From positions 1-64,000 of the IMG/VR virus record IMGVR_UViG_3300030329_006583: a stretch of DNA of 64,000 nucleotides, one strand, 5' to 3'. Every line of letters begins with the position of its first letter. Position 1 is the stretch's first letter. This DNA comes from a virus. Below, piece after piece: positions 1-64,000 of the stretch. The notes beneath the pieces were generated by a model, which saw nothing but the letters and a program-made list of their open reading frames with translations, was not told where the DNA came from and searched no databases. The position numbers and the translations under genes were made by a program.

Positions 1-92
1 TTACCAAATTTCTCCACTAAGGATGATAAAAATTCCAATGCATCATATGAGAATATTAACGTATCACTTTTTACATCTTTTACTTCTAGCAA
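1..92 (-). CDS. 5' end of an unidentified gene running off the window
   Basis: Thirty codons stay open from a TTG at 90-92 to the window edge. A GAGG ribosome-binding site at 100-103 sits 7 nt before the TTG, and no ATG in this frame is available. The gene starts 11 nt after the stop of the ClpP-like gene, as expected in this densely packed operon. The visible peptide begins LLEVKDVKSDT and is too short to assign to a family. The TTG start is inferred from the ribosome-binding site alone. Confidence 0.4.
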   Translation of the reverse strand, partial: MLEVKDVKSDTLIFSYDALEFLSSLVEKFG

Positions 93-103
93 TTTTATAC
101 CTC

Positions 104-706
104 TTATTCAAAATCAATGTCAACCGTAAGTTTGACATGTAGTTTAGGGACACGTAATTGGTTGGCGAGATTGTGACTTTTTGCATCATCTGCATCCAAA
201 AACCAATCAGCATGACCTCGTTTATGCACATGTTTTAAAAAATAATCGTCTTTTTTACCGCAATTGCGTGCCATCATTGTATATACAATTTGATTCAAGC
301 GATCTGTTTCTTCTGCGCTGGCTTTTATCTCTTCCACTTTTCCGTATTCCATTGAGGAAACATCATGAATCATCACCGTTGCATTGGGATCCATGAATCT
401 CAAACCTTCCTCCCCAAATGAAAATAAAATTGCACCGCAACTCATTGCTTTCCCTTCCACAATGGTAGCCACCGGTACTTCAGAATGCTTAATCGCACTA
501 ATCATAGACATAAGGCTGTAAACCTGTCCCCCATAAGAATCAATAACCACCGGAATAACCTTTTGACCGGTGTTGTGGGCATGAGCCATGTCTAATGCAA
601 ACTTCTTAGCTGCGTCTTCATCAAATTTGTTAACCCTAATAATGGCAGGATTTTTTCTTAATTCATATTCTTTCAATAAAGGTGATACATTCATCGTCCA
701 ATGCAT
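104..706 (-). CDS. ClpP-like serine protease
   Basis: This 200-residue protein has the ClpP/crotonase-type protease fold. The triad can be placed by motif: Ser89 in KAMSCGA, His114 in MIHDV and Asp167 in HADWFLDA, which aligns with the DRFLSA region of bacterial ClpP. The DSYGGQV loop at 56-62 matches the substrate-binding/oxyanion Gly-Gly. The length equals bacterial ClpP. The ATG at 706 has an AGGAG seven bases upstream, directly after the nrdJ stop. The head maturation protease is encoded separately (45139-45747), so this enzyme probably does something else, such as degrading host or phage proteins. No Clp ATPase gene is present in the window; whether it oligomerises with a host ClpX or ClpA is unknown. 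Confidence 0.85.
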   Translation of the reverse strand: MHWTMNVSPLLKEYELRKNPAIIRVNKFDEDAAKKFALDMAHAHNTGQKVIPVVIDSYGGQVYSLMSMISAIKHSEVPVATIVEGKAMSCGAILFSFGEEGLRFMDPNATVMIHDVSSMEYGKVEEIKASAEETDRLNQIVYTMMARNCGKKDDYFLKHVHKRGHADWFLDADDAKSHNLANQLRVPKLHVKLTVDIDFE

Positions 707-720
707 TTACAGTCTCCTAT

Positions 721-3700
721 TTAATTACACTTACTATTACCACATGCGGCACAACTTACACAACCTTCCTGATATCTCAAACTATCTTCTGCACTACAAT
801 TAGGGCATGCCGCCTTGCCTGGCTTTGTTCCATCCTGGATATAATTTTTTAAAACACGGGCAATTACCTTGGAAAAAGAAAACAGGTCTGCATCTTTATC
901 TTTTTGCAATTGCTCCACAATGTAATTGATGGGCGCACCATGGCGTAAAGCCAACGAAATAGTCCGTGTAAATCCTGCATGGTTGGGATTATCAAAGACT
1001 GCCACCACATCTTTCACTGCTAATTCATCACCATTTTTTCCAATTCTCAAATCATAACGAGAATTCTTCGTTTTATAATGATGTTTGATAATTTTTCCCT
1101 TACGGTATTTTTTTGGAATCTCTAAATAATTTTGTAAACCACCCATAACCTCATAAGGTCGGCCGCCCATCAAACCGACCAAGATTGTCCATGCCTCACC
1201 TTTGATGGTTACATGGTGTATGTGGCATCGCAGCTCATCGGGACGATCAGGAGCATCATATGTTTTAAATTCTGCATCATTATCGGAATTAACCAACACC
1301 CCTGTTCGACACCCATCCCTATATACAGTAACGCCTTTACATCCTGTCTTCCAACCTGTCATATATACGTCTTTCACTGTATCTATTGTGGTGTCAGCTG
1401 GGAGATTTGTGGTATTGGAAATTGCATGACAGATCCATTTTTGGGCCGCGGCCTGAACCTTTACTTTATTAACCCAATCAATATCATTAGAAGTTGATTT
1501 GTAATAAGGTGAATCCTCAATCTGAGTTAAACCGGTTGTTTCCATCCATTGCTTAAACCCATGGTGATATACCTCAAATTCCTGCCATCTATCACCTGAA
1601 TCATCTACAAAATCCACTCTCCCGCCTATATCATTTTCAGTGAGTTTTTTGCGACGAGTGTATTTAAGAAGATATGCCGGTTCAATACCGGATGTTGTTT
1701 GTGTTAATGTAGAAATAGACCCTGCGGGGGCGGTGGTTGTCAATGCGATATTACGACGCCCATATTTCTTGCTCATCTCCAAAATATCAGGGGCAGCCTT
1801 CCAAATTCTTTCCAGGAATGTATGGCCTTTTTCCTTTTCATGATCATGTATTTCAAATGGCCCTCTTTCTTTCGCCATTATGCAGGAAGAACGATAGGCA
1901 TTAATAGACAGTGTTTGGTAAAAGCTTTCCACAACGTCAATAGAACGTTTTGAACCATAACGAATACCCAAGGCTGCTAATGCATCACCCACCCCTGTTA
2001 CCCCCAGTCCTGTTCTTCTTCCCAGGCGCGCCATAGTTTCGATATTAAGCCAAAGATCTTTCTCAATCTTTTTGACTGTATCAGGCTCTGGATCGTTTTC
2101 TATTTTCTCAAGAATTTTTTCAACCTGCTCGATCTCAAGATCGATCATGTCATCCATTAAACGTTGGGCTTTTTGGGTGACCTCGGACATCTTTTTATAA
2201 TCAAATTCAGCATAAGGGGTAAATGGTTCCTTGACAAACGATAAAAGATTGACCACCATCAATCGACAAGAATCGTACGGCGAAAGAATAATTTCACCGC
2301 AATTTTTAACACAGACACCTGAAGATTTTACATATCCTTCCTCAAATGTCGTAATCACGTTATAATTGTGATGCTCATCAACGGTGATGTTGTAAACATC
2401 TTCGAATCCAATCTTTTTAACACTAGACACTTTGTGATTGTTAATCACCGCAGATTTAAAATTACTCCATGTGCCAAATCTAAACTTATTTCCCACAAAT
2501 TGTGGCATGCCCGTTTTCTCTGCATGTTTTTTCCACAAGGTAGGAGTAAATTTTCCACTCTCTAAAAAGATGCTTCTTCCCGCTTCGATTAACTCTTCGT
2601 TTGTATACCCAGAATATCTACCGTTTGCCTCTCCGGGGTGGGATGCAAAATATTTTTTCCACTCATCTGTCATTTTATGATATGGATTATTTATACCCAT
2701 CATTTTTTCTGCATGCAGTTTCCTGTGATCCTCATGAAGCATTAATACTAAATTATCAATATTGTCATTTTTCGAATCAAAGTCAGCATGGTGAATTGCA
2801 TATTTTTTGCAATCAGTTTCTCCATGATAAAATTTATGAATTAGCCTGTATTGTCGTCTATTTCTCTTTGCACCACCTTTCATGTCGGCGCCGGCATTGC
2901 ACACCTGACGGTATCCATTTGACTCAAACGTATTGAACGGCATTAAGGAAGTTCCCGGTTCCAGATCTTTTAACTTGATATACTCAAGATCTTTAGTGAG
3001 AATTCTGTGATCGGGTGTGGCAACTATTGACGAACCATCATCAAGTATTAATTCCCAAACCTCTTTCTTTTCACCTGTTTTCCGAGGGTTTCTGCCCATA
3101 CGAATTTCTGTTCTTCCCGTAGATGGATTCGTACAATACACAGGAACATCCACAACCTCTTCAGCTAGCTTCTTAATTGACACTGCGTTTCTACCATCAG
3201 CTACAGCAATCAGGGTTTCACCAATAACGCAAGGATTAGTTGATTGAGAACCAAACCCTTCTTCTTCATATATGTCAGAAGGCGTAAGGTTCTTGGCATT
3301 ATCCCAAAACAACAACCCAGGTTCCGCACATGCATGAGCAGACTCAATAATATCATCCCACAATTCTCTTGCATTTACCCACTCACTCACCTCGGGATTG
3401 ACGCTATCCACGGGAAACCGCAATTCAACCTTTTTTCCACGCTCAACGGCACGCATAAATTCATCAGAAAGCCTTACTGAAATATTGGCACCTGTCACCC
3501 TTGTTAAATCTCGTTTAATCTTTATAAAATCAGAAATTTGAGGATGATGAACTGAAATTGTCAACATTAATGCGCCGCGGCGACCATTTTGAGCCACCTC
3601 TCGGCATGAATTAGAAAACCGATCCATAAAAACTTCAATACCATCTGTTGTTCTAGCGCAGTTGGCAGTTGTTCTACCGCGAGGTCGAATGGTTGAAATG

Positions 3701-4104
3701 TCAAACCCCACCCCGCCGCGGCGTTTGGCAATTTGAACCAATTCCTGATCGGTCTTTAAAATACCTCCATATGAATCATAAGGTGATTCCAACACAAAGC
3801 AATTGGAAATAGATTGTACCTGGTATGGATTGCCAATTCCTGACATCGGTGATCCTTGGGGAATAACGTATGCAAAATCTTTAAAAAGACTATAAATCTC
3901 ATTTTCCGTTAAAGGATTGGGGTACTTAGATTCAATTCTGGCAAATTCTTGTGCTAACCGACGATGCATATCATCAGGAGTGATCTCATGTATATCACCC
4001 CCCTTGTCAGTTAATGCATATTTTGTTATAAAAACATTTGCCGCTAATTCATCACCATTAAAATACTGCGTTGATGCCTCAATCGCATTTTTGTAATCAA
4101 CCAT
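721..4104 (-). CDS. nrdJ: Class II (B12-dependent) ribonucleotide reductase with in-frame intein
   Basis: The 1127-residue precursor reduces ribonucleotides to deoxyribonucleotides with adenosylcobalamin, supplying dNTPs for phage replication. After removal of a 310-residue intein (residues 292-601) about 817 residues remain, a normal size for NrdJ with a C-terminal extension. Visible NrdJ features are SNCFVLES with the first redox cysteine, the radical-site motif N-P-C-G-E rebuilt by splicing, and a C-terminal cluster (CPNC, CVSCAAC, final CN) typical of the zinc/redox tail. I chose ATG 4104 over an upstream in-frame TTG at 4116 because GGAG lies 6 nt before it. The start overlaps the helicase gene by 8 nt, which suggests translational coupling. 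No small subunit or NrdI/NrdH gene accompanies it, as expected for class II. Confidence 0.95.
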   Translation of the reverse strand: MVDYKNAIEASTQYFNGDELAANVFITKYALTDKGGDIHEITPDDMHRRLAQEFARIESKYPNPLTENEIYSLFKDFAYVIPQGSPMSGIGNPYQVQSISNCFVLESPYDSYGGILKTDQELVQIAKRRGGVGFDISTIRPRGRTTANCARTTDGIEVFMDRFSNSCREVAQNGRRGALMLTISVHHPQISDFIKIKRDLTRVTGANISVRLSDEFMRAVERGKKVELRFPVDSVNPEVSEWVNARELWDDIIESAHACAEPGLLFWDNAKNLTPSDIYEEEGFGSQSTNPCVIGETLIAVADGRNAVSIKKLAEEVVDVPVYCTNPSTGRTEIRMGRNPRKTGEKKEVWELILDDGSSIVATPDHRILTKDLEYIKLKDLEPGTSLMPFNTFESNGYRQVCNAGADMKGGAKRNRRQYRLIHKFYHGETDCKKYAIHHADFDSKNDNIDNLVLMLHEDHRKLHAEKMMGINNPYHKMTDEWKKYFASHPGEANGRYSGYTNEELIEAGRSIFLESGKFTPTLWKKHAEKTGMPQFVGNKFRFGTWSNFKSAVINNHKVSSVKKIGFEDVYNITVDEHHNYNVITTFEEGYVKSSGVCVKNCGEIILSPYDSCRLMVVNLLSFVKEPFTPYAEFDYKKMSEVTQKAQRLMDDMIDLEIEQVEKILEKIENDPEPDTVKKIEKDLWLNIETMARLGRRTGLGVTGVGDALAALGIRYGSKRSIDVVESFYQTLSINAYRSSCIMAKERGPFEIHDHEKEKGHTFLERIWKAAPDILEMSKKYGRRNIALTTTAPAGSISTLTQTTSGIEPAYLLKYTRRKKLTENDIGGRVDFVDDSGDRWQEFEVYHHGFKQWMETTGLTQIEDSPYYKSTSNDIDWVNKVKVQAAAQKWICHAISNTTNLPADTTIDTVKDVYMTGWKTGCKGVTVYRDGCRTGVLVNSDNDAEFKTYDAPDRPDELRCHIHHVTIKGEAWTILVGLMGGRPYEVMGGLQNYLEIPKKYRKGKIIKHHYKTKNSRYDLRIGKNGDELAVKDVVAVFDNPNHAGFTRTISLALRHGAPINYIVEQLQKDKDADLFSFSKVIARVLKNYIQDGTKPGKAACPNCSAEDSLRYQEGCVSCAACGNSKCN
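2302..3231 (-). mobile_element. Intein with HNH homing endonuclease in nrdJ
   Basis: The element starts with Cys (CVIGET, block A) and ends with Asn before Cys+1 (VCVKN then CGEI). Block B is ATPDHRILT around intein residues 70-79, and block F is VYNITVDEHHNYN near the C terminus. The middle holds an HNH-type nuclease signature, HHADFDSKNDNIDNL (about 147-161) followed by HEDHRKLH, instead of the commoner LAGLIDADG domain. Removing it restores the reductase motif N-P-C-G-E, so insertion is exactly before the catalytic thiyl-radical cysteine. The penultimate residue is Lys where most inteins have His, so C-terminal cleavage chemistry is atypical. Boundaries were placed from the codons at 3229-3231 (Cys1) and 2302-2304 (last Asn). 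Confidence 0.95.
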
Positions 4105-5515
4105 TCTTTTCTCCAACCGCCTCTAGTTTAGTCACCTCTTTCCATTTTTCCTTTAAAAGGATTTTCATATCATTTTCGTCACTACGGACTGCCTCCTCCA
4201 ACGTTAATTCAGATTCATCAACAATCCGAATCATAGAGCGTGCAGTATCAATGTGGATGGGAAAAAGTAACCCATCCCTACCTGCGCGGTTTTTTGCCAC
4301 AAAAAGACGGCCGCCGCCCGTGGCCTTTTCAGTAGGCTTGCGAGAAAGTGATATCACCAAATCAGCAACCATGGCTTTACCGTATGCCTCCGACATATTT
4401 TCCAAACCTACAATTTCAGAATTAGCCGAATCACGATTAGCCTGACTAGCAGTCCATATGGGAATATTCATATCCATGGATAGATTACGTAATTCTTCAT
4501 AAATCAATTTCAATTCATGTCTCAAGGAATCATAACTTTTTGTAGAACGCATAATATCCGCGTAATCAATTATTATAATACTGGGAACAAACCCTCGTAA
4601 TAATAATTTTTCAATATGATTGCGAATTGTCACAACGCTGGCTGATCCTGTAGGGTATTCCTTAATGATCAGGCGACCTAATTCAGCATCTTCATATTTT
4701 TTCATTACCTCTTCTTTATGATCCTGAACTTCATTACTAGGAATATTACAAAGGTTTGAATCGTAACGAAGGCCTACTGCGTATTCACTCAGTTCAAACG
4801 TATAATGAACTACATTTTTACCATGTCGCATCGCATTGGCACCCATTGCAACCAGGTAATGACTTTTACCAACGCCGGTATTTGCTGTAACCACGCCCAA
4901 CTCCCCACGACCTAGGCCACCTTGTAAAATATCTTTTGCATCCAGGCGACCGATTCCAGTGGGACATACCTGCCTATTGACTTTAACAAACCGAGCGTCG
5001 GCATCTTCAAAAAAATCATGACCAGTAGAATGAGGCATGCCAACTGCCACCGCCGTCTTCATCAAATCCACCACACTCTCAAATTTGTCTGTTTGGATTA
5101 ATTCAACAGCCTGTTCCAGTGCCTCCTTGAACGCCTGTCTTTTACAAAAATCAAGCGATTTGTCTTTTACATACTCAATGTCATTAATATCCGGATTCAT
5201 TTTCATCCGATATAAAAACTCAACAATCTGATCTCTGAGGATTACGTCATCACCCTCACTAAGATCTTCTTTTATAATTGTCACTAGGAGTGACAAAGTG
5301 GGAAAACACTTGTATTTTTCATGGTACGTAAAATATTTTTCAGTCAAATAATGCAAATACCTAACATCAAAGAATTCAGGTACCATCACTTCACAAATTT
5401 GTGCTGCCCACCGATGATCTGTGAGCAACCCTTGAAATATTTTTTCCTGAAAAGATTTGCCATAGTGGGCAAAAGTGACATTAGTTCCAATAATATTTTC
5501 TTGCATAACCTGCAT
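4097..5515 (-). CDS. 41: Replicative DNA helicase, DnaB/gp41 type
   Basis: This 472-residue RecA-fold helicase should unwind DNA at the fork. The C-terminal half carries Walker A ANTGVGKSH (211-219), Walker B SIIIIDYAD (312-320), the TASQANR motif (355-361) and an arginine-finger-like segment KNRAGRDG (408-415). The N-terminal half (to about 160) is the helical domain that in this family contacts the primase. The length is close to T4 gp41. The ATG directly abuts the TAG of the 5' nuclease gene with no gap, and the 3' end overlaps nrdJ by 8 nt. The matching primase is encoded 50 kb upstream at 54067-55038. No separate gp59-type helicase loader was recognised. Confidence 0.93.
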   Translation of the reverse strand: MQVMQENIIGTNVTFAHYGKSFQEKIFQGLLTDHRWAAQICEVMVPEFFDVRYLHYLTEKYFTYHEKYKCFPTLSLLVTIIKEDLSEGDDVILRDQIVEFLYRMKMNPDINDIEYVKDKSLDFCKRQAFKEALEQAVELIQTDKFESVVDLMKTAVAVGMPHSTGHDFFEDADARFVKVNRQVCPTGIGRLDAKDILQGGLGRGELGVVTANTGVGKSHYLVAMGANAMRHGKNVVHYTFELSEYAVGLRYDSNLCNIPSNEVQDHKEEVMKKYEDAELGRLIIKEYPTGSASVVTIRNHIEKLLLRGFVPSIIIIDYADIMRSTKSYDSLRHELKLIYEELRNLSMDMNIPIWTASQANRDSANSEIVGLENMSEAYGKAMVADLVISLSRKPTEKATGGGRLFVAKNRAGRDGLLFPIHIDTARSMIRIVDESELTLEEAVRSDENDMKILLKEKWKEVTKLEAVGEKNG

Positions 5516-6469
5516 CTATCTTACCACTGAATTTAAGGATGTGAAAAAAGAATCTGCGTCAAAGGTCTTGATAGATTCTCTCATTAAGATTCTCATGAAT
5601 CCGATTTTATTGCGACTTGGGGTAAAAGTATCGGTGGCGTATTCAATTTTTTTAATATGCTCACCTGATAAATTATGAATATCTAAAAACATCAATCTCC
5701 AATTACGTCTCGCAATGTCGTGGTTCTCATTAATTTCCTGGAATAATTTGAGTTTACTCCCACGAGATTTGTCCATGCTCATTTTAAGTATTTCATCCAC
5801 TGACACAAATTCCTCATCCCCCAATTGTGGGAATCTCTTTACCAAGGTCTTAAAACCGGCACCTTTAATACCTGGTAGCCCATCAGAAGGATCACCAACA
5901 AAACACCTGGCAGTACAAAAATTTTGCACCGACACGCCATATTTTTCCTTTACTGCGTCCATGGTGATAAACCTCTTTTGGCCGGGTGACCATTGTAATT
6001 TTTTTTCAGAAATTAATTGATAATAATCACGATCAGAGCTGGCGATTACACAATTATCTTGTCGAAATTTATTACGAATGAGATAACCTATCACATCATC
6101 AGCTTCGCAATCACCAACATAGATCTGGCCGGCTGGGGTGTGCTTCAATAATTCAATGCATAACGAAATTTGATAATTCCTATTTTCCACAGTATCCGGA
6201 ATATCATCACCATAATACCGGTTAAGCTTTTGAGGGCGGCGACCATTTTTATAATCTTTGAAAATAGCACGGCGGCGGGATGATCCCCCCCCTTCCCATA
6301 TTACAAATATTTGCCTAGGCTCAATTTTATCCGCTAATAACCGGATACCTTTCATAAACCCAACAATGCCACCTACATGATTACCGGTTTCACTCATGGA
6401 AGGATTCACAACAAAATGACGAGTAAAAAAATTTAAAGCATCAATCAACAGTATTGGGCGATCGTTCAC
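5516..6469 (-). CDS. rnh: 5'-3' exonuclease / flap endonuclease (T4 RNase H type)
   Basis: This 317-residue PIN-fold nuclease should remove RNA primers and 5' flaps on the lagging strand. The metal ligands are visible in order: Asp10 in LLIDALN, the CEADD block (121-125), SSDRDYYQL with Asp146 and Asp148, and GDPSDGLPGIKGAG (192-205), which is the helix-hairpin-helix region with two Asp. An Arg-rich arch segment follows FVIWEGGG at 55-62. The polymerase in this genome (10433-11632) has no nuclease domain, so this stand-alone enzyme supplies the function of the Pol I N-terminal domain. The gene sits one base after the recA-like gene and abuts the helicase gene. Confidence 0.93.
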   Translation of the reverse strand: MNDRPILLIDALNFFTRHFVVNPSMSETGNHVGGIVGFMKGIRLLADKIEPRQIFVIWEGGGSSRRRAIFKDYKNGRRPQKLNRYYGDDIPDTVENRNYQISLCIELLKHTPAGQIYVGDCEADDVIGYLIRNKFRQDNCVIASSDRDYYQLISEKKLQWSPGQKRFITMDAVKEKYGVSVQNFCTARCFVGDPSDGLPGIKGAGFKTLVKRFPQLGDEEFVSVDEILKMSMDKSRGSKLKLFQEINENHDIARRNWRLMFLDIHNLSGEHIKKIEYATDTFTPSRNKIGFMRILMRESIKTFDADSFFTSLNSVVR

Positions 6470-6470
6470 A

Positions 6471-7658
6471 TCATGCCTCCGGATCTAGGATGGTGTCCCC
6501 TAATTGAATTGCCACTGAGCGTACCTCTTCATATGATTCTGGATCCACCATTGAATTGGAATCATCAGTTCTAACTAGTGTCAATTCCAATAATCCTTCA
6601 ACGTATGGTCCAAAAAATTCATCCTGCATAATATGTTCAAAATCTGCCTTATAAAATTTCTTCTCTTTTACAACTTCGCCTGTCTCTGCACTAGATATAG
6701 TGATGGTTTTCCAAGCCCCGCTTCCGGCGATGGCGACCTCACAACCTCCCACAACACCCGTACCTGCTTTTCTCAAAAGATCAAATACCTGTTCATGTTC
6801 CTTGATCCCTTTGCCAAAATGAATCTCAAAATTAATTGTTCTAAAAGGTGGGGACACTTTGTTTTTAATGGTCTTGGCGGAAACATGGATTCCAACCACT
6901 TCCTTGTCTTTATTTTCAATTTTTTGACCGGCACCTAATTTAATACGCACCGATGAATGAAAAGGAATAGCCTTTCCTCCAGGGGTAGTGGTAGGATCTC
7001 CATACATCACACCAATCTTAGTTCGAATCTGGTTAAGGCATACCATCAACACATTTTGATTTGCAATAATACCGGTAATCTTTCGCATTCCCTTGGAAAT
7101 TGCACGGGCCTGCAGCCCAATAGAATCTTTGTCATAATCACCAATCAATTCCGCCTTAGGAGAAGTGGCTGCCACGGAATCCCAGATAATTGTCACCGGA
7201 ACATCTTTATCCATGGCTTTTGCCTTTAAGATCGTCGATTCTGCAATTGCCAACACCTCTTCGGTACAATGGGTATCCACATACACAAACCGCTTGCTGA
7301 TATCAACCCCCAGCAAAGATAGGTTCTCTACGCTAGTTGCATTCTCTGTGTCGATATACACAACAATACCACCCATTTGCTGGGTTGATCTGGCAATTTG
7401 AATGGCTACATGTGATTTACCAATAGATGGGGGACCAAAAATCTCAATAATTCTTCCCTCTGGTAGTCCCCCGTCTCGCCTATTGGAAATAATATAATCC
7501 AATTGTTTGGAACCAGTGCTGATCCACCTTTTGACATGAGTAGGCGAAACATCATACGCCAAGTTATAAGCCACCTTGGAACCATGTTCCTTGTTAAGTG
7601 ACTGAATTAAATCTGACGTAAAATCATCTGATTCACCCTTTATTTTCTTCTTTGCCAT
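6471..7658 (-). CDS. uvsX: RecA/UvsX-like recombinase
   Basis: This 395-residue strand-exchange ATPase has Walker A GPPSIGKS (75-82), the catalytic Glu in YIDTEN (101-106), Walker B VTIIWDS (155-161) and a RecA-like NQIRTKIGVMYGDPTTTPGG stretch (209-228) that covers the L1/L2 DNA-binding region. The last motif is closer to bacterial RecA than to T4 UvsX, so the name UvsX is by context. ATG 7658 is preceded by AGGAG at 7 nt. The gene has its own promoter (7678-7706) embedded in the tail of the ssb terminator. Its partners in recombination-dependent replication, SSB and gp46/47, are also in this window. I did not recognise a UvsY. Confidence 0.93.
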   Translation of the reverse strand: MAKKKIKGESDDFTSDLIQSLNKEHGSKVAYNLAYDVSPTHVKRWISTGSKQLDYIISNRRDGGLPEGRIIEIFGPPSIGKSHVAIQIARSTQQMGGIVVYIDTENATSVENLSLLGVDISKRFVYVDTHCTEEVLAIAESTILKAKAMDKDVPVTIIWDSVAATSPKAELIGDYDKDSIGLQARAISKGMRKITGIIANQNVLMVCLNQIRTKIGVMYGDPTTTPGGKAIPFHSSVRIKLGAGQKIENKDKEVVGIHVSAKTIKNKVSPPFRTINFEIHFGKGIKEHEQVFDLLRKAGTGVVGGCEVAIAGSGAWKTITISSAETGEVVKEKKFYKADFEHIMQDEFFGPYVEGLLELTLVRTDDSNSMVDPESYEEVRSVAIQLGDTILDPEA

Positions 7659-7677
7659 AAAACATCTCCTTCAGATT

Positions 7678-7706
7678 ATTCTAATAACACAATGTGTCGT
7701 GTTCAA
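7678..7706 (-). promoter_or_regulatory. Sigma70-type promoter for the recombinase operon
   Basis: On the minus strand TTGAAC (7701-7706) is followed by 17 nt and TAGAAT (7678-7683). The -35 box is identical to that of the ssb promoter and overlaps the U-tract of the ssb terminator, so termination and re-initiation occur at the same place. The start codon of the recombinase follows 20 nt after the -10 box, with AGGAG between. Confidence 0.6.
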
Positions 7707-7734
7707 AAAAAAGGCGGGTAGAAATCTACCCGCC
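7705..7734 (-). terminator. Intrinsic terminator after ssb
   Basis: A perfect 9-bp stem, GGCGGGTAG (7713-7721) paired with CTACCCGCC (7726-7734), has a 4-nt loop and is followed on the minus strand by eight U (7705-7712). It lies 23 nt after the ssb stop codon. Confidence 0.93.
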
Positions 7735-7757
7735 CCGATAAAACTTAAGGATTAGAC

Positions 7758-8537
7758 CTACAGATCTTCAAGATCCGCAAATGCTTCATCCAGGCTTCCA
7801 TATTTTGTGTTGGAAGTACCGGTAGTTGCAGTGTCCTTTGTTGTCGGAGTGCCCCGTGGAGTACCTACCTCACTGACGGTATCATCCCCATTCAGCCAAT
7901 CATTAACGATTTTCTCCAGCTCATCATAACTCTTCAATTGATACATATCATCAAGACTGGGGATGGATCCCATCCAATCCTTTGATTGAGTTTTCTTTTC
8001 ATGAAGAGGACTTTGCTTGCCTCTGGGGCGGACCTCTGTGGTTGCCCACTGTCTTCCCGGGGCTTTTGTACAAACCACTTTGACATCACGCCCATCGGTC
8101 GGATCTGTAATATCACCATAGTCTTCATCCAACATGATATTAAGGAGCGATTGATAAACTGTTTTACCAAAAGACCAAAGCCGGACCCCCTTGTCCTCTT
8201 CACCACGAACCACTACAGGTGCATAGCTTCGCATCTTGGGATATAGCTTTTTGGCCAGCTCATAAGATTCCTTGGAACCCTCATCACGAAGCTTGTTGAT
8301 CAATTCCTTGATGGGATCAGGCTTGCCAAACTGGTAAGGGGCCAAAAGGCCTGGGTTGTTTCCAATATTATAATAGAACCAAAGTTCCTTAAAGGGTTGT
8401 CCATCGTTGTCTGGAAATGATAGAAGTCGAACAGTCGCCTCTTCACCCTCTTGTGGGCGCCACAACATGTTCCTCTTTGAGTTATTGCCCGAAAGCTGAT
8501 TCAGCTTATTACGAATTGCATCAAAATCAATTGCCAT
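7758..8537 (-). CDS. 32: Single-stranded DNA-binding protein, gp32-like
   Basis: This 259-residue protein resembles T4 gp32: a basic N-terminal region with SKRNMLWRP (about 20-28), a central OB-like core, and an acidic C-terminal tail ending SLDEAFADLEDL that would recruit replication partners. The start is ATG 8537, with GGAGG immediately upstream; an alternative upstream TTG at 8570 lies inside leader repeats and lacks a ribosome-binding site. The core has no CxxC or His/Cys set, so the structural zinc of T4 gp32 appears absent; only one Cys is present. The gene has its own promoter, a repeated element in the leader and a strong terminator, so it is a single-gene transcription unit fitting a protein needed in stoichiometric amounts. 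Confidence 0.85.
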   Translation of the reverse strand: MAIDFDAIRNKLNQLSGNNSKRNMLWRPQEGEEATVRLLSFPDNDGQPFKELWFYYNIGNNPGLLAPYQFGKPDPIKELINKLRDEGSKESYELAKKLYPKMRSYAPVVVRGEEDKGVRLWSFGKTVYQSLLNIMLDEDYGDITDPTDGRDVKVVCTKAPGRQWATTEVRPRGKQSPLHEKKTQSKDWMGSIPSLDDMYQLKSYDELEKIVNDWLNGDDTVSEVGTPRGTPTTKDTATTGTSNTKYGSLDEAFADLEDL

Positions 8538-8546
8538 TTTTTCCTC

Positions 8547-8571
8547 CAAATTGCAAATTACAAATTGCAAA
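8547..8571 (-). repeat. Two 11-bp direct repeats in the ssb leader
   Basis: On the minus strand TTTGCAATTTG occurs at 8561-8571 and again at 8547-8557, with a period of 14 nt. The last G of the second copy is the first base of the GGAGG ribosome-binding site. The repeats lie inside the predicted leader, between the promoter and the start codon. T4 gp32 represses its own translation by binding AU-rich leader RNA, so these are candidate autoregulatory sites. Confidence 0.6.
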
Positions 8572-8591
8572 GTTTAAATTAATATACATCA

Positions 8592-8620
8592 ACTATAGTA
8601 TTCAAAATTCAAATGTTCAA
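8592..8620 (-). promoter_or_regulatory. Sigma70-type promoter for ssb
   Basis: On the minus strand TTGAAC (8615-8620), a 17-nt spacer and TATAGT (8592-8597) form a near-consensus promoter in the 85-nt gap upstream of ssb. The predicted transcript would have a leader of about 45-50 nt carrying two direct repeats. Confidence 0.7.
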
Positions 8621-8622
8621 GG

Positions 8623-8895
8623 TTACCATTTTTTTATTGGGCAGGATTTATTTGGTGCGAAAACATTCGCAGGAAAAGCACACCCACACTGATAACAAAG
8701 GGCTTTGACAATACCTTTATTAGAAACTTTGTTAGCATTACCTACCGGCCTTAAATAAGGGCACTCAATGCAAATATCGGCTCTTTTTTGTGCCAATTCT
8801 TTAATGGTTAGATCTAATTTATTTTGTTCCAAAGATGATTTAAAGTAATTTATCCACCCATCTTTAAAATCCAAGAGCCCTTTTAAATTAAACAT
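8623..8895 (-). CDS. Small zinc-ribbon protein of unknown function
   Basis: This protein of about 90 residues has two cysteine pairs, CIEC and CYQC, plus a late Cys in NKSCP, consistent with a zinc-ribbon near the C terminus. The N-terminal part is helical and rich in Lys (FNLKGLLDFKDGW). I placed the start at ATG 8895, which overlaps the stop of the previous gene by 8 nt, rather than at a GTG at 8919, because coupling by overlap is usual in this genome. I do not recognise a specific family. It might bind nucleic acid or protein. Confidence 0.7.
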   Translation of the reverse strand: MFNLKGLLDFKDGWINYFKSSLEQNKLDLTIKELAQKRADICIECPYLRPVGNANKVSNKGIVKALCYQCGCAFPANVFAPNKSCPIKKW

Positions 8896-9160
8896 CCGAT
8901 TGGCCGCCGCCAAAATCACTAAATTTTGGCTTTTTCTTTTTTTTGCGTGGTTTATTAGGATATGTAGGCCCGGTGCCGAGTGGTGTAGTAACTCCTGCTA
9001 TATTTGCAACCACACTTTGTTCGTCTGTTTCTTCCGAACCTGAATCATTATCATCCACCCCATCAGGTTCTGTTAAAAGTTTATCATTGTTTTTTTCATC
9101 AGCATCGCCCTTCATTTCCACTAACAAAAATTCCCTAATCAGTTTTCGTAAAACCGTCAT
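8888..9160 (-). CDS. Small acidic/basic protein with head-targeting-like N terminus
   Basis: This 90-residue protein begins MTVLRKLIREFLLVE, an amphipathic start like the capsid-targeting peptides of internal head proteins in T4-type phages, with a possible prohead-protease site LVE at 13-15. A low-complexity acidic middle (DDNDSGSEETDE) is followed by a Pro/Gly stretch and a basic run of seven consecutive Lys/Arg residues. ATG 9160 has GAGG seven bases upstream. It lies between the zinc-ribbon and HD-domain genes. No known domain is recognisable; packaging into the head is only an inference from the N terminus. Confidence 0.7.
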   Translation of the reverse strand: MTVLRKLIREFLLVEMKGDADEKNNDKLLTEPDGVDDNDSGSEETDEQSVVANIAGVTTPLGTGPTYPNKPRKKKKKPKFSDFGGGQSDV

Positions 9161-9195
9161 TGCGCCACCTCTTTTTAATATATAGGTCGCTCACA

Positions 9196-9774
9196 TTACT
9201 TAGACTTGTGAATCACCGCCTGTTTAGCCTGCTGAAGGACTAGTGCCAATGAGGGTTCATGGCTAACATAAAAACGATTTTCCTCAAAGTGAGAACCGGA
9301 TGCCAATTGAATTGCCAACCACTCATCTTTAGTTAATTTAACCCCAAATTGCTGAAGGAGGAAAAGTGTTCGATGTGAAACAGACATTTTGTTGAGTTCT
9401 TCATTGTATTTATAATACTGGCCCAATTTATCCCGATGCCAATCTGAGTCTTGTTCCACAAAATAATCAAGTTCCAAATCACCAACCTTCCCTATTTCAT
9501 GCAACAAACCAACTTTAAGGATGGAAGCAACGGGAATTTTTAAATCATATGTTTTAGCCAAAGATCTCATTAAAGCCGTCACCTCCAAGGCATGTTCAAT
9601 CACACCCCCTGGATAGCACCCATATTGATCATTACGAGGTGAAGCAGGACATGCAACCAACCTCTGGCCTAGGCCTTCTAGAAGTAAATTCAAACCATCA
9701 TCACTAAGTCGCTTACATAGCTTTTCAAATTGATTCCAATTTTTTTCAATTTGTCCAATAGTATCTTCAGACAC
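9196..9774 (-). CDS. HD-domain phosphohydrolase
   Basis: This 192-residue protein has the order of metal-binding residues seen in HD-superfamily phosphohydrolases: His61 in GGVIEHALEV, the His92-Glu93 pair in LLHEIGKVGD, His134 in SVSHRT and His162 in SGSHFE. Glu replaces the usual Asp of the HD doublet, so activity or metal preference may differ. Such enzymes act on nucleotides or other phosphate esters. The start is GTG 9774 with GGAGG six bases before it. It sits between the polymerase region and ssb, so a role in nucleotide metabolism is plausible but not shown. Confidence 0.8.
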   Translation of the reverse strand: MSEDTIGQIEKNWNQFEKLCKRLSDDGLNLLLEGLGQRLVACPASPRNDQYGCYPGGVIEHALEVTALMRSLAKTYDLKIPVASILKVGLLHEIGKVGDLELDYFVEQDSDWHRDKLGQYYKYNEELNKMSVSHRTLFLLQQFGVKLTKDEWLAIQLASGSHFEENRFYVSHEPSLALVLQQAKQAVIHKSK

Positions 9775-9795
9775 ACATCACCTCCGATATGATTA

Positions 9796-9824
9796 ATCAT
9801 ACCCAGCATTAATAAAAATGTACA
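9796..9824 (-). promoter_or_regulatory. Possible promoter for the HD-domain gene
   Basis: On the minus strand TGTACA (9819-9824), 17 nt and TATGAT (9796-9801) lie in the 51-nt gap before the HD-domain gene. The -10 box matches 5 of 6 consensus bases and the -35 box only 4 of 6. No terminator precedes it. Confidence 0.35.
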
Positions 9825-9825
9825 G

Positions 9826-10398
9826 TTATTCTGAGGATTTGTTTTGTTTGTTTTGCTTGGGCTTTTTCTTGGCCTTGGGTTTATTCCAACTAAATGGTTT
9901 TGGTGAAGCATAAACCAATAATGAGTTACCAACAATCTCCGATTGCACTGCATCATCAAAACGCAAAATGCCGGCATTTTTTGCGCCCCTCAATGTTTCC
10001 CTTACAAAAACCAGCGAATCCCTTGCCGGCATTTCTCCGGTTAGGGATATCCTCACCCCTTTTCGACCATAACGATCCTGGCGTTCATGGGTGTCCTTAT
10101 AAACATTCTCCATGGCGTCATTGCCTTCAATGGCTTGTGATAATAAATCAACCAACATTTCATGCTTATTATCACCACCGGCAGACTTAATGCCCAAATT
10201 CTTCATTAAGGCCATTGGATCTGAGTCAGAAAGTGCCTTTAATCCAGCCAACTCTTTTTTATAGCGGCCTGGCCCAGGACCCGTTGTTTGTTCTGTTTCT
10301 GAAGAAATAGTAATATTGGCAGGAGTTTCTTTATTTTCACCTTCTTGTTCAAGTAAAATATGGGCAATATGCCTTCTAACAAATTCTTCCATTTTCAT
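9826..10398 (-). CDS. Unknown protein with Lys-rich tail, possible internal head protein
   Basis: This 190-residue protein starts MKMEEFVRRHIAHILLEQEG, an amphipathic leader like the other candidate head-targeted proteins here. The middle contains GRYKKELAGLKALSDSD and a region around RKGVRISLTGEMPARD that may be globular. The C terminus is strongly basic, alternating Lys and Pro/Asn (KPKAKKKPKQNKQNK), suggesting nucleic-acid contact. ATG 10398 has GGGAGG nine bases upstream. It lies directly after the polymerase gene. I do not recognise a family, and function is open. Confidence 0.7.
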   Translation of the reverse strand: MKMEEFVRRHIAHILLEQEGENKETPANITISSETEQTTGPGPGRYKKELAGLKALSDSDPMALMKNLGIKSAGGDNKHEMLVDLLSQAIEGNDAMENVYKDTHERQDRYGRKGVRISLTGEMPARDSLVFVRETLRGAKNAGILRFDDAVQSEIVGNSLLVYASPKPFSWNKPKAKKKPKQNKQNKSSE

Positions 10399-10432
10399 TT
10401 AAACATTCCTCCCATTAATTTAATTAGGTTAC

Positions 10433-11632
10433 CTAAGACGAAATAGTCTCCAGGCTTAATGGAAAATTTCCTAAATTGTCAATATTTACCCCTTTATTAC
10501 ACAAATTTTCCAAGGTGGCAATATCCTCATTTTTTACCTCCATTATCAAAGCATCATGTAATAAAAAATACGGTAGAACTTCTATATTTTCTCGCGTTAA
10601 TATATTCAATAAATTATGAAATCCACAAATTGATGCATCCACGGCAGTGGATTGTATATAGTGATTATATAAAACATGTTCACTAGGTTTTTCATCATAT
10701 ATGATAGGACGCCCAAAATAATTGGTGATTCGTTGCTGCTTTTCCCAAGAATCTTTTAATTCTGCGTTGCGATGTGGGATATTAAAATATTTTTTAATTT
10801 TGTTGACAATTTCCACGGCATTTGAAGATGGCATTAATTTTTGTAATTTCCCAATCGATACCCCATATAAACCACACAAGGTAGCCAATTTAACCTGAGA
10901 TCTGGTAACATTGCCACCAAATATTTCATCCTTTAAATATGCATATACATCATCCTGCTGAATATTCTTGGATGCTGTCAACAAGGCAATGCGAGGTTCC
11001 AAGGAAATAAAATCAACCTGAACCACCTGTGAACCTGAATTGCGAGAAACAATTACCGATCTATATTTCGATGGTAATGTTAAAATTTGAGGACCTTTCT
11101 TTATGACTGCCCTGCCTGTGATGGTTTTGCAATAATCATAATAAGGTACATCAGGGGTTCCTTCAAACGTCTTTAAAGATGACGCCGGTGAAGCGGAAGA
11201 TTCATCGTTTAAAAAAGATTGTAATTTTTTATTGTCAATGGTGGCCGGCACTAATCGACCGACCAAATCAAATATTAGGCCATGCGTTTGTAAATAATTT
11301 GAGTCTTTTAAAGTAGTATATAATTCACATAATTGTTTCAATATAATTTTTAAATTTTTCTCATATAGTGTAGATGGCATTACATAATTCCACCTTATAT
11401 CTGACGGCTTACCCCAAATTAATTTTGCAGCACGTTGATATTTTATAGGTACCAATTGAGATATGTCGTATTTAAAGATTTTAGCCGCACCTTCCAACCC
11501 AGGTTGGTTACCCTTGTACCCCCAACCCCAACTACCTTCAGGCCTGTTATTAACCCATTGGTAGGTTAAACATTCTGGATCTACCAAGAGATGTTTTTCG
11601 GTGCCCAGATAAGATCTATCTAAACAAATCAT
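10433..11632 (-). CDS. Family A DNA polymerase, polymerase domain only
   Basis: This 399-residue protein carries the three Pol I motifs: A with Asp207 and Glu212 in VDFISLEPRI, B with Arg244, Lys248 and Tyr256 in RSQVKLATLCGLYG, and C with His359-Asp360 in FLLHDALIMEV. NYFGRP (304-309) and NHYIQSTAVDAS (323-334) also match the family. Pol I normally has a 3'-5' exonuclease domain before this region; here only about 190 residues precede motif A and show no exonuclease motif. The residue aligning with E. coli Phe762 is Leu, and the Glu after HD in motif C is Ala. The start ATG 11632 has no good ribosome-binding site. T4 itself uses a family B polymerase, so this replisome is mosaic. It could alternatively be an accessory polymerase if a second one lies outside the window. 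Confidence 0.88.
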   Translation of the reverse strand: MICLDRSYLGTEKHLLVDPECLTYQWVNNRPEGSWGWGYKGNQPGLEGAAKIFKYDISQLVPIKYQRAAKLIWGKPSDIRWNYVMPSTLYEKNLKIILKQLCELYTTLKDSNYLQTHGLIFDLVGRLVPATIDNKKLQSFLNDESSASPASSLKTFEGTPDVPYYDYCKTITGRAVIKKGPQILTLPSKYRSVIVSRNSGSQVVQVDFISLEPRIALLTASKNIQQDDVYAYLKDEIFGGNVTRSQVKLATLCGLYGVSIGKLQKLMPSSNAVEIVNKIKKYFNIPHRNAELKDSWEKQQRITNYFGRPIIYDEKPSEHVLYNHYIQSTAVDASICGFHNLLNILTRENIEVLPYFLLHDALIMEVKNEDIATLENLCNKGVNIDNLGNFPLSLETISS

Positions 11633-11665
11633 ATTTAAATATATTAATTGCGCCTAGATGTACAA

Positions 11666-14600
11666 CTATTGGGATGTCTCACCTTCACCCAATTTAGATA
11701 AAGCAAACATTGCATCCTGTATTGTTTGTGCCAGCGTGCTCCAACTTCCGTACGCCTCTACATTAAGTAACTCAAGTGATGTTGTAAACTGACCATTTTG
11801 AATACTATGGTTAACGCTAGTAACTGCATAAACGCCGTCCGCTGTGGTGCCCGTACCAAAATCTATAAAAAACCTTTGCCCCGCCGACACTAAAGGACAT
11901 CCCATTGTGGACAAACTCAATTTAAGAGGCAATATCTGGAGTGGCACACCTCCCCCAAAATTTCCCATAGGTTTAGATAGCGAATGGCCACCTGTGTCCT
12001 GCATTGACAATGCCGCCATTTTTCCATCATTCATAGTAGATAATTTTGCATCAATAATTGCAGTTGCATTACTGCCATAAATCAAACTAGGCATATTGTA
12101 GGATACCCATCTTTTCACAGCCGCAAGATTACCTTTTAATTGATAGGGAACATTACTTACTTCCGTTGGTTGACCTTGAACATCCAGGCTCGTTTTATAT
12201 CCCTCAATAATACCCACATCCTTTGCCATAGATAGGGCATTATTAAACGCTTCAGCGTGATTTGATGGATCATTTTTAGTTTGTGATGCAGCTGTCCCAA
12301 TTACACCCATTGTGGAATCCATGGCTGCCTGTAATATTTGTTCAATTGCAAGTTGCCCGTTGCATTGGGCATCATAAATATGAACCCTTACTAATGCCCT
12401 GGGTTCTGGATTTTCTGATTCATCATCTTTATTTTCCCTTAATTGTACCGTTTCAATTTTGTATTGTAACTGAGGTTGTTTAAACACTAAATTTTCTTTA
12501 GCATTTTCATTTTCAGGAGTTGCTGTTCCATAGGCGTCTGCCAATGCCCGCTTTTTGACATTGTGCACCACGGTATCGTCTTCCTGGGCCTTTTTATTAA
12601 GAGAATAGGAACCCTTCTTTTTGTCAAACGCATAAGGGCTATTAAACCCATATGGAAAATCAGCTGCAGCGCTCACAAAATACGTGCGTAATATGGACAT
12701 CAACCGGCTTACCGGTATATCTAACCCGCCCTTACCGGCTTTAGATAAAAGAAACTTAAATCTCTCAAGGTGAATAGGATATTGGGCCAAATTAAAATTT
12801 CTTACATAACTAGCCTTGGCATTTAATGAATAAAAAATCAATTGAACCTCTGAATACTGACCCAATCCAGCCATACTGGAACCCAAATATGTCAACAATA
12901 TTTTACCTAAAGAAACATAACGAGGAGAATGGCTCGTGGTGGAAATGGGCGGATCTATTATTTTTTGTTCACTCTCAATAGGTTTTAAAAAAGGATCATA
13001 CCCATTTAACAAACCTGCTTTGGCAGCCATCAATTCAGCCACTGTATTGCGATAACTGTTGAGCTCTGCTTCTGCCATAACTGTCTTTTTTACAACCGTA
13101 GCCTTCTTTTTATTCCAAATTTTTGTCCTTGTTTTTTTACCAAAAAGTTGCTCCAATAACTCACGCAATTTTGCCACATCAGTATCTTGGGGTTTGGAGG
13201 CCAAAAATTTCATAAGTTCTTGATTGGCCATAACATTTGTGGCCAGCGCGGCAGAAGTGGACGCTGCAACATTTAACCATTGTTTGCTAGCAATTGATTT
13301 TGCAACATCATCACCGGTCCCCATGATATATTTGCGTGTTCTATTAATCGCGGTGATGATATTATCGACTGCCTTGGTCGCTTGTTGGAATGCTGGGTTT
13401 CCATCGCTTAAAGTCATGCTTAAAGCACGTGCCGCTGAGGAGGACACTAAAGAAAGATTGATATTAACGCTGCCATCTTTTTCAAAATTATATGTAGAAT
13501 TAGAAACAATATACATTTGTTCCGAATTACACCCATTTAAAAATGTTGCGTATAAATTATCGGCACCCACATTATGACCTGCAACTTTGGCTATAGCCAT
13601 TTTAGGATCATTTGTTCCACTGGCACCTGCAGGATGCGACCACCCAAATTTAATCAATAATTGTGTATCATTATAAACACCGGGTTTGATCAAAGGCGTC
13701 AATAGGTGAAGCCTTGAGCGATCATAACAGGTGATGCTTAATTCACCGGTCATTATTTTCATCTGCAAATCGCGAGACTGCACACCAATTTTAAAGGAAT
13801 TAATTCCCGCCAATGGCCTAAACCTATCAATTATCGGAACAGGCCTAGAACCACCACCCGGCGGGAGATCGTCACCTGCGGTGCTGGTTGCTGGGTTTGA
13901 TGATGCACCCATAGGCGACAAGCTATCTGACATTTCCACGTAAGGTGTGGCGGACGTCATAGTCTGTGGGCTTAAAAACATTTCCATACCAGCAGTAGAA
14001 AATGAATACCCTCTCTCGTCACCCTTATAATCAATACCGACGGAGGCATTTTGTTCGTATGCAAATAAAGAATCCAGGATTTTTACATCAGCAGCGGTGG
14101 AAATTAAAAAATCAGGGGTAGTAGTATCTTTGATTTTTATTGACCCCAATATATCCTTTGTAATACCCATAGCCACCAGGCGATTATCGTGATTCAAGGG
14201 TTGGTGTGGCGTTATAATGGAAATATCCAACATGGGTTGGCACCGACTCATTTCCAGGGTTGGAATAGCATTCATAAACACCTGGGTGGCACCGGTGAGA
14301 TTTGAGCTAGGAGTCATCCTGCAATCAAACACTTGAATAACAGATAATTTTGGTGAGGTCGCTGAAGCGGGTGCTGTAGGTGTTTTATTAATATTGGAAC
14401 TAGTCTCGCTCTGTTGGGTTGCCACGTCGCCAAGCTGTTGCCGAATTGAAACTACCTCAAACTCGCCTGGACTTCCTTGGGTGGGGGTTTTTCCTTTCCG
14501 ACCCATTGGTTGAGTTCCTTGCTGATAATCCTCACTCTCCACCCCAACGTCGTTAGGTATATGTGCCCTGGTTATCGCTTTTGATGCCGCAAGCGATGAA

Positions 14601-14914
14601 GGAATCCCTGCTTCCTCATATGTTATTTTAATTTTTTCTTCAATTAACGCCTTTGCTTTCTCCTTATCGGCATTACTAAGATAATCTTCTAATTTTTTTA
14701 ATATTAAAGAAACACCAGGTCCTGATGCTGAACCCTGCAATTCCATTATTATGGAATCAAGTTCGGGATCGGTTGTAGGTTCAAATACAGCCGATGTAAC
14801 TGTACCTGGGTTCGCTTCCTGTAAACGCCCTAAAAACTGTTGTTGATCGCCGGTAGAAGGTATACCATAATAACCTCCCAACAATTTGGTTGCGTTATCC
14901 CATGGTGTGCTCAT
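11666..14914 (-). CDS. Baseplate hub protein (gp27/late-control-D-like)
   Basis: This 1082-residue virion protein lies at the end of the tail operon. Its central part (LLIKFGWSHP at about 430, followed by a segment on cell-puncturing-hub style beta structure) and its C-terminal part (CPLVSAGQRFFIDFGTGT, then YAVTSVNHSIQNGQF) resemble hub proteins of contractile tails that bind the central spike. The N-terminal 180 residues are low complexity. Position after tape measure, the long baseplate protein and the LysM protein fits a hub or hub-adjacent role. The ATG overlaps the LysM gene stop by 4 nt (ATGA). The assignment rests on synteny and weak motif similarity, so another baseplate role is possible. 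Confidence 0.65.
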   Translation of the reverse strand: MSTPWDNATKLLGGYYGIPSTGDQQQFLGRLQEANPGTVTSAVFEPTTDPELDSIIMELQGSASGPGVSLILKKLEDYLSNADKEKAKALIEEKIKITYEEAGIPSSLAASKAITRAHIPNDVGVESEDYQQGTQPMGRKGKTPTQGSPGEFEVVSIRQQLGDVATQQSETSSNINKTPTAPASATSPKLSVIQVFDCRMTPSSNLTGATQVFMNAIPTLEMSRCQPMLDISIITPHQPLNHDNRLVAMGITKDILGSIKIKDTTTPDFLISTAADVKILDSLFAYEQNASVGIDYKGDERGYSFSTAGMEMFLSPQTMTSATPYVEMSDSLSPMGASSNPATSTAGDDLPPGGGSRPVPIIDRFRPLAGINSFKIGVQSRDLQMKIMTGELSITCYDRSRLHLLTPLIKPGVYNDTQLLIKFGWSHPAGASGTNDPKMAIAKVAGHNVGADNLYATFLNGCNSEQMYIVSNSTYNFEKDGSVNINLSLVSSSAARALSMTLSDGNPAFQQATKAVDNIITAINRTRKYIMGTGDDVAKSIASKQWLNVAASTSAALATNVMANQELMKFLASKPQDTDVAKLRELLEQLFGKKTRTKIWNKKKATVVKKTVMAEAELNSYRNTVAELMAAKAGLLNGYDPFLKPIESEQKIIDPPISTTSHSPRYVSLGKILLTYLGSSMAGLGQYSEVQLIFYSLNAKASYVRNFNLAQYPIHLERFKFLLSKAGKGGLDIPVSRLMSILRTYFVSAAADFPYGFNSPYAFDKKKGSYSLNKKAQEDDTVVHNVKKRALADAYGTATPENENAKENLVFKQPQLQYKIETVQLRENKDDESENPEPRALVRVHIYDAQCNGQLAIEQILQAAMDSTMGVIGTAASQTKNDPSNHAEAFNNALSMAKDVGIIEGYKTSLDVQGQPTEVSNVPYQLKGNLAAVKRWVSYNMPSLIYGSNATAIIDAKLSTMNDGKMAALSMQDTGGHSLSKPMGNFGGGVPLQILPLKLSLSTMGCPLVSAGQRFFIDFGTGTTADGVYAVTSVNHSIQNGQFTTSLELLNVEAYGSWSTLAQTIQDAMFALSKLGEGETSQ

Positions 14915-15207
14915 CCCACCAACCCTTCAACTTGTGAAATATTGTCTGGAATTGTTAACACAATTCCGGGAGGTACCTGAATCCCCCACCCGATACCGCT
15001 AGCGGCGGCAATCACCCACCAATACCTGCCATTACCATAATACTTACCGGCGAGTTGATCTAGGCGATCACCTTCTTTTGTCACATATTCACTAGTGCTA
15101 AGCCTACCTTCTTGTGCGGCTTTATAAAGTGGCCACATGGAACGTTGTGTACCATAATGGTGTCCCATTGCTAAACGGCTGGTTTTATTATACCTGCTAA
15201 ATGCCAT
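14911..15207 (-). CDS. LysM-like baseplate protein (gp53/tail protein X type)
   Basis: This 98-residue protein contains one LysM-like unit: VTKEGDRLDQLAGKYYGNG (43-61) followed by RYWWVIAAASG and the closing PPGIVLTIP (79-87). Small LysM proteins are regular baseplate parts in contractile tails, for example the domain in T4 gp53 and tail protein X of P2. They do not usually bind peptidoglycan there but join hub and wedge. GGGAG precedes ATG 15207, and the stop overlaps the next hub gene by 4 nt, so the two are probably made in step. Confidence 0.8.
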   Translation of the reverse strand: MAFSRYNKTSRLAMGHHYGTQRSMWPLYKAAQEGRLSTSEYVTKEGDRLDQLAGKYYGNGRYWWVIAAASGIGWGIQVPPGIVLTIPDNISQVEGLVG

Positions 15208-15222
15208 GATTTATTCTCCCGT

Positions 15223-18200
15223 TTAATCTTCTTCAATACTAGGATCGGCAATACCCCGGCTTCGATTAATGGCCCTCAAGGCCTTGTCTTTATATTCTTT
15301 GTCGTATACGCTACCATGTAAATCTTTCACGACAGAACCAACTGAATGTGTTGGGGCACGAAGTGATCCATCACTAGCCAAGCCTGGAGTGATATCATGA
15401 ATCACATTAAAGGTTAAATCCACAGTTGTCCAGATAGGTGCCTTGGCACCAAACTCGTCGCCCCATGGAGCATCATTGTAACCGAAGGCCAGGCTTGTTA
15501 CCGCTCCCGCCAAACCTTTACCCATGGTTGACTCAAAAGATCTCACAATTGGGTTTGGTGTACCACCTTCTGATTCTGCCTCCTTACCGGCAAAAAATTT
15601 CTTCAATAACCCAATATTCACAGAAGAATTTAATTCTGCTGATTCACTGGCTTTATCAAAAGCAGTTGCATAAAGGGATGCTTCATCAATACTAATATTA
15701 ACCTTCTTGGGATCCAATTCGATCTCTACTTCTTCTTCATCGCCTGAAGGTAATTTAAACGAGACCTTGTATTTCATATTACCGGCTGCCAACAACAATG
15801 GGGACGCCTCATCATCCGTGTCAAACACTTTGGCGCCGATGACTTTATGAGCCTCCTTACTCAGGGAGATACCTATGTTGTCCTCACCTTTTCTGGGTAT
15901 GTTGTCCTTAACTTTGAAAAGAGTACCTGCCCGGATTTTATTGATAACCCGTGGTGAAGGGTTAGGTGTTGTAGTGGTATTATTTGTCACCTTGACGCTT
16001 TTAATGTCCTGATTTAATCGTATTCTCAGTTTTTTCATATCAGTGGGAATTGTTCCTGCATCTGGGCCGTTGCCGGCGCCAATTTGTGTTTTAATCCCAA
16101 TTATTTCTTGTGCAATACCTTCCTCCAATCCTTCTATCCCCTGGGTAATCTCATCAGCTGTCGCACTATTTCCAAATGTAGATAAAACATTTGCATCACC
16201 AAGCCCAAATAATCGACTTAAACCAAACCGGGAATAATTGGATGATACCAAATCACCGATCCTTAACCTAATTATTGGTGAAGCTGTCGGAATTTGAGAA
16301 AAGGGCATCCTAAACCTTTCGCCGCTATTGGGCCCCTGCACCATAGTTCCTGGTGACCATTGAGGATATATCATGCTCACCAGCTTGTTTACTTTATACC
16401 ACATCCCAGCCTGATCAACTGGGTTCGTGGAAGCAATCACAAATGACAATGAAAGTTGACGCGTTGTTTTCTGGAGGGTCATCACATCATCCATCCTGCC
16501 ATAGGCATCATAAGTTCCCCATGTGGGATTAAATGTTTCATTTAAATTGGTGATAAAAGCATGAAAAGATAATATTTCATTAGTCCGTAAATCATGAAAG
16601 TAAAATGGGCAAAATTCACCGTCAAGATAAGCTTCCATCCTTTTAACCAAAGCAGGATCTATGATGCCATTATTGCTGGTGGCCAACCCACCAGTGGTGC
16701 GCACATCGCCTTTATCATCATCTTCACTAAATTTGGTAAGCCCAAGACCTGCCATCAATGATGCACCAACCCCACCTGATATTTTACCGGAACCCTTTAT
16801 GTCGGCCAGTTTATAAAATGCGGTGGCAGTTTGAAGGCCACGTGGCAATAGCATCAATGAAAGAGCTTGATTACCACCCCACGCCAATTGATCGTTACCT
16901 CCACGTACCCTGGATTTTGCCAACCTATTCGCCGGTGCGGGAGGCAGGGCATTGGGATTTGTTGCATGCGGTGAAAAATAGAGGTTATCAGCATCAAGAG
17001 CCCTGTCACCCAAGGTAGCCATCACCATCACCCAACGCCACGTAGTAGAATTGACAATGGAACTCACCAAACCAAGGAGACCGCCTTGCGGGCCACCTAA
17101 AAGACCGGTCATGTCTCCCCATGCGCTTTCAATTTGGGCTGTATCACGCATAACACTTCTCATCACGCTGGCATAATACCCAGACGAAAGAAGCAGGTTT
17201 TCAGCCATGGACACTATGTTAGCCCCCAACCCTGCCACAATAAAAGTTGCAGCAGCGCCCCCACCCGGGAAAAGTGAACTTAATCCGTTCCTGCCAAACC
17301 CAAAGAAAAGTTCAATTCCACGCACGATACACCCTTCCCATGCATGATGAGTATCCGGTATACCTAACATCTTCAAGAACTTTGTCATCAAACCGGCAAA
17401 AAGACCACCGCCGGTGCTTTTATCTACCGGGGCATGTTGACCCGGGTAACCATCCCACGTAGAAGGCCTGTTACCCATTGGATTGATTCCGTTATCAGTA
17501 CCTATGGTTCCCTCCCCCAATGACGAGAAATCACCACTACCGCCAAACAAGCCTCCGATAGCCGCCGGCCCAGCAATAAGGAGTTGAATAAATTGTGCAA
17601 ACAACCACATTTGTGCCAGAGATGTGGCAGCTAACACCACCATACCTGCGGGAAATGGCCCATCAAAAGGTTCGGCCGGTGAATTGAGTTGACCAAAACT
17701 TTTGGCACCTTCTCCCACAATTTCAGAATTGGGAATCTGGAACTTGCCATCAGGACCAAACATCTCCAATCCCGTGGCTACCCCCAAAGGTAATACACCG
17801 TCAGCCCCATAAATGTCTACCTGGGTATGACCTTCCTGAACATTTGTTACATCAGTCAAGCCGTCGCTATCACCTAAACCAGTATTGGCATGACCTGTAG
17901 CATTTTGCATCATTCGCATAGCCAAATCCTGGAAATCTTGTAGCGTTGCTGCATGTAATGCATCAGAAGAAGAATATTTTCCCAATTCGCCCTGATTATA
18001 ATATAATATCGGTGAATCATCCTGTGATTTAAGTTGGTTTCCATCATCAATAAACGGTGTCTGACCGGAGGGATTAAATCGATTATATTGTAGGACAGTA
18101 CTAATATTTTCCTGTATCTTTTTTGCACCCTCGGGAAGGTCATACTGTTTTTGACCTAATAACCCACCACCCGGGGCCTGGCCGCGGTACCCACCCACTG

Positions 18201-18645
18201 GCACAAAATCTGCCAATGAAGTATTATTTGAAATATTTCGTTCAGATTTATTTATTAAAGCATCTGCATCTTCATTATTTGGGGGCCACTCGGCGCCAGG
18301 TTCCACCATGCGATTGTAACTGAAATCTGGCCCCTCGGTAGTAAAATTGTTTTGCGCTTCGGAAGGGATATTACCTAAAAATGTATCCAGGTCAGCCACA
18401 CCTGCGCCGCCGGTTTGAATAGGTGGTGTCGTTGCCGAATTGGTATTATAATCCGGTGAGGGAACATTGGCCTTGGGATCATAACTTACCTTGAAAGTGT
18501 TTGGGCTATCGCCAATTATTTTATTAAGATAATCACCCAAGGTATTCTTGGTTTCCTCAGTAAAATCTGTGGATGGTGGATCAAAGGTGGCTTTTCCATC
18601 CTTGTCCTTTGTATCTAATACCACATATTTTTTATTGTCCGCCAT
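15223..18645 (-). CDS. Large baseplate/tail-tip protein
   Basis: This 1140-residue protein lies between tape measure and hub genes. The first 330 residues are Gly/Asn/Pro-rich. A hydrophobic segment (MVVLAATSLAQMWLFAQFI and LLIAGPAAIGGLFGG, about 335-370) and further apolar stretches to about 560 could be membrane-active or buried. The region around FHAFITNLNETFNPTWGTYD followed by GRMDDVMTLQKTTRQLSLSF resembles tail-tube-like or hub-associated domains that start the tube. The C terminus contains a coiled-coil-rich part and a domain ending DPSIEED. A role as baseplate hub or tube initiator is inferred from position. I do not recognise a precise T4 counterpart. Confidence 0.6.
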   Translation of the reverse strand: MADNKKYVVLDTKDKDGKATFDPPSTDFTEETKNTLGDYLNKIIGDSPNTFKVSYDPKANVPSPDYNTNSATTPPIQTGGAGVADLDTFLGNIPSEAQNNFTTEGPDFSYNRMVEPGAEWPPNNEDADALINKSERNISNNTSLADFVPVGGYRGQAPGGGLLGQKQYDLPEGAKKIQENISTVLQYNRFNPSGQTPFIDDGNQLKSQDDSPILYYNQGELGKYSSSDALHAATLQDFQDLAMRMMQNATGHANTGLGDSDGLTDVTNVQEGHTQVDIYGADGVLPLGVATGLEMFGPDGKFQIPNSEIVGEGAKSFGQLNSPAEPFDGPFPAGMVVLAATSLAQMWLFAQFIQLLIAGPAAIGGLFGGSGDFSSLGEGTIGTDNGINPMGNRPSTWDGYPGQHAPVDKSTGGGLFAGLMTKFLKMLGIPDTHHAWEGCIVRGIELFFGFGRNGLSSLFPGGGAAATFIVAGLGANIVSMAENLLLSSGYYASVMRSVMRDTAQIESAWGDMTGLLGGPQGGLLGLVSSIVNSTTWRWVMVMATLGDRALDADNLYFSPHATNPNALPPAPANRLAKSRVRGGNDQLAWGGNQALSLMLLPRGLQTATAFYKLADIKGSGKISGGVGASLMAGLGLTKFSEDDDKGDVRTTGGLATSNNGIIDPALVKRMEAYLDGEFCPFYFHDLRTNEILSFHAFITNLNETFNPTWGTYDAYGRMDDVMTLQKTTRQLSLSFVIASTNPVDQAGMWYKVNKLVSMIYPQWSPGTMVQGPNSGERFRMPFSQIPTASPIIRLRIGDLVSSNYSRFGLSRLFGLGDANVLSTFGNSATADEITQGIEGLEEGIAQEIIGIKTQIGAGNGPDAGTIPTDMKKLRIRLNQDIKSVKVTNNTTTTPNPSPRVINKIRAGTLFKVKDNIPRKGEDNIGISLSKEAHKVIGAKVFDTDDEASPLLLAAGNMKYKVSFKLPSGDEEEVEIELDPKKVNISIDEASLYATAFDKASESAELNSSVNIGLLKKFFAGKEAESEGGTPNPIVRSFESTMGKGLAGAVTSLAFGYNDAPWGDEFGAKAPIWTTVDLTFNVIHDITPGLASDGSLRAPTHSVGSVVKDLHGSVYDKEYKDKALRAINRSRGIADPSIEED

Positions 18646-18663
18646 CCTGCTTCATCCCCAATT

Positions 18664-18891
18664 TTATTTGCTAAAATTTCGTTTAAATTCCTCTATTTCT
18701 TTCGGGCTCATTTTGCTTAATGCATGTGCAGCTTCACTCAATATATGTGACATATGACGAACCCGTTTTTCTAGAAACTCTGCCTCTGCTTCATTTAGAT
18801 TTTCCTTAAGCCCGTCTAGCACACCTTGATTTTTCATCAAAGTATAAAGATAAGAATTGCTGTTTTCAGGTTTTTTGTTTTTGTCACTCAT
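18664..18891 (-). CDS. Small helical protein next to the tape measure gene
   Basis: This 75-residue protein is charged and predicted helical (GLKENLNEAEAEFLEKRVRH at about 27-46), with no recognisable domain. ATG 18891 has AGGAG six bases upstream, so it is a real gene. It sits between tape measure and the long baseplate protein, a position often used for small tail-assembly factors. Function unknown. Confidence 0.7.
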   Translation of the reverse strand: MSDKNKKPENSNSYLYTLMKNQGVLDGLKENLNEAEAEFLEKRVRHMSHILSEAAHALSKMSPKEIEEFKRNFSK

Positions 18892-18917
18892 AATTTCTCC
18901 TAAGATCTCACACTATA

Positions 18918-21900
18918 TTATACCCGGGGTCCTGGGACTAATCTCAGGTTGTCTTCCTCGCGAACTTCCTCTGGTTTCTTACCACTTAAAAATGCCATAG
19001 TGTTTATCTTGTCCATGTTAACAGTAATATGAAGATTAAATTTAAAACTTCCCTTCCCAACATCTATCATATAACGATTGGCACCGGTGGCAACGGCATT
19101 AGCGAAATTATCTAACGCAACCCCAAAAGTATGATTTTCTACCTGCGCAAACATATCGTCTAGTTCTGCTATTCTTGCGACTACTTCATCAATGGCCACG
19201 AGCGCATCATCACTAACATCAGATCCGACCTTAGATAAAACCTTCCCCAGTGTCACAAAGTTCTTGCCAATCTGGGTAGCATCACTTATACCTGTCTCCA
19301 ATTGCTCTGCAACTTTACCCAAACCTTTAGGGAGTTTCATTGCTGCAATGCTTCCCAAAAGATACTCCACAGAACTGTTATTCATAACCCCATAAGGAAC
19401 AAAAAACGCAGTAACAAAATCCCGAATTAAATCAGCCTCTGTAAAAGGATCTGTTTTACCACCTGAACCAAATGCACTAGAAAGTGTTGTAATCCCATCA
19501 ATCACCGGCGCAAGATCCTTAAATGCACTGGCCATTACCTGTAAGTTCCATTTTTGTTTCTTCCCTATTTTTATGGATCCCACACTTTTAAACATGCGAT
19601 TTAACAGGCCGCCTGAGCCACCGAATTTTTCCATGAAATTGGTAATGGCGGTAATTGTTTTTTCCAGTGGTCCTCCCGTGGTTTTTCCAATAAGGCGTGC
19701 CTGGATTGCTACTACATCCATCGTAGGCCCAGAACCTGCAAATGGTCCTTTTGGATCACCAAACACCTCACCGATACTACCGACTATGCTCATCACAGAT
19801 TTAACAACGTCAAGCCTTTTAATGATAGTGTTGGGATCCTTGAAGACATCGCTACCTACCATACCAAGAAGGCCTACAACGAGGCGTCTAATCCGGGGGA
19901 GTGCACCAACAACAGAATCAACCACACCACCCACGAATGTCGTTTGTTGATCTAAGGCATGCTGAAAACGCCTGACGTTAACGTCATATGACACCTTCTT
20001 ACTCAGGAACTTTGTGGCCAGTTCAATCCCGTCACTACCCATCTTGCCAATCATTGTGATAACCTCCAAGGTAGCTAAAAACATCTTTGAGCCTGCTTTC
20101 CACACCTCGGGGCTAACATCACTTTGACCTATTGTCTTCATCATCGGTTGAAGATCATTGGCTATATCATTCACCACGGTTCCTAAATCCTTAACCACGG
20201 TATAAAACACAGAATCTTTATTGAGGTGCTCCACCAAATCCATGCCTTCCTCACGCATCGCCTCTTTAAGCCTAGCGCCGGATCTGCTTTTTTGATAATG
20301 TTCCAAATCGTCAATTAAGGGTTCTGCAAATTCTCCCATGGTATTGAGAATGGATGACAGGCCTTGAAATATTGGGCCGATAGATTCCATAAATGGACCG
20401 ATTTTTGAAAAATCCTTACCTGCGGTGGCGTGTGTAATTTGTTTAACAAACAGTCCCATTTGTACAATGATAGAATTGATAATGTGAGCTGAAGTTTCCT
20501 TAATCTCACTTACCACATCCCCCATTTCCTTCATGTCCTCGCCCCAGTTATCTGCCGCGGCCTTAAGAATTGTGGCATCGGCGGCGCTTGCACCTAACGA
20601 ACCCACCGTATCCGCCACTGCACTCATTACACCAGCTAGCGCCGTAGCAACTTGTGCACCTTCCTCTGAAATGTCTGGGAGTTTTGCTAACTGAACCATT
20701 TTATCAACAAAGGAAACTAGCCCATTTTGCAAAAGCTTATCAATGAGTATGTGCACCTGGGCCATATTACCAGCAAATGTCTCCACTTTGTCTCCAGACA
20801 TCGCGCTGGGTTTTGCCGCCTGTATCATGGTACCCACGCCTTGGATTATTCCACCCACGGAATTCAGCATGGAACTGACTGCCTCTGTGACAAGTTTGAA
20901 TTTGTTTGGATCACCGATCTTGTTGCTTACGTTTTTAATGGATTCTAGAGCTGGAACTAATTCGGATATTAATATCCCAACAAAACCGGCAATAGCTGCA
21001 AATCCTACGGCTATAATCCCGGCGCCGATACCAAATGATGCAACTGCCAGGGCACCGACCATCGCGGCAACTGGGATCACCAAGGCCATAACGCCTAGCA
21101 TCACGCCTAAACCGGTCATAAATTTACCGGTTGCCTCCAGCCTCTCTACCGATACCTCATCCAACATCCACACAATTGCGCGGCCGATGCCACCGATTGC
21201 CAACATGAATAGACCCAACAATACCATCCCGGTGGCAGTCTCCTTCAATGGAAATTTCCCAACCCAGGCAGCGGCCATGGCAGCGGCCATTCCCCCGGCG
21301 AGCATGGTTGCCATCAAGAGAGAAAAAGCCGTGACCTTTTCGGGAGTCAAGTTGTTAGCCCCATCAATAGCATCAATAAGAGGAATCATCACATATGTAG
21401 TCATCGCATACAAAAATGCGCCAATCATAACCAAATTTGCCGCCTGACCCGCTAATTGCTTACCCAGTTGAGACCAAGTCTGGCCCGCCCCTGCGGCATC
21501 TGCAGCCCCGCCGGCGGAGCTGGCCCAATCAAACATGCCGCCAATTCCACTGACTAGTCCCCCAATAAGTCTCCCAATACCCATAATAGCGGGAATCAAA
21601 ATAGGCGCTAACATCAATGCAATCCCAGCACCTAAGGCATATACTGCATATCTCACATATTCGTTATCCCACAATGATGTAATAATTTCACCAAACCATG
21701 CCTGAATCTTAGGGGCATATTCTTCCCATTTGTTTTGAAGCATGGGAAATACCACATCCCATAGCTCACCTAACGCCACCCCCAGCTCATAAAATGATGG
21801 ACCCAGAGATTCCGCCAATTGGGACCATATTGCCCCAAACATTTCTTTGGTAGCTTCCCATAGTTCACTAAACGGACCAGCAGAAGGATTTTGAATCCAG

Positions 21901-23795
21901 GCAGTAAGCCACCTAATACCCTTCGTAAGGGCTTCAGCAGCAATTTGAGCCAAACCTATAAAAATATTTTTAATGGCTGTCATAAACTCGCCAAAACCGC
22001 CCAACACATCGCCGGCGCCTCCGGTACCGCCTTTCAACCATTTCATAAAAGTGTCACTTATGCTGGATAAAAATGATTTAACCCCTTCCGGACCATCTTT
22101 TATTGCCTTGAAAAATTCCTTAAATGCCTTTTTAATCGGATCTAAAAGTTGTTTTTGAAAACGATTTTTATCAAACATCTGTGATAAACCATCCAACATC
22201 TTTTTAATACCGGGAAAAAATTCAACAAAATCCTTGCCGATTTCTCGAAACGCCCTACGTGTTCTGTGAAGAGCACCCCTGAAATTATTCATTAATTTCA
22301 TAAATGGACGACTCCAAGTAATCCCCTGGAGAAATCCTTCTTGCATTGCTTCTAGGAACGATTTGAGCGGACCACCGGCATGAACCAATTTTTTAATCTC
22401 ATCACGCAGCTCACGAAGAATATTCACAGTTTGTTCCTGTGGGGACATTGCAGCTTCGGCACCTTTCTTAAGCTCATCATAAGACTTACCTTGATTTTCA
22501 AGGGAGAAAATTGACATCATTGTGGCATCGTCCAACCCAAGTTGCTGTTGAATAAAAGCCTTTTGATGGAAATTCATATTAGATATATCTTTACCGGCAG
22601 CAAAAAACGCCCGACGATATTCTTCAATAATTTTAGAGGGATTCTCAGCCTTCATCAGTTTCTGTAAATCTAATTGAACACCCATGGCGGCGCTCAAATT
22701 AGCAACGCTGCTAGCTGCATCCTCAAAATCCAAAAATTTATCCATGATGCCCGCAAGAGCCTTAATGGATACGCCCATTTTTTTAGCATGAGCCGCCACT
22801 GCCACCTGTGTTTCTGTGCTCATGTGACCGAAGTGCAAGAAATCTTCCGCCATTTCACCCAAAGCTTTACCGATGCGTTTGGTAGAAATCCCAAATTCTG
22901 TATACATGGCATGAGCACCGTGGGATATTTTTTCCATATCCTTCACCACATCTCTTCCCATATAAAAAGACGTCTTCATCATCATGGCCTGTTGGTGTGC
23001 GGTCAAGCCAAGAATTTTCCGGTATGCCCCTATTGCCGTGGAGGTAGGTCCCTCAAATAAATGTGCCAATTTACCATATGTATCACCAAGCTCAATCCCG
23101 GTTTCAACGTTATATCTTAGAATAGACGCTAAACCCTTTTGACCAAAACCAAATACCTGGCCCAAACTTAACCCGGTTCCGGCTAGGTTTTTCGATTCTT
23201 TTCGCGCTTGCTTAACAACGCCGATCATTGCCTTACCTTCTTTCTTTGACAATGATCCAAACGTTTCACGGACCTCTTCATAGGCCTCACGTAAATCTGT
23301 CACCGCAGGACGACTACCTGCAAACTCTATTAATCCACCCAGTATCTTTAAAGGCAACATAAGTAGGGACGCGCCAAAGGTCACAATCCCTCTCACGGCG
23401 CTACCAAGGAAACCTATCACGCCCTGAATGGCACCACCAATTTTTCCAAATATAGATGATACCCCTAATAAACCCGCGGCACCTGTCACCACACCAGCTA
23501 TGGAGGAACCGAGGCCACTGCTTTGTTCTGCAGCTTCCTCTGCGGAATCTGCAATGTCATCCATCTCGTCTTTGGTTTTATTGGCTTGTTTTGCGGCGTC
23601 TTCAAGCCCATCTCGCATCTCTTTAACGCGATTGGTGGTATCAGACGGGGGGCAATTAGAAAGTGCCTTACACATCCGCTCAGATATCTTGGATTGATTT
23701 GCAAACAACTTCGCCTGCTTCTTCAGCAAACTCTCGCGTTCCTTAATCAAATCATTAATTTGTTGTTGTAATTGAAGTTGTTGTCCTAAATCCAC
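18918..23795 (-). CDS. Tail tape measure protein
   Basis: This 1625-residue protein is the longest in the window and has tape-measure features. It has a coiled-coil N terminus (about 1-90), Gly/Ala-rich hydrophobic segments near 95-165, and a cluster of long apolar helices at roughly 720-960 (LGAGIALMLAPILIPAIMG, MVLLGLFMLAIGGIG and others). Long amphipathic helices follow to the C terminus. In contractile phages this protein sets tail length and is expelled into the cell on infection, where the apolar helices can insert into membrane. The start is GTG 23795 with GAGGG eight bases upstream. The T4 equivalent is gp29 (590 residues), so this tail should be clearly longer if the length rule holds. 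Confidence 0.88.
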   Translation of the reverse strand: MDLGQQLQLQQQINDLIKERESLLKKQAKLFANQSKISERMCKALSNCPPSDTTNRVKEMRDGLEDAAKQANKTKDEMDDIADSAEEAAEQSSGLGSSIAGVVTGAAGLLGVSSIFGKIGGAIQGVIGFLGSAVRGIVTFGASLLMLPLKILGGLIEFAGSRPAVTDLREAYEEVRETFGSLSKKEGKAMIGVVKQARKESKNLAGTGLSLGQVFGFGQKGLASILRYNVETGIELGDTYGKLAHLFEGPTSTAIGAYRKILGLTAHQQAMMMKTSFYMGRDVVKDMEKISHGAHAMYTEFGISTKRIGKALGEMAEDFLHFGHMSTETQVAVAAHAKKMGVSIKALAGIMDKFLDFEDAASSVANLSAAMGVQLDLQKLMKAENPSKIIEEYRRAFFAAGKDISNMNFHQKAFIQQQLGLDDATMMSIFSLENQGKSYDELKKGAEAAMSPQEQTVNILRELRDEIKKLVHAGGPLKSFLEAMQEGFLQGITWSRPFMKLMNNFRGALHRTRRAFREIGKDFVEFFPGIKKMLDGLSQMFDKNRFQKQLLDPIKKAFKEFFKAIKDGPEGVKSFLSSISDTFMKWLKGGTGGAGDVLGGFGEFMTAIKNIFIGLAQIAAEALTKGIRWLTAWIQNPSAGPFSELWEATKEMFGAIWSQLAESLGPSFYELGVALGELWDVVFPMLQNKWEEYAPKIQAWFGEIITSLWDNEYVRYAVYALGAGIALMLAPILIPAIMGIGRLIGGLVSGIGGMFDWASSAGGAADAAGAGQTWSQLGKQLAGQAANLVMIGAFLYAMTTYVMIPLIDAIDGANNLTPEKVTAFSLLMATMLAGGMAAAMAAAWVGKFPLKETATGMVLLGLFMLAIGGIGRAIVWMLDEVSVERLEATGKFMTGLGVMLGVMALVIPVAAMVGALAVASFGIGAGIIAVGFAAIAGFVGILISELVPALESIKNVSNKIGDPNKFKLVTEAVSSMLNSVGGIIQGVGTMIQAAKPSAMSGDKVETFAGNMAQVHILIDKLLQNGLVSFVDKMVQLAKLPDISEEGAQVATALAGVMSAVADTVGSLGASAADATILKAAADNWGEDMKEMGDVVSEIKETSAHIINSIIVQMGLFVKQITHATAGKDFSKIGPFMESIGPIFQGLSSILNTMGEFAEPLIDDLEHYQKSRSGARLKEAMREEGMDLVEHLNKDSVFYTVVKDLGTVVNDIANDLQPMMKTIGQSDVSPEVWKAGSKMFLATLEVITMIGKMGSDGIELATKFLSKKVSYDVNVRRFQHALDQQTTFVGGVVDSVVGALPRIRRLVVGLLGMVGSDVFKDPNTIIKRLDVVKSVMSIVGSIGEVFGDPKGPFAGSGPTMDVVAIQARLIGKTTGGPLEKTITAITNFMEKFGGSGGLLNRMFKSVGSIKIGKKQKWNLQVMASAFKDLAPVIDGITTLSSAFGSGGKTDPFTEADLIRDFVTAFFVPYGVMNNSSVEYLLGSIAAMKLPKGLGKVAEQLETGISDATQIGKNFVTLGKVLSKVGSDVSDDALVAIDEVVARIAELDDMFAQVENHTFGVALDNFANAVATGANRYMIDVGKGSFKFNLHITVNMDKINTMAFLSGKKPEEVREEDNLRLVPGPRV

Positions 23796-23861
23796 AACGG
23801 TAGCCCTCTACAAAATAAACTGTTCCATAAAGTAATTATGGCGCTGAATAATATTATGGGA

Positions 23862-24116
23862 CTAAAGTGGCCAAGAGAATCCAAAGCATTGCCTAAATTC
23901 ATTAGCTGCAATGCGTTTTTTATTGATTTTCTCCCTGACAATATCTAGCGTAGATGACTCATCATTAAGGGTTTCATATAATTGCTTTGATGCATTAACA
24001 ACATTCTCAGCAATAGAAACGGTCTTTTGATTGCCTGTGAATTGCAACCGTACCGGAGAACCCTTAATATGAGCAGCTGCCGAACCTATAAGTTTTTTTG
24101 CAAAATCTTTCTTCAT
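23862..24116 (-). CDS. Small protein between tail chaperone and tape measure genes
   Basis: This 84-residue protein (start MKKDFAKKLIGSAAAHIKG) has a basic helical N terminus and a helical middle, and ends in an aromatic-rich tail (FRQCFGFSWPL). No known domain is seen. AAGG lies about eight bases before ATG 24116. By position it may help tape-measure or hub assembly. Function unknown. Confidence 0.65.
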   Translation of the reverse strand: MKKDFAKKLIGSAAAHIKGSPVRLQFTGNQKTVSIAENVVNASKQLYETLNDESSTLDIVREKINKKRIAANEFRQCFGFSWPL

Positions 24117-24144
24117 AACACACCTTTATATAAATAGGCATACC

Positions 24145-24357
24145 TTAAGTAAACCTTCTTAATTTTGCCGGTACCTGTGATCTAGATCTACCTTGCAGCT
24201 CACGCCCGGAAGGCGTATTTGAATGTAGGGCACGGGAAGCATTTTGATCTTTCTTATTGGCGCGCTCTATTTCTGTATTAATGCGTTTTAAAAACCATAT
24301 ACGTTGCCATACCGGAAGTGCATAAGCCTCCATGTACGTAAAACCCATATAATACAT
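24145..24357 (-). CDS. Tail assembly chaperone C-terminal part, probably made by +1 frameshift
   Basis: The conventional reading gives 70 residues from ATG 24357, but this ATG has no ribosome-binding site. The frame stays open upstream to 24408 and encodes GLTPDNKEFFLEHIFGL, which reads as real protein sequence. It connects to the preceding gene at a run of seven T through a +1 shift. The segment contains MGFTYMEAYALPVWQRIWFL, a Trp/Arg-rich pattern typical of the T-part of G/GT-like tail chaperones. The most likely product is therefore a fusion of 283 residues from the upstream frame and 87 from this one. An extra T in the assembly would look the same. The C terminus is basic (SRSQVPAKLRRF). 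Confidence 0.7.
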   Translation of the reverse strand: MYYMGFTYMEAYALPVWQRIWFLKRINTEIERANKKDQNASRALHSNTPSGRELQGRSRSQVPAKLRRFT

Positions 24358-24391
24358 TAAACCAAATATGTGCTCTAAAAAGAATTCTTTA

Positions 24392-25258
24392 TTATCCGGC
24401 GTCAGGCCAAAAAAAGCTGGCCCCCATCGGGAGACGTACCTCCGAATGCTCCCCGCAGTGCATGCACTCCATCCATCCCTTCATGTCAATTCCTGGTTCA
24501 TTAGAATCAATGTGTTTTCTCAGGAAAAGAGAATCTCGAGCCGGCATATTACGTACAAAAAAGTTGATCTTATTTTTATCACTCACACCATCTACAGCCA
24601 CAATCTGGCGGGAGAATCTTTCCGTAACCAAGGTGTCAGTTTGCACCCCTTGCTTCTTTTTTCTCTCTGCCATCACCATCATGTCTCTTTCATCAACACC
24701 TGTCATAAAACGAAAACGGATGGTTTTTTTGGTCAATGGTAACTTCACCTCAAACAGATTGGCACCGGCTGCGACGGGAGCCAGGTTCAGTCTCTTAATT
24801 GGTAACTCAGCTAAATTAAATTCCTGCTTGCTTTTTTCATTACATGCAGGACATTCCACCTCTATGGGATATTCCGTACCATAACCCGTTACTCTCACCG
24901 CAGTCATGATTGCATTACGATCACCAACCAACATCTCATTAACATTAATATTTTTGTTAACAAGGCAAGACTTAAGTAATTCAGTGATTACAGTACCTTT
25001 TCTAATCAAAGCACGAGAAGTCAATATATCTTCCTCTCTTGCCGTCATTGCCTTAATGGAAACAGTCTCTTGACAATATAATGGAGAATCGGATTCATAT
25101 ATGACACCCATGGAAGGGAGGGGTACGTTTTCAACTGGAACTTCATACCCAAAGTCATCTTTCATAACATTACTAGTTTGGGTGCCCGGTTGTAAATCAT
25201 TGGGAACACCACTAGTAAATACTTCGTTTCTTGCCTGTCTGGACGTATCGTCTGACAT
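24392..25258 (-). CDS. T4 baseplate-hub/tail-chaperone family protein with zinc-ribbon
   Basis: This 288-residue protein resembles the T4 gp26/gp51-type baseplate assembly family. A conserved-looking block VSIKAMTAREEDILTSRALI (about 66-85) precedes two cysteine pairs, CPAC near 137 and CMHC near 265, that could form a zinc site. It lies between tube and tape measure, where long-tailed phages keep the chaperone pair that coats the tape measure protein. GAGG precedes ATG 25258 by six bases. The 3' end carries a T7 run, and a +1 shift there would replace the last five residues with an 87-residue extension. Catalytic activity is not expected. Confidence 0.75.
   Translation of the reverse strand: MSDDTSRQARNEVFTSGVPNDLQPGTQTSNVMKDDFGYEVPVENVPLPSMGVIYESDSPLYCQETVSIKAMTAREEDILTSRALIRKGTVITELLKSCLVNKNINVNEMLVGDRNAIMTAVRVTGYGTEYPIEVECPACNEKSKQEFNLAELPIKRLNLAPVAAGANLFEVKLPLTKKTIRFRFMTGVDERDMMVMAERKKKQGVQTDTLVTERFSRQIVAVDGVSDKNKINFFVRNMPARDSLFLRKHIDSNEPGIDMKGWMECMHCGEHSEVRLPMGASFFWPDAG
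24409..24415 (-). other. Candidate +1 ribosomal frameshift site (T7 run)
   Basis: The minus strand reads AGC TTT TTT T followed by GGC. In frame 0 the gene ends eight codons later. Skipping one T joins frame +1, which is open for 87 codons through the downstream coding sequence. A shift of -1 meets a stop at once, so only +1 (or -2) is productive. A homopolymer error of one base would have the same effect, so raw reads decide. Confidence 0.6.
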
Positions 25259-25288
25259 CTATCACCTCATGAGTTAATAACTACTCTA

Positions 25289-25317
25289 AATATCATTAAA
25301 ATTTAAATTATTGTAAA
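25289..25317 (-). promoter_or_regulatory. Possible promoter for the tail-assembly/baseplate operon
   Basis: On the minus strand TTTACA (25312-25317), 17 nt and GATATT (25289-25294) lie directly after the tail tube terminator. The -35 box matches 5 of 6 and the -10 box 4 of 6. A promoter is expected here because the terminator would otherwise cut off the downstream tail genes. Confidence 0.4.
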
Positions 25318-25318
25318 C

Positions 25319-25353
25319 AAAAAAACCCCTTACCTCACATAAAGGTAAAGGGG
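25319..25353 (-). terminator. Intrinsic terminator after the tail tube gene
   Basis: Arms 25326-25335 (CCCCTTACCT) and 25343-25353 (AGGTAAAGGGG) pair with one bulged base. On the minus strand the hairpin is followed by a run of seven U (25319-25325). It begins 27 nt after the tube stop codon. A shorter T-run on the plus side means weak activity in the other direction is possible. Confidence 0.88.
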
Positions 25354-25379
25354 CTTTTGCAAATATTTGGGATCACTAA

Positions 25380-25868
25380 TTAGTATTGCAAGACGCAATT
25401 ATCAAAACGAAGTGTCAAACTAATTTCAGCAGGATCCTCTGAACCATAATCCAGATCACCAAATCCTGCGCTGGTGATAAAGCAACCTTTGATATCCCAA
25501 AGTTCAACAACCGTTCCTACAGGATCAAGAAGCTTAAGTTGACAATCCCTCTTGTAAAAATCAGCATAACCACCCCGACCTGACACAGATTCAAAATGAG
25601 TTCTAACCCATTCCATAACCTGCTGTGCACCAGAGGGTGCAATCGGATCGTGAAGAGTCACTGACATAGTTTCAAACTTTGTCTTACCCGCAAGGTAACG
25701 ATGTGAATTGATAAACGGAATTTCCTGTTCTGAAGTTGTGAACGTAGGACGTGCCGCTGTTTTCATCAAATAAGAATCAATACCTTCAATAGCAAAAACC
25801 CAACGAAATTTACGCTTTGGTTCAAACTTATTAGGTAACATATCTGTGACTGAAAGAGTCTCTGCCAT
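25380..25868 (-). CDS. 19: Tail tube protein, gp19 type
   Basis: This 162-residue protein matches gp19 tube subunits in size and pattern: KFRWVFAIEGIDSYLMKTAARP near the N terminus, the SVTLHDPIAP segment (about 80-89), and the closing EISLTLRFDNCVLQY beta strand. It forms the inner tube through which DNA passes. AGGAG precedes ATG 25868. The gene follows the two sheath genes, as 19 follows 18 in T4, and is terminated by a strong hairpin, in keeping with a product needed at many copies per virion. Confidence 0.93.
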   Translation of the reverse strand: MAETLSVTDMLPNKFEPKRKFRWVFAIEGIDSYLMKTAARPTFTTSEQEIPFINSHRYLAGKTKFETMSVTLHDPIAPSGAQQVMEWVRTHFESVSGRGGYADFYKRDCQLKLLDPVGTVVELWDIKGCFITSAGFGDLDYGSEDPAEISLTLRFDNCVLQY

Positions 25869-25938
25869 TTTATTCTCCTAAGTGTTTCCTTTAACTAAAT
25901 ATAATCCTATATTAAAAAGTTTTAGTTTGTTCCCTTAT

Positions 25939-28900
25939 TTAGAGGCCATCATTATCCAAAGTGTTAGTAACCACAAAATCAAGTGATATAAATTCAACCG
26001 AACGCGTAGGCTGTAAGAAGATTTTACCCCGAATGGTATTGTTCTCAATATCTGCCTGTGTAGTTGTGGTGGAATCAATCTGCACCTTAAATTTATCTAA
26101 ACCCTGCTGCTGCTGAATTGTTGCCAACACCGGGTTAACAGCTGCACTAAAGCGAGCCAACGTAGCCTCACGATTTGGCTCAAAAAGAATGGTGTCAGCA
26201 ATTTTCTTGACCTTTCTCCTAACATCAATCAACAACCTTCTAACATTTACCCTGTCCAGTGAACTCTGGGCTTTAAGCAAGGTTTTCTGACCCCATACAA
26301 TTGGCCCAGTGCCCACATAACTAGTGATTGGGTTAATGTCTGCTTCATATAGATTGTCAAGATTGTCTTGATTGAGAATTGTGTCTACTTCCAAGACATT
26401 GAGGAGTGCACCACGGGTAAATCCTGCAGGTGCAAACCAAGGATGCCCAATGGTATCATTCAGCGAGAAAGCTCCCATCACTGCAACACTAGGTGGCACT
26501 GTCATAATTTCATTAGTGCGTGTATCCAGCAATCTCACATCTGGGAAGTATGCCGCTGCGAAAGATGAATCTAGATTACGCTGTTGGAATCTTGTGATTG
26601 TGTTATTCACATTAACCAACCCATTAGAACTAGTTATAAAGTTGTTAAGTTCATCCTTTTCTTCAATATCCATCACCAACATTGCATCAAATCTATTCTC
26701 AACGGTAGTGATAGCATAATCTGTGATGGTTTTATGCCTAATGCCCGGAATTGAAAGAAGTTTTATATCTGCATCTGTTCTTTCACCCAAGATATCCAAT
26801 GCCTTTCTATAAGCACGGATTGTAGGCCCGTTTTCAACGCCACCTTGACCTGCTATATCATCAAACTGACGCCTCACTGAAAGGTCTGTTTGGTTGAAAT
26901 CCTGCTTGTTGAAAACATTTAGACCATTAAATCCACCCTGCATTATCATATTAAATTTAAGATAAGTTTGGGTATTCGGATCTCCAAAGTCCTTTGAAAC
27001 ATTTAGGAATCGACCTGGTTGGGTTGTGCCATCTGATTTTGTAAGATCTGCCAGCGTAGCATCACGTCGATAACGCGCTGCCTGCCAGTTTTGAGGATCA
27101 GCTTTATCTGCTGCGCTCTGGGTTACCACTTGAACCCTTTCCAACGTAAAGAGATTGTTGCAGAAGATATCTGCATCATACACAGTCCCGGACAAGGGTG
27201 CCTTACCTTCGTTGTCTCCCACCCAAGCATTTTCTATGTTTGTTTGATAATGTGGGAAATATTTTGTCCATGAATCCACACTGCTATCATGTTTAGTGGA
27301 ACGATTAGGCCTAGTAAGGCTGGATTGAACCGTGGTTTGAACACCCCAATACAATCTCTTATCCACCCTGTCAACACTAGCTTCAGTAATTGAAAGTGAT
27401 CGCCTATAAGGTACAGGGGGTTGGGTAATGGAACTAAGGGCTGTTGGAGCGCCTTCTAGGGACAATGCGGTCAGGATGCCCGGCCCTAATTGATTACATG
27501 CACCTGTCACAGCGGTAATAATGTGAGATCCAGATGTCAATAAGTGCCACGGACCCCTAAATCCAAGCGGAAGTGCTGTGGGATCCATTCCTGTTGCACC
27601 AGCATCAACTTCATCACTAACTTTAACCCTAACAAAATTAGAGACATTGGGATATTTACCTTCAATAACTAATTTTTGAGCATCCTCCGTTGTATCCCAG
27701 TGGAAATAAGCATTCATATCCCCGATTTTACGACCAATGTAATTCTCAGAAGCAGGATTTAAATCACAACCGATGAATTTTTCATACACCTTTGGATTCC
27801 TGTCATTATCATGTAAATCCCTAATGTATACATCAAAGGTACCGTATTTATTGCCTGGTTTAACACTATTTGATTTCTTAATATTAAGAATACTTATCTT
27901 AATCCTTTCAGGTGCCAAATCATTAACTGTCGAGGCATAATTACCTACGCCGTCAGACAATGCATAAAACCTGAAAAGGTTTTGCGGACCGTCGCCCATA
28001 TCTTGAGATACCACATAAGAACTAAATGCGGGTTGATAACGATCTTCGAACCCATCAAAGTTTGGCACACCGGCCTCGGAAGTATCTGGAGACCATGCCG
28101 TGTTTCCTGCAGCGGTGCCACTATTATGTGCAATAGATGCTGTCACCATAAACGCAATTTGCTGACCAGGTGCCTTTTGAACCCAGTCCGTGCTTAAGGC
28201 ATTACCACTACCCGACAAAGCGGAATGTGAACCGGTTACCACGGCAAATGCAGGTTGAATGTTCCAATGTGCATAAAGAAGGTGACCGGCTTCCTCCATT
28301 TTAAATGGATCCGTGTTCAGCATATTGGCAAAATATGCATCACCTGCCCGAGGATCAAATGAACATGTATATACGTTAGGATACCCCAAAGCCGGCTTAT
28401 GTCCATTTAAAAGCATCACAAATGCATCTTGGCCATTGGCATTCTTATTAACGTCACCAATAAATCCACCTGCATTACGCCCGGAATTATAACCGCCCCC
28501 AAATTGTGCAGCGGCGTAACCTGCTAGCCCATCTCTTCCTGTAACATATTCATAATATGCAGCCGAAGAAGATAGAGGAATATTGTTTTCATGAAGCACG
28601 CCAGATAGAGATGCAATAACACCACTAGCTGTCATTAACACACCGCGAAGAATGGGCATGGAACCGGTTGATACACTAGCAGTTTCGTACCCGTTACCCG
28701 TGGTACCCCCCAAGATCCCCGCCTCTCTAAATATCGTGGAATTGGAATTGGATTCTGACATGAAACAACCGAACAAAAATGTTCTTCCGGCAATACCATG
28801 TGTATTATTAAGCACACCAGCATATGGGTTATTTCCCATCAATCCATTCGTTTGTACCTGTTGTGCACCCACCACATAACCGGCATTTGTTACTTTTCCT

Positions 28901-29226
28901 GCATTAGGATCAGAAGGTGTTGCAGTGGTGGATCTTTTTTTACCGTCACCAACCCCTAAAACCCTCATGAATGTTCCGGAACGTGAACCATTACTAAACC
29001 ACTGTCTCATCGCCAAGGCACCAAACGTGGTTGAATCAGCATTACCAAATTTAGCTTCAAACTCGCTTAAATTAGGTACTGTTATGGGCACAAATGCCGG
29101 ACCCTTCCTTGAAACACCAATAATCCCAGCAGGGATACCTAAGGGGGATGCAGGGGTGGGACCGGTTAAATCAATTTCACGTCCGGTTACGCCTGGACTT
29201 CTAAAAGGGATAGTCTGTTCACTCAT
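25939..29226 (-). CDS. 18: Tail sheath protein, second copy
   Basis: This 1095-residue protein is a gp18-type contractile sheath subunit. The N terminus RSPGVTGREIDLTGPTPASP and the PAGIIGVSRKGPAFVPI segment match the sheath N-terminal arm. The C-terminal core contains the DRVNVRRLLIDVRRKVKKIA helix and the closing TRSVEFISLDFVVT strand that links neighbouring subunits. At about 1.1 kb of codons it is far longer than T4 gp18 (659 residues), with the extra sequence in the middle as surface domains. It is a paralogue of the gene just upstream, from which it is separated by 38 nt. AGGAG precedes ATG 29226. Confidence 0.92.
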   Translation of the reverse strand: MSEQTIPFRSPGVTGREIDLTGPTPASPLGIPAGIIGVSRKGPAFVPITVPNLSEFEAKFGNADSTTFGALAMRQWFSNGSRSGTFMRVLGVGDGKKRSTTATPSDPNAGKVTNAGYVVGAQQVQTNGLMGNNPYAGVLNNTHGIAGRTFLFGCFMSESNSNSTIFREAGILGGTTGNGYETASVSTGSMPILRGVLMTASGVIASLSGVLHENNIPLSSSAAYYEYVTGRDGLAGYAAAQFGGGYNSGRNAGGFIGDVNKNANGQDAFVMLLNGHKPALGYPNVYTCSFDPRAGDAYFANMLNTDPFKMEEAGHLLYAHWNIQPAFAVVTGSHSALSGSGNALSTDWVQKAPGQQIAFMVTASIAHNSGTAAGNTAWSPDTSEAGVPNFDGFEDRYQPAFSSYVVSQDMGDGPQNLFRFYALSDGVGNYASTVNDLAPERIKISILNIKKSNSVKPGNKYGTFDVYIRDLHDNDRNPKVYEKFIGCDLNPASENYIGRKIGDMNAYFHWDTTEDAQKLVIEGKYPNVSNFVRVKVSDEVDAGATGMDPTALPLGFRGPWHLLTSGSHIITAVTGACNQLGPGILTALSLEGAPTALSSITQPPVPYRRSLSITEASVDRVDKRLYWGVQTTVQSSLTRPNRSTKHDSSVDSWTKYFPHYQTNIENAWVGDNEGKAPLSGTVYDADIFCNNLFTLERVQVVTQSAADKADPQNWQAARYRRDATLADLTKSDGTTQPGRFLNVSKDFGDPNTQTYLKFNMIMQGGFNGLNVFNKQDFNQTDLSVRRQFDDIAGQGGVENGPTIRAYRKALDILGERTDADIKLLSIPGIRHKTITDYAITTVENRFDAMLVMDIEEKDELNNFITSSNGLVNVNNTITRFQQRNLDSSFAAAYFPDVRLLDTRTNEIMTVPPSVAVMGAFSLNDTIGHPWFAPAGFTRGALLNVLEVDTILNQDNLDNLYEADINPITSYVGTGPIVWGQKTLLKAQSSLDRVNVRRLLIDVRRKVKKIADTILFEPNREATLARFSAAVNPVLATIQQQQGLDKFKVQIDSTTTTQADIENNTIRGKIFLQPTRSVEFISLDFVVTNTLDNDGL

Positions 29227-29264
29227 TATTAAAGCTCCTACAGTGCTTATTAATATCTATCATC

Positions 29265-32200
29265 TTACTCAAAACTTACGCCAGTTGCAGTGATAATAAA
29301 GTCAACCGCAATAAACTCCACGGTCCTAGTTGGAACCAGGACAATTCGACCATTTAGGCGATTTCCTTCAATGTCCTCCAAGGTATTGTTGCTATCATCC
29401 ATGACAATTTTAAATTGTTCAATACCTTGCTGTGCCTGAACCAACGCCAACAATGGTGAAGCACCAGCGATAAACCTGCTTCGAGTTGCTTGATTGTTTT
29501 GTTCAAATATCAGGTTACGCGCAACCTTGAAAATCAAACGCTTAACCTCAATTAACATACGCCTTACATTAATTCTATCCAATGCTGTTTGCGCCAATTG
29601 AAGATTTTTTTGACCAAATATTACATATGTATTTGGGCCGCCTCCATTTGGGAACGTCGCAATCGGATTAATTCGCGCATCATATAAAGTATCACGATCT
29701 GCGGCAGAAAGCCTCACATCAACATTGGTCACAAATTCAAGAGAACCTCTGTTGAAGCCGGCGGGGGCAAACCATGGTTTTGCATTTTTGTCATTAAAAC
29801 CAAGTGCACCCAATGCCGCAACTGACGGTGGAACCCTTGTTATAAGGTTGTTAATATTATCCTGTATATGTACATCTGGGAAATAAACGGCGGAATAATT
29901 ATTATCAACATTCCTTAACCCAAATTCAATTGTTGTTCTCTCCACATCAGGCCTGATACCGGGACCGGCAAATACCCGATCTGAGTTTTCATCATATAAA
30001 GGAATATCCATCACATTAAATATCTGCGTATTATCACGCGCTTTATCCGCTACAAAATCTGTAACCAAAGGTGACCTAATTCCTGGAATTGCCAATATGT
30101 TAATATCTGTCACGCGATTGTCGGTCATTATCATCGCAGCCTGTCTATATGCCGCAACTATACTATTATCAATAGATGTCCCAGCAGGATTAACACTTCC
30201 GTTAGGTTGTGTGTTTAATCCAGTGTCAGTCCATGATGTTGATGCATATCCACCCCCGATATTACTGGTGGCACGATCATTCATCAAACCTTGCTCTTTA
30301 TTTAAAATATTAAGGCCATCAAAACCACCATGAAAAATATTGGTAAATTTAGCATAAGTGGTAAACCTATTAAATTCAACCGATGAAGATCCCAAAAGGG
30401 TTGCAAGGCTTATTCTACCTGGGTATGAAGTACTGACACTATCAAATGAAGTGTCCTGTAAAAGTGCCAGCCCAACTGAAGGTTGTTTGTTACGTAAATA
30501 GGCAGCACCTTTCATGTGTGTAGCAGCAGATGCGGTTAATTGTGAAATATGGCCACTTGCATCCAAGCTGTTAGGCAATGCAACGCGGGCGAGTGTAAAT
30601 TTATTGTTATTGAAAACATCCGCTCCAGTGCCGGTAACAAGGGTATCCAATTTTTGGATTCCTATAAATTTAGTGTATGCATCCACAATGCGGTTATAGG
30701 TAGTACCTTCATTTGCACGGAAGATTTCGTTTTCGCCGGCGCCAAAAGTACCTGTTGGGGCAATGCTAGTATTCATCACACCCCAATAAAACCTACTATC
30801 AGTTCTTTCATCGTTACCCGGGCGGCCAATCCAAACCGGTGAGTCTGTGGATACGGCACCACGCGTAACCTTAAAACGATACGGAAGCGGAGGAACAATA
30901 GAACCACTTTGTGACACAAGACTATTGTCCAGAACACCGTTATAACTAGCCCCCCACGCCAGGCGCATATCCCCCGTAAGAGTTGATGCCAAAGGTAATT
31001 CTGAACCTAATTTTCGCCCATCCCTCCTGATTGTCGTTGTGAGGTCATCTGTTAATGAATCTGTTGTTTTAAGCGTTGGAATACCTCTAAAACCAAACGG
31101 GGTGGCCTCTTTTGGAACTTCCCGATTGTATACCTCATCAGCCATTTGTACTCTAATTCGTGAAGATTTATTCGCAAAACGACCCGTAATGACAAGCCTT
31201 CTTTCTTCTTCTGCTTCTGCATCAAAGTTAAATGAAACCTTCTTATCACCAATAACACGACCAATAAATCGATCACTATCGCGATCTAAGTTCACATTGG
31301 GATATTTTTCTAGAATCTTTGGATCTAAATCAGTATCATAAAAATCACGAACCTGGACTTCAAATGACGGATATGGGTAAGATTCATCTACGCTGGCTAC
31401 AATGTTGGCGATAGAAATCTTGAACATTGTGTTACCAACCGCACCATCTGTTAGGGTTTCAAAATGAAATAAATCCCATTCTTTACCAGAAAACGGTTGT
31501 GAAATGAAATTTGTCGTTTTTGGCGTAGTAAATCTAGTGTCAAACCTTCCGAACAAATTCACAAAGGTCTCTGTAGGTAAACCTGAATCCCCCGAAGTAA
31601 ATGCAGAACCTGACATTAATACAACTGAAGGTGATTGTATCGTACCAAAGACGCCAGGAGGATCACCTGTGGGAATTGCTAATTGGGCCACCTCTGTATC
31701 AACCGGAAAATCTACGTACAATAGGTGTTTCTTTTGTTGAAATTTTGACGGTTCTGTATTTAAAATCTTGGATATATAATTATCACTCTGTGGATCGAGG
31801 CTAGCCGTGAATATCTTTAAGCCGGGTAAACCATCTGCCTCACCAAAATCTGCACCATCTGAATTTGATAATATCAACTTAAAACTAAATGCCGGCATGC
31901 TGCCTATTGCACTGTCGTTTGGATTGGCGGACATCGGACCTGGAGTGGAGCCGTAGAAGGTGCGCCATGTAGCGTAATCTGTGCGTGGTGTTAACACCTG
32001 AAACTGGGTGCCCGAGGCTGTCATCAACACTGCCCGAAGCAACCTAACATGATCATCGCCGCCAGCTGTGCCTATGCAACTTTCGTTATCACTAAATATC
32101 GGGAAACCAATTCCCTCCAATGATGCAGAAGCAAATTGTCGGGTACATAAAAATTGGATGTTACCAACCGGCTGGGGCATTGGCTCGCCTACTTTTTGGG

Positions 32201-32546
32201 TGCCTGTTAACACAAACCCAGCGCTATTGCAAATACCTGCCTTCTCAAAATTTTCAATCTGTGCAGTGGTTTTATTAAGCCCGGTACCTAGCACCCTCAT
32301 AAAAGTGCACGCCTGGCGATTTTTCAAAAATTCCCTAACTGCATAAGGACCAAATTTACCAGGTTGCAATGTCCCAAATCGGGTTTGGAAATCTCCAAAA
32401 TCACCTACAGTCACGGGGACAAATGCAGGTCCCATTTCAGCAGTACCAATGACACCCGCGGGAATACCAGAAGGGGAAGTCTGTCGTTGAGACAGATCAA
32501 TTTCCCTATCAAAAAATCCGGGTGAACGAAATGTTTGCTCAGCCAT
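29265..32546 (-). CDS. 18: Tail sheath protein, first copy
   Basis: This 1093-residue gp18-type sheath protein shares its ends with the neighbouring paralogue: RSPGFFDREIDLSQRQTSPS and PAGVIGTAEMGPAFVPV at the N terminus, DRINVRRMLIEVKRLIFKVA and TRTVEFIAVDFIIT at the C terminus. The middle regions differ much more. Either both proteins build one mixed sheath or one has become a specialised variant, for example at the ends of the tail. GAGGAG lies six bases before ATG 32546. The 94-nt gap upstream contains an AATATTTAT motif found in front of several late genes. Confidence 0.92.
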   Translation of the reverse strand: MAEQTFRSPGFFDREIDLSQRQTSPSGIPAGVIGTAEMGPAFVPVTVGDFGDFQTRFGTLQPGKFGPYAVREFLKNRQACTFMRVLGTGLNKTTAQIENFEKAGICNSAGFVLTGTQKVGEPMPQPVGNIQFLCTRQFASASLEGIGFPIFSDNESCIGTAGGDDHVRLLRAVLMTASGTQFQVLTPRTDYATWRTFYGSTPGPMSANPNDSAIGSMPAFSFKLILSNSDGADFGEADGLPGLKIFTASLDPQSDNYISKILNTEPSKFQQKKHLLYVDFPVDTEVAQLAIPTGDPPGVFGTIQSPSVVLMSGSAFTSGDSGLPTETFVNLFGRFDTRFTTPKTTNFISQPFSGKEWDLFHFETLTDGAVGNTMFKISIANIVASVDESYPYPSFEVQVRDFYDTDLDPKILEKYPNVNLDRDSDRFIGRVIGDKKVSFNFDAEAEEERRLVITGRFANKSSRIRVQMADEVYNREVPKEATPFGFRGIPTLKTTDSLTDDLTTTIRRDGRKLGSELPLASTLTGDMRLAWGASYNGVLDNSLVSQSGSIVPPLPYRFKVTRGAVSTDSPVWIGRPGNDERTDSRFYWGVMNTSIAPTGTFGAGENEIFRANEGTTYNRIVDAYTKFIGIQKLDTLVTGTGADVFNNNKFTLARVALPNSLDASGHISQLTASAATHMKGAAYLRNKQPSVGLALLQDTSFDSVSTSYPGRISLATLLGSSSVEFNRFTTYAKFTNIFHGGFDGLNILNKEQGLMNDRATSNIGGGYASTSWTDTGLNTQPNGSVNPAGTSIDNSIVAAYRQAAMIMTDNRVTDINILAIPGIRSPLVTDFVADKARDNTQIFNVMDIPLYDENSDRVFAGPGIRPDVERTTIEFGLRNVDNNYSAVYFPDVHIQDNINNLITRVPPSVAALGALGFNDKNAKPWFAPAGFNRGSLEFVTNVDVRLSAADRDTLYDARINPIATFPNGGGPNTYVIFGQKNLQLAQTALDRINVRRMLIEVKRLIFKVARNLIFEQNNQATRSRFIAGASPLLALVQAQQGIEQFKIVMDDSNNTLEDIEGNRLNGRIVLVPTRTVEFIAVDFIITATGVSFE

Positions 32547-32640
32547 GTAGCTCTCCTCTGTTCAAGCTCCTCGAACAATAAATATTAGGTGTACTTTCAA
32601 ATATACCTTTACAGCGCATGAATAATTTAAAGCGCCTCTA

Positions 32641-33966
32641 TCACACATCCATCTGCGGTAAAACTTCTACATCTGTAATTACTTCACCGGTGGATAAATC
32701 TTTATAAGTTGTCTCGCCTTGGTTTGTCGTAACATTACTCTCGAGGGGCACATCAAATTTTTTGCCAGTTAAGGGATTTTCACCCAAAGTCTGGGATTTA
32801 AATTTTAAACTACCGGCTTTGGCACCACCAAGATTAACATCCAATTTTGGTGAAATTTGATTGTTTTCATTTTCACCATCCACTAAAACTGCAGCTGTTC
32901 CATCTTTACCAACCAACTCAGATGCAACAAATCCGTCCCCTACGCCCTCTAAATCTTGTAATACATATTTTGCAGGATCACCAGAAGGCAATCCTGCCTG
33001 ATTAACAGCTATCATATCACCCTTGGGTTGTAAGGTGTCAAATATAATTTCAGTAGCAGTCGTAAAAGATCTTAAGGCATTAGGGGCCCCGGGAAATGAA
33101 GGATTAACAATATATGCCGGGACGTCAATTGTAAAAGTATACCTGATTATTCTTTCACTATCTGCAAAGTCATCAAAATTACTATTTGATTCTAACCCAC
33201 TGGCAACATATGCCACAAACCAATAACCTTTTGATGTTTCCAACCGAAATGTTCTTTGATGCATATTTTGATATGCTGACATCATTGCCGTTAAGAGATC
33301 ATTCATTTGTTGGGTATATTGTGACCACAATGTCACTTCATAACGTGCATTATAATATTTAACAGGGGGTACAGTGATTACCTCATAGATGTTATTGCCA
33401 TCCAACTGTGATGTTAGCAGCTTTCCCTGCTGCACCTCTAAGGTCGGTTGGGGTTGTGAACGTCGACTGGCTATTTTACCTGCTTTTGCACGGGTATCAT
33501 TTGGGGAATTAGAAAAATGTTTAGGGCTAGCTGCGCTATCCTGATTTTGAAGGCCCGCTTTATTCACCAATCGCTGATAAACTGCATCACTTTTGTCTAG
33601 GCGTTTTTTTATCACCAATGGCGCTGTTTGACCTGGGCCTGTGCCCTTTTCCACCACTTGATCTATACCTGTTCTCATTATTGACACCAAGGGAAGAATT
33701 AAAGTACCCCCTTTGTCACGTAATGGTTTTCTACGACGTAGGATAGCAAATCTCTCACCGGTGGCAAATATTACCGGTACCCTCCTTGAATCCTTTTTTA
33801 TACGATAAAAAAACGGAATTTCTTCATTAAACAAATTAAAAATAGCCCTATCAACATCCTCAATGGAACATGAAGGAATGGAAAAATCATCTGGAATGTT
33901 TGTTCCTTCATACCCTTGATCTAGCATATTAGAATCGGTTTCTGTTTTAGAAAACCTAGTTGACAT
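32641..33966 (-). CDS. 15: Tail completion/sheath stabiliser, gp15-like
   Basis: This 441-residue protein precedes the sheath genes. The segment YEVTLWSQYTQQMNDLLTAM (about 209-228) followed by RTFRLETSKGYWF resembles the gp15 family that caps the tail and joins it to the neck. Pro/Gln-rich linkers separate an N-terminal domain with IPFFYRIKKDSRRVPVIFAT (about 50-69) from the core, and the last 130 residues are Gly/Asp-rich. T4 gp15 is shorter (272 residues). It follows the gp14-like gene, matching T4 order 13-14-15-18. GGGG precedes ATG 33966. Confidence 0.7.
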   Translation of the reverse strand: MSTRFSKTETDSNMLDQGYEGTNIPDDFSIPSCSIEDVDRAIFNLFNEEIPFFYRIKKDSRRVPVIFATGERFAILRRRKPLRDKGGTLILPLVSIMRTGIDQVVEKGTGPGQTAPLVIKKRLDKSDAVYQRLVNKAGLQNQDSAASPKHFSNSPNDTRAKAGKIASRRSQPQPTLEVQQGKLLTSQLDGNNIYEVITVPPVKYYNARYEVTLWSQYTQQMNDLLTAMMSAYQNMHQRTFRLETSKGYWFVAYVASGLESNSNFDDFADSERIIRYTFTIDVPAYIVNPSFPGAPNALRSFTTATEIIFDTLQPKGDMIAVNQAGLPSGDPAKYVLQDLEGVGDGFVASELVGKDGTAAVLVDGENENNQISPKLDVNLGGAKAGSLKFKSQTLGENPLTGKKFDVPLESNVTTNQGETTYKDLSTGEVITDVEVLPQMDV

Positions 33967-33979
33967 TTAAAATCCCCTT

Positions 33980-34663
33980 TTAAGAATCAGCATAAAAAGC
34001 CGAATCAATCATCCCTATTTCGTCCTCTGCCCCATCACCACCTTTTGGTGAAACCTCGGCTGGACCTGATATTGGTTTTGTTAATACCCCTTTCTCTTGT
34101 AATGATCTCACATCCCCAGTTGGGCCTTCTGCATTTTCTGCGAATCCACGTTGTTGTACAAATGTTTCTTGAATTGCATCATCATCAGAATAACTTTCAT
34201 CTGTTGGGCCTTCCGGTACCTTATCAATTAATCCTATACGTGCCTGTTTACCTTGCAACATCACCCCGGTAGTGTGTTCAATTTGGCCATATATAGTGCC
34301 TTGCGTAACGACAGATGTTATCTCAAAAAATGTATCACCATAACTAAAAAAATCACCTGCTAATGCGTTTATTTCCTTGTCCAACAAATCCCTACTTTGT
34401 AAATACACCTCTATGCTATAATAGTATTCCATCCCAAATTTGTCAGTGGTTACATCCGAAGGTTCCCAATTAACCCTGGCGTCAATTTCGATAGGGGGAT
34501 CAAAAACCTTGTTGACAGCTTCTTCATATACGTCGTGAATTTCAGACAGATCTTCTCTAACGTGATAATAATATATTTTTTGTCCAATGATATCTTTGAC
34601 AATCTCTTTATTAATGTCAGCAATAAAATCAATTTCCCGCGGAGTAATAAATAATCTAGCCAT
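33980..34663 (-). CDS. 14: Neck protein, gp14-like
   Basis: This 227-residue protein starts MARLFITPREIDFIADINKE and contains GDFFSYGDTFFEITSVVTQG (about 104-123), a pattern of gp14-type head-completion proteins and of adaptor proteins with a beta-sandwich. The last 70 residues are acidic and Pro/Gly-rich. AGGGG lies six bases before the ATG. The gene lies between the gp13-like and gp15-like genes. Assignment is by motif and synteny. Confidence 0.65.
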   Translation of the reverse strand: MARLFITPREIDFIADINKEIVKDIIGQKIYYYHVREDLSEIHDVYEEAVNKVFDPPIEIDARVNWEPSDVTTDKFGMEYYYSIEVYLQSRDLLDKEINALAGDFFSYGDTFFEITSVVTQGTIYGQIEHTTGVMLQGKQARIGLIDKVPEGPTDESYSDDDAIQETFVQQRGFAENAEGPTGDVRSLQEKGVLTKPISGPAEVSPKGGDGAEDEIGMIDSAFYADS

Positions 34664-34672
34664 TTTTTACCC

Positions 34673-35869
34673 CTAACCCATAATAATTGCTTTGCCATTA
34701 GGAACTGGAATGTTTCTTAAAATACGCTGTAAATTATCTGCTTCATTTGCCTCCGCTTCTATCATTTTACCATATGTCATGCTATCTAGCATTTCCTTCA
34801 ATTCAGTGCGTAAATTTGTTTTTTCTTCCTGACCTTGTGTAACCAATTCAGTCCCATTTAAATCCAGGGTGGAATCGGCAATAGGGACACTGGAAAATTT
34901 GGAACGAATATATCCTAACAATTCTTTGCATGAAGCCAAACAATATTGCCTAATCCATTGGCGCCCAATACTATTGATTCGCTGAAATTGCAGATTGCCA
35001 AATGGTATATTGGAAAGATTTGATACCCCATATATTGAATCATCCTGATATGCAGGTTTAAATGGATCTGGACTAAATGCAACATTTATCCACAATTTCC
35101 TAGGATTGTCTTGCGTTGGTTGTGGATATATTCTTATTTTGGTACCAATAATCCTGTATGAATAATTAGAGCGCCTTACCCGACTAGACAAATCAAGCTG
35201 CCCAGCACGAAGCACATCTTCAAACACTGGCAAAACGTAAAATACTGTTTCTGGGGTGAATGATTCAAAAGAAAATTCATTATTTAAGTAATTAATTGCA
35301 CTAGTGGTATCAAAAAACCTATATGCAGCCTGAGGGCTGAAATGAAACACCTCCATTATCTTAAGCCTAGATTTAGGGGTGTTGGCATCATTATCAAAAA
35401 TAAGGTTGCCCTCTGTGTCTTTTAAATCTTGGTATATATCATAATCCTGTTTCTTTTTTTGTAGTTGGATAGATCCTGACATAAAATTATAAGATCCACC
35501 CATACCACCGTCCATGGCATAAGGCTCTGCCTGACGAAGGGGAAACTCATTGTTTTCCCTAGGTAACATTTGTTCAAATCCATTAGGACCTATATCAAAC
35601 GAACCGGAAAGTGAGCTACCGGTAGGAAATCCCATCAAATTCATTAATTGGGATTGTGCCTGATATTGATTAACTATGGAACCATATTCCATCAGCGACT
35701 CTTCAAGACAGGCCCATATTTGTTTTTTTGTAAGTTCAACACTAAGAATATCATCGCCTAATTTACGTTTCACAAACGTAACCATGGAATCCGCCTCGGA
35801 AATAAAGGCACTATCCGAATTAAACAAGCCAAAAGGCGTTGGATTAAGTGTTCTTGCAAATGTAGACAT
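34673..35869 (-). CDS. 13: Neck protein, gp13-like
   Basis: This 398-residue protein is the first of the neck series. An N-terminal helical part contains SVELTKKQIWACLEESLMEY (about 43-62), a pattern seen at the start of gp13-like adaptors. A later basic segment, RRSNYSYRIIGTKIRIYPQP, precedes the helical C-terminal half with RQWIRQYCLASCKELLGYIR. T4 gp13 has 309 residues. GGAG precedes ATG 35869. Its position between head and tail genes supports a head-tail connector role. Confidence 0.6.
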   Translation of the reverse strand: MSTFARTLNPTPFGLFNSDSAFISEADSMVTFVKRKLGDDILSVELTKKQIWACLEESLMEYGSIVNQYQAQSQLMNLMGFPTGSSLSGSFDIGPNGFEQMLPRENNEFPLRQAEPYAMDGGMGGSYNFMSGSIQLQKKKQDYDIYQDLKDTEGNLIFDNDANTPKSRLKIMEVFHFSPQAAYRFFDTTSAINYLNNEFSFESFTPETVFYVLPVFEDVLRAGQLDLSSRVRRSNYSYRIIGTKIRIYPQPTQDNPRKLWINVAFSPDPFKPAYQDDSIYGVSNLSNIPFGNLQFQRINSIGRQWIRQYCLASCKELLGYIRSKFSSVPIADSTLDLNGTELVTQGQEEKTNLRTELKEMLDSMTYGKMIEAEANEADNLQRILRNIPVPNGKAIIMG

Positions 35870-35906
35870 GAAAATCTCCAGTCATCAACCTAAAATAAAT
35901 ATTGAA

Positions 35907-36236
35907 TCAACCCATTACTTTCAAGGCCCATGAAAAAAACGCCATCCCAAATTGAACAACGGCAAACACGGTAATGGCCCTAGTTTTAAAAATCTTTAAA
36001 CCTTCAACTTCGCCAATTATTTCTTTTAACTGGGTCGGGGAACATATTTCATCCATGGAGGCCTTCCAATTTCGAAGTTCATCAACACGATCTTCCCTTT
36101 CTCGCATACGGGCAATCTCTTGTTTAAGTTCTTGAACCTCGTCACGAAGGCTCTCAATACCTGAGCCTAAAGTTTCCAATTCTTTTAAAACCAGACGTGA
36201 ATATTCATTCCACCCATTTTGATTACCATTACTCAT
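35907..36236 (-). CDS. Coiled-coil protein with C-terminal membrane anchor
   Basis: This 109-residue protein has a heptad-rich helix (about 12-60, with SLRDEVQELKQEIARMRE), a short linker and one hydrophobic segment at about 86-106 (RAITVFAVVQFGMAFFSWAL), leaving almost nothing after it. The topology is that of a tail-anchored protein with the coiled coil inside the cell. Its start overlaps the stop of the PAS-domain gene by 8 nt with GGGGGA in front, so the two are co-translated. Holin-like, spanin-like or signalling-anchor functions are all possible; the sequence does not decide. Confidence 0.75.
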   Translation of the reverse strand: MSNGNQNGWNEYSRLVLKELETLGSGIESLRDEVQELKQEIARMREREDRVDELRNWKASMDEICSPTQLKEIIGEVEGLKIFKTRAITVFAVVQFGMAFFSWALKVMG

Positions 36237-36792
36237 CTAGCATCCCCCGCTCTTTCAATAATTTCCTTAAACGACTAGCATCCAAGGCATCCTGTAAAGC
36301 TGCCGCTGCACTATGCGTATTACCAGAATTATCAATGATTTCCTTTGCCTTTTGAATATTATGCAACATAATAGAATTAGAAGTAATATCCCACGCTATT
36401 CCTAAAATTCCCGCGATATTATTTTCAACCTTTCTAGGTACTAATTTGCACCAAAAAAGTTTTGTTTCATATTTAACAAAATAAGTTACCACCTCATCAT
36501 TAAATGCTTGTTCATGACGTTTAATAGATTCATCCCTTAATTCCGGGCATTCAAACATCTCCTCCAAGGTGGCCGGCGACTGGCACGTAAATGCATTTCC
36601 ATGTTTCGATAAAACTGTATGATCTTTGCCAATGAACCACATCGTCACAGGTACCGGAAAATTTGAGAAAAAATCTTCAAACATCCTAAAGTCTCGTTTT
36701 AATTGATCATCCCTGTCATTAAGTTGATCACATAACCGACGAAGCTTTTCAATATTTTTATTAGGTTTTGTTTTTTTTGATGAAAGTTCCAT
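36229..36792 (-). CDS. PAS-domain protein
   Basis: This protein of 187 residues has an N-terminal helix (about 10-40) leading into a PAS fold at about 40-140: FFSNFPVPVTMWFIGKDHTV starts the domain and the LVPRKVENNIAGILGIAWDI stretch is the classical PAC-type closing strand. A helical tail follows (RLRKLLKERG). PAS domains bind ligands or mediate dimer contacts; there is no kinase, cyclase or DNA-binding domain attached. I start at ATG 36792, because a longer open frame to 36855 runs through a clear terminator. No good ribosome-binding site is seen. It overlaps the coiled-coil membrane protein gene, so the pair probably acts together. Confidence 0.8.
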   Translation of the reverse strand: MELSSKKTKPNKNIEKLRRLCDQLNDRDDQLKRDFRMFEDFFSNFPVPVTMWFIGKDHTVLSKHGNAFTCQSPATLEEMFECPELRDESIKRHEQAFNDEVVTYFVKYETKLFWCKLVPRKVENNIAGILGIAWDITSNSIMLHNIQKAKEIIDNSGNTHSAAAALQDALDASRLRKLLKERGMLDE

Positions 36793-36817
36793 GAAGATAA
36801 ATATGGAACTCAAAACG

Positions 36818-36853
36818 AAAAAAAAGTGCGGTGGTAAAAAATTACCACCGCAC
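36818..36853 (-). terminator. Intrinsic terminator after the tandem virion proteins
   Basis: A perfect 12-bp stem, GTGCGGTGGTAA (36826-36837) with TTACCACCGCAC (36842-36853), has a 4-nt loop and eight U after it on the minus strand (36818-36825). It begins 17 nt after the stop of the last of three tandem paralogues. The symmetric arms could also work weakly in the opposite direction. Confidence 0.95.
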
Positions 36854-36869
36854 ATTATTAACTTGAATG

Positions 36870-37358
36870 TTAAACGGCTAAAATTGCATTGGCATTGGTA
36901 GATTGAGAAGTGACAATATAATTTGTACCATCACTATATAATGTTGCCATATCACCGGCAACACTTGGTGCAGAAACATCAAACCTAAGGGTTTGATTCC
37001 CTGTTAGGCCGTCGGAATTAGCTCCCCCAACAATATTAATTGTAATAAAATTATTGGTAGTTGTTGTTTCTTCAACATCTAAATCATTGCCCGGTACAGC
37101 GGTAAGCATGATCGAACAATGAAAACCAGGAACTGCACTAGCCAGGGGCAATTTTATTTTCTGCGAAGCTGCATTACCTGAAACGCTGACAATACAACCA
37201 CTATCTCCAGCACCTAAGGTTAAATCACCACTAGTGGCGGTATGACTAAAAACCTTTGCGGTTCCCCCTTTCACAACAGTGTTACCGAAGTCGATACCGG
37301 TTCCTGCTTGTGTATACAAACCCTTTTTAGACGAATATTTTACTTTTACATTTGGCAT
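36870..37358 (-). CDS. Tandem virion protein 3 (putative head decoration)
   Basis: This 162-residue protein shares the start MPNVKVKYSSKKGLYTQAGT and the overall strand pattern with its two upstream neighbours, but is the most diverged copy. The fold looks all-beta, rich in Thr, Ala and Gly (GDLTLGAGDSGCIVSVSGN at about 45-63), like decoration or fibre-type proteins. AGGAG precedes ATG 37358. The gene is the last before a strong terminator. Location just after the major capsid gene suggests a capsid-surface protein made in high amounts; direct evidence is lacking. Confidence 0.7.
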   Translation of the reverse strand: MPNVKVKYSSKKGLYTQAGTGIDFGNTVVKGGTAKVFSHTATSGDLTLGAGDSGCIVSVSGNAASQKIKLPLASAVPGFHCSIMLTAVPGNDLDVEETTTTNNFITINIVGGANSDGLTGNQTLRFDVSAPSVAGDMATLYSDGTNYIVTSQSTNANAILAV

Positions 37359-37371
37359 TTTTTATCTCCTG

Positions 37372-37851
37372 TTAAGCTGCTGTAATATTAGAGCCAGCAC
37401 TTGAACCGGCTTGGACATAGTAAAGTGTTCCATCGCAGAAAATCCTGGCTCTATCACCAGCCACCGCTGCGGCTGTGGCAAATGTAAGTGTCGTACCTGA
37501 ATCTGACGCCTCTGTCGCTGCACCACCATCTATACAGATCACTTTAAAGGTACCACCGGTAAATGTTACATTACCGCCCGGGGTGTCCGCTGCATAACAT
37601 ACGTCACAATACCATCCTGCACCTGCTGTTGTTGCGGATGGTAAAACACAAGCGACGCCGCCTGTTGAACTGGCTATAGAAATAATTATTCCTGAATCTC
37701 CTGCGCCGAATGTAATACCGCTAGCGGCATCTGCAGTCGTAATTGAGCGCACTGGTCTCAACATACCGCTCATACTATTACCCCCAAATTCAATCCCACT
37801 ACCTGCTTCTTGATAAAGGCCTTTTGACGCGCTATATTTTACTTTTGGCAT
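37372..37851 (-). CDS. Tandem virion protein 2 (putative head decoration)
   Basis: This 159-residue protein is closely related to the copy upstream: MPKVKYSASKGLYQEAGSGI, GGNSMSGMLRPVRSITTADA, a GAGWYCDVCYAA segment and the closing ARIFCDGTLYYVQ are shared with few changes. All-beta composition, no known enzyme motif. GAGGAG lies seven bases before ATG 37851. A 21-nt remnant of a further N-terminal copy lies just upstream at 37868-37888, showing that the cluster grew by tandem duplication. Confidence 0.72.
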   Translation of the reverse strand: MPKVKYSASKGLYQEAGSGIEFGGNSMSGMLRPVRSITTADAASGITFGAGDSGIIISIASSTGGVACVLPSATTAGAGWYCDVCYAADTPGGNVTFTGGTFKVICIDGGAATEASDSGTTLTFATAAAVAGDRARIFCDGTLYYVQAGSSAGSNITAA

Positions 37852-37867
37852 GATCTTTCTCCTCGTT

Positions 37868-37888
37868 TTTATATTTTAGTTTTGGCAT
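37868..37888 (-). pseudogene. Remnant N terminus of a tandem virion-protein copy
   Basis: In the 49-nt gap between copies 1 and 2 the minus strand reads ATG and six codons for M-P-K-L-K-Y-K, the same first seven residues as copy 1 (one synonymous change). It then runs straight into the ribosome-binding site of copy 2. It is out of frame with copy 2 and looks like the scar of an unequal duplication. Confidence 0.55.
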
Positions 37889-37900
37889 TTCAAATTACCA

Positions 37901-38386
37901 TTAAGATGCTGTAATAATGCCAGCAGCTGTAGCTGATGCCATCACATAATAAAATGTACCATCACACCAAACGCGTGCCATATCACCAGCAGTACCACCA
38001 CCTGCCATTGAGAGAGTGGTGCCAGAATCTGGGGCATTTGTGGATGTGCCACCATCAACTTGTATCACTTTAAACGTTGACGCAGGACTAGTGGTTGCAA
38101 TCACATTACCACCCAATGAAGTAGCTGCGTAACATATATCACAATGCCACCCTGCACCCGCTGTTTCTGCGGATGGCAAAACAATGGCAACATTTCCCGC
38201 AGCACTAACCAATGACACAATAATCCCACTATCGGCGGCACTAAGTGTGACACCGGCTGAAGAATCTGCAGATGTAATTGAACGAACAGCCTTCAATCCA
38301 CCGGACATATTGTTCCCGCCTAATTCAATACCGCTACCTGATTCTTGATAAAGGCCTCGCGAGGGTTTATATTTTAATTTTGGCAT
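37901..38386 (-). CDS. Tandem virion protein 1 (putative head decoration)
   Basis: This 161-residue protein starts MPKLKYKPSRGLYQESGSGI at ATG 38386, which has AAGGAG seven bases upstream; an earlier in-frame start lacks such a site. It shares the GGNNMSGGLKAVRSITSADS, AGAGWHCDICYAA and ARVWCDGTFYYVM segments with copy 2. The protein is small and Gly/Ala/Thr-rich and lies right after the capsid terminator. A promoter is expected in the 114-nt gap downstream of that terminator, but only a TATAAT box with a poor -35 is visible. Confidence 0.72.
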   Translation of the reverse strand: MPKLKYKPSRGLYQESGSGIELGGNNMSGGLKAVRSITSADSSAGVTLSAADSGIIVSLVSAAGNVAIVLPSAETAGAGWHCDICYAATSLGGNVIATTSPASTFKVIQVDGGTSTNAPDSGTTLSMAGGGTAGDMARVWCDGTFYYVMASATAAGIITAS

Positions 38387-38499
38387 AATCTTTCTCCTTG
38401 CTCCCAATGATTCCGGTTTCTCGTGGGTGTCGAGCGATTATATTAAACCGGGCCTGCGTATAATTAGTTAACCCAACCAGGGACTTACCTTCAAATAAT

Positions 38500-38528
38500 A
38501 AAAAAAAGGGGTGGCCATTGGCCACCCC
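38500..38528 (-). terminator. Intrinsic terminator after the major capsid gene
   Basis: A perfect stem of nine G/C-rich pairs, GGGGTGGCC (38508-38516) with GGCCACCCC (38520-38528), has a 3-nt loop and an eight-U tract on the minus strand (38500-38507). It lies 24 nt after the capsid stop codon. Confidence 0.95.
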
Positions 38529-38552
38529 TTATGTTCCACTATCTAATATGAA

Positions 38553-40505
38553 TTAGATGATGTTAAGGTCAAGAACCGTAACAGTACCGTAGAAATCGCT
38601 GCGAACCATCTTCTTACCGTAGCGAGTCATGACACCCTTACGTGGGGTGAAGTCCTCAGGAGCGAAGATAGTAGGTGTAACGATGAGCGGTACATACGGA
38701 GCGTAAACATAACCTGTCTCAAGATAGCTACCGCCCTTGAACCCAACAAGTACCTTGTTGCGAGGGAAGTAAGGATCTTTGTAAACCGTGAAACGATTGC
38801 TCAGTGTACCAACCTTCTCGGCACCGAGTGAGAACGGAGCACTGACCTGGCCTTCACCATCAAGGGTGTAAGCAGGACGATAGAGCACCGAAGCCTCAAG
38901 CATGGTAGCCACATCAGGTGAAACCACGATAAAGTTGGCAGAACCACGCAGTGTCAGGCGATGAATCTCATTGGCAACATCAATGATTGTCTCAACAAGA
39001 GTCTCGTACCACTCACGGACGGTGCCTGTGAAGGCGGGTCCCGGTGAGAGTGAGGAAGCTTTATCAACCGCAATACCTGTGGTGCGATTAACAAACTTGC
39101 CCGGAGCACGTGACCAGTAACGCTGTGTCTTCGCCTGTGTAAGAAGATCATTGAGGATTTCACGATCAATCTCGAGAGCAATCTGCTCGGAGAGGATCTG
39201 TGTAAGCTCAACTTCCGCATCCAGACTGTGATACGCATTCAAGTCCTGTGCAAGTTCCGGAGACCAGCGAGCACGGAGCTTACGGGTCACAGCAGTAACT
39301 GCAAGAGACTCAACCTTGATGTCAATATCCGGAATTGCCGGTGACGGTGTAGCACCGAAGTTAGACTCAAAGGCAGGAATGGTCAGTGTATCCCCATCTG
39401 CACCCACACTAAGTGCAGGATCAACCGGGAATGCCAAAGTCAAACCGGAATCAAATGAAGGAGAGGCATGGGTTGCATCAACACCATTACCGGAACAAAT
39501 CATAAGCAACGCGGTAGTGGCTGCAGCAGGATCTGCCATGGCATCAGGGGTAAATGTAGTACCATCCCATGTACCAATTTGGTTCAAACGTCGAACATTA
39601 AGCAGGTTGGTGCTAGCTTGCACAGCATTAGCGCCTACATTGGTCACGAATTTGAATCCTGTACCGCCGGCGACGGGGGCAACACCGTCATTTACGTAAA
39701 GACCGAAGTCCTTCACCATAGTCCAGTCAGCAACACCACCGTTGGCACTATCACCGCTAGCATCAAAATTCGCAGTCCTTGCGAGAACAGCGATGTATGA
39801 CGCGGGGCTGTTCGGGCCACCAACATCTTCAATGCGCGAAGTAAGTTGAGGATCAAACTGTAACAGTTTACCATCAGAACCTGTGGCCCTGAGGAATGTT
39901 CCATTTAAACCACCGCCTGTGATAGTGCTACCATCTCCGTATGCACCAGATACCACTAGATCAGCTGTGTCCATTGCGGCTGAATCATATACCCGTGAGT
40001 AACCAGAACCGGCCAGGTTATACTGCCCACCAATTCCTAAAGAACCTGATTGCACACCTTTACCTGTGGGCTCATTATATATGGAAGTACCACTAGCATA
40101 CACTGCGGCGCCCTGGGAGTTCCCTGGGAGTGCGGCAGTTGAACCATAAGTGTAATCAAGATAAAAGAGCAGGCCAGAAGGCAGGCTCATAGGCTGGATT
40201 GAAACCAGCTCATTTGCAACAAGGCCACCAAAAACGCGTCGAACGATTGGAAAAGCAATGTTGCTAAAACCACGAAGGTCACCAGAGGAAGTCATGGCAC
40301 CCCCACCGGTAGAAATGGAGCTTTGCTCCCTAAGTACTTGGCCAGCTTGGTTTTCAAGCATGCGTGACATGTTCTCTCTTTTGACTCCATCGAGTCCACG
40401 GAGAAGACCTGTGCGCGCCCACTTTTCAACTAGCCGACGGTTTTGGGAACCCAAGTGCCGTTGGCGGATTCCCTCTGTCAGTTGATCAAGTGAAAAATTC
40501 TTCAT
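38553..40505 (-). CDS. 23: Major capsid protein, gp23 type
   Basis: This 650-residue protein is a gp23-type HK97-fold capsid subunit. The N terminus has the gp23 layout: RRLVEKWARTGLLRGLDG (23-40), MLENQAG (49-55), then a Gly/Ser stretch and AFPIVRRVFGGLVANELVSI. LRE at 58-60 is a fitting site for the gp21 prohead protease, close to the cleavage after residue 65 in T4. T4 gp23 has 521 residues; the extra 130 or so appear as a Gly/Ala/Thr-rich insertion between about 130 and 370. The C-terminal core holds RARWSPELAQDLNAYHSLD and KVLVGFKGGSYLETGYVYAP. AGGAG precedes ATG 40505, and a strong terminator follows the gene. Confidence 0.95.
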   Translation of the reverse strand: MKNFSLDQLTEGIRQRHLGSQNRRLVEKWARTGLLRGLDGVKRENMSRMLENQAGQVLREQSSISTGGGAMTSSGDLRGFSNIAFPIVRRVFGGLVANELVSIQPMSLPSGLLFYLDYTYGSTAALPGNSQGAAVYASGTSIYNEPTGKGVQSGSLGIGGQYNLAGSGYSRVYDSAAMDTADLVVSGAYGDGSTITGGGLNGTFLRATGSDGKLLQFDPQLTSRIEDVGGPNSPASYIAVLARTANFDASGDSANGGVADWTMVKDFGLYVNDGVAPVAGGTGFKFVTNVGANAVQASTNLLNVRRLNQIGTWDGTTFTPDAMADPAAATTALLMICSGNGVDATHASPSFDSGLTLAFPVDPALSVGADGDTLTIPAFESNFGATPSPAIPDIDIKVESLAVTAVTRKLRARWSPELAQDLNAYHSLDAEVELTQILSEQIALEIDREILNDLLTQAKTQRYWSRAPGKFVNRTTGIAVDKASSLSPGPAFTGTVREWYETLVETIIDVANEIHRLTLRGSANFIVVSPDVATMLEASVLYRPAYTLDGEGQVSAPFSLGAEKVGTLSNRFTVYKDPYFPRNKVLVGFKGGSYLETGYVYAPYVPLIVTPTIFAPEDFTPRKGVMTRYGKKMVRSDFYGTVTVLDLNII

Positions 40506-40544
40506 TTTTTATTCTCCTATAAATAAAAATTGATTTAAATCGAG

Positions 40545-42233
40545 TTAGTTCTTGTTCGAAATTCCCGCAAGAACAGCCCATCGATCTACCTCATTTCCAT
40601 TGTTGGTCGCGCTTGCTGACCGGATTGATCTGGAAGACGAACCGAGCGTCCTAGCATTACGTCCCTCAGCCAACGACTTCTTGGAAGATCGCTTGTTCAG
40701 GGAAGTAGTCAAGCTCTTGTAAAGCAACTTTGCCTCACGAAGAGTTTTTGCATTATCCAATGCCTCAACAATTGCTCGTTGCTGCTTGGTGTTGAGATTC
40801 CTATTCTGCATTAACTTGTTAACATAAAGAAGCTTTGCATTAAACAGATTCATCTCAGTAAGTTGGGTCTTGAGGGTACCAACAGCCTTGCGGTACTCAA
40901 CCAACTTACGCTTAAGAGCACGATTGGTGCGGCTCTCATTCATTCTTTTTTGCCGACGAGATTCAACAACAGGTTCCGGCACATCATCGGGACCCAATTC
41001 ATCAGCCAAGGCATTAATGAGATCTTCCTCATCAATATCCAATATTACATCGCCAAGATCTTCAGCAGGTGATGGTACAAAAGTATCCACTGCCTCTTCT
41101 TGCTCACGAAGTTTACGCATGCGGTGTAATTCCCTGCGAAGAACGGCTTCATCGATTTCCAGGACTTCTTCTTCCTCGACATCAATTTCAATTTCCTCTT
41201 CACCGGCGGCTTCAGCTGAAACGTCTAGGCCTAGTGCATCACCAAGATCCTCAATGGCATCCTCGATATCTGCAACAGGCACAACTTCGCCAACGTCCTC
41301 AATGGGACTAGCCTCAACCTCAACCTCTTCCTCTTCAACTTCAACTTCCTCGTCTTGCTCCAAGAGCTCCTGCAAGTAAGCCTCCATTACCTCATCAGAA
41401 ACTTCCTCTTCGGCGGCGCCTTCCTCGTCCTGAACGACTACGTCAACGTCCAAGTCCTCTAGGCTAGCCGAATCCTCCACTCCCAATGCCTCAATGTCAT
41501 CTTCATCGAAAACAACATCGAACTCATCTAGATCTTTGTGATCACCTTCATATTGGCCTTCGAAAAGCCTATCAAACAAAGTGTTAGTTCGTCGTTTTGA
41601 CATTTTTTTTATCTCCTTAACGATATAATTGTATTTCAAACGAATTTCCTCAGTATTCGCCGTACCTTCAGTAAGTATTACGTCTTGACGTAAACTTATC
41701 ATTTCTTTTATCAACTGTGTGTAATATTTACGCACAGTCTCACGTAATGCGGAATTTTCACCAACATTCCCGATGTGTTTTACAAGGCGCTGTAAAACTT
41801 TGACATTACCAGATATTTTATCTAACGCCTCAGAAAGCCCGGTGGGACCATTCAATCTAGATGGATTCCTGATTAGTGAGGCCAATGCCCTTGCAGATTC
41901 TGCATTTAAATTCAAAAGTAAATCATCGTCCACTTCTTCATCACCTGTGTCATTTTCTACTTCCATATCACCGGTGGTCACTGCAATGCTAGCATCACCA
42001 TCAACATTAATGTTAACAGTTTGAGAAGAATCGTCAACATCGGTCTCATCTTCTTCTATATCTAGCGCATCTTCTATGTGCCCATATATTTCTTCATCTC
42101 CCATTAATTCATTTTCAATTAAAGAACGAATCTTGGGTGCCATTGCATCTATGATTTTGTTTTTTGCATTTTGCTCAGCCAATTCCTTAAGCTTTTTAGC
42201 ATCCGCAATTGCTTCATCGAACATTGTTGACAT
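40545..42233 (-). CDS. 22: Prohead scaffold protein, gp22 type, with N-terminal fusion
   Basis: This 562-residue, very acidic protein should form the core that shapes the prohead and is removed by the protease. The C-terminal third has a gp22-like block, LFNAKLLYVNKLMQNRNLNT (about 460-479) and ALDNAKTLREAKLLYKSL. Long runs of Glu/Asp alternate with Val/Ile in the middle. The first 210 residues form a separate helical, acidic unit (DEAIADAKKLKELAEQNAK). Met211 is preceded by AAGGAG at 9 nt, so a 352-residue protein is probably also made (41603-40545). The gene directly precedes the capsid gene, as 22 precedes 23 in T4. GAGGAG lies before ATG 42233. Confidence 0.85.
   Translation of the reverse strand: MSTMFDEAIADAKKLKELAEQNAKNKIIDAMAPKIRSLIENELMGDEEIYGHIEDALDIEEDETDVDDSSQTVNINVDGDASIAVTTGDMEVENDTGDEEVDDDLLLNLNAESARALASLIRNPSRLNGPTGLSEALDKISGNVKVLQRLVKHIGNVGENSALRETVRKYYTQLIKEMISLRQDVILTEGTANTEEIRLKYNYIVKEIKKMSKRRTNTLFDRLFEGQYEGDHKDLDEFDVVFDEDDIEALGVEDSASLEDLDVDVVVQDEEGAAEEEVSDEVMEAYLQELLEQDEEVEVEEEEVEVEASPIEDVGEVVPVADIEDAIEDLGDALGLDVSAEAAGEEEIEIDVEEEEVLEIDEAVLRRELHRMRKLREQEEAVDTFVPSPAEDLGDVILDIDEEDLINALADELGPDDVPEPVVESRRQKRMNESRTNRALKRKLVEYRKAVGTLKTQLTEMNLFNAKLLYVNKLMQNRNLNTKQQRAIVEALDNAKTLREAKLLYKSLTTSLNKRSSKKSLAEGRNARTLGSSSRSIRSASATNNGNEVDRWAVLAGISNKN
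41601..41618 (-). promoter_or_regulatory. Internal ribosome-binding site and start codon in the scaffold gene
   Basis: On the minus strand AAGGAG (41613-41618) is followed by nine nt and ATG (41601-41603), in frame with the long scaffold gene. It would start a 352-residue protein MSKRRTNTLFDRLFEGQ. The site is one of the strongest in the window, although it lies inside a coding region. Confidence 0.65.
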
Positions 42234-42281
42234 TAGTGTCTCCTCGTTTTAAAAGTAAATATAACAATAAAAACGTTTAAT

Positions 42282-42503
42282 TCATTTACTTTTTTTTGTT
42301 TGTTCCCTCTGGTACCTTCTTTTACCGGCATGTTTTTTCCGCCGGCGCCGTTCGCCCTTGGGTATAAAAAAACGTCGATCCGTGACTTCTTTCACTATCC
42401 CCTCTTCTTTGCATTTTTTTATAAACCGCCTAATAAGCTGTTCCTGGGTCCTTATTTTACCACCCAATTTCACGCTTACATTCACCGGTGTTTTTTTCCC
42501 CAC
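42282..42503 (-). CDS. rpsU: Ribosomal protein bS21
   Basis: This protein of about 73 residues matches bS21: the VNVSVKLGGKIRTQEQLIRR start, then FIKKCKEEGIVKEVTDRRFF with the family Arg pattern, then a very basic tail (PKGERRRRKKHAGKRRY). bS21 sits on the small subunit near the anti-Shine-Dalgarno end of 16S rRNA and helps initiation. Phage-encoded S21 is known from several large aquatic phages and is thought to bias host ribosomes to phage mRNA. I place the start at GTG 42503, which has AGGTGG five bases upstream, rather than GTG 42512. It lies between head genes and would be made late, with the structural proteins. Confidence 0.93.
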   Translation of the reverse strand: MGKKTPVNVSVKLGGKIRTQEQLIRRFIKKCKEEGIVKEVTDRRFFIPKGERRRRKKHAGKRRYQREQTKKSK

Positions 42504-42534
42504 AACTACCACCTGTTTAAAATACTGTTAATGT

Positions 42535-43167
42535 TTAAATATTTTGTGTGTTTTGATCATGTATTCTTTGCATTATTTTTTCTATTTTAGCCAAAGTCAT
42601 TTCATCATCACTTAAAATATCCTGTAATCTATATGCACCAATGCCTTCATCATAATCAACCGCAATCTGAGAGGGTGGAGGGGCGTGTGAATACCCTTGT
42701 TCAGTACCTGTACGTTTAGCCGCTGCAGGATCAATTGAAGGATTAGTTGAAGAGCCACCTGAAATTGCCTGTATTTTTTTACTCCACCCCGGAAAGGGAA
42801 CAATACTATTTTTCATATATGGAAGCGAAGACTCTGAAACGCCCCCTATACCCGGAGTATTTCCTGCAACAAAATAAAAAGGATCTGTTTTATTTTTTGC
42901 CAAAGAATCAACCGGTAAATAACCCATGTTAATTTTCTTTACAAATACGTCCAATTCATCTTCATCCATGCTAGTTACGTCTTCACCATCCTCATAAAGA
43001 TCTGGTGCCATATAAGGAAAATCAGAACCTGCATTCCTAGGTGCATTAAAACCGGTTGGATATAATTGACCATAACCTAACCCTTTTCTGTCGTCATAAA
43101 ATACCGGGCTATGGTTTCGATAGGTACCATTAATATTTACCTTTGCTTTTTTTGGAATGTGGGGCAT
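42535..43167 (-). CDS. Unknown head-region protein, Pro/Gly-rich
   Basis: This protein of 210 residues starts MPHIPKKAKVNINGTYRN at ATG 43167, one base after the previous stop, with GAGG nine bases before. It is rich in Pro, Gly, Tyr and Asp (FNAPRNAGSDFPYMAPDLYE), with a helical, charged end (MTLAKIEKIMQRIHDQ, preceded by LQDILSDDEM). The composition suggests an extended virion or core protein. No family is recognised. It follows the two GPVNGYS paralogues. Confidence 0.65.
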   Translation of the reverse strand: MPHIPKKAKVNINGTYRNHSPVFYDDRKGLGYGQLYPTGFNAPRNAGSDFPYMAPDLYEDGEDVTSMDEDELDVFVKKINMGYLPVDSLAKNKTDPFYFVAGNTPGIGGVSESSLPYMKNSIVPFPGWSKKIQAISGGSSTNPSIDPAAAKRTGTEQGYSHAPPPSQIAVDYDEGIGAYRLQDILSDDEMTLAKIEKIMQRIHDQNTQNI

Positions 43168-43168
43168 C

Positions 43169-43810
43169 TTACCCAACCTCGGGTGGTGATGTAGGTTCAA
43201 GTGTCATGCCAGATTTACCTTTTAAATACGTACCCAAAACATCCGGTGGTGCTTCATGATCTTGATAATTTTCCTGAAGTGACCAGCCAGGTGTACCTGG
43301 ATGGAATGGATTAACAATTCTTTGTGCACCATCATGTGGGCTCACATTTGTTCCCTCACCTACAAAAGGTGATGATCCTATTTTTGCTGGTGAATTGGCG
43401 TCTTCTTTTTGTTCATCATTAGGGGCAGGTTGTGTATAAGGATCTGCGTTAGGAGCACTATTGAGGTTTGGAACAAATGAACTAAATGGATCACCTGCTT
43501 GGTACACATATGTATCACCGAGCCCAAAATCATAAGAAGGTGCACCTTTGTAATCGCGACTATATGGCACCGGGAAACCCCAATAAGAAGTAGATTCAGG
43601 CACATCACCCCTCATCACTTCTTTTGTAAATTTCAGGCTAACACTTACGTCAGTAAGATTATTCGTATTGCTAATATTGGGGTCACCATTAATGGGGCTG
43701 GCTGGAAATTGTTCTGAAAGCGCTGTGGAATTAGAGGTGGAATAACCATTAACCGGCCCTAAACTGGCTGCATCGGTTGGGTTATCAATTTCCACCACAC
43801 CATGCTTCAT
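43169..43810 (-). CDS. GPVNGYS paralogue 2, head-region protein
   Basis: This 213-residue protein shares an N-terminal block with the upstream gene: SLGPVNGYSTSNSTALSEQF against GLGPVNGYSQSNTETLSKIF. After it the sequence is Pro/Asn/Ser-rich and diverges, with a Tyr/Pro region (YWGFPVPYSRDYKGAPSYDF at about 79-98). Such composition fits an extended or disordered structural protein. ATG 43810 follows the previous stop with five bases between and an AGGA just upstream. Function unknown; head assembly is suggested by position between protease and scaffold genes. Confidence 0.65.
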   Translation of the reverse strand: MKHGVVEIDNPTDAASLGPVNGYSTSNSTALSEQFPASPINGDPNISNTNNLTDVSVSLKFTKEVMRGDVPESTSYWGFPVPYSRDYKGAPSYDFGLGDTYVYQAGDPFSSFVPNLNSAPNADPYTQPAPNDEQKEDANSPAKIGSSPFVGEGTNVSPHDGAQRIVNPFHPGTPGWSLQENYQDHEAPPDVLGTYLKGKSGMTLEPTSPPEVG

Positions 43811-43815
43811 TTATC

Positions 43816-44340
43816 CTATCCATCCGTATAGAGTGACTGGCCAGGTTGATCGGCAGGGGAGAGGTAATCCCCTAATTTAACGCTGGCAATTGCGTTCGAT
43901 GTTTTAGATGGGTTCTCAGTACCAGCACCCTTACCAAACGTTCCGTTAGTGGGTTGTTGACCAAATCCTTCTGGCGGAGCCGGTATATCTGTTGGGTTTG
44001 TTGATCCTGGGCCTGGTGATGCTGGATTTGGAACGTACGGAGAAGCGGGATCGCCACCGCCGCCGGTCTTCACATTGTCCATGTCTGGCGCGCCACCAAA
44101 TTTAGGATCAAATTCAGGAAAATCAGGATTAGAGCCTTTCCATGCAGATGAAGGTTTTTGCAGCACCGTCTCAAATTCGCCGGTAGCCTCATTATCATCA
44201 TAGGTAATTGTCTTTCCAATAATCGGTGAAAATGTAAAAATCTTGCTCAGGGTTTCTGTATTAGATTGTGAATAACCATTCACCGGACCAAGGCCGCCTT
44301 CACCTTTATTAGGTTCCAGCATAGTTTGTTTTGAAGACAT
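43816..44340 (-). CDS. GPVNGYS paralogue 1, head-region protein
   Basis: This 174-residue protein carries the GLGPVNGYSQSNTETLSKIF block at about 15-34, shared with its neighbour, followed by a Pro/Gly/Thr-rich low-complexity body (YVPNPASPGPGSTNPTDIPA) and the end SPADQPGQSLYTDG. GGGAG precedes ATG 44340. No enzyme motif is visible. With its paralogue it probably arose by local duplication. A role in the prohead or on the capsid is a guess from context. Confidence 0.65.
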   Translation of the reverse strand: MSSKQTMLEPNKGEGGLGPVNGYSQSNTETLSKIFTFSPIIGKTITYDDNEATGEFETVLQKPSSAWKGSNPDFPEFDPKFGGAPDMDNVKTGGGGDPASPYVPNPASPGPGSTNPTDIPAPPEGFGQQPTNGTFGKGAGTENPSKTSNAIASVKLGDYLSPADQPGQSLYTDG

Positions 44341-44361
44341 TTCTTTCTCCCGAAATTTAAA

Positions 44362-44640
44362 TTAAAGTTTCTTAATAATTCTTTTACGTAATTTTTGTTT
44401 AGCCTCTATAATTCGATTGAGGCGTTTCTTGAGTTTTCCTTCCTTGATTTTCAAAGCTGACATCCACTCAACGTCATTCTCTAGGGAATCTGCCAACTCA
44501 TCAGCAGGTACTTCTTCTACTTTGTCAGCAACATCAATAGAATCTTCTTCACCTGTTTCGAGAACTTCCATCATCTTTTTCTTTTCTTCCAACACCAATT
44601 TCTTAAGTAATGCCGGGGTTAGTTTTGTTTTCTTAGCCAT
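44362..44640 (-). CDS. Small charged prohead-core-like protein
   Basis: This 92-residue protein is strongly helical and charged: basic N terminus (KKTKLTPALLKKLVLEEKKK), acidic middle (GEEDSIDVADKVEEVPADEL) and a very basic C terminus (RLNRIIEAKQKLRKRIIKKL). In T4 small charged core proteins (gp67, gp68) lie in the same interval between portal and scaffold, so a core role is plausible by composition and position, not by sequence match. GGAGGAG precedes ATG 44640. Confidence 0.6.
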   Translation of the reverse strand: MAKKTKLTPALLKKLVLEEKKKMMEVLETGEEDSIDVADKVEEVPADELADSLENDVEWMSALKIKEGKLKKRLNRIIEAKQKLRKRIIKKL

Positions 44641-44715
44641 TCCCTATCTCCTCCAATGAAAAAGCTATATGCATATACATATTTCGTTGAAAAAGTTTCT
44701 TTCTGTATTTTTTAA

Positions 44716-45129
44716 TTATGGGAGTTTCTTCTCGGCGAATGCCAACGTTGCCCAATTCCCTGCAACGTCACCAAATGCATCTAATGATTCCCCAGAAGGT
44801 CCTGGGCCGGAGCCCATCATTTGTGAAGACATTCCTGGGTAACTCTCTGCAGATGTTTGTTCTTGCAGTGTGGTAACAGCAGTATCAGCTAATATTGATG
44901 CCATAACAGGATCATCGGTGATTTGCCCAACGGTGGATTGCACCTTTTTCTCAAATTTAATATTGTCAAGCGCTTGAGTTCGCCTAAGGTGTTGGTTTTC
45001 TAATTCAAGTTGTTTTTGTTCACGAAGGTGTGATTTTTTGATTTTATTTTCACCAATACCCTCTGATAGAATCTCAACCAGACATTCCTTAACAAGCGAT
45101 TTTAACATTTTTCTAGAAAGCTTTGCCAT
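44716..45129 (-). CDS. Small head-region protein, possible core component
   Basis: This 137-residue protein starts MAKLSRKMLKSLVKECLVEI, an amphipathic leader with LVE and LSE, both possible prohead-protease sites. A coiled, basic segment (KIKKSHLREQKQLELENQHL) and a Met/Gly/Pro-rich end follow. It lies directly after the prohead protease gene. The N terminus fits a protein packaged in the prohead. Only a weak ribosome-binding site (GGAAA) is seen. Function unknown. Confidence 0.6.
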   Translation of the reverse strand: MAKLSRKMLKSLVKECLVEILSEGIGENKIKKSHLREQKQLELENQHLRRTQALDNIKFEKKVQSTVGQITDDPVMASILADTAVTTLQEQTSAESYPGMSSQMMGSGPGPSGESLDAFGDVAGNWATLAFAEKKLP

Positions 45130-45138
45130 TTTATTATT

Positions 45139-45747
45139 TTATTTCCAATCCAATATATCGTTAAATAGACGATCAACCCGATCGGTTTGATTAAAAACCT
45201 TTTTAAGATCTTCCCTTCTTACCTCACGGCCTTCTTTCATCATAAATGCGCCAGGAGTTGATGGTTCTGAAACAAAATCCCAACATATCAATTGGAAATC
45301 ATCTTGTACGATATCATAATCGCCTTGCTGGTTTGTGGAACCAACACCTCGTGAAGATATACCTAATGTTACCCCAGATTCAACAAGGCTTTTGAGTATT
45401 TTGCCACAAGGGGTATCCAACAGTTCAACCACCCCGTAAACAACATCACCCTCCATATACGCCTCACGAATGATATGAGAAACGTTTTTTAATTCTACAA
45501 CAGAACTATCTGGGTGATCGCATTCTCCTAGTGCACGATTTTCACGAATAAACTTTTGGTAGTTTCTAATTTCTCTCTCTAAAATCTCGCGTGGATAAAC
45601 ACGGCCATTTTGATTTAGGGTTTCCGCCTTTTGGAGAACACCTTTCATCATAATCTTACCATTGTTTTTTTCCATTGACTCCTTTATCATATCTTTGTTA
45701 TATTCAAAAGGCGACCAGTCGGTAATTACTTTTAAATTAGCACTCAC
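45139..45747 (-). CDS. 21: Prohead protease, gp21 type
   Basis: This 202-residue protein is a herpes-like (S78/U9-type) maturation protease. The expected residues are His78 in ECDHPDSS and Ser131/132 in LGISSRGVGS, with a VLQKAETLNQNGRVYP segment (37-52) common to the family. It removes the scaffold and trims the capsid protein inside the prohead. The GTG start at 45747 has GGAG seven bases before it and overlaps the upstream gene by 11 nt. The order portal, unknown, protease, scaffold, capsid follows T4. Confidence 0.93.
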   Translation of the reverse strand: MSANLKVITDWSPFEYNKDMIKESMEKNNGKIMMKGVLQKAETLNQNGRVYPREILEREIRNYQKFIRENRALGECDHPDSSVVELKNVSHIIREAYMEGDVVYGVVELLDTPCGKILKSLVESGVTLGISSRGVGSTNQQGDYDIVQDDFQLICWDFVSEPSTPGAFMMKEGREVRREDLKKVFNQTDRVDRLFNDILDWK

Positions 45748-46600
45748 TTTGATTCTCCAAAAGTTCCTGTTTCAAACTTGATATAGTTAATAGGCGAGAA
45801 ACGGTAGCATCATCAATTCTCTTTACCTGAAAATTTTCAATCTTTTTTATAACATTGCCTACTTTTTCATTTAATACTTCGTTCTTGCATGTTAAAGCAA
45901 ATTCACGAATCTCATCAACAGCCAATTTTTTAAGAGTATTGTATTTTTCAATTTTTGCAGGATCATTTAATGATGTCTCAAACACGTATTGTTTAATAAT
46001 ACCTTTCTGTTCCTCATTTAAAGACTCACCATATTTTTTATTGAATTTTTCATTCATAATTTTAAGTGTCAATACGTTAATATCTTTATTGTCGTAATCC
46101 GGTGTTACAGAACCAGAGGTAGTACCCTCTGCTAGTAACCAATTTATGACATCATTTTCATATTTAACAACCCTGGCAATGTCTGCATGTTCCCTCAATC
46201 TCCAATCATTTAATAATGTTTGGATTGTGGCATAACTACGATATTCCTTAATACGTTGGTTATAAAAATTGGAATCATCCAGCGTATGATTAATTTTTTT
46301 AATTAACGCGGATTTTTCATGCCTAAGTTTATTACCGTCAAATTTTCTAGATGCATTTCTAGCATCCTCAAGAATCCTATTAGCCAATGCCTCCCGGGGA
46401 ACACGGGTTTTTACTAGTGCATTAAACAATCTAAATTCACGATATAATTGACTCCCCGGTTTAAAACATTCTCTAATTATTCTCAACGTTATCCTGGCTT
46501 TTACATAATCTTTTTCAAGCACAGCTTTGGACATATATTTTGTTAATTGTTCAAATATGATCCCGACATTTCGTTTTTTATTGTGAGATCCTTTACTCAT
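45737..46600 (-). CDS. Conserved-position head protein between portal and protease
   Basis: This protein of about 287 residues is mostly helical and charged: KDYVKARITLRIIRECFKPG near residue 40, a REHADIARVVKYENDVINWL segment near 140-160, and a helical C terminus. I start at ATG 46600, nine bases after GGAG; an ATG two codons earlier is only three bases away. It overlaps the portal gene by 8 nt and the protease gene by 11 nt, so all three should be made together. No known domain is recognised; a core or portal-assembly role is inferred from position. Confidence 0.7.
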   Translation of the reverse strand: MSKGSHNKKRNVGIIFEQLTKYMSKAVLEKDYVKARITLRIIRECFKPGSQLYREFRLFNALVKTRVPREALANRILEDARNASRKFDGNKLRHEKSALIKKINHTLDDSNFYNQRIKEYRSYATIQTLLNDWRLREHADIARVVKYENDVINWLLAEGTTSGSVTPDYDNKDINVLTLKIMNEKFNKKYGESLNEEQKGIIKQYVFETSLNDPAKIEKYNTLKKLAVDEIREFALTCKNEVLNEKVGNVIKKIENFQVKRIDDATVSRLLTISSLKQELLENQSEC

Positions 46601-48548
46601 TTTCATTCTCTCCGTCTGTGGCTACATCTTCCGCCAACAATGATGATACCTTTTTTTTCAATCCAAGTTTTTTCCCAAGATTTCCTAAAGTATTCTCCAA
46701 TTCAAAAGTCATTTTTGCGTTTTGACCAATCTTAGTATCTAAATAAGTATTCATAAAAGAATCTTCCAATCCCTCCCCAAACGGATTTTTCAAAGACTCT
46801 GCATCATAAGGCTGATTCATCGAATCTTGTTTCCTGGCAGGACCGCCAACACTGGCCATTTTTGCAAGATTAGGCATATGGGTAGAGGCCGGTCCGGAAG
46901 TTACTTTTCGGCTTTTCCTAAGAGGCTCGTTAAAAACATTTCTAATCTGTTTCTCAGCCTTGGCAGGTGCGTCTAAATCGCCTAAGGACAATTTAAGGAT
47001 ATCATCATCATCTTCCTCATCATCTGTCTCGTCGGTTTCATTAATTTCTTCCGACGATTTTGCTATCAATAATTGACCTTGTGGTTCATCAGCCGAGAAT
47101 AGGCCTCCGCCTGCTTCTCCTTCTGGTTCAGGGGCACCGGCTTCAGGTGATTCAGCTGAAACATTCTCTAATTCTGAATCTCTTACTTTATCTTCTTCAC
47201 GACCTTCTTCAATCCTTTCTACCTCGAGATCTGTAAGGCCCATAACATTTTTGCGTATCCAGTATCTGTCTACCACACCTTCAGGTGCTGCGGCGGCAAT
47301 TTCAAATCTTGTCCTGATCAATTCCAATTTTTGTTGTTGGGCAATTGATGAAGGATTAGATAATGCCAATTCAAAATCAATCAAGTCATCCCCTTCATAA
47401 CCATGACAATAAAGGTGAATCATTGCTAATTTATTAAGTTCAGAAATAACCGTTTTTTGAATACGTTGTATTGAACGTGAAAAACGAATGTCTTCCTGTG
47501 CCAAGGTTGCCTTGGCACCGACTTCTTCATCATAACCTAAATATGCCCTAGGGATTTTAAGTGCAGCAAAAAGCTTTTTCTGAATATATTCCACATCCTC
47601 GATGGCGGCGGTGTTTTGACCACCCGCCAATGTATCAATCCTTGTTCCTGATTCACCGCCACGAACGGGAAGAAAATAATCTTCATCTACACTAAGCGGA
47701 TTGTATCTTAAATCAACCTTGCCCGTTGTTTTATCCACCACCTGACTACGTTTAAGACTTGTTTGTGCCTGTTGTAAATAAGTCGCAACATCCTCAGGTG
47801 GGACGTTACCAACATCAATATAAAAAACACGCCGTTCAGGTGCACGAATAACACGATAAACCAACATGGCATCTTCAATCAAGATAAGCTGACGCCAAAT
47901 TCTACGCGCTGATTCCAGAACGCTTGTACCATACGGAAGAAAAGCATCGTTACCTAAAAGCCTAAAATGACTAACTTGCCAATTCTCCAATACTGTATTT
48001 CCCTGAGTCATCCACCTAAAACGCACAGCCGCGGGGTTGTTGGGATCAAAATTTTCTTCCCTTTCAATCTCTGAAATGGCAATTGGAAATGCATTAATAA
48101 CCCCATATTCAGGTGAGATATCATTAAAAAGAAAAAAGTCTCCATATTTACACAGGTTTCTAACCCACATAACCAAATTGAATTCAACATTTAGGATGTC
48201 ATAAAAAAGATTGTCCAGCAATTCATGAATACGCCTGTTTTCCGAGTATATATGCAAAACTCGTCCGCGTTCATCAGGAGAAACAGTTTCCTCGGAGTAT
48301 ATGTCAAGTGCAGAAGCAATCTCAGGTGTAGCCTCCATTTCACTGAAGTCACTATACCTTGACATTCTATCAAAAGCACCATAGGCACTTAAGGTACTAT
48401 TATAAACATCGCTGTGAGCGCGCTGGAATAATTCAAGGGCTGTACTAGCACCTGGTTCGGCAAAATTACGTACTTTACGTTTAATTATCGGGCCGGCACG
48501 AAATAATTGTGTCAACCTCTGAAATAGGTTTTGGGTTTGTCTTGGCAT
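46593..48548 (-). CDS. 20: Portal protein, gp20 type
   Basis: This 651-residue protein forms the dodecameric DNA channel at the capsid vertex. The typical gp20 run is visible: MSRYSDFSEMEATPEIASAL (about 62-81) with DIYSEETVSPDERG after it, the PYGTSVLESARRIWRQ block, and RAPERRVFYIDVGNVPPEDV. T4 gp20 has 524 residues; the surplus is mainly a C-terminal, acidic, Pro/Glu-rich tail (about 470-650). GAGG precedes ATG 48548. The gene follows the large terminase. Confidence 0.93.
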   Translation of the reverse strand: MPRQTQNLFQRLTQLFRAGPIIKRKVRNFAEPGASTALELFQRAHSDVYNSTLSAYGAFDRMSRYSDFSEMEATPEIASALDIYSEETVSPDERGRVLHIYSENRRIHELLDNLFYDILNVEFNLVMWVRNLCKYGDFFLFNDISPEYGVINAFPIAISEIEREENFDPNNPAAVRFRWMTQGNTVLENWQVSHFRLLGNDAFLPYGTSVLESARRIWRQLILIEDAMLVYRVIRAPERRVFYIDVGNVPPEDVATYLQQAQTSLKRSQVVDKTTGKVDLRYNPLSVDEDYFLPVRGGESGTRIDTLAGGQNTAAIEDVEYIQKKLFAALKIPRAYLGYDEEVGAKATLAQEDIRFSRSIQRIQKTVISELNKLAMIHLYCHGYEGDDLIDFELALSNPSSIAQQQKLELIRTRFEIAAAAPEGVVDRYWIRKNVMGLTDLEVERIEEGREEDKVRDSELENVSAESPEAGAPEPEGEAGGGLFSADEPQGQLLIAKSSEEINETDETDDEEDDDDILKLSLGDLDAPAKAEKQIRNVFNEPLRKSRKVTSGPASTHMPNLAKMASVGGPARKQDSMNQPYDAESLKNPFGEGLEDSFMNTYLDTKIGQNAKMTFELENTLGNLGKKLGLKKKVSSLLAEDVATDGENENE

Positions 48549-48601
48549 CTCTTTCCTCTTAAACCATAACTATTTTACTTATATTGCAAAATATTTAAAC
48601 C

Positions 48602-50203
48602 TTAAACTAACCAGGATAAATCTCCATATACAGGATGATAACTACCACTAACCGGTGCAGGCGTTTCATTCAATATAACGGGAAGGAATGGATTCAATCT
48701 TTTCTGTACCCATGGACTCTCATGTGATACTTGATTTTGTGTCTCATTAACCTTCATTGCATCTAACATGGCTTTGTTAACATCAACCGTGTATTTATTG
48801 TAAGAAGGTGTGGTATCATATAACCAAACCCCAATAGCGACTGACATTACAAGATCATCATTTTTTCCTTTTTGTGCCTGTGCCTTTGCACCTTTCCAAA
48901 CAAATGTTTTTAATTCTTCATATAATCGGGAGGAAGGAATTTTAAGTTGACGGTTTCTTATCACTTCCTCCAATTTGGTAAGAATCTGGTTACGGCTTTG
49001 GCCCGAGGTGGTAAAACCTATTTTGTGTAAATTGCTTTCCCCTGAATACATGCTAGCATAACGATCTTTTTGTTTCTTAAAATATAAATTAGGATATCCT
49101 AATTCTTGCAATTTCATAATAACCGCATAGCCGTAGGTGTTATTTTCAGGACACATTAATGCCTTATTATAGCGCATACCAGCTTCATTTAAAAGCAATG
49201 CAAACTGATCAGGGGGTAATTTACCTTTATATTCTGCAACAATCTCAGATTCCATCGTGTCAATTACATGAAACGCAGAATAATCTGCGGCATCCCCACG
49301 TGCAATATCTGCAGAAATAATATACCTGTGCTCTGTTAATGCATATTTCCAAACCCATACCCCCATATCAGGGCCCCATTTTTCCAGCGGGTTCTTGACA
49401 CCCACCCTAATGTATTCAAGGTCATCGGCGGTTAGAAATGTATCACCACTGGCTGAAAAATCACATAAAAATTCTTGAGCCACTTGCTTTTTAGAAAAAC
49501 TTTTGGATTCATTTTCAAACCATTCTTCATCATGTTCCGGATGAACCCACCATGGTAATTTAATAGGGTTAAACTCATTTTCTCCGGCTTCAGCTTTTAC
49601 ATATAATTCATGGTATTGTCCTCCCACACCATTAGGGGTGGATAAAACAATAGACCTACCACCTGTTGAGATTGTAGGATATAAACCCATCCATAACTCA
49701 TCAAAATTTCTAACAAAAGCTGCCTCATCCACAATCAATAATGATAACGCCTCTGAACGACCTGCATCATCTGAGGTAGGTACCGCTTTAATTTGTGAAC
49801 CATTACTGAATTCCAACGATTGTTTATTATTGGAAACTATTTGTGGAAGAACCAACCATGGTGGCAGGTTTTTTAATGCAACCTTAACTTTTTTAATGAA
49901 ATTTTGTGCAACTGCCAATTTAGTTGCAATGATTAAAATATTCTTATCTTTATAAAAAATAGCCAACCAAACAGCATATGCAGCAGAAAGAGTTGAAATA
50001 CCTAATTGCCTAGATTTCAAAATAATATTGAATCGATGATCAACAAAATCCTTGAGACAATCATTCTGAAAACTGTATGTTTTAAAGGGAATAAGCCCCC
50101 TTGTGGGGTGCTGAATTTGTACATATTTATTTAAAAAATAAACAGGATCCTTACCACATTTGAGTATCTCTTTTACTTGGCGTTGTTTGGTAGTCAAAGC
50201 CAT
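48602..50203 (-). CDS. 17: Terminase large subunit, gp17 type
   Basis: This 533-residue packaging motor has an ATPase domain with Walker A KSRQLGIST (63-71), Walker B LLIVDEAA (155-162) and coupling motif STPNG (188-192). The RNase H-like nuclease domain has Asp299 in SADIARGDAADY, Glu353 in CPENN and Asp450 in KNDDLVMS. The ATG overlaps the previous gene by one base (TAATG). No small terminase is recognised next to it. Similarity to gp17 suggests headful packaging, so ends of the genome need not be at fixed sites. Confidence 0.95.
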   Translation of the reverse strand: MALTTKQRQVKEILKCGKDPVYFLNKYVQIQHPTRGLIPFKTYSFQNDCLKDFVDHRFNIILKSRQLGISTLSAAYAVWLAIFYKDKNILIIATKLAVAQNFIKKVKVALKNLPPWLVLPQIVSNNKQSLEFSNGSQIKAVPTSDDAGRSEALSLLIVDEAAFVRNFDELWMGLYPTISTGGRSIVLSTPNGVGGQYHELYVKAEAGENEFNPIKLPWWVHPEHDEEWFENESKSFSKKQVAQEFLCDFSASGDTFLTADDLEYIRVGVKNPLEKWGPDMGVWVWKYALTEHRYIISADIARGDAADYSAFHVIDTMESEIVAEYKGKLPPDQFALLLNEAGMRYNKALMCPENNTYGYAVIMKLQELGYPNLYFKKQKDRYASMYSGESNLHKIGFTTSGQSRNQILTKLEEVIRNRQLKIPSSRLYEELKTFVWKGAKAQAQKGKNDDLVMSVAIGVWLYDTTPSYNKYTVDVNKAMLDAMKVNETQNQVSHESPWVQKRLNPFLPVILNETPAPVSGSYHPVYGDLSWLV

Positions 50204-50577
50204 TATGCATCAACCTGAATATCTGCAAATCTCCTATAATACGCAATTTTTCTCGGTGAATTGGTGGTTGCCTGTATCAATTCCAGATCATCACGATTTG
50301 ATAATTCCTTTGTATTAAGATCATCACCGGTTTGATTTTTAAATTCATCCTTAAGAAGTTTTAAAACATTCTTCAATCTTTGCATAGACTCATCAACTAA
50401 AACCACCGTCTGATCACGCATACTGCGTTCACTGGCAAAATGAACAATTGTTGAAAACCTTAGGGACAACATATCACCTTGTAACGTATAGGTGATACCA
50501 CTCTGTCCATCACCACCTTTACCTACAGAAAAATCCAGTATGTTCCCAATCGCGTTAATTTGTTCGTTATTTAACAT
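50203..50577 (-). CDS. Unknown protein upstream of terminase
   Basis: This 124-residue protein starts MLNNEQINAIGNILDFSVGK and contains a strand-rich segment (MLSLRFSTIVHFASERSMRD at about 51-70) followed by a charged helix (VDESMQRLKNVLKLLKDEF). It is joined to the terminase gene by a one-base TAATG overlap. This is where a small terminase might be sought, but its sequence shows no helix-turn-helix that I can identify. Function unknown. Confidence 0.65.
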   Translation of the reverse strand: MLNNEQINAIGNILDFSVGKGGDGQSGITYTLQGDMLSLRFSTIVHFASERSMRDQTVVLVDESMQRLKNVLKLLKDEFKNQTGDDLNTKELSNRDDLELIQATTNSPRKIAYYRRFADIQVDA

Positions 50578-50614
50578 TTTTCTCTCCCTATGCGTATAAT
50601 TATCACATCATACA

Positions 50615-50920
50615 TCACTTTATCCTATATGTTGGTTGATTCATGAGAAAGTTCACATGTTCATCCACTTGTTCCTTTGTTGGGCGCCATCCATCCATCC
50701 ACGCATGCCTATTGCCTTGTGCCCATTGAAACATGCAACTTTGACAACATTTATATTTATCGTAGGAAATTGTATCATTAATATCTTTCATCAAAAAACC
50801 GCATATGCTACAATCCACCACAAAATCAACTATGATCTCTTGACCTTTAATTATTTTAATGTTTGGAGATACTTCCTTTATTATTCTACCACCAAAATAT
50901 GTATTCCATTCCTCACTCAT
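50615..50920 (-). CDS. Small zinc-ribbon protein
   Basis: This protein of about 101 residues carries two CxxC pairs, CSIC and CQSC, preceded by a Cys-Cys (KCC), consistent with one zinc-ribbon. It ends in a helical part (WRPTKEQVDEHVNFLMNQPT). The start is uncertain: ATG 50920 overlaps the SbcCD-like gene stop by 8 nt, while ATG 50935 and GTG 50947 are also in frame. A zinc-ribbon next to recombination genes could bind nucleic acid, but nothing more specific can be said. Confidence 0.65.
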   Translation of the reverse strand: MSEEWNTYFGGRIIKEVSPNIKIIKGQEIIVDFVVDCSICGFLMKDINDTISYDKYKCCQSCMFQWAQGNRHAWMDGWRPTKEQVDEHVNFLMNQPTYRIK

Positions 50921-53900
50921 AAACAATCTTTGCATCCTTACCGACACTGGTTATATCTAATACATTATCCACCGCGTCCTTAACTGCATCAACATGTGAT
51001 ATAACCATAATATTTTTAAACCACTTCTTTAAAGAATTCAATAAACGATTGCATGCTTCAACATTCATTTCATCCAAAGCACCGAACCCTTCATCAATAA
51101 TAAGCATATTAGTCTTAGGTAAACATGAAATATTTATTAACGCAACCCGAATGGCCAGACTAGCCATCATCTTTTCCATTCCTGATGCACATTCAATTAT
51201 GCGTTGAGAATCCCCGTAATTAATAACAATATCCATATCATTTGAACCGGATTCAGAACTTAGCTCAACCGTAAAGCCCACAACGCCTTGTAGGATTTTA
51301 GATATCTCTGCATTAATAATAGGTAATTGAGATGTTATAATTTGCAACGGTATACCTTTTTTGGAAAATGCACCCATCATAATATCATAGCAACGCCATT
51401 CCTCGTACAATTTCCCGTATTTGATCTTTTCGCTCTGTGAAGTTTTTATTTCCTTTTGCAGAAGTGCAATAGATTCAGAGGCAGATATCCTTTTGGCGTC
51501 AAGTTTTGCTATTTTATCACGCAAAGCCTGAATCTTTCGGCGTAAACTGGAAACTGCTTTGGCATTTGAATCAGAGGAAACGCGTAATTTCATACTAGAC
51601 AAATTGTTTTCAGATTCTGACAATAATTTACCGGCTTTGCTTTTTTGTGTCAACAATTGATTAAACAACATTTCGTCCCTTGAATCCTCTAATAATAATT
51701 CTGCCTCTTGCTTTAAAACATCATCATATTTATCAATTTTTACCTGTAATTGCTGGTCTTCTATTTTTTTCAGTGCACGCCTACTAGCCCTTACGTTGGA
51801 TATTAATTCATTCACTGCCTTTTGTTGTGATTCCATCAAAGACTTGTTGGAATGTGAATCCTTAATAAATTTACACGTAGGGTATTTATCCCCGCACGGT
51901 ACCTCGCCCAATCTTTTTACGGATTTTTTTTGCTCTTTTAAGATTGTTTTTTCTTTTTCGTGAACATGTTCCAATTCTAATAAACTCTTCTCCAAATCTC
52001 GTTGGATCTCTAGTTGTTCCTTCAGTTCATTTATTGGAAATTGTTCCTTAAGGGTGCTGATTCTTTCAATTTTTAAAAGATTTTCCTCCCTTCTTTTTTC
52101 CATCGCCTGTATTTTTTCATTAGAAATAGCTAACGTAGAATTAATCTTTTCAATTTTTTTTACCTGATCGTCAACATCCCGTTGGGTAACGGCATCTTTA
52201 TCTTTGTGTGTTGCCAAAGTGATGTTTAATTCCTCCAAATTGGCACGGGCATCTGCATATTGACTATCTAGCTCTTCCTTCCGTAATTGTTTGTTTATTA
52301 CCCTATCTTCTTTTTCAGCAATTAAGGTATCCCAATCTTTATCAGGCACATTTTTTAGCATCCCTTTAATATCCGCAGAATCTTCTTTTGCAAGGTATGC
52401 CATCTTCTCAAATACATCAAGATCCAAAAATTTATTTAGAATTGCCTTTCTTTGTGTTGCACGATTCTTGATAAAGGTATTCATCTCACCCTGGCTAGCA
52501 AGTGATGTAAGAAGAAAATCATCTGCAGTCCCAACCAAAGTTCTCATTGTTTTTTCAGTTTCACGACGCTGTTCACCATTTAAATCCTGGATAACTTCAC
52601 CGGCAGAATTCAATCTAGACAAATTAAGGTGTGTAACAGCATGAACTTTACCTGCCCTGGTTTGGTGTTTAACAGATTGACGCTCAGCCCTATATAGATT
52701 ACCGTTCACCACAAAATCCACTTCCCCGAGACAATGACCTTTTCGGGAATTTATAACATGTAAATTTTTGATAGGACCACGATCTGTGGTATTAAATAAG
52801 GTGTACATCAGCGCGCCTGCAATGGATGATTTACCCGATCTGTTTTTACCAAAAATACCGGTGATCCCATTTAAATTATCAAAATTTACTACATTCTCTT
52901 TACCATAAAGAAATAAGTTGTCAAATTGCAATCTCTTAATTGAAAAACGTGTATTCCTAACAGTCGATTCTTGGGTTGCTAATTGATTAACGTATTTAGT
53001 GACTAGCTTTTCAATTCTTTCCCATGTATCTAGAGATATATCACTTTCTGAATAATAATTCTTTAAAAGCTTGACATGTGTTTTGGGATCACGTAAATCC
53101 TCATGAAATATTTCACCATCAGCAGTTTGAATTGCAGAACGGAATTCATCATGTTGTTCATATTTAAAAACAATCTCGTAAGGCTTTTTTTCCTTTTTTA
53201 ATGCAGCATACAGTTGTTTAATTTCAGCCTGTGATATCAAATCATTAGCACGAATACGGTACCGTGATTCATTAGGGTGTTGACGCGCTGCATCCAATAT
53301 AGTCTCCGCGTCGCCGTCCCAATCCAATGTCACAAATGGGTGTTTATGAATGACGGGATAAAACGTGCTTTTAAAATTATCCCTATCATCAATCTCCCAA
53401 TATAAAAACCCTTTTCCAGGATCTTCTCCGTAATTCTGTTGGATTGTACTCCCGCAATATGCAATACGTTTTTCGTCATCCAGATATTGAACTTTGTGAA
53501 TATCTCCCAAGAATGCAAAATCAAAGCCGTCAAAAAAAGCTGCGTCAACCTCACCATCTATTTGCCAATCAATATCAGTTGCAGAACCTTGCACACCACC
53601 ATGGTACAAGGCGATATTGATTTCACCTTTCACCGGTTTTACATCTTCCCAGCCTTCTTCGTCAAAACACGAAAACACCCCCCAGTTAATTCCGGCAATT
53701 CCGGTTGGGTATATACCAGACTTTTTGTAAAGATGAATTCTAGGGTTATCTAGTGCCTTGATAATAGGTGTAATTGCATCCTGGCGGTGTTTATTGAGAA
53801 CCAGGCCGTCATGATTGCCCAAGATAACATGAGTGGGTGCCAATTCAGCCAAACCTGTAAACCACCAATTCAAGATATCGATCAATTCAGGTGAAATCCC

Positions 53901-54059
53901 CTGGGTTTTTGAATGTACAATGTCACCACCCACATAAATGACATCAGGTTTCAATTCTGCAACTTGACGAAACATATCCTCAAAAGATTCCCGGTATTCC
54001 TTATGCCGAGTTAATCCTCTAAAATGTACGTCTGCTATGTGTACACAACTAAATTTCAT
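50913..54059 (-). CDS. 46/47: Fused gp47-gp46 (SbcD-SbcC / Mre11-Rad50) recombination nuclease
   Basis: This 1048-residue protein joins two subunits that T4 and bacteria make separately. Residues 1-340 are the Mre11/SbcD phosphodiesterase: CVHIADVH (5-12), VGGDIVHS (43-50), ILGNHDG (79-85), YHGG and GDIHK (185-189). The rest is the Rad50/SbcC ATPase: Walker A FGKNRSGKSS (403-412), a long coiled coil with a hook-like CGDKYPTC at 722-729 (C-x6-C rather than CxxC), signature ASGMEK (957-962) and Walker B MLIIDEGF (985-992). It resects DNA ends for recombination-dependent replication. The ATG at 54059 has AGGA five bases before it; an earlier GTG does not. Confidence 0.92.
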   Translation of the reverse strand: MKFSCVHIADVHFRGLTRHKEYRESFEDMFRQVAELKPDVIYVGGDIVHSKTQGISPELIDILNWWFTGLAELAPTHVILGNHDGLVLNKHRQDAITPIIKALDNPRIHLYKKSGIYPTGIAGINWGVFSCFDEEGWEDVKPVKGEINIALYHGGVQGSATDIDWQIDGEVDAAFFDGFDFAFLGDIHKVQYLDDEKRIAYCGSTIQQNYGEDPGKGFLYWEIDDRDNFKSTFYPVIHKHPFVTLDWDGDAETILDAARQHPNESRYRIRANDLISQAEIKQLYAALKKEKKPYEIVFKYEQHDEFRSAIQTADGEIFHEDLRDPKTHVKLLKNYYSESDISLDTWERIEKLVTKYVNQLATQESTVRNTRFSIKRLQFDNLFLYGKENVVNFDNLNGITGIFGKNRSGKSSIAGALMYTLFNTTDRGPIKNLHVINSRKGHCLGEVDFVVNGNLYRAERQSVKHQTRAGKVHAVTHLNLSRLNSAGEVIQDLNGEQRRETEKTMRTLVGTADDFLLTSLASQGEMNTFIKNRATQRKAILNKFLDLDVFEKMAYLAKEDSADIKGMLKNVPDKDWDTLIAEKEDRVINKQLRKEELDSQYADARANLEELNITLATHKDKDAVTQRDVDDQVKKIEKINSTLAISNEKIQAMEKRREENLLKIERISTLKEQFPINELKEQLEIQRDLEKSLLELEHVHEKEKTILKEQKKSVKRLGEVPCGDKYPTCKFIKDSHSNKSLMESQQKAVNELISNVRASRRALKKIEDQQLQVKIDKYDDVLKQEAELLLEDSRDEMLFNQLLTQKSKAGKLLSESENNLSSMKLRVSSDSNAKAVSSLRRKIQALRDKIAKLDAKRISASESIALLQKEIKTSQSEKIKYGKLYEEWRCYDIMMGAFSKKGIPLQIITSQLPIINAEISKILQGVVGFTVELSSESGSNDMDIVINYGDSQRIIECASGMEKMMASLAIRVALINISCLPKTNMLIIDEGFGALDEMNVEACNRLLNSLKKWFKNIMVISHVDAVKDAVDNVLDITSVGKDAKIVYE

Positions 54060-54066
54060 ATTAATC

Positions 54067-55038
54067 CTAAAATATTGTACCACTCTTGATTTTGCTGATC
54101 ATGTGATAAAGCCGATCGGCGCGCTTCCAGGCAGGAGCGATTTTTCTTCTTTCTTCAAATATTTTCTTTGTCATGGAGCCTACATCATCATATCCTGTCA
54201 CATCCATCATTCTAACTGTTACACCAAATTCACTTAACAATTTCGCAAATTGATGTGATTTTTTTGCAGCATCCGGATCCAATGCCAATAAAACCGGTGT
54301 TTGGTTTTTAACAATTTTCTGAAATATTGCGTGATCCTGTTGAAAACTAGATCCTAGGATGCATGTGGCATTTTTATTACATTTCATTAAATCAAATGGA
54401 CCTTCAACTAAAGTTAATTCATTATCCCAGTCTATATTAAGATCATTAAAGATAACCTTTTTTTTAGGAATTTTAGAATTAAGATATTTCATAGCCGAAG
54501 TGACGTCAATTGTCCTTGCCACCGTGTAATTAAGTTCGCCTTCACTATCAAAAGAAGGCATAATCAAACGCCGACGATAGCGGCCACGCAAGCATGTACC
54601 TAATTTATAATACCACAGGTCTCTCTCTTCCAGATCACGAGAAACAGCGTATTTCAAAACAGCCAATGCATCAGGATCAATGCACCGATGGGAAACCACA
54701 TCCGTCAAAGGAACAAACCCGTTAGGTAATTCAACACTGAATTCAGGATCAATGTCATCATTCTTTGATAACCTTAGTTTTCCCCCAAAAACACTTAAAC
54801 ATTCATTAACCAAAGCCGGTTTGTATTTGCGGATTAAATTGACAGGTGCACGCCCCTTAACGTCACATACCCAACAATGATAATCACCTGTATCCAATTT
54901 AAAAACAAGCTTTTTTTTATTACTACCTTGCTTACAACAATTTGGGCATTTGAAGGCATAATTAATACCATCATAGCTTCGATCATTTTGCCCAAATGCC
55001 TTACGTAAAAAAGAAAGCCTGGAATTTACATCTGTCAT
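54067..55038 (-). CDS. 61: DNA primase, DnaG/gp61 type
   Basis: This 323-residue protein makes RNA primers for the lagging strand. The N-terminal zinc-binding part has CPNC (31-34) and CWVC (55-58); the Toprim core has LVEGPFDLMK (210-219) with Glu212 and Asp216, then LALDPDA (251-257) with Asp254 and Asp256. Length matches T4 gp61 (342). It should act with the gp41-type helicase at 4097-5515. A weak ribosome-binding site and an AT-rich gap precede ATG 55038. It is followed directly by the gp47-gp46 gene. Confidence 0.92.
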   Translation of the reverse strand: MTDVNSRLSFLRKAFGQNDRSYDGINYAFKCPNCCKQGSNKKKLVFKLDTGDYHCWVCDVKGRAPVNLIRKYKPALVNECLSVFGGKLRLSKNDDIDPEFSVELPNGFVPLTDVVSHRCIDPDALAVLKYAVSRDLEERDLWYYKLGTCLRGRYRRRLIMPSFDSEGELNYTVARTIDVTSAMKYLNSKIPKKKVIFNDLNIDWDNELTLVEGPFDLMKCNKNATCILGSSFQQDHAIFQKIVKNQTPVLLALDPDAAKKSHQFAKLLSEFGVTVRMMDVTGYDDVGSMTKKIFEERRKIAPAWKRADRLYHMISKIKSGTIF

Positions 55039-55061
55039 CTTATAAAGATAAACTATTTTTT

Positions 55062-55631
55062 TTATATGTTCAAATCATAAGTGGTGGCAACTGCTATCAC
55101 ATATGCATCTGCCATGTCAAAAACGGAATTATCAAAAACAACCTCACCTTTTCTCGGGCCATTCTTTAACGTTTTCATCGGCCATTGGTAACCCGGCTGT
55201 TCTCTCTCAATTCGATCTGAAACCCAGTCATGAATTTGGTTTTTGGTTGGTTTTCCACCGTGATTTTTTCTAATAATACGGATTCCCAATGTTTTTCTAG
55301 CTGCATTAACATTAAGGTGACGCGGCTTTAAACCGAAAACCTGGTAGCTCAACAAAGAAACTATCCCATTAAACCGCGCTAACACCGAAAGTGTTTTGGC
55401 TGATGATAAACCCGGCCTAAATGCCTGTAAGTTTTCCTCAATCGATACCCATTTAATCTTGTATTTTTTTACCAACCCACGAAGACATTTTTCCACCGCG
55501 TCGGCCTTTTGATACGTATCCTTGATTTTATGAAGTGGTATACTACCAATGTCGACCATCTTTCCGGAGGGTTCCACAATGCACCAACCCGTACAAGAGG
55601 TGCTTACATCTAATCCTAATATTAAATCCAT
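55062..55631 (-). CDS. RuvC-like Holliday junction resolvase
   Basis: This 189-residue protein has the RNase H-like layout of RuvC: Asp8 in LGLDVSTSCTG, Glu65/66 in VSIEEN, and Asp172/Asp175 in FDMADAYVIA. It should cut branched DNA before packaging, the task of endonuclease VII in T4. The start overlaps the LamG-protein stop by one base (TGATG), so it is translated by coupling. It begins the replication/recombination gene group. Confidence 0.85.
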   Translation of the reverse strand: MDLILGLDVSTSCTGWCIVEPSGKMVDIGSIPLHKIKDTYQKADAVEKCLRGLVKKYKIKWVSIEENLQAFRPGLSSAKTLSVLARFNGIVSLLSYQVFGLKPRHLNVNAARKTLGIRIIRKNHGGKPTKNQIHDWVSDRIEREQPGYQWPMKTLKNGPRKGEVVFDNSVFDMADAYVIAVATTYDLNI

Positions 55632-58600
55632 CAGAAATCTATTTTGACCCTAAAAAATAATTTATCATTATCTCTCTTGATCACCGGCTGAGCAAGATTT
55701 GTTCTTGCTATAATATTAAAGTTATCATCATGAAAGTTTAAACTGGTGATGTAGGTGAAATTTAAATTTTCATCACTTACATGATCCGAAGGTAATAATG
55801 ATTCATAGGTTGGGTTGGAAGATGAGGCAAACATATGTGCCGGCGCAGGGATCATTACCTCCAAAACGTGCACATTTCTTTCACCTTCAAATTCCAAACG
55901 AAATTGTTCTCCAGGCGCAATTTGTGTACCCCCGCCACCTTCTCCAGGGGTCTCATCACCCGGTAAAAACCCAATTATTTCACTAAATTGAGCACCATTT
56001 CTTCCCAATGTATATAAGTGAGGTGATTTTATTACCGCGAGGCCTTCTTCATATATAATGTCCCCAACATTATTCCATGTAGCATGAGGAGTCTTGCAAT
56101 CAGCCCTGTAAATGTTTCCATGACCATCATCCTTGAGGGTAACCGATAAGGTGTTTTTAAAATCTGCATTCACCGTAGACTTCACTAATCCCACCCTACC
56201 GGTGATTGTCATTGATTTTTTCCTTACCCTGTCACCATAATACAATTGTGGTATTATGAAAAATGTAACCATATTACTACTGGTGTCAAGTAATTCATAA
56301 CCAACAGATGTTATAATACCACCCTTTTTTTCAAATCCTATCAATGCATCATCTGGGTTTGGACCATAGCCTAATCCGCTAATAAAACCAACTGGAAATA
56401 GATTTGTTAAAAAAGGTGTTGGACCTGCTAACGAAGATAAATTTGCCCATTTTTCTGCATCTGATAATTCAGGTAAGCCACTTTGTTTTAACAGCATATT
56501 ATAACGTTGCAACATTTTATTACCCGGGGGTTGCCACATTAATTCACCTAGATTAATCAAACTTAAATCTAGATATCCGGCATCAGTGGTGTATTTATCA
56601 AGCATGCTTCCTGAAAGTGGCTTGAGGTATTGGGTTGTGTAATCCAAAAAGTGTTGTTGCTCATTTGTTAACCCAAGTTGCCTAGTTATAGAACCGGTCA
56701 ACAATAAGTTAAAATCGGGCCTAAAATAACCATTGTCATTTGGCATAAGCAACCCATTGGCTTTTGCAACGCGTTCCACCGTTGCCGGTAGATTAGAACT
56801 GTCTCCCATACCTAATAATGTGTGATATGGAAGCGCATAAGGGCCCGCCAGGCCGGCAGGCCTGGATATCCAGGTGCCAAACCCATCTGAATAATATGTA
56901 CCGCCTGATGGGCTAGCCTCTGTGGTAGGCCAGTTTCCTTCCTGATTAATTGATGCAGTAAGATTATAAAGGCGTGGATATATCCCTTTACGTAAATTTG
57001 GTAAACCTTCACATGCAAAATTTCTCACAAAATTCTGTAAATTGATTTGCAGGATATTGTTCGTTAATGACAAAGGTGCATTAAATGGATCAATTGTAGT
57101 TTGAATCGGCATACCTGTTTTCATTTTAAGGGGTACAGTACCTGCATTATAAAACGGGGTAATTGGTATGTAACGATATGGTGATTCCTTTACAAAAAGA
57201 ACGGGTAAATAAAACAAAAGTGTAGCCCATGTACTAAAATCATTTTCATCGAAACCCCTAGGACGCGTGCTCACATTTGTTTTACCCTTCACAATGTATG
57301 CAGAAACCTGTGATAAAGATTGACGATTAAGCGTAGAATGACTGGGCCCGAATTGGCTCCTAAAGCCCCTATTCCAAATTCTTATTTCGTGAACTTCAGC
57401 ACGAAGATCGTGGCGGAAACCAAAATTAGAAGGATCTGCAGTTGCCGGGGTGGCCTGTATAATCCCTTCGCCTCGGGCTACGCGACTATTGAAAAAATCT
57501 GCAATTTGATTCCCTTCTACCGAATTATTAGGCCCTTCATAAAAATTGCCCAAAAATAGTGCATCAGGATCAGAACGATAATTATTGCTGGGTCTTTTTA
57601 CTGCAAATGTTGTTGTGACATTTAAACTCTTTGAAGGAATAAAAAATTTAGAATCTACATTTCCATCAATAACAAAAGAACCCATCCTTCTATTGGTTTG
57701 GGTATCCCAATTAATGGAAATGTGATGCCAGTGATTGTGTTTAAGTGAAGCACTAGACTCAAATATAAGATCATTCGGAAAAGAGCGTGTTGTTCCCCCG
57801 CTGTTGTTAGCAGCGCCCAACGTAACGGATGATGGTGCAATTTCAGCACTGTGACTTAATTGTAAGAGCAATTTAAAACGTGATGGTTTATTTTCTAAAT
57901 CCCTCTCACTTCCTGTTACCAAGGATACCGCATAACACGAAGACATATGTAATATGGTTCCAGCCTTGAAATGACCCGTATGATCTAAATCATTATAACG
58001 AGGATTAATCCAGAATTCAAAATTAAAACCACTCGATATAGTCCTGTAAGGTGCTGCAAAAACACCACCTGTAGCTACTGATGATGTAAAAGCAGGATAA
58101 ATTAAGGCTGTTCCATTAGTGGGATCTGAGAGACTTTCATGAAGACCATGGGCAGCATTTAATGAACTAGTGAAAAAATTCAAAGAATTGTAGTTTGTAT
58201 AAGCCCAGTTTAAATTATGATACTGGTGCTTATAATCCTCATATAATATCTTCCTAATGTTATTTTTGGCCAAACTAGCAGACGAAAAATTAGGGGTAGG
58301 CCTAGATAGTGCTATTTCTACCTGTTGTTGTTTTCTAGAAGCTGGGCCTTGAATTTTCACCAATTCCAGGTAATTTTCCAACAACGTTGATATATCTGTA
58401 CCATCCGGAATAGGATCTGGTAATAAACCCATAGCCTTCAATGTTTCCAAAATGGTGGTTAAATTATCTGCCCCAAAATACACATTATCGGCGTCCTCCA
58501 CCGTATAATCGGCATCCTTTTCAATATCAGAACGCTGAGCATACACATAAATCGAACCGGTTACCCCAACGGAACTGGAGGCAAACATTCTTTTTGGATT

Positions 58601-58654
58601 CACCTGTAATGTTACAGTATCAAAATTTTTAGGGGCTAACCCAATAACTGACAT
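55631..58654 (-). CDS. Large virion protein with LamG/concanavalin-like domain
   Basis: This 1007-residue structural protein includes a jelly-roll region at about 200-370, with FNFEFWINPRY opening it and HWHHISINWDTQTNRRMGSF later, which is a LamG/concanavalin-A-like signature that often binds sugars. A second part (about 480-800) has no recognised fold. The last 34 residues (ending FFRVKIDF) match the end of the neighbouring 417-residue protein. A long-tail fibre, whisker or baseplate attachment role is possible. ATG 58654 is preceded by AAGG at a longer distance than usual. Confidence 0.65.
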   Translation of the reverse strand: MSVIGLAPKNFDTVTLQVNPKRMFASSSVGVTGSIYVYAQRSDIEKDADYTVEDADNVYFGADNLTTILETLKAMGLLPDPIPDGTDISTLLENYLELVKIQGPASRKQQQVEIALSRPTPNFSSASLAKNNIRKILYEDYKHQYHNLNWAYTNYNSLNFFTSSLNAAHGLHESLSDPTNGTALIYPAFTSSVATGGVFAAPYRTISSGFNFEFWINPRYNDLDHTGHFKAGTILHMSSCYAVSLVTGSERDLENKPSRFKLLLQLSHSAEIAPSSVTLGAANNSGGTTRSFPNDLIFESSASLKHNHWHHISINWDTQTNRRMGSFVIDGNVDSKFFIPSKSLNVTTTFAVKRPSNNYRSDPDALFLGNFYEGPNNSVEGNQIADFFNSRVARGEGIIQATPATADPSNFGFRHDLRAEVHEIRIWNRGFRSQFGPSHSTLNRQSLSQVSAYIVKGKTNVSTRPRGFDENDFSTWATLLFYLPVLFVKESPYRYIPITPFYNAGTVPLKMKTGMPIQTTIDPFNAPLSLTNNILQINLQNFVRNFACEGLPNLRKGIYPRLYNLTASINQEGNWPTTEASPSGGTYYSDGFGTWISRPAGLAGPYALPYHTLLGMGDSSNLPATVERVAKANGLLMPNDNGYFRPDFNLLLTGSITRQLGLTNEQQHFLDYTTQYLKPLSGSMLDKYTTDAGYLDLSLINLGELMWQPPGNKMLQRYNMLLKQSGLPELSDAEKWANLSSLAGPTPFLTNLFPVGFISGLGYGPNPDDALIGFEKKGGIITSVGYELLDTSSNMVTFFIIPQLYYGDRVRKKSMTITGRVGLVKSTVNADFKNTLSVTLKDDGHGNIYRADCKTPHATWNNVGDIIYEEGLAVIKSPHLYTLGRNGAQFSEIIGFLPGDETPGEGGGGTQIAPGEQFRLEFEGERNVHVLEVMIPAPAHMFASSSNPTYESLLPSDHVSDENLNFTYITSLNFHDDNFNIIARTNLAQPVIKRDNDKLFFRVKIDF

Positions 58655-58678
58655 TATATCACATGCCTTGTAAATACA

Positions 58679-59932
58679 CTAGAAATCTAATCTCACCCTA
58701 AAAGTTATATCCTTTTGATCATTTTTCTCCACTGGGCGTGATAATTTTGCTACCGCCAACAATGTATCAGATGCATCATACAAACCAATTGTAGTTGGCA
58801 TTGTAAATGCACGTGTAGTTGGATCATTGGCGTCTAACACTACTATGTTATTTACACTATCCACGTATGTAGGATTGGCAGAGTAATTAAATTCATCTGC
58901 TGATGCACGGCAAAATATTAAAGTAGAGTTTATGGTAGTTTGATTTTGGAATGTCATTGCAGTTAAAGCAGAACCTGATTGAAATCTGCACCCTGCAAAA
59001 TGATCAAGTATGTTATCCATGGATGCAGATACCATGAAATCAGGAATAAATTTTGACGCAGGATTATTGGCTGTAACACCCATTACTGTTTTTCCGGCAG
59101 CAATGGAGGCACCGTCAATTGTCTGTGCGGCAGAAATTGCATCAATAGAACCACTGCAACGTTGACTACCTGAAATTACCTTTGCCATATCTAAGATGGC
59201 ACAACCTTGGTCATAATATACCAACCCAACACTGTTCGATGCATTAGATGAATCCACAAGTCGGCCGACGCGGCCACCAAACACACTTTGCTGCTTGTTT
59301 TGTGAAGAACCGACATCGGTAATTATCATGGCGCTACCGGTTGACGTACTGTCAATATTACCACCAATTGTCTCGCCTGCACCGAATGGTGCCAATCCAC
59401 CAGCAACAGATGCAGTAGAAAATAATTTCAGTGCAAACGTTTCTGGTTTAATGCTATCACGAGCAAACAATCTTTTAAAACTTAAAAATAATGCATTATC
59501 AACCCTATCGCTGGTTGTGGTTGAGTTATAAGGCGCATAAAATGCATTATTAGCGTTTCCTAAAAGGTTTTGCGCAAATTGCCTGTAAACATCAACTTTT
59601 TCACGCATCATTAATGATGTAGAAGGAAATAACAGTTTACCGTTTGCATCCTGTCCTGTCGAGGCAGTTAAAACAGTACTGCCTGAATAGTAAAGACCCA
59701 TGGTAATATCAAAAATTGCATTGGCTGTTTGCAACGTATAATTTTGATCATATATTGTTTGAAAAAGCGAAGAAGTAACACCAGGCCCCAAACCACCTGT
59801 AACAAAAACTTGTGCTTTTTTACGGGTGGTACTTCCTGATATATCAGCCTGAACTATATCAATAAGTTGGTTAAGCGTAGATCTTGAGGCTTTGATATCA
59901 CTACCAGGTTTCAACGGTTTAAAAATTGCCAT
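58679..59932 (-). CDS. Virion structural protein
   Basis: This 417-residue protein starts MAIFKPLKPGSDIKASRSTL and is Ser/Thr/Ala-rich, typical for phage structural proteins. The segment QTIYDQNYTLQTANAIFDIT (about 58-77) precedes a helical part. The C terminus, TIGLYDASDTLLAVAKLSRP to the final FRVRLDF, repeats in the next protein and probably is a common attachment or folding module. GGAA lies before ATG 59932. It lies in one transcription group with the LamG protein. Confidence 0.65.
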   Translation of the reverse strand: MAIFKPLKPGSDIKASRSTLNQLIDIVQADISGSTTRKKAQVFVTGGLGPGVTSSLFQTIYDQNYTLQTANAIFDITMGLYYSGSTVLTASTGQDANGKLLFPSTSLMMREKVDVYRQFAQNLLGNANNAFYAPYNSTTTSDRVDNALFLSFKRLFARDSIKPETFALKLFSTASVAGGLAPFGAGETIGGNIDSTSTGSAMIITDVGSSQNKQQSVFGGRVGRLVDSSNASNSVGLVYYDQGCAILDMAKVISGSQRCSGSIDAISAAQTIDGASIAAGKTVMGVTANNPASKFIPDFMVSASMDNILDHFAGCRFQSGSALTAMTFQNQTTINSTLIFCRASADEFNYSANPTYVDSVNNIVVLDANDPTTRAFTMPTTIGLYDASDTLLAVAKLSRPVEKNDQKDITFRVRLDF

Positions 59933-59952
59933 TCTATATTCCTTTCTTTATC

Positions 59953-60663
59953 TTATGCAGCTGTTGTGTTCCGGATTTGTACCTCAATGTTGGCTTGAGC
60001 ACCGGTGAAAAACCCTTTTGCATTAATGTAGGTTCTTATCATATTCGTATCGTTATATGTTGCATAAACATTAAATTGATTAATGGGACGCGTTGCCACG
60101 GAAAAAGTGACCCTGCTCCCTCTTTGACTAGTTGGTTGCCCTCCGGCATTTAATAAATATGTTGCAATATTATCAGTATCAACTACCGGTGTTTGGCCGG
60201 GAATATATAAAAATCTATTTTGCATTTTAATTTCATATAATCCATCATATAACTCCGGGCCAATTGCCGCAGATGTGGACATTGATTGTGCAATTTGGAC
60301 GGACCTTTTATTTGCTGACACATCCGAGGCAACTGTCATTGACAATAGGGAGGTATTTCCTTCCAATGTTACCTGTAATGACGGCAATCTAATCAAGGTG
60401 TTAGAACTCAGGCTTAATAATTTATGCTTTATCGCCAAATTACCATGAGTCTGTGCTTCAAATACGGGGGTATTTTTTATAATTTTCTCTTTTCCCACCG
60501 TGGTACCAAATTTTTTAATTATGGTGTAATCAACTTCATCATCGCCTAAAGCAAATTTAGTAATAGCAAACGATCCATTATTTAAAGCCATGGCTCGACG
60601 ACCTGCATCTGTTAAAACCGCGTCTATTAAAACATTATTGGTTGAATTATCTAAAAATCCCAT
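59953..60663 (-). CDS. Virion structural protein, first gene of its operon
   Basis: This 236-residue protein starts MGFLDNSTNNVLIDAVLTDA and continues with AITKFALGDDEVDYTIIKKF (33-52). This is the pattern of a structural protein family I associate with marine T4-like phages, often placed near tail-fibre genes. The rest is all-beta and Thr/Asn-rich. AGGAG precedes ATG 60663. A strong sigma70-type promoter lies 26-54 nt upstream of the start codon. Its exact place in the virion is not known. Confidence 0.65.
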   Translation of the reverse strand: MGFLDNSTNNVLIDAVLTDAGRRAMALNNGSFAITKFALGDDEVDYTIIKKFGTTVGKEKIIKNTPVFEAQTHGNLAIKHKLLSLSSNTLIRLPSLQVTLEGNTSLLSMTVASDVSANKRSVQIAQSMSTSAAIGPELYDGLYEIKMQNRFLYIPGQTPVVDTDNIATYLLNAGGQPTSQRGSRVTFSVATRPINQFNVYATYNDTNMIRTYINAKGFFTGAQANIEVQIRNTTAA

Positions 60664-60688
60664 TTAATTCTCCTACATACTGACAATA

Positions 60689-60717
60689 ATTATACACCAA
60701 ATAAATTCAAGCCTCAA
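60689..60717 (-). promoter_or_regulatory. Sigma70-type promoter for the structural/replication group
   Basis: On the minus strand TTGAGG (60712-60717), exactly 17 nt and a perfect TATAAT (60689-60694) lie in the 124-nt gap between two virion genes. This is the closest -10 match found between genes. Confidence 0.75.
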
Positions 60718-60787
60718 TTGTTAAGATAAGCTATAAAAAAACAAAAGTTAATAGACTTTAAAAACCCTTAAGGCCACATAAGCTGTT

Positions 60788-62944
60788 TTATGTGATGCTA
60801 TCAAATTTTCTGACATATAATTCCAATGCTTGTGTTTGATGCCTATCAACATTTGTGATTTGCATAATATATCTTCCAAAAGCATCGCTTTCTGTTTGTG
60901 CATCTTCCTCTATTTCTTGGTATACAACATGTTGTAAAGATTCCCCGTCAACTGTTACGTCCATACAATCCGGATCAAATCCCACAAACATTTGATCATA
61001 ATTACTCACTGATATTAAGTCTGTCGTTAAATTAGTCACCCCGGGAAGTGTGCTAACATTTTCTCTCACAAACCAATTTGGGTACGGTTCAGGGGCATCG
61101 ATTGGTGACATTAACTCCACTTTCAATTTATTTGTAAACCTGTCAAATGATACCACATATTGCGCCGAATAATTACTGAAACTCCCAAATAAATCACCTG
61201 CCACCACAGCGTATATATAGGTGCTATCCATATCAAATTCAGTATCCACATAAAAAGTTTGAGGAAATTTCATTTTTTTAATCAATGAAGGCCTAATCCA
61301 TGCCGTGACAGGTATTTTCTGTGAACCACACCAGCCCATGGGACTAAAATCATAAAACGCCAACAATTGAAATGGTTCTGCCAAGGTTTTTCTTCTATAG
61401 ACCTTAAAATATGCAACATCCCCCTGGCGTTCGGGCGGAAATCCCCAATGAAAAGTTAACTCATCACGATAATAATCCCACACAAATTTAAGATCCCTGG
61501 GTGCTTGTGGGGGAGGATCAAACTTAGAAGGTTTAGAACAATCCACAATCATTGCATAACCTGGTTTTGACATAACCAGAATGCGTTGTAAATATAAACC
61601 ACCTGACACTACATCATATATGGGCGCATCAATTAATGCCAATGTTCTAGGCCTGTATAAATAAATTGCACCCACCTTTATTTTTGCATCAATTCCCTGC
61701 AGGTGATAAGGTGAGCCAAATACGACAGTATCCCTCCTTTGCCATGCAGTACCTACCAATGCACCGTCTTGAGACAAGAGTTCCACTAGTTCAAATTTTT
61801 CTATCAAATAACCTGCAGCTTGAAATTTCCATTCCAATGGTGTGCCCGGAGGCAGTTGGCCTATAACCTGGGTTTTGTATTTATCTTCTAACAGATCCTG
61901 AATCAAGGGAATCTGTAAATCATATTCTGCTAAATTCATCTGCTCAGGATTAAAAAATGCACGAGCATTTGTTTGAAATTGAGACAAAAATTGCAAATCA
62001 TCACAGATCACATTTGAAAATGGGCCCGAAGGTTTAGATGACATACGATTGGCAATTTGGTGCGCAAATTTTCCATTAAGCTGCCCATAATGCACAACAC
62101 GAGAAAACGTTTCTTCCTCTGCCAAATAGTCGCCGTTTTCAGGATCCCAAATTTTGACATTAGGATTTGACATAGCTGCATTAGTGGCATTATCAACAAA
62201 TGCAGCAGTTGTTTCTAACTCATCGTTGGCCAAAGTATGCTCTTTATCTGACGTTTTAAGATCAGCTACTAAATCTTCCAGGCCGGTTTTGGGATCACCT
62301 GCTTCACCTAGCAAATACTTTATTTCACCACCCATAACCGCCAATTCAATCAATTCTTGTGCCGCGTTATTATCTTGCAATGCAAAAGAAGTATAAGGAA
62401 CACCGGAATAACCTAATTTTGAAAAATATGATTCATCAACCAAGGTATCAAAATTGGCACGTATAAGTGCCTCCATTGACTCAACGGTAATTTGAGCGGG
62501 TTCATTAGGCATAGGTAAAAAATCAATACTAAGATCTTGAGCCGGTGTGCCAAAATTGAATAACACAAATCTAGGAACAAATGAAAGAAAATCCACTAGA
62601 TTAATAATGGGTTCACCATTTTCCGGAATAAGGTAACCGGAGAAATCAAGCACCGTATCACCACCGGATAAACCCAGTGCTTCCTGTAACGCCAGTGATT
62701 TTGGTGTTCCATCAAATAAACCGGAATCATTTTCACATTCATCCTCTGTATGTTTATTATAAAACCACTCTGCACTAAATCCTTTTGGTTTAGGTATCTC
62801 TAGGACATTAAGAGGAATTCCGGGAAATGAAGTTGCATTTATATAATCTTCATTTACATATCCGTCAGCAACTGCATCCGGGCCTATAAAGCCTGCCTTG
62901 ATACCCGCCAATACGGCCGCTGCTACTTTTGGAGGTGTTGTCAT
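60788..62944 (-). CDS. Virion protein with FN3-like domain
   Basis: This 718-residue protein starts MTTPPKVAAAVLAGIKAGFI. A fibronectin-type-III-like unit is visible at about 470-600: APRDLKFVWDYYRDELTFHW, VAYFKVYRRKTLAEPFQLLA, then YVDTEFDMDSTYIYAVVAGD. FN3 units in tails usually mediate weak surface binding. The N-terminal 450 residues show no recognised fold. GGGG precedes ATG 62944, and the gene abuts its upstream neighbour. After its stop there is only a weak AT-rich hairpin. Confidence 0.7.
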   Translation of the reverse strand: MTTPPKVAAAVLAGIKAGFIGPDAVADGYVNEDYINATSFPGIPLNVLEIPKPKGFSAEWFYNKHTEDECENDSGLFDGTPKSLALQEALGLSGGDTVLDFSGYLIPENGEPIINLVDFLSFVPRFVLFNFGTPAQDLSIDFLPMPNEPAQITVESMEALIRANFDTLVDESYFSKLGYSGVPYTSFALQDNNAAQELIELAVMGGEIKYLLGEAGDPKTGLEDLVADLKTSDKEHTLANDELETTAAFVDNATNAAMSNPNVKIWDPENGDYLAEEETFSRVVHYGQLNGKFAHQIANRMSSKPSGPFSNVICDDLQFLSQFQTNARAFFNPEQMNLAEYDLQIPLIQDLLEDKYKTQVIGQLPPGTPLEWKFQAAGYLIEKFELVELLSQDGALVGTAWQRRDTVVFGSPYHLQGIDAKIKVGAIYLYRPRTLALIDAPIYDVVSGGLYLQRILVMSKPGYAMIVDCSKPSKFDPPPQAPRDLKFVWDYYRDELTFHWGFPPERQGDVAYFKVYRRKTLAEPFQLLAFYDFSPMGWCGSQKIPVTAWIRPSLIKKMKFPQTFYVDTEFDMDSTYIYAVVAGDLFGSFSNYSAQYVVSFDRFTNKLKVELMSPIDAPEPYPNWFVRENVSTLPGVTNLTTDLISVSNYDQMFVGFDPDCMDVTVDGESLQHVVYQEIEEDAQTESDAFGRYIMQITNVDRHQTQALELYVRKFDSIT

Positions 62945-63997
62945 TTATATACCCCACATCGGGTTTTGGTGTATTTGTTCCACTTTATCTTTTTCCACCA
63001 ATGATATTGTTACAAAATATTGATCCGCTAAAAGATTGTCTTGACCAGCCCCAAATTGTGAATGTTTATAAACATATATAGTCTCATCCGGATAAATTGA
63101 TTCATATGCGCTAACCGCTATTGTGTCATCAATTAATACATTTTTTACATTTTCAATTATACCATCAGTCACATAGGATGTAATTACATCCGGATCATTT
63201 TGGGACTCACGAATTATAAATCTATCTACATCCACGGGAATAGCAAACACCCTATCAAATATCTTCATTGAAGTGGCTTGAGAAAATAGGTTGGTGGATT
63301 GAAAAGCAGCAGATGAAAGCATTAACTTAATATTGTCAAATTTCGCAGTAGTGAGATTCGTTGCCGGGCCTAAAACATTGTGATTTGCCAATTTAACCGG
63401 ATGCAATAATTTTGATTTATCAACTACACTGTTCCATTCTGGGGATACCCCTGGATATTCAGGATCTGCGTTGCTGCCTGCACCTTTGTGATTCTCACCG
63501 GCCAGTGCGGCAGGTATACTGGGTATATATACAGCTGTTGAGAATGGGTGTGCCATTAATGTAGAGGGAAAAATTTCACCGGTGGACACCATATTTGCAA
63601 AATCCTTCGGGGTACCTTGTTCACCAGGTGCCGGAAGTGCATTACCTTTTGCAACCTGCGTCAAAAATGCCACTGCATCAGTTGTCACATTTAAACCGTT
63701 TGAAAAATCATCATATGCATGTGTATATGTCATCTCATCCAATTCCATACCATACATCGAACGATAATACCTACCAAGTAATTCACTTACAATGTGATTT
63801 TTTAACAGTGATTGTTTATTGGTAGAACTCAACATATCCCAATATTGCTGAAACAAGAAATCCTTTTGATACATTGAAGTACCGGTTGGATTATTAAGTA
63901 AATTATTCCCCAAACCTGTTCCTGATACCCCACCAAAGTTATTGACAAAGTTAGGGGATCCACCTGCAAATGTGAAATCCGACGTCGGTTGTGTCAT
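62945..63997 (-). CDS. Virion structural protein, possibly 5'-truncated by the window
   Basis: This 350-residue protein begins at ATG 63997 with MTQPTSDFTFAGGSPNFVNN. Only three bases upstream are visible, and the frame is still open there, so the true start may lie outside the window. A helical segment (QYWDMLSSTNKQSLLKNHIV, about 51-70) precedes a beta-rich second half ending QNPMWGI. No known family is recognised. It is joined directly to the FN3-like protein gene. Confidence 0.6.
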   Translation of the reverse strand: MTQPTSDFTFAGGSPNFVNNFGGVSGTGLGNNLLNNPTGTSMYQKDFLFQQYWDMLSSTNKQSLLKNHIVSELLGRYYRSMYGMELDEMTYTHAYDDFSNGLNVTTDAVAFLTQVAKGNALPAPGEQGTPKDFANMVSTGEIFPSTLMAHPFSTAVYIPSIPAALAGENHKGAGSNADPEYPGVSPEWNSVVDKSKLLHPVKLANHNVLGPATNLTTAKFDNIKLMLSSAAFQSTNLFSQATSMKIFDRVFAIPVDVDRFIIRESQNDPDVITSYVTDGIIENVKNVLIDDTIAVSAYESIYPDETIYVYKHSQFGAGQDNLLADQYFVTISLVEKDKVEQIHQNPMWGI

Positions 63998-64000
63998 CGG

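Follow-up and report, generated by a model that had tools for sequence, protein, structure and literature searches.

XhlA-type lysis accessory proteins consist of a small coiled coil followed by one C-terminal transmembrane helix. In the RexA/RexB system of phage lambda, two genes encode a cytoplasmic sensor and a membrane effector. Large, strictly lytic phages are usually viewed as running a fixed programme. A phage-encoded PAS protein has been described in phage VP882, where VqmA is a quorum-sensing receptor (PMC8284805).

The locus analysed here lies in a 64-kb stretch of DNA (the window), which is part of a virus record of 267,118 bases. Its late region is of the T4 superfamily, with genes for a gp23-type major capsid protein (5.5e-76), head-tail adaptor, tail tube, baseplate hub and tape measure. 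The fold, the coupling of the genes and their conservation support the presence of a PAS sensor and a tail-anchored coiled-coil protein in a late transcription unit of their own, composed of the following features:

36229-36792, minus strand: PAS-partner gene (187 aa), an open reading frame with ATG at 36792; PAS fold by AlphaFold2 and Foldseek
36661-36759, minus strand: N-terminal adaptor helix, residues 12-44, with the motif L..L.DRD.QLK.D...F
36388-36660, minus strand: PAS core, residues 45-135, from the AlphaFold2 model, Foldseek and the alignment
36250-36384, minus strand: C-terminal helices, residues 137-181, with a conserved SR at 173-174
35907-36236, minus strand: coiled-coil protein gene (109 aa), an open reading frame starting 8 nt inside the PAS gene
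36045-36218, minus strand: long coiled-coil helix, residues 7-64, from model and alignment, with the NQNGWNEYSRLVLKELE motif
35922-35978, minus strand: predicted transmembrane segment, about residues 87-105, hydropathy 1.84, with an invariant Gln95
36797-36804, minus strand: late-promoter-like motif ATATTTAT, at -12 to -5 from the ATG
36826-36853, minus strand: intrinsic terminator between the decoration/capsid genes and the PAS/coil pair

The 187-aa protein had originally been predicted to carry a PAS domain. An AlphaFold2 model computed from an alignment with 22 relatives had a mean pLDDT of 84 and the PAS order of elements (a five-stranded sheet and a helical connector), comprising an N-cap helix (residues 12-44), two strands (49-55, 59-65), short helices, three further strands (102-108, 111-122, 125-135) and C-terminal helices. 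Foldseek matches in the PDB at E ≤ 1e-3 were mostly PAS sensors (Rv1364c, BvgS, WalK, DosP and phage VqmA), and the best viral structural match carries the name 'PAS domain'. No PAS family scored in a Pfam search with the 187-aa protein, PHROGs returned no PAS match, and a sequence search of solved structures with either protein of the pair yielded chance matches only. Among orthologous partners from other phages, by comparison, a PAS_3 match (9e-18) passed the cut-off, and a PAS_9 match (9e-6) narrowly missed it. Taken together, the modelled topology, the Foldseek matches and the Pfam-recognised PAS domains in orthologous partners argue against the absence of a PAS fold; the model thus confirmed the 187-aa protein as a predicted PAS-fold protein that was missed by Pfam.

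In 16 relatives of the window type, the PAS core residues F45, P46, P48, V49, W52, G65, H93, W134 and D135 were invariant and C82 nearly so. H93 and C82 are candidate pocket residues, and a heme or redox role for them is only a thought. The domain is flanked by helices alone, with no HTH or other Pfam domain. The adaptor-helix motif was found, whole or in part, in partners with or without PAS. Use of the start codon at 36792 was supported by conservation among relatives, and the dN/dS of the PAS-partner gene ranged from about 0.06 to 0.25 when comparable relatives were paired, revealing strong purifying selection.

Purifying selection was equally evident for the coil protein (dN/dS 0.03-0.2), the fold of which consists of two long helices (residues 7-64 and 67-108). 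W9, E11-Y12-S13, W57, K58, S66, P67 and Gln95, the latter within the membrane segment, were identical in 31/31 aligned members. The single hydrophobic segment at residue 87 was called transmembrane from its hydropathy, and a hydropathy screen of the 64-kb window revealed the coil protein to be the only credible small membrane protein therein. Searches of Pfam and PHROGs gave generic coiled-coil matches below the cut-off. The family phrog_31732, which was seemingly colinear with the coil protein, was discarded, as its matches across nine records amounted to no more than a coil stretch in one of them.

The two genes overlap by 8 nt (36236 versus 36229) on the minus strand, and this overlap together with conserved adjacency bears out the proposed translational coupling of the PAS gene to the gene of a small membrane protein. 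Equally, the strong terminator thought to cut the pair off from the capsid genes was recovered upstream of the pair as a hairpin at 36853-36826 with 12 pairs and a T run, the folding energy of which was -22.2 kcal/mol compared to -5.3 in shuffles (z -7.2). A search of Rfam gave no match. After the capsid gene, three tandem paralogues sharing the motif MPK.KY...KGLYQ..G are located at 36870-38407; they are probably decoration proteins, and their copy number varies in relatives. Some relatives contain tandem major capsid genes, two per locus (L021:2552-7361; L022:36-3518; L026:3264-7347).

T4 late promoters have the consensus TATAAATA at about -13 to -6. A motif of the form ATA[TGA]TTA[TG] starts 12 or 13 nt before the ATG of the partner gene in 18 of 26 distinct upstream regions and 16 nt before it in one more, with a chance expectation at that place of 0.003 per region. 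Of the 20 instances found in the 100-nt upstream regions, just one has a different position. Within 70 nt upstream of the genes of this phage, ATATTTA occurred 17 times versus 2.9 expected, corresponding to a 5.9-fold enrichment. Since the motif lies at the distance of a T4 late promoter, transcription would be expected to begin with the ATG itself; this positional reasoning suggests leaderless late mRNA in these phages.

A search for relatives of the coil protein in IMG/VR retrieved 61 and subsequently 389 sequences; the latter include the same phage from several samples, so that 75-76 distinct sequences were analysed. Among 84,980 prokaryote genomes of GTDB, one contained a relative. This sole copy (L142, QCKH01000014.1) is located on a 32-kb, phage-fragment-like contig of a Prochlorococcus single-cell genome; the contig may hint at the host or, more probably, stems from a co-sorted phage. 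A tblastn search of 50,697 phage records with both proteins and several relatives revealed nothing convincing, the single match in a Mycobacterium phage being to the coil only.

For 66 of 67 distinct coil genes, a gene ended directly upstream, and nearly all of these encoded recognisable partners (the partner in L054 was taken as a 144-aa open reading frame). Conversely, 40 window-type PAS loci were found with a narrowed PAS alignment, one of which ends at a contig end; in 39/39 assessable loci the coil gene followed directly downstream, at -28 to +4 nt and mostly overlapping or abutting. Each of 19 carrier records contained one coil gene. In L043 and L044, the coil gene has no recognisable partner and follows a gene whose product shows a GNAT-like stretch at its N-terminus, implying that the partner is not always needed. 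From these sequence comparisons, the PAS/coil pair, first noticed in a single phage, is a conserved module of hundreds of environmental phages, widespread and with PAS as an optional part.

The module is mobile and was found in several unrelated neighbourhoods. In the group of the window, it lies between capsid and neck genes, which would be the expected location if the two were ordinary neck or head-assembly proteins with a chance PAS-like fold. This reading, akin to the role in tail or head assembly originally considered, is very improbable. In 38 of 48 loci having both capsid and adaptor genes, the capsid-neck interval is without the pair, which is present in the remaining 10. Nine records (65-257 kb, possibly incomplete) lacking it in this interval did not have it elsewhere either, as determined with a coil profile that matched 19/19 known carriers and, thus, performs as a search tool. 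Moreover, phages sharing many genes with the record of the window carry the pair among ThyX, glutamine synthetase, MutM and DNA polymerase genes. The pair is, therefore, not conserved with the head-neck gene set, and its lack in relatives with the same head genes, along with its several neighbourhoods, points to an accessory regulator. The capsid-neck interval of relatives contains other accessory genes instead. Among the proteins encoded there are Tubulin/FtsZ-like ones (L198:11100-12395; L235:12085-13395), of which that of L198 matches the PhuZ family phrog_4733 at 6e-4.

A comparison of the two halves revealed the membrane half to be near-invariant, while the partner keeps its N-terminal helix (L..L.DRD.QLK), with a weaker motif in short forms, and varies thereafter. 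It continues as the divergent window-type PAS, as a PAS_9-like domain (L054-L056, L142), as PAS_3 (L057-L061) or without PAS, in which case the partner is 58-106 aa long. In a phylogenetic tree calculated for the coil protein, the presence of PAS changes at least 6 times and the neighbourhood class at least 12 times; this tree is based on few columns, some of its branches are long, and the neighbourhoods were only coarsely labelled. The constant coil, the changing partner domains and the tree imply that the conserved membrane component takes its input from a sensor that can be exchanged or dispensed with.

There is about an even chance, in our judgement, that the two genes encode a late-expressed, membrane-tethered sensory complex, which is favoured by the PAS fold, near-obligate pairing, the contrast between a constant membrane half and a changing sensor half, strong purifying selection, a single copy per record, varied neighbourhoods, and a terminator and promoter-like motif belonging to the pair. 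The constant component would be the tail-anchored coil with a cytoplasmic N-terminus and one C-terminal transmembrane helix, probably oligomeric via the coiled coil and the invariant membrane Gln. The cytoplasmic partner would dock by its conserved N-terminal helix, so that the proteins may interact via two conserved helices, and where PAS is present, its ligand, redox or cofactor state may alter the coiled-coil arrangement. PAS would, thus, be an exchangeable input. Since the pair is retained in many phages that lack its PAS domain, the core function would need the adaptor helix and the membrane coil alone. The output is expected to act at the inner membrane during the late phase of infection and would most likely concern the time of, or readiness for, lysis or the entry of further phages. 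This arrangement suggests that some state of the cell is sensed by the phages in late infection; PAS domains can, however, serve dimerisation alone, which is a point against sensing. A more specific version, put forward tentatively and as less likely than not, is a new class of signalling system in large lytic phages, in which a near-invariant coil effector accepting interchangeable sensors (several PAS types or none) would use ligand or redox state, possibly through the conserved PAS His and Cys, to settle a late event at the membrane, for instance when lysis occurs.

Interference with two-component or chemoreceptor signalling of the host, where PAS and coil would enter mixed assemblies with host sensors, is decidedly improbable. 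The combination of PAS and signalling helix resembles the architecture of histidine kinases without the kinase domain, but no component of host sensors resembles the constant half, and many partners are without PAS. Somewhat less improbable, yet still unlikely, is superinfection exclusion or self-protection in the style of lambda RexA/RexB, with a cytoplasmic sensor triggering a membrane effector. The two-gene layout of sensor and membrane protein would fit, as would the accessory, mobile nature of the pair and its single copy per genome; against this, the coil has one transmembrane helix instead of multiple RexB-like segments, and late expression would be late for excluding phages.

If the sensory complex acts on lysis, the coil would be an XhlA-type or antiholin accessory, and the PAS partner would delay or trigger lysis according to the cell state. 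Because lysis timing would be one among several outputs open to the favoured sensory complex, our confidence in the one overlaps with that in the other. That the pair times lysis, as originally suggested, is possible although rather doubtful, given that no consistent tie to endolysin genes was found. The late promoter-like motif before the pair agrees with it, as does the coil, a small single-pass membrane protein with no second of its kind in the late window. In one lineage only, an endolysin with Amidase_2 and PG_binding domains is encoded a few genes upstream of the pair; in two other records, a gene of the same type is 38-45 kb away, and the record of the window does not have it. Profile searches of the full 267-kb record for Amidase_2, Phage_lysozyme and SLT gave no match, extending the earlier remark that the window lacks a standard endolysin. 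Holin and XhlA families did not match the coil protein significantly, with generic Pfam coils below the cut-off and few, weak PHROG holin/hemolysin matches. A lysis cassette around the pair is, hence, not supported, considering that the record shows none of these endolysin families and the amidase is adjacent in one lineage only.

Elsewhere in the record (196395-197000, minus strand), a protein with a signal peptide and a lysozyme-like stretch (ESG...AIGILQQ) is encoded close to small membrane ORFs (195968-196120 and 197336-197644). The protein had no match in Pfam, PHROGs or the PDB; together with the neighbouring membrane ORFs, it is a candidate for the lysis genes of the phage, judged from sequence features.

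Should the sensory complex prove true, many uncultured phages, equipped with this conserved late module and its exchangeable sensor, would be gauging the cell ahead of the final step. As neither half has a convincing relative in the searched records of cultured phages and the coil is without a named family, an entire family of environmental proteins would thereby be given a hypothesis that can be tested, and the pair is small enough for expression and immediate testing. A description of the partner pair, of the interchangeable sensor or of their place in large T4-superfamily phages was not found in the open-access literature. PAS sensors in phages are already known; the coil partner and the interchangeable sensor in large T4-superfamily phages appear to be new.

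Compared with these known systems, the likeness to VqmA lies in a phage-encoded PAS sensor protein, its structure (7dwm) being among the Foldseek matches. VqmA, however, belongs to a temperate phage and binds DNA as a transcription factor, whereas the pair described here has no DNA-binding domain and comprises a membrane-coil partner. With the Pfam families PAS_3, PAS_9 and PAS_4 the fold is held in common, and orthologous partners match PAS_3 and PAS_9; unlike the PAS proteins of Pfam, the window protein is fused only to the adaptor and C-terminal helices and not to a kinase, cyclase or HTH. XhlA-type proteins have a layout like that of the coil protein, yet no XhlA match at cut-off was obtained in Pfam or PHROGs and no holin/endolysin cassette surrounds the pair. 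RexA/RexB has a similar two-gene layout, from which the pair differs in having no visible sequence relation, another membrane topology and a location in the late region.
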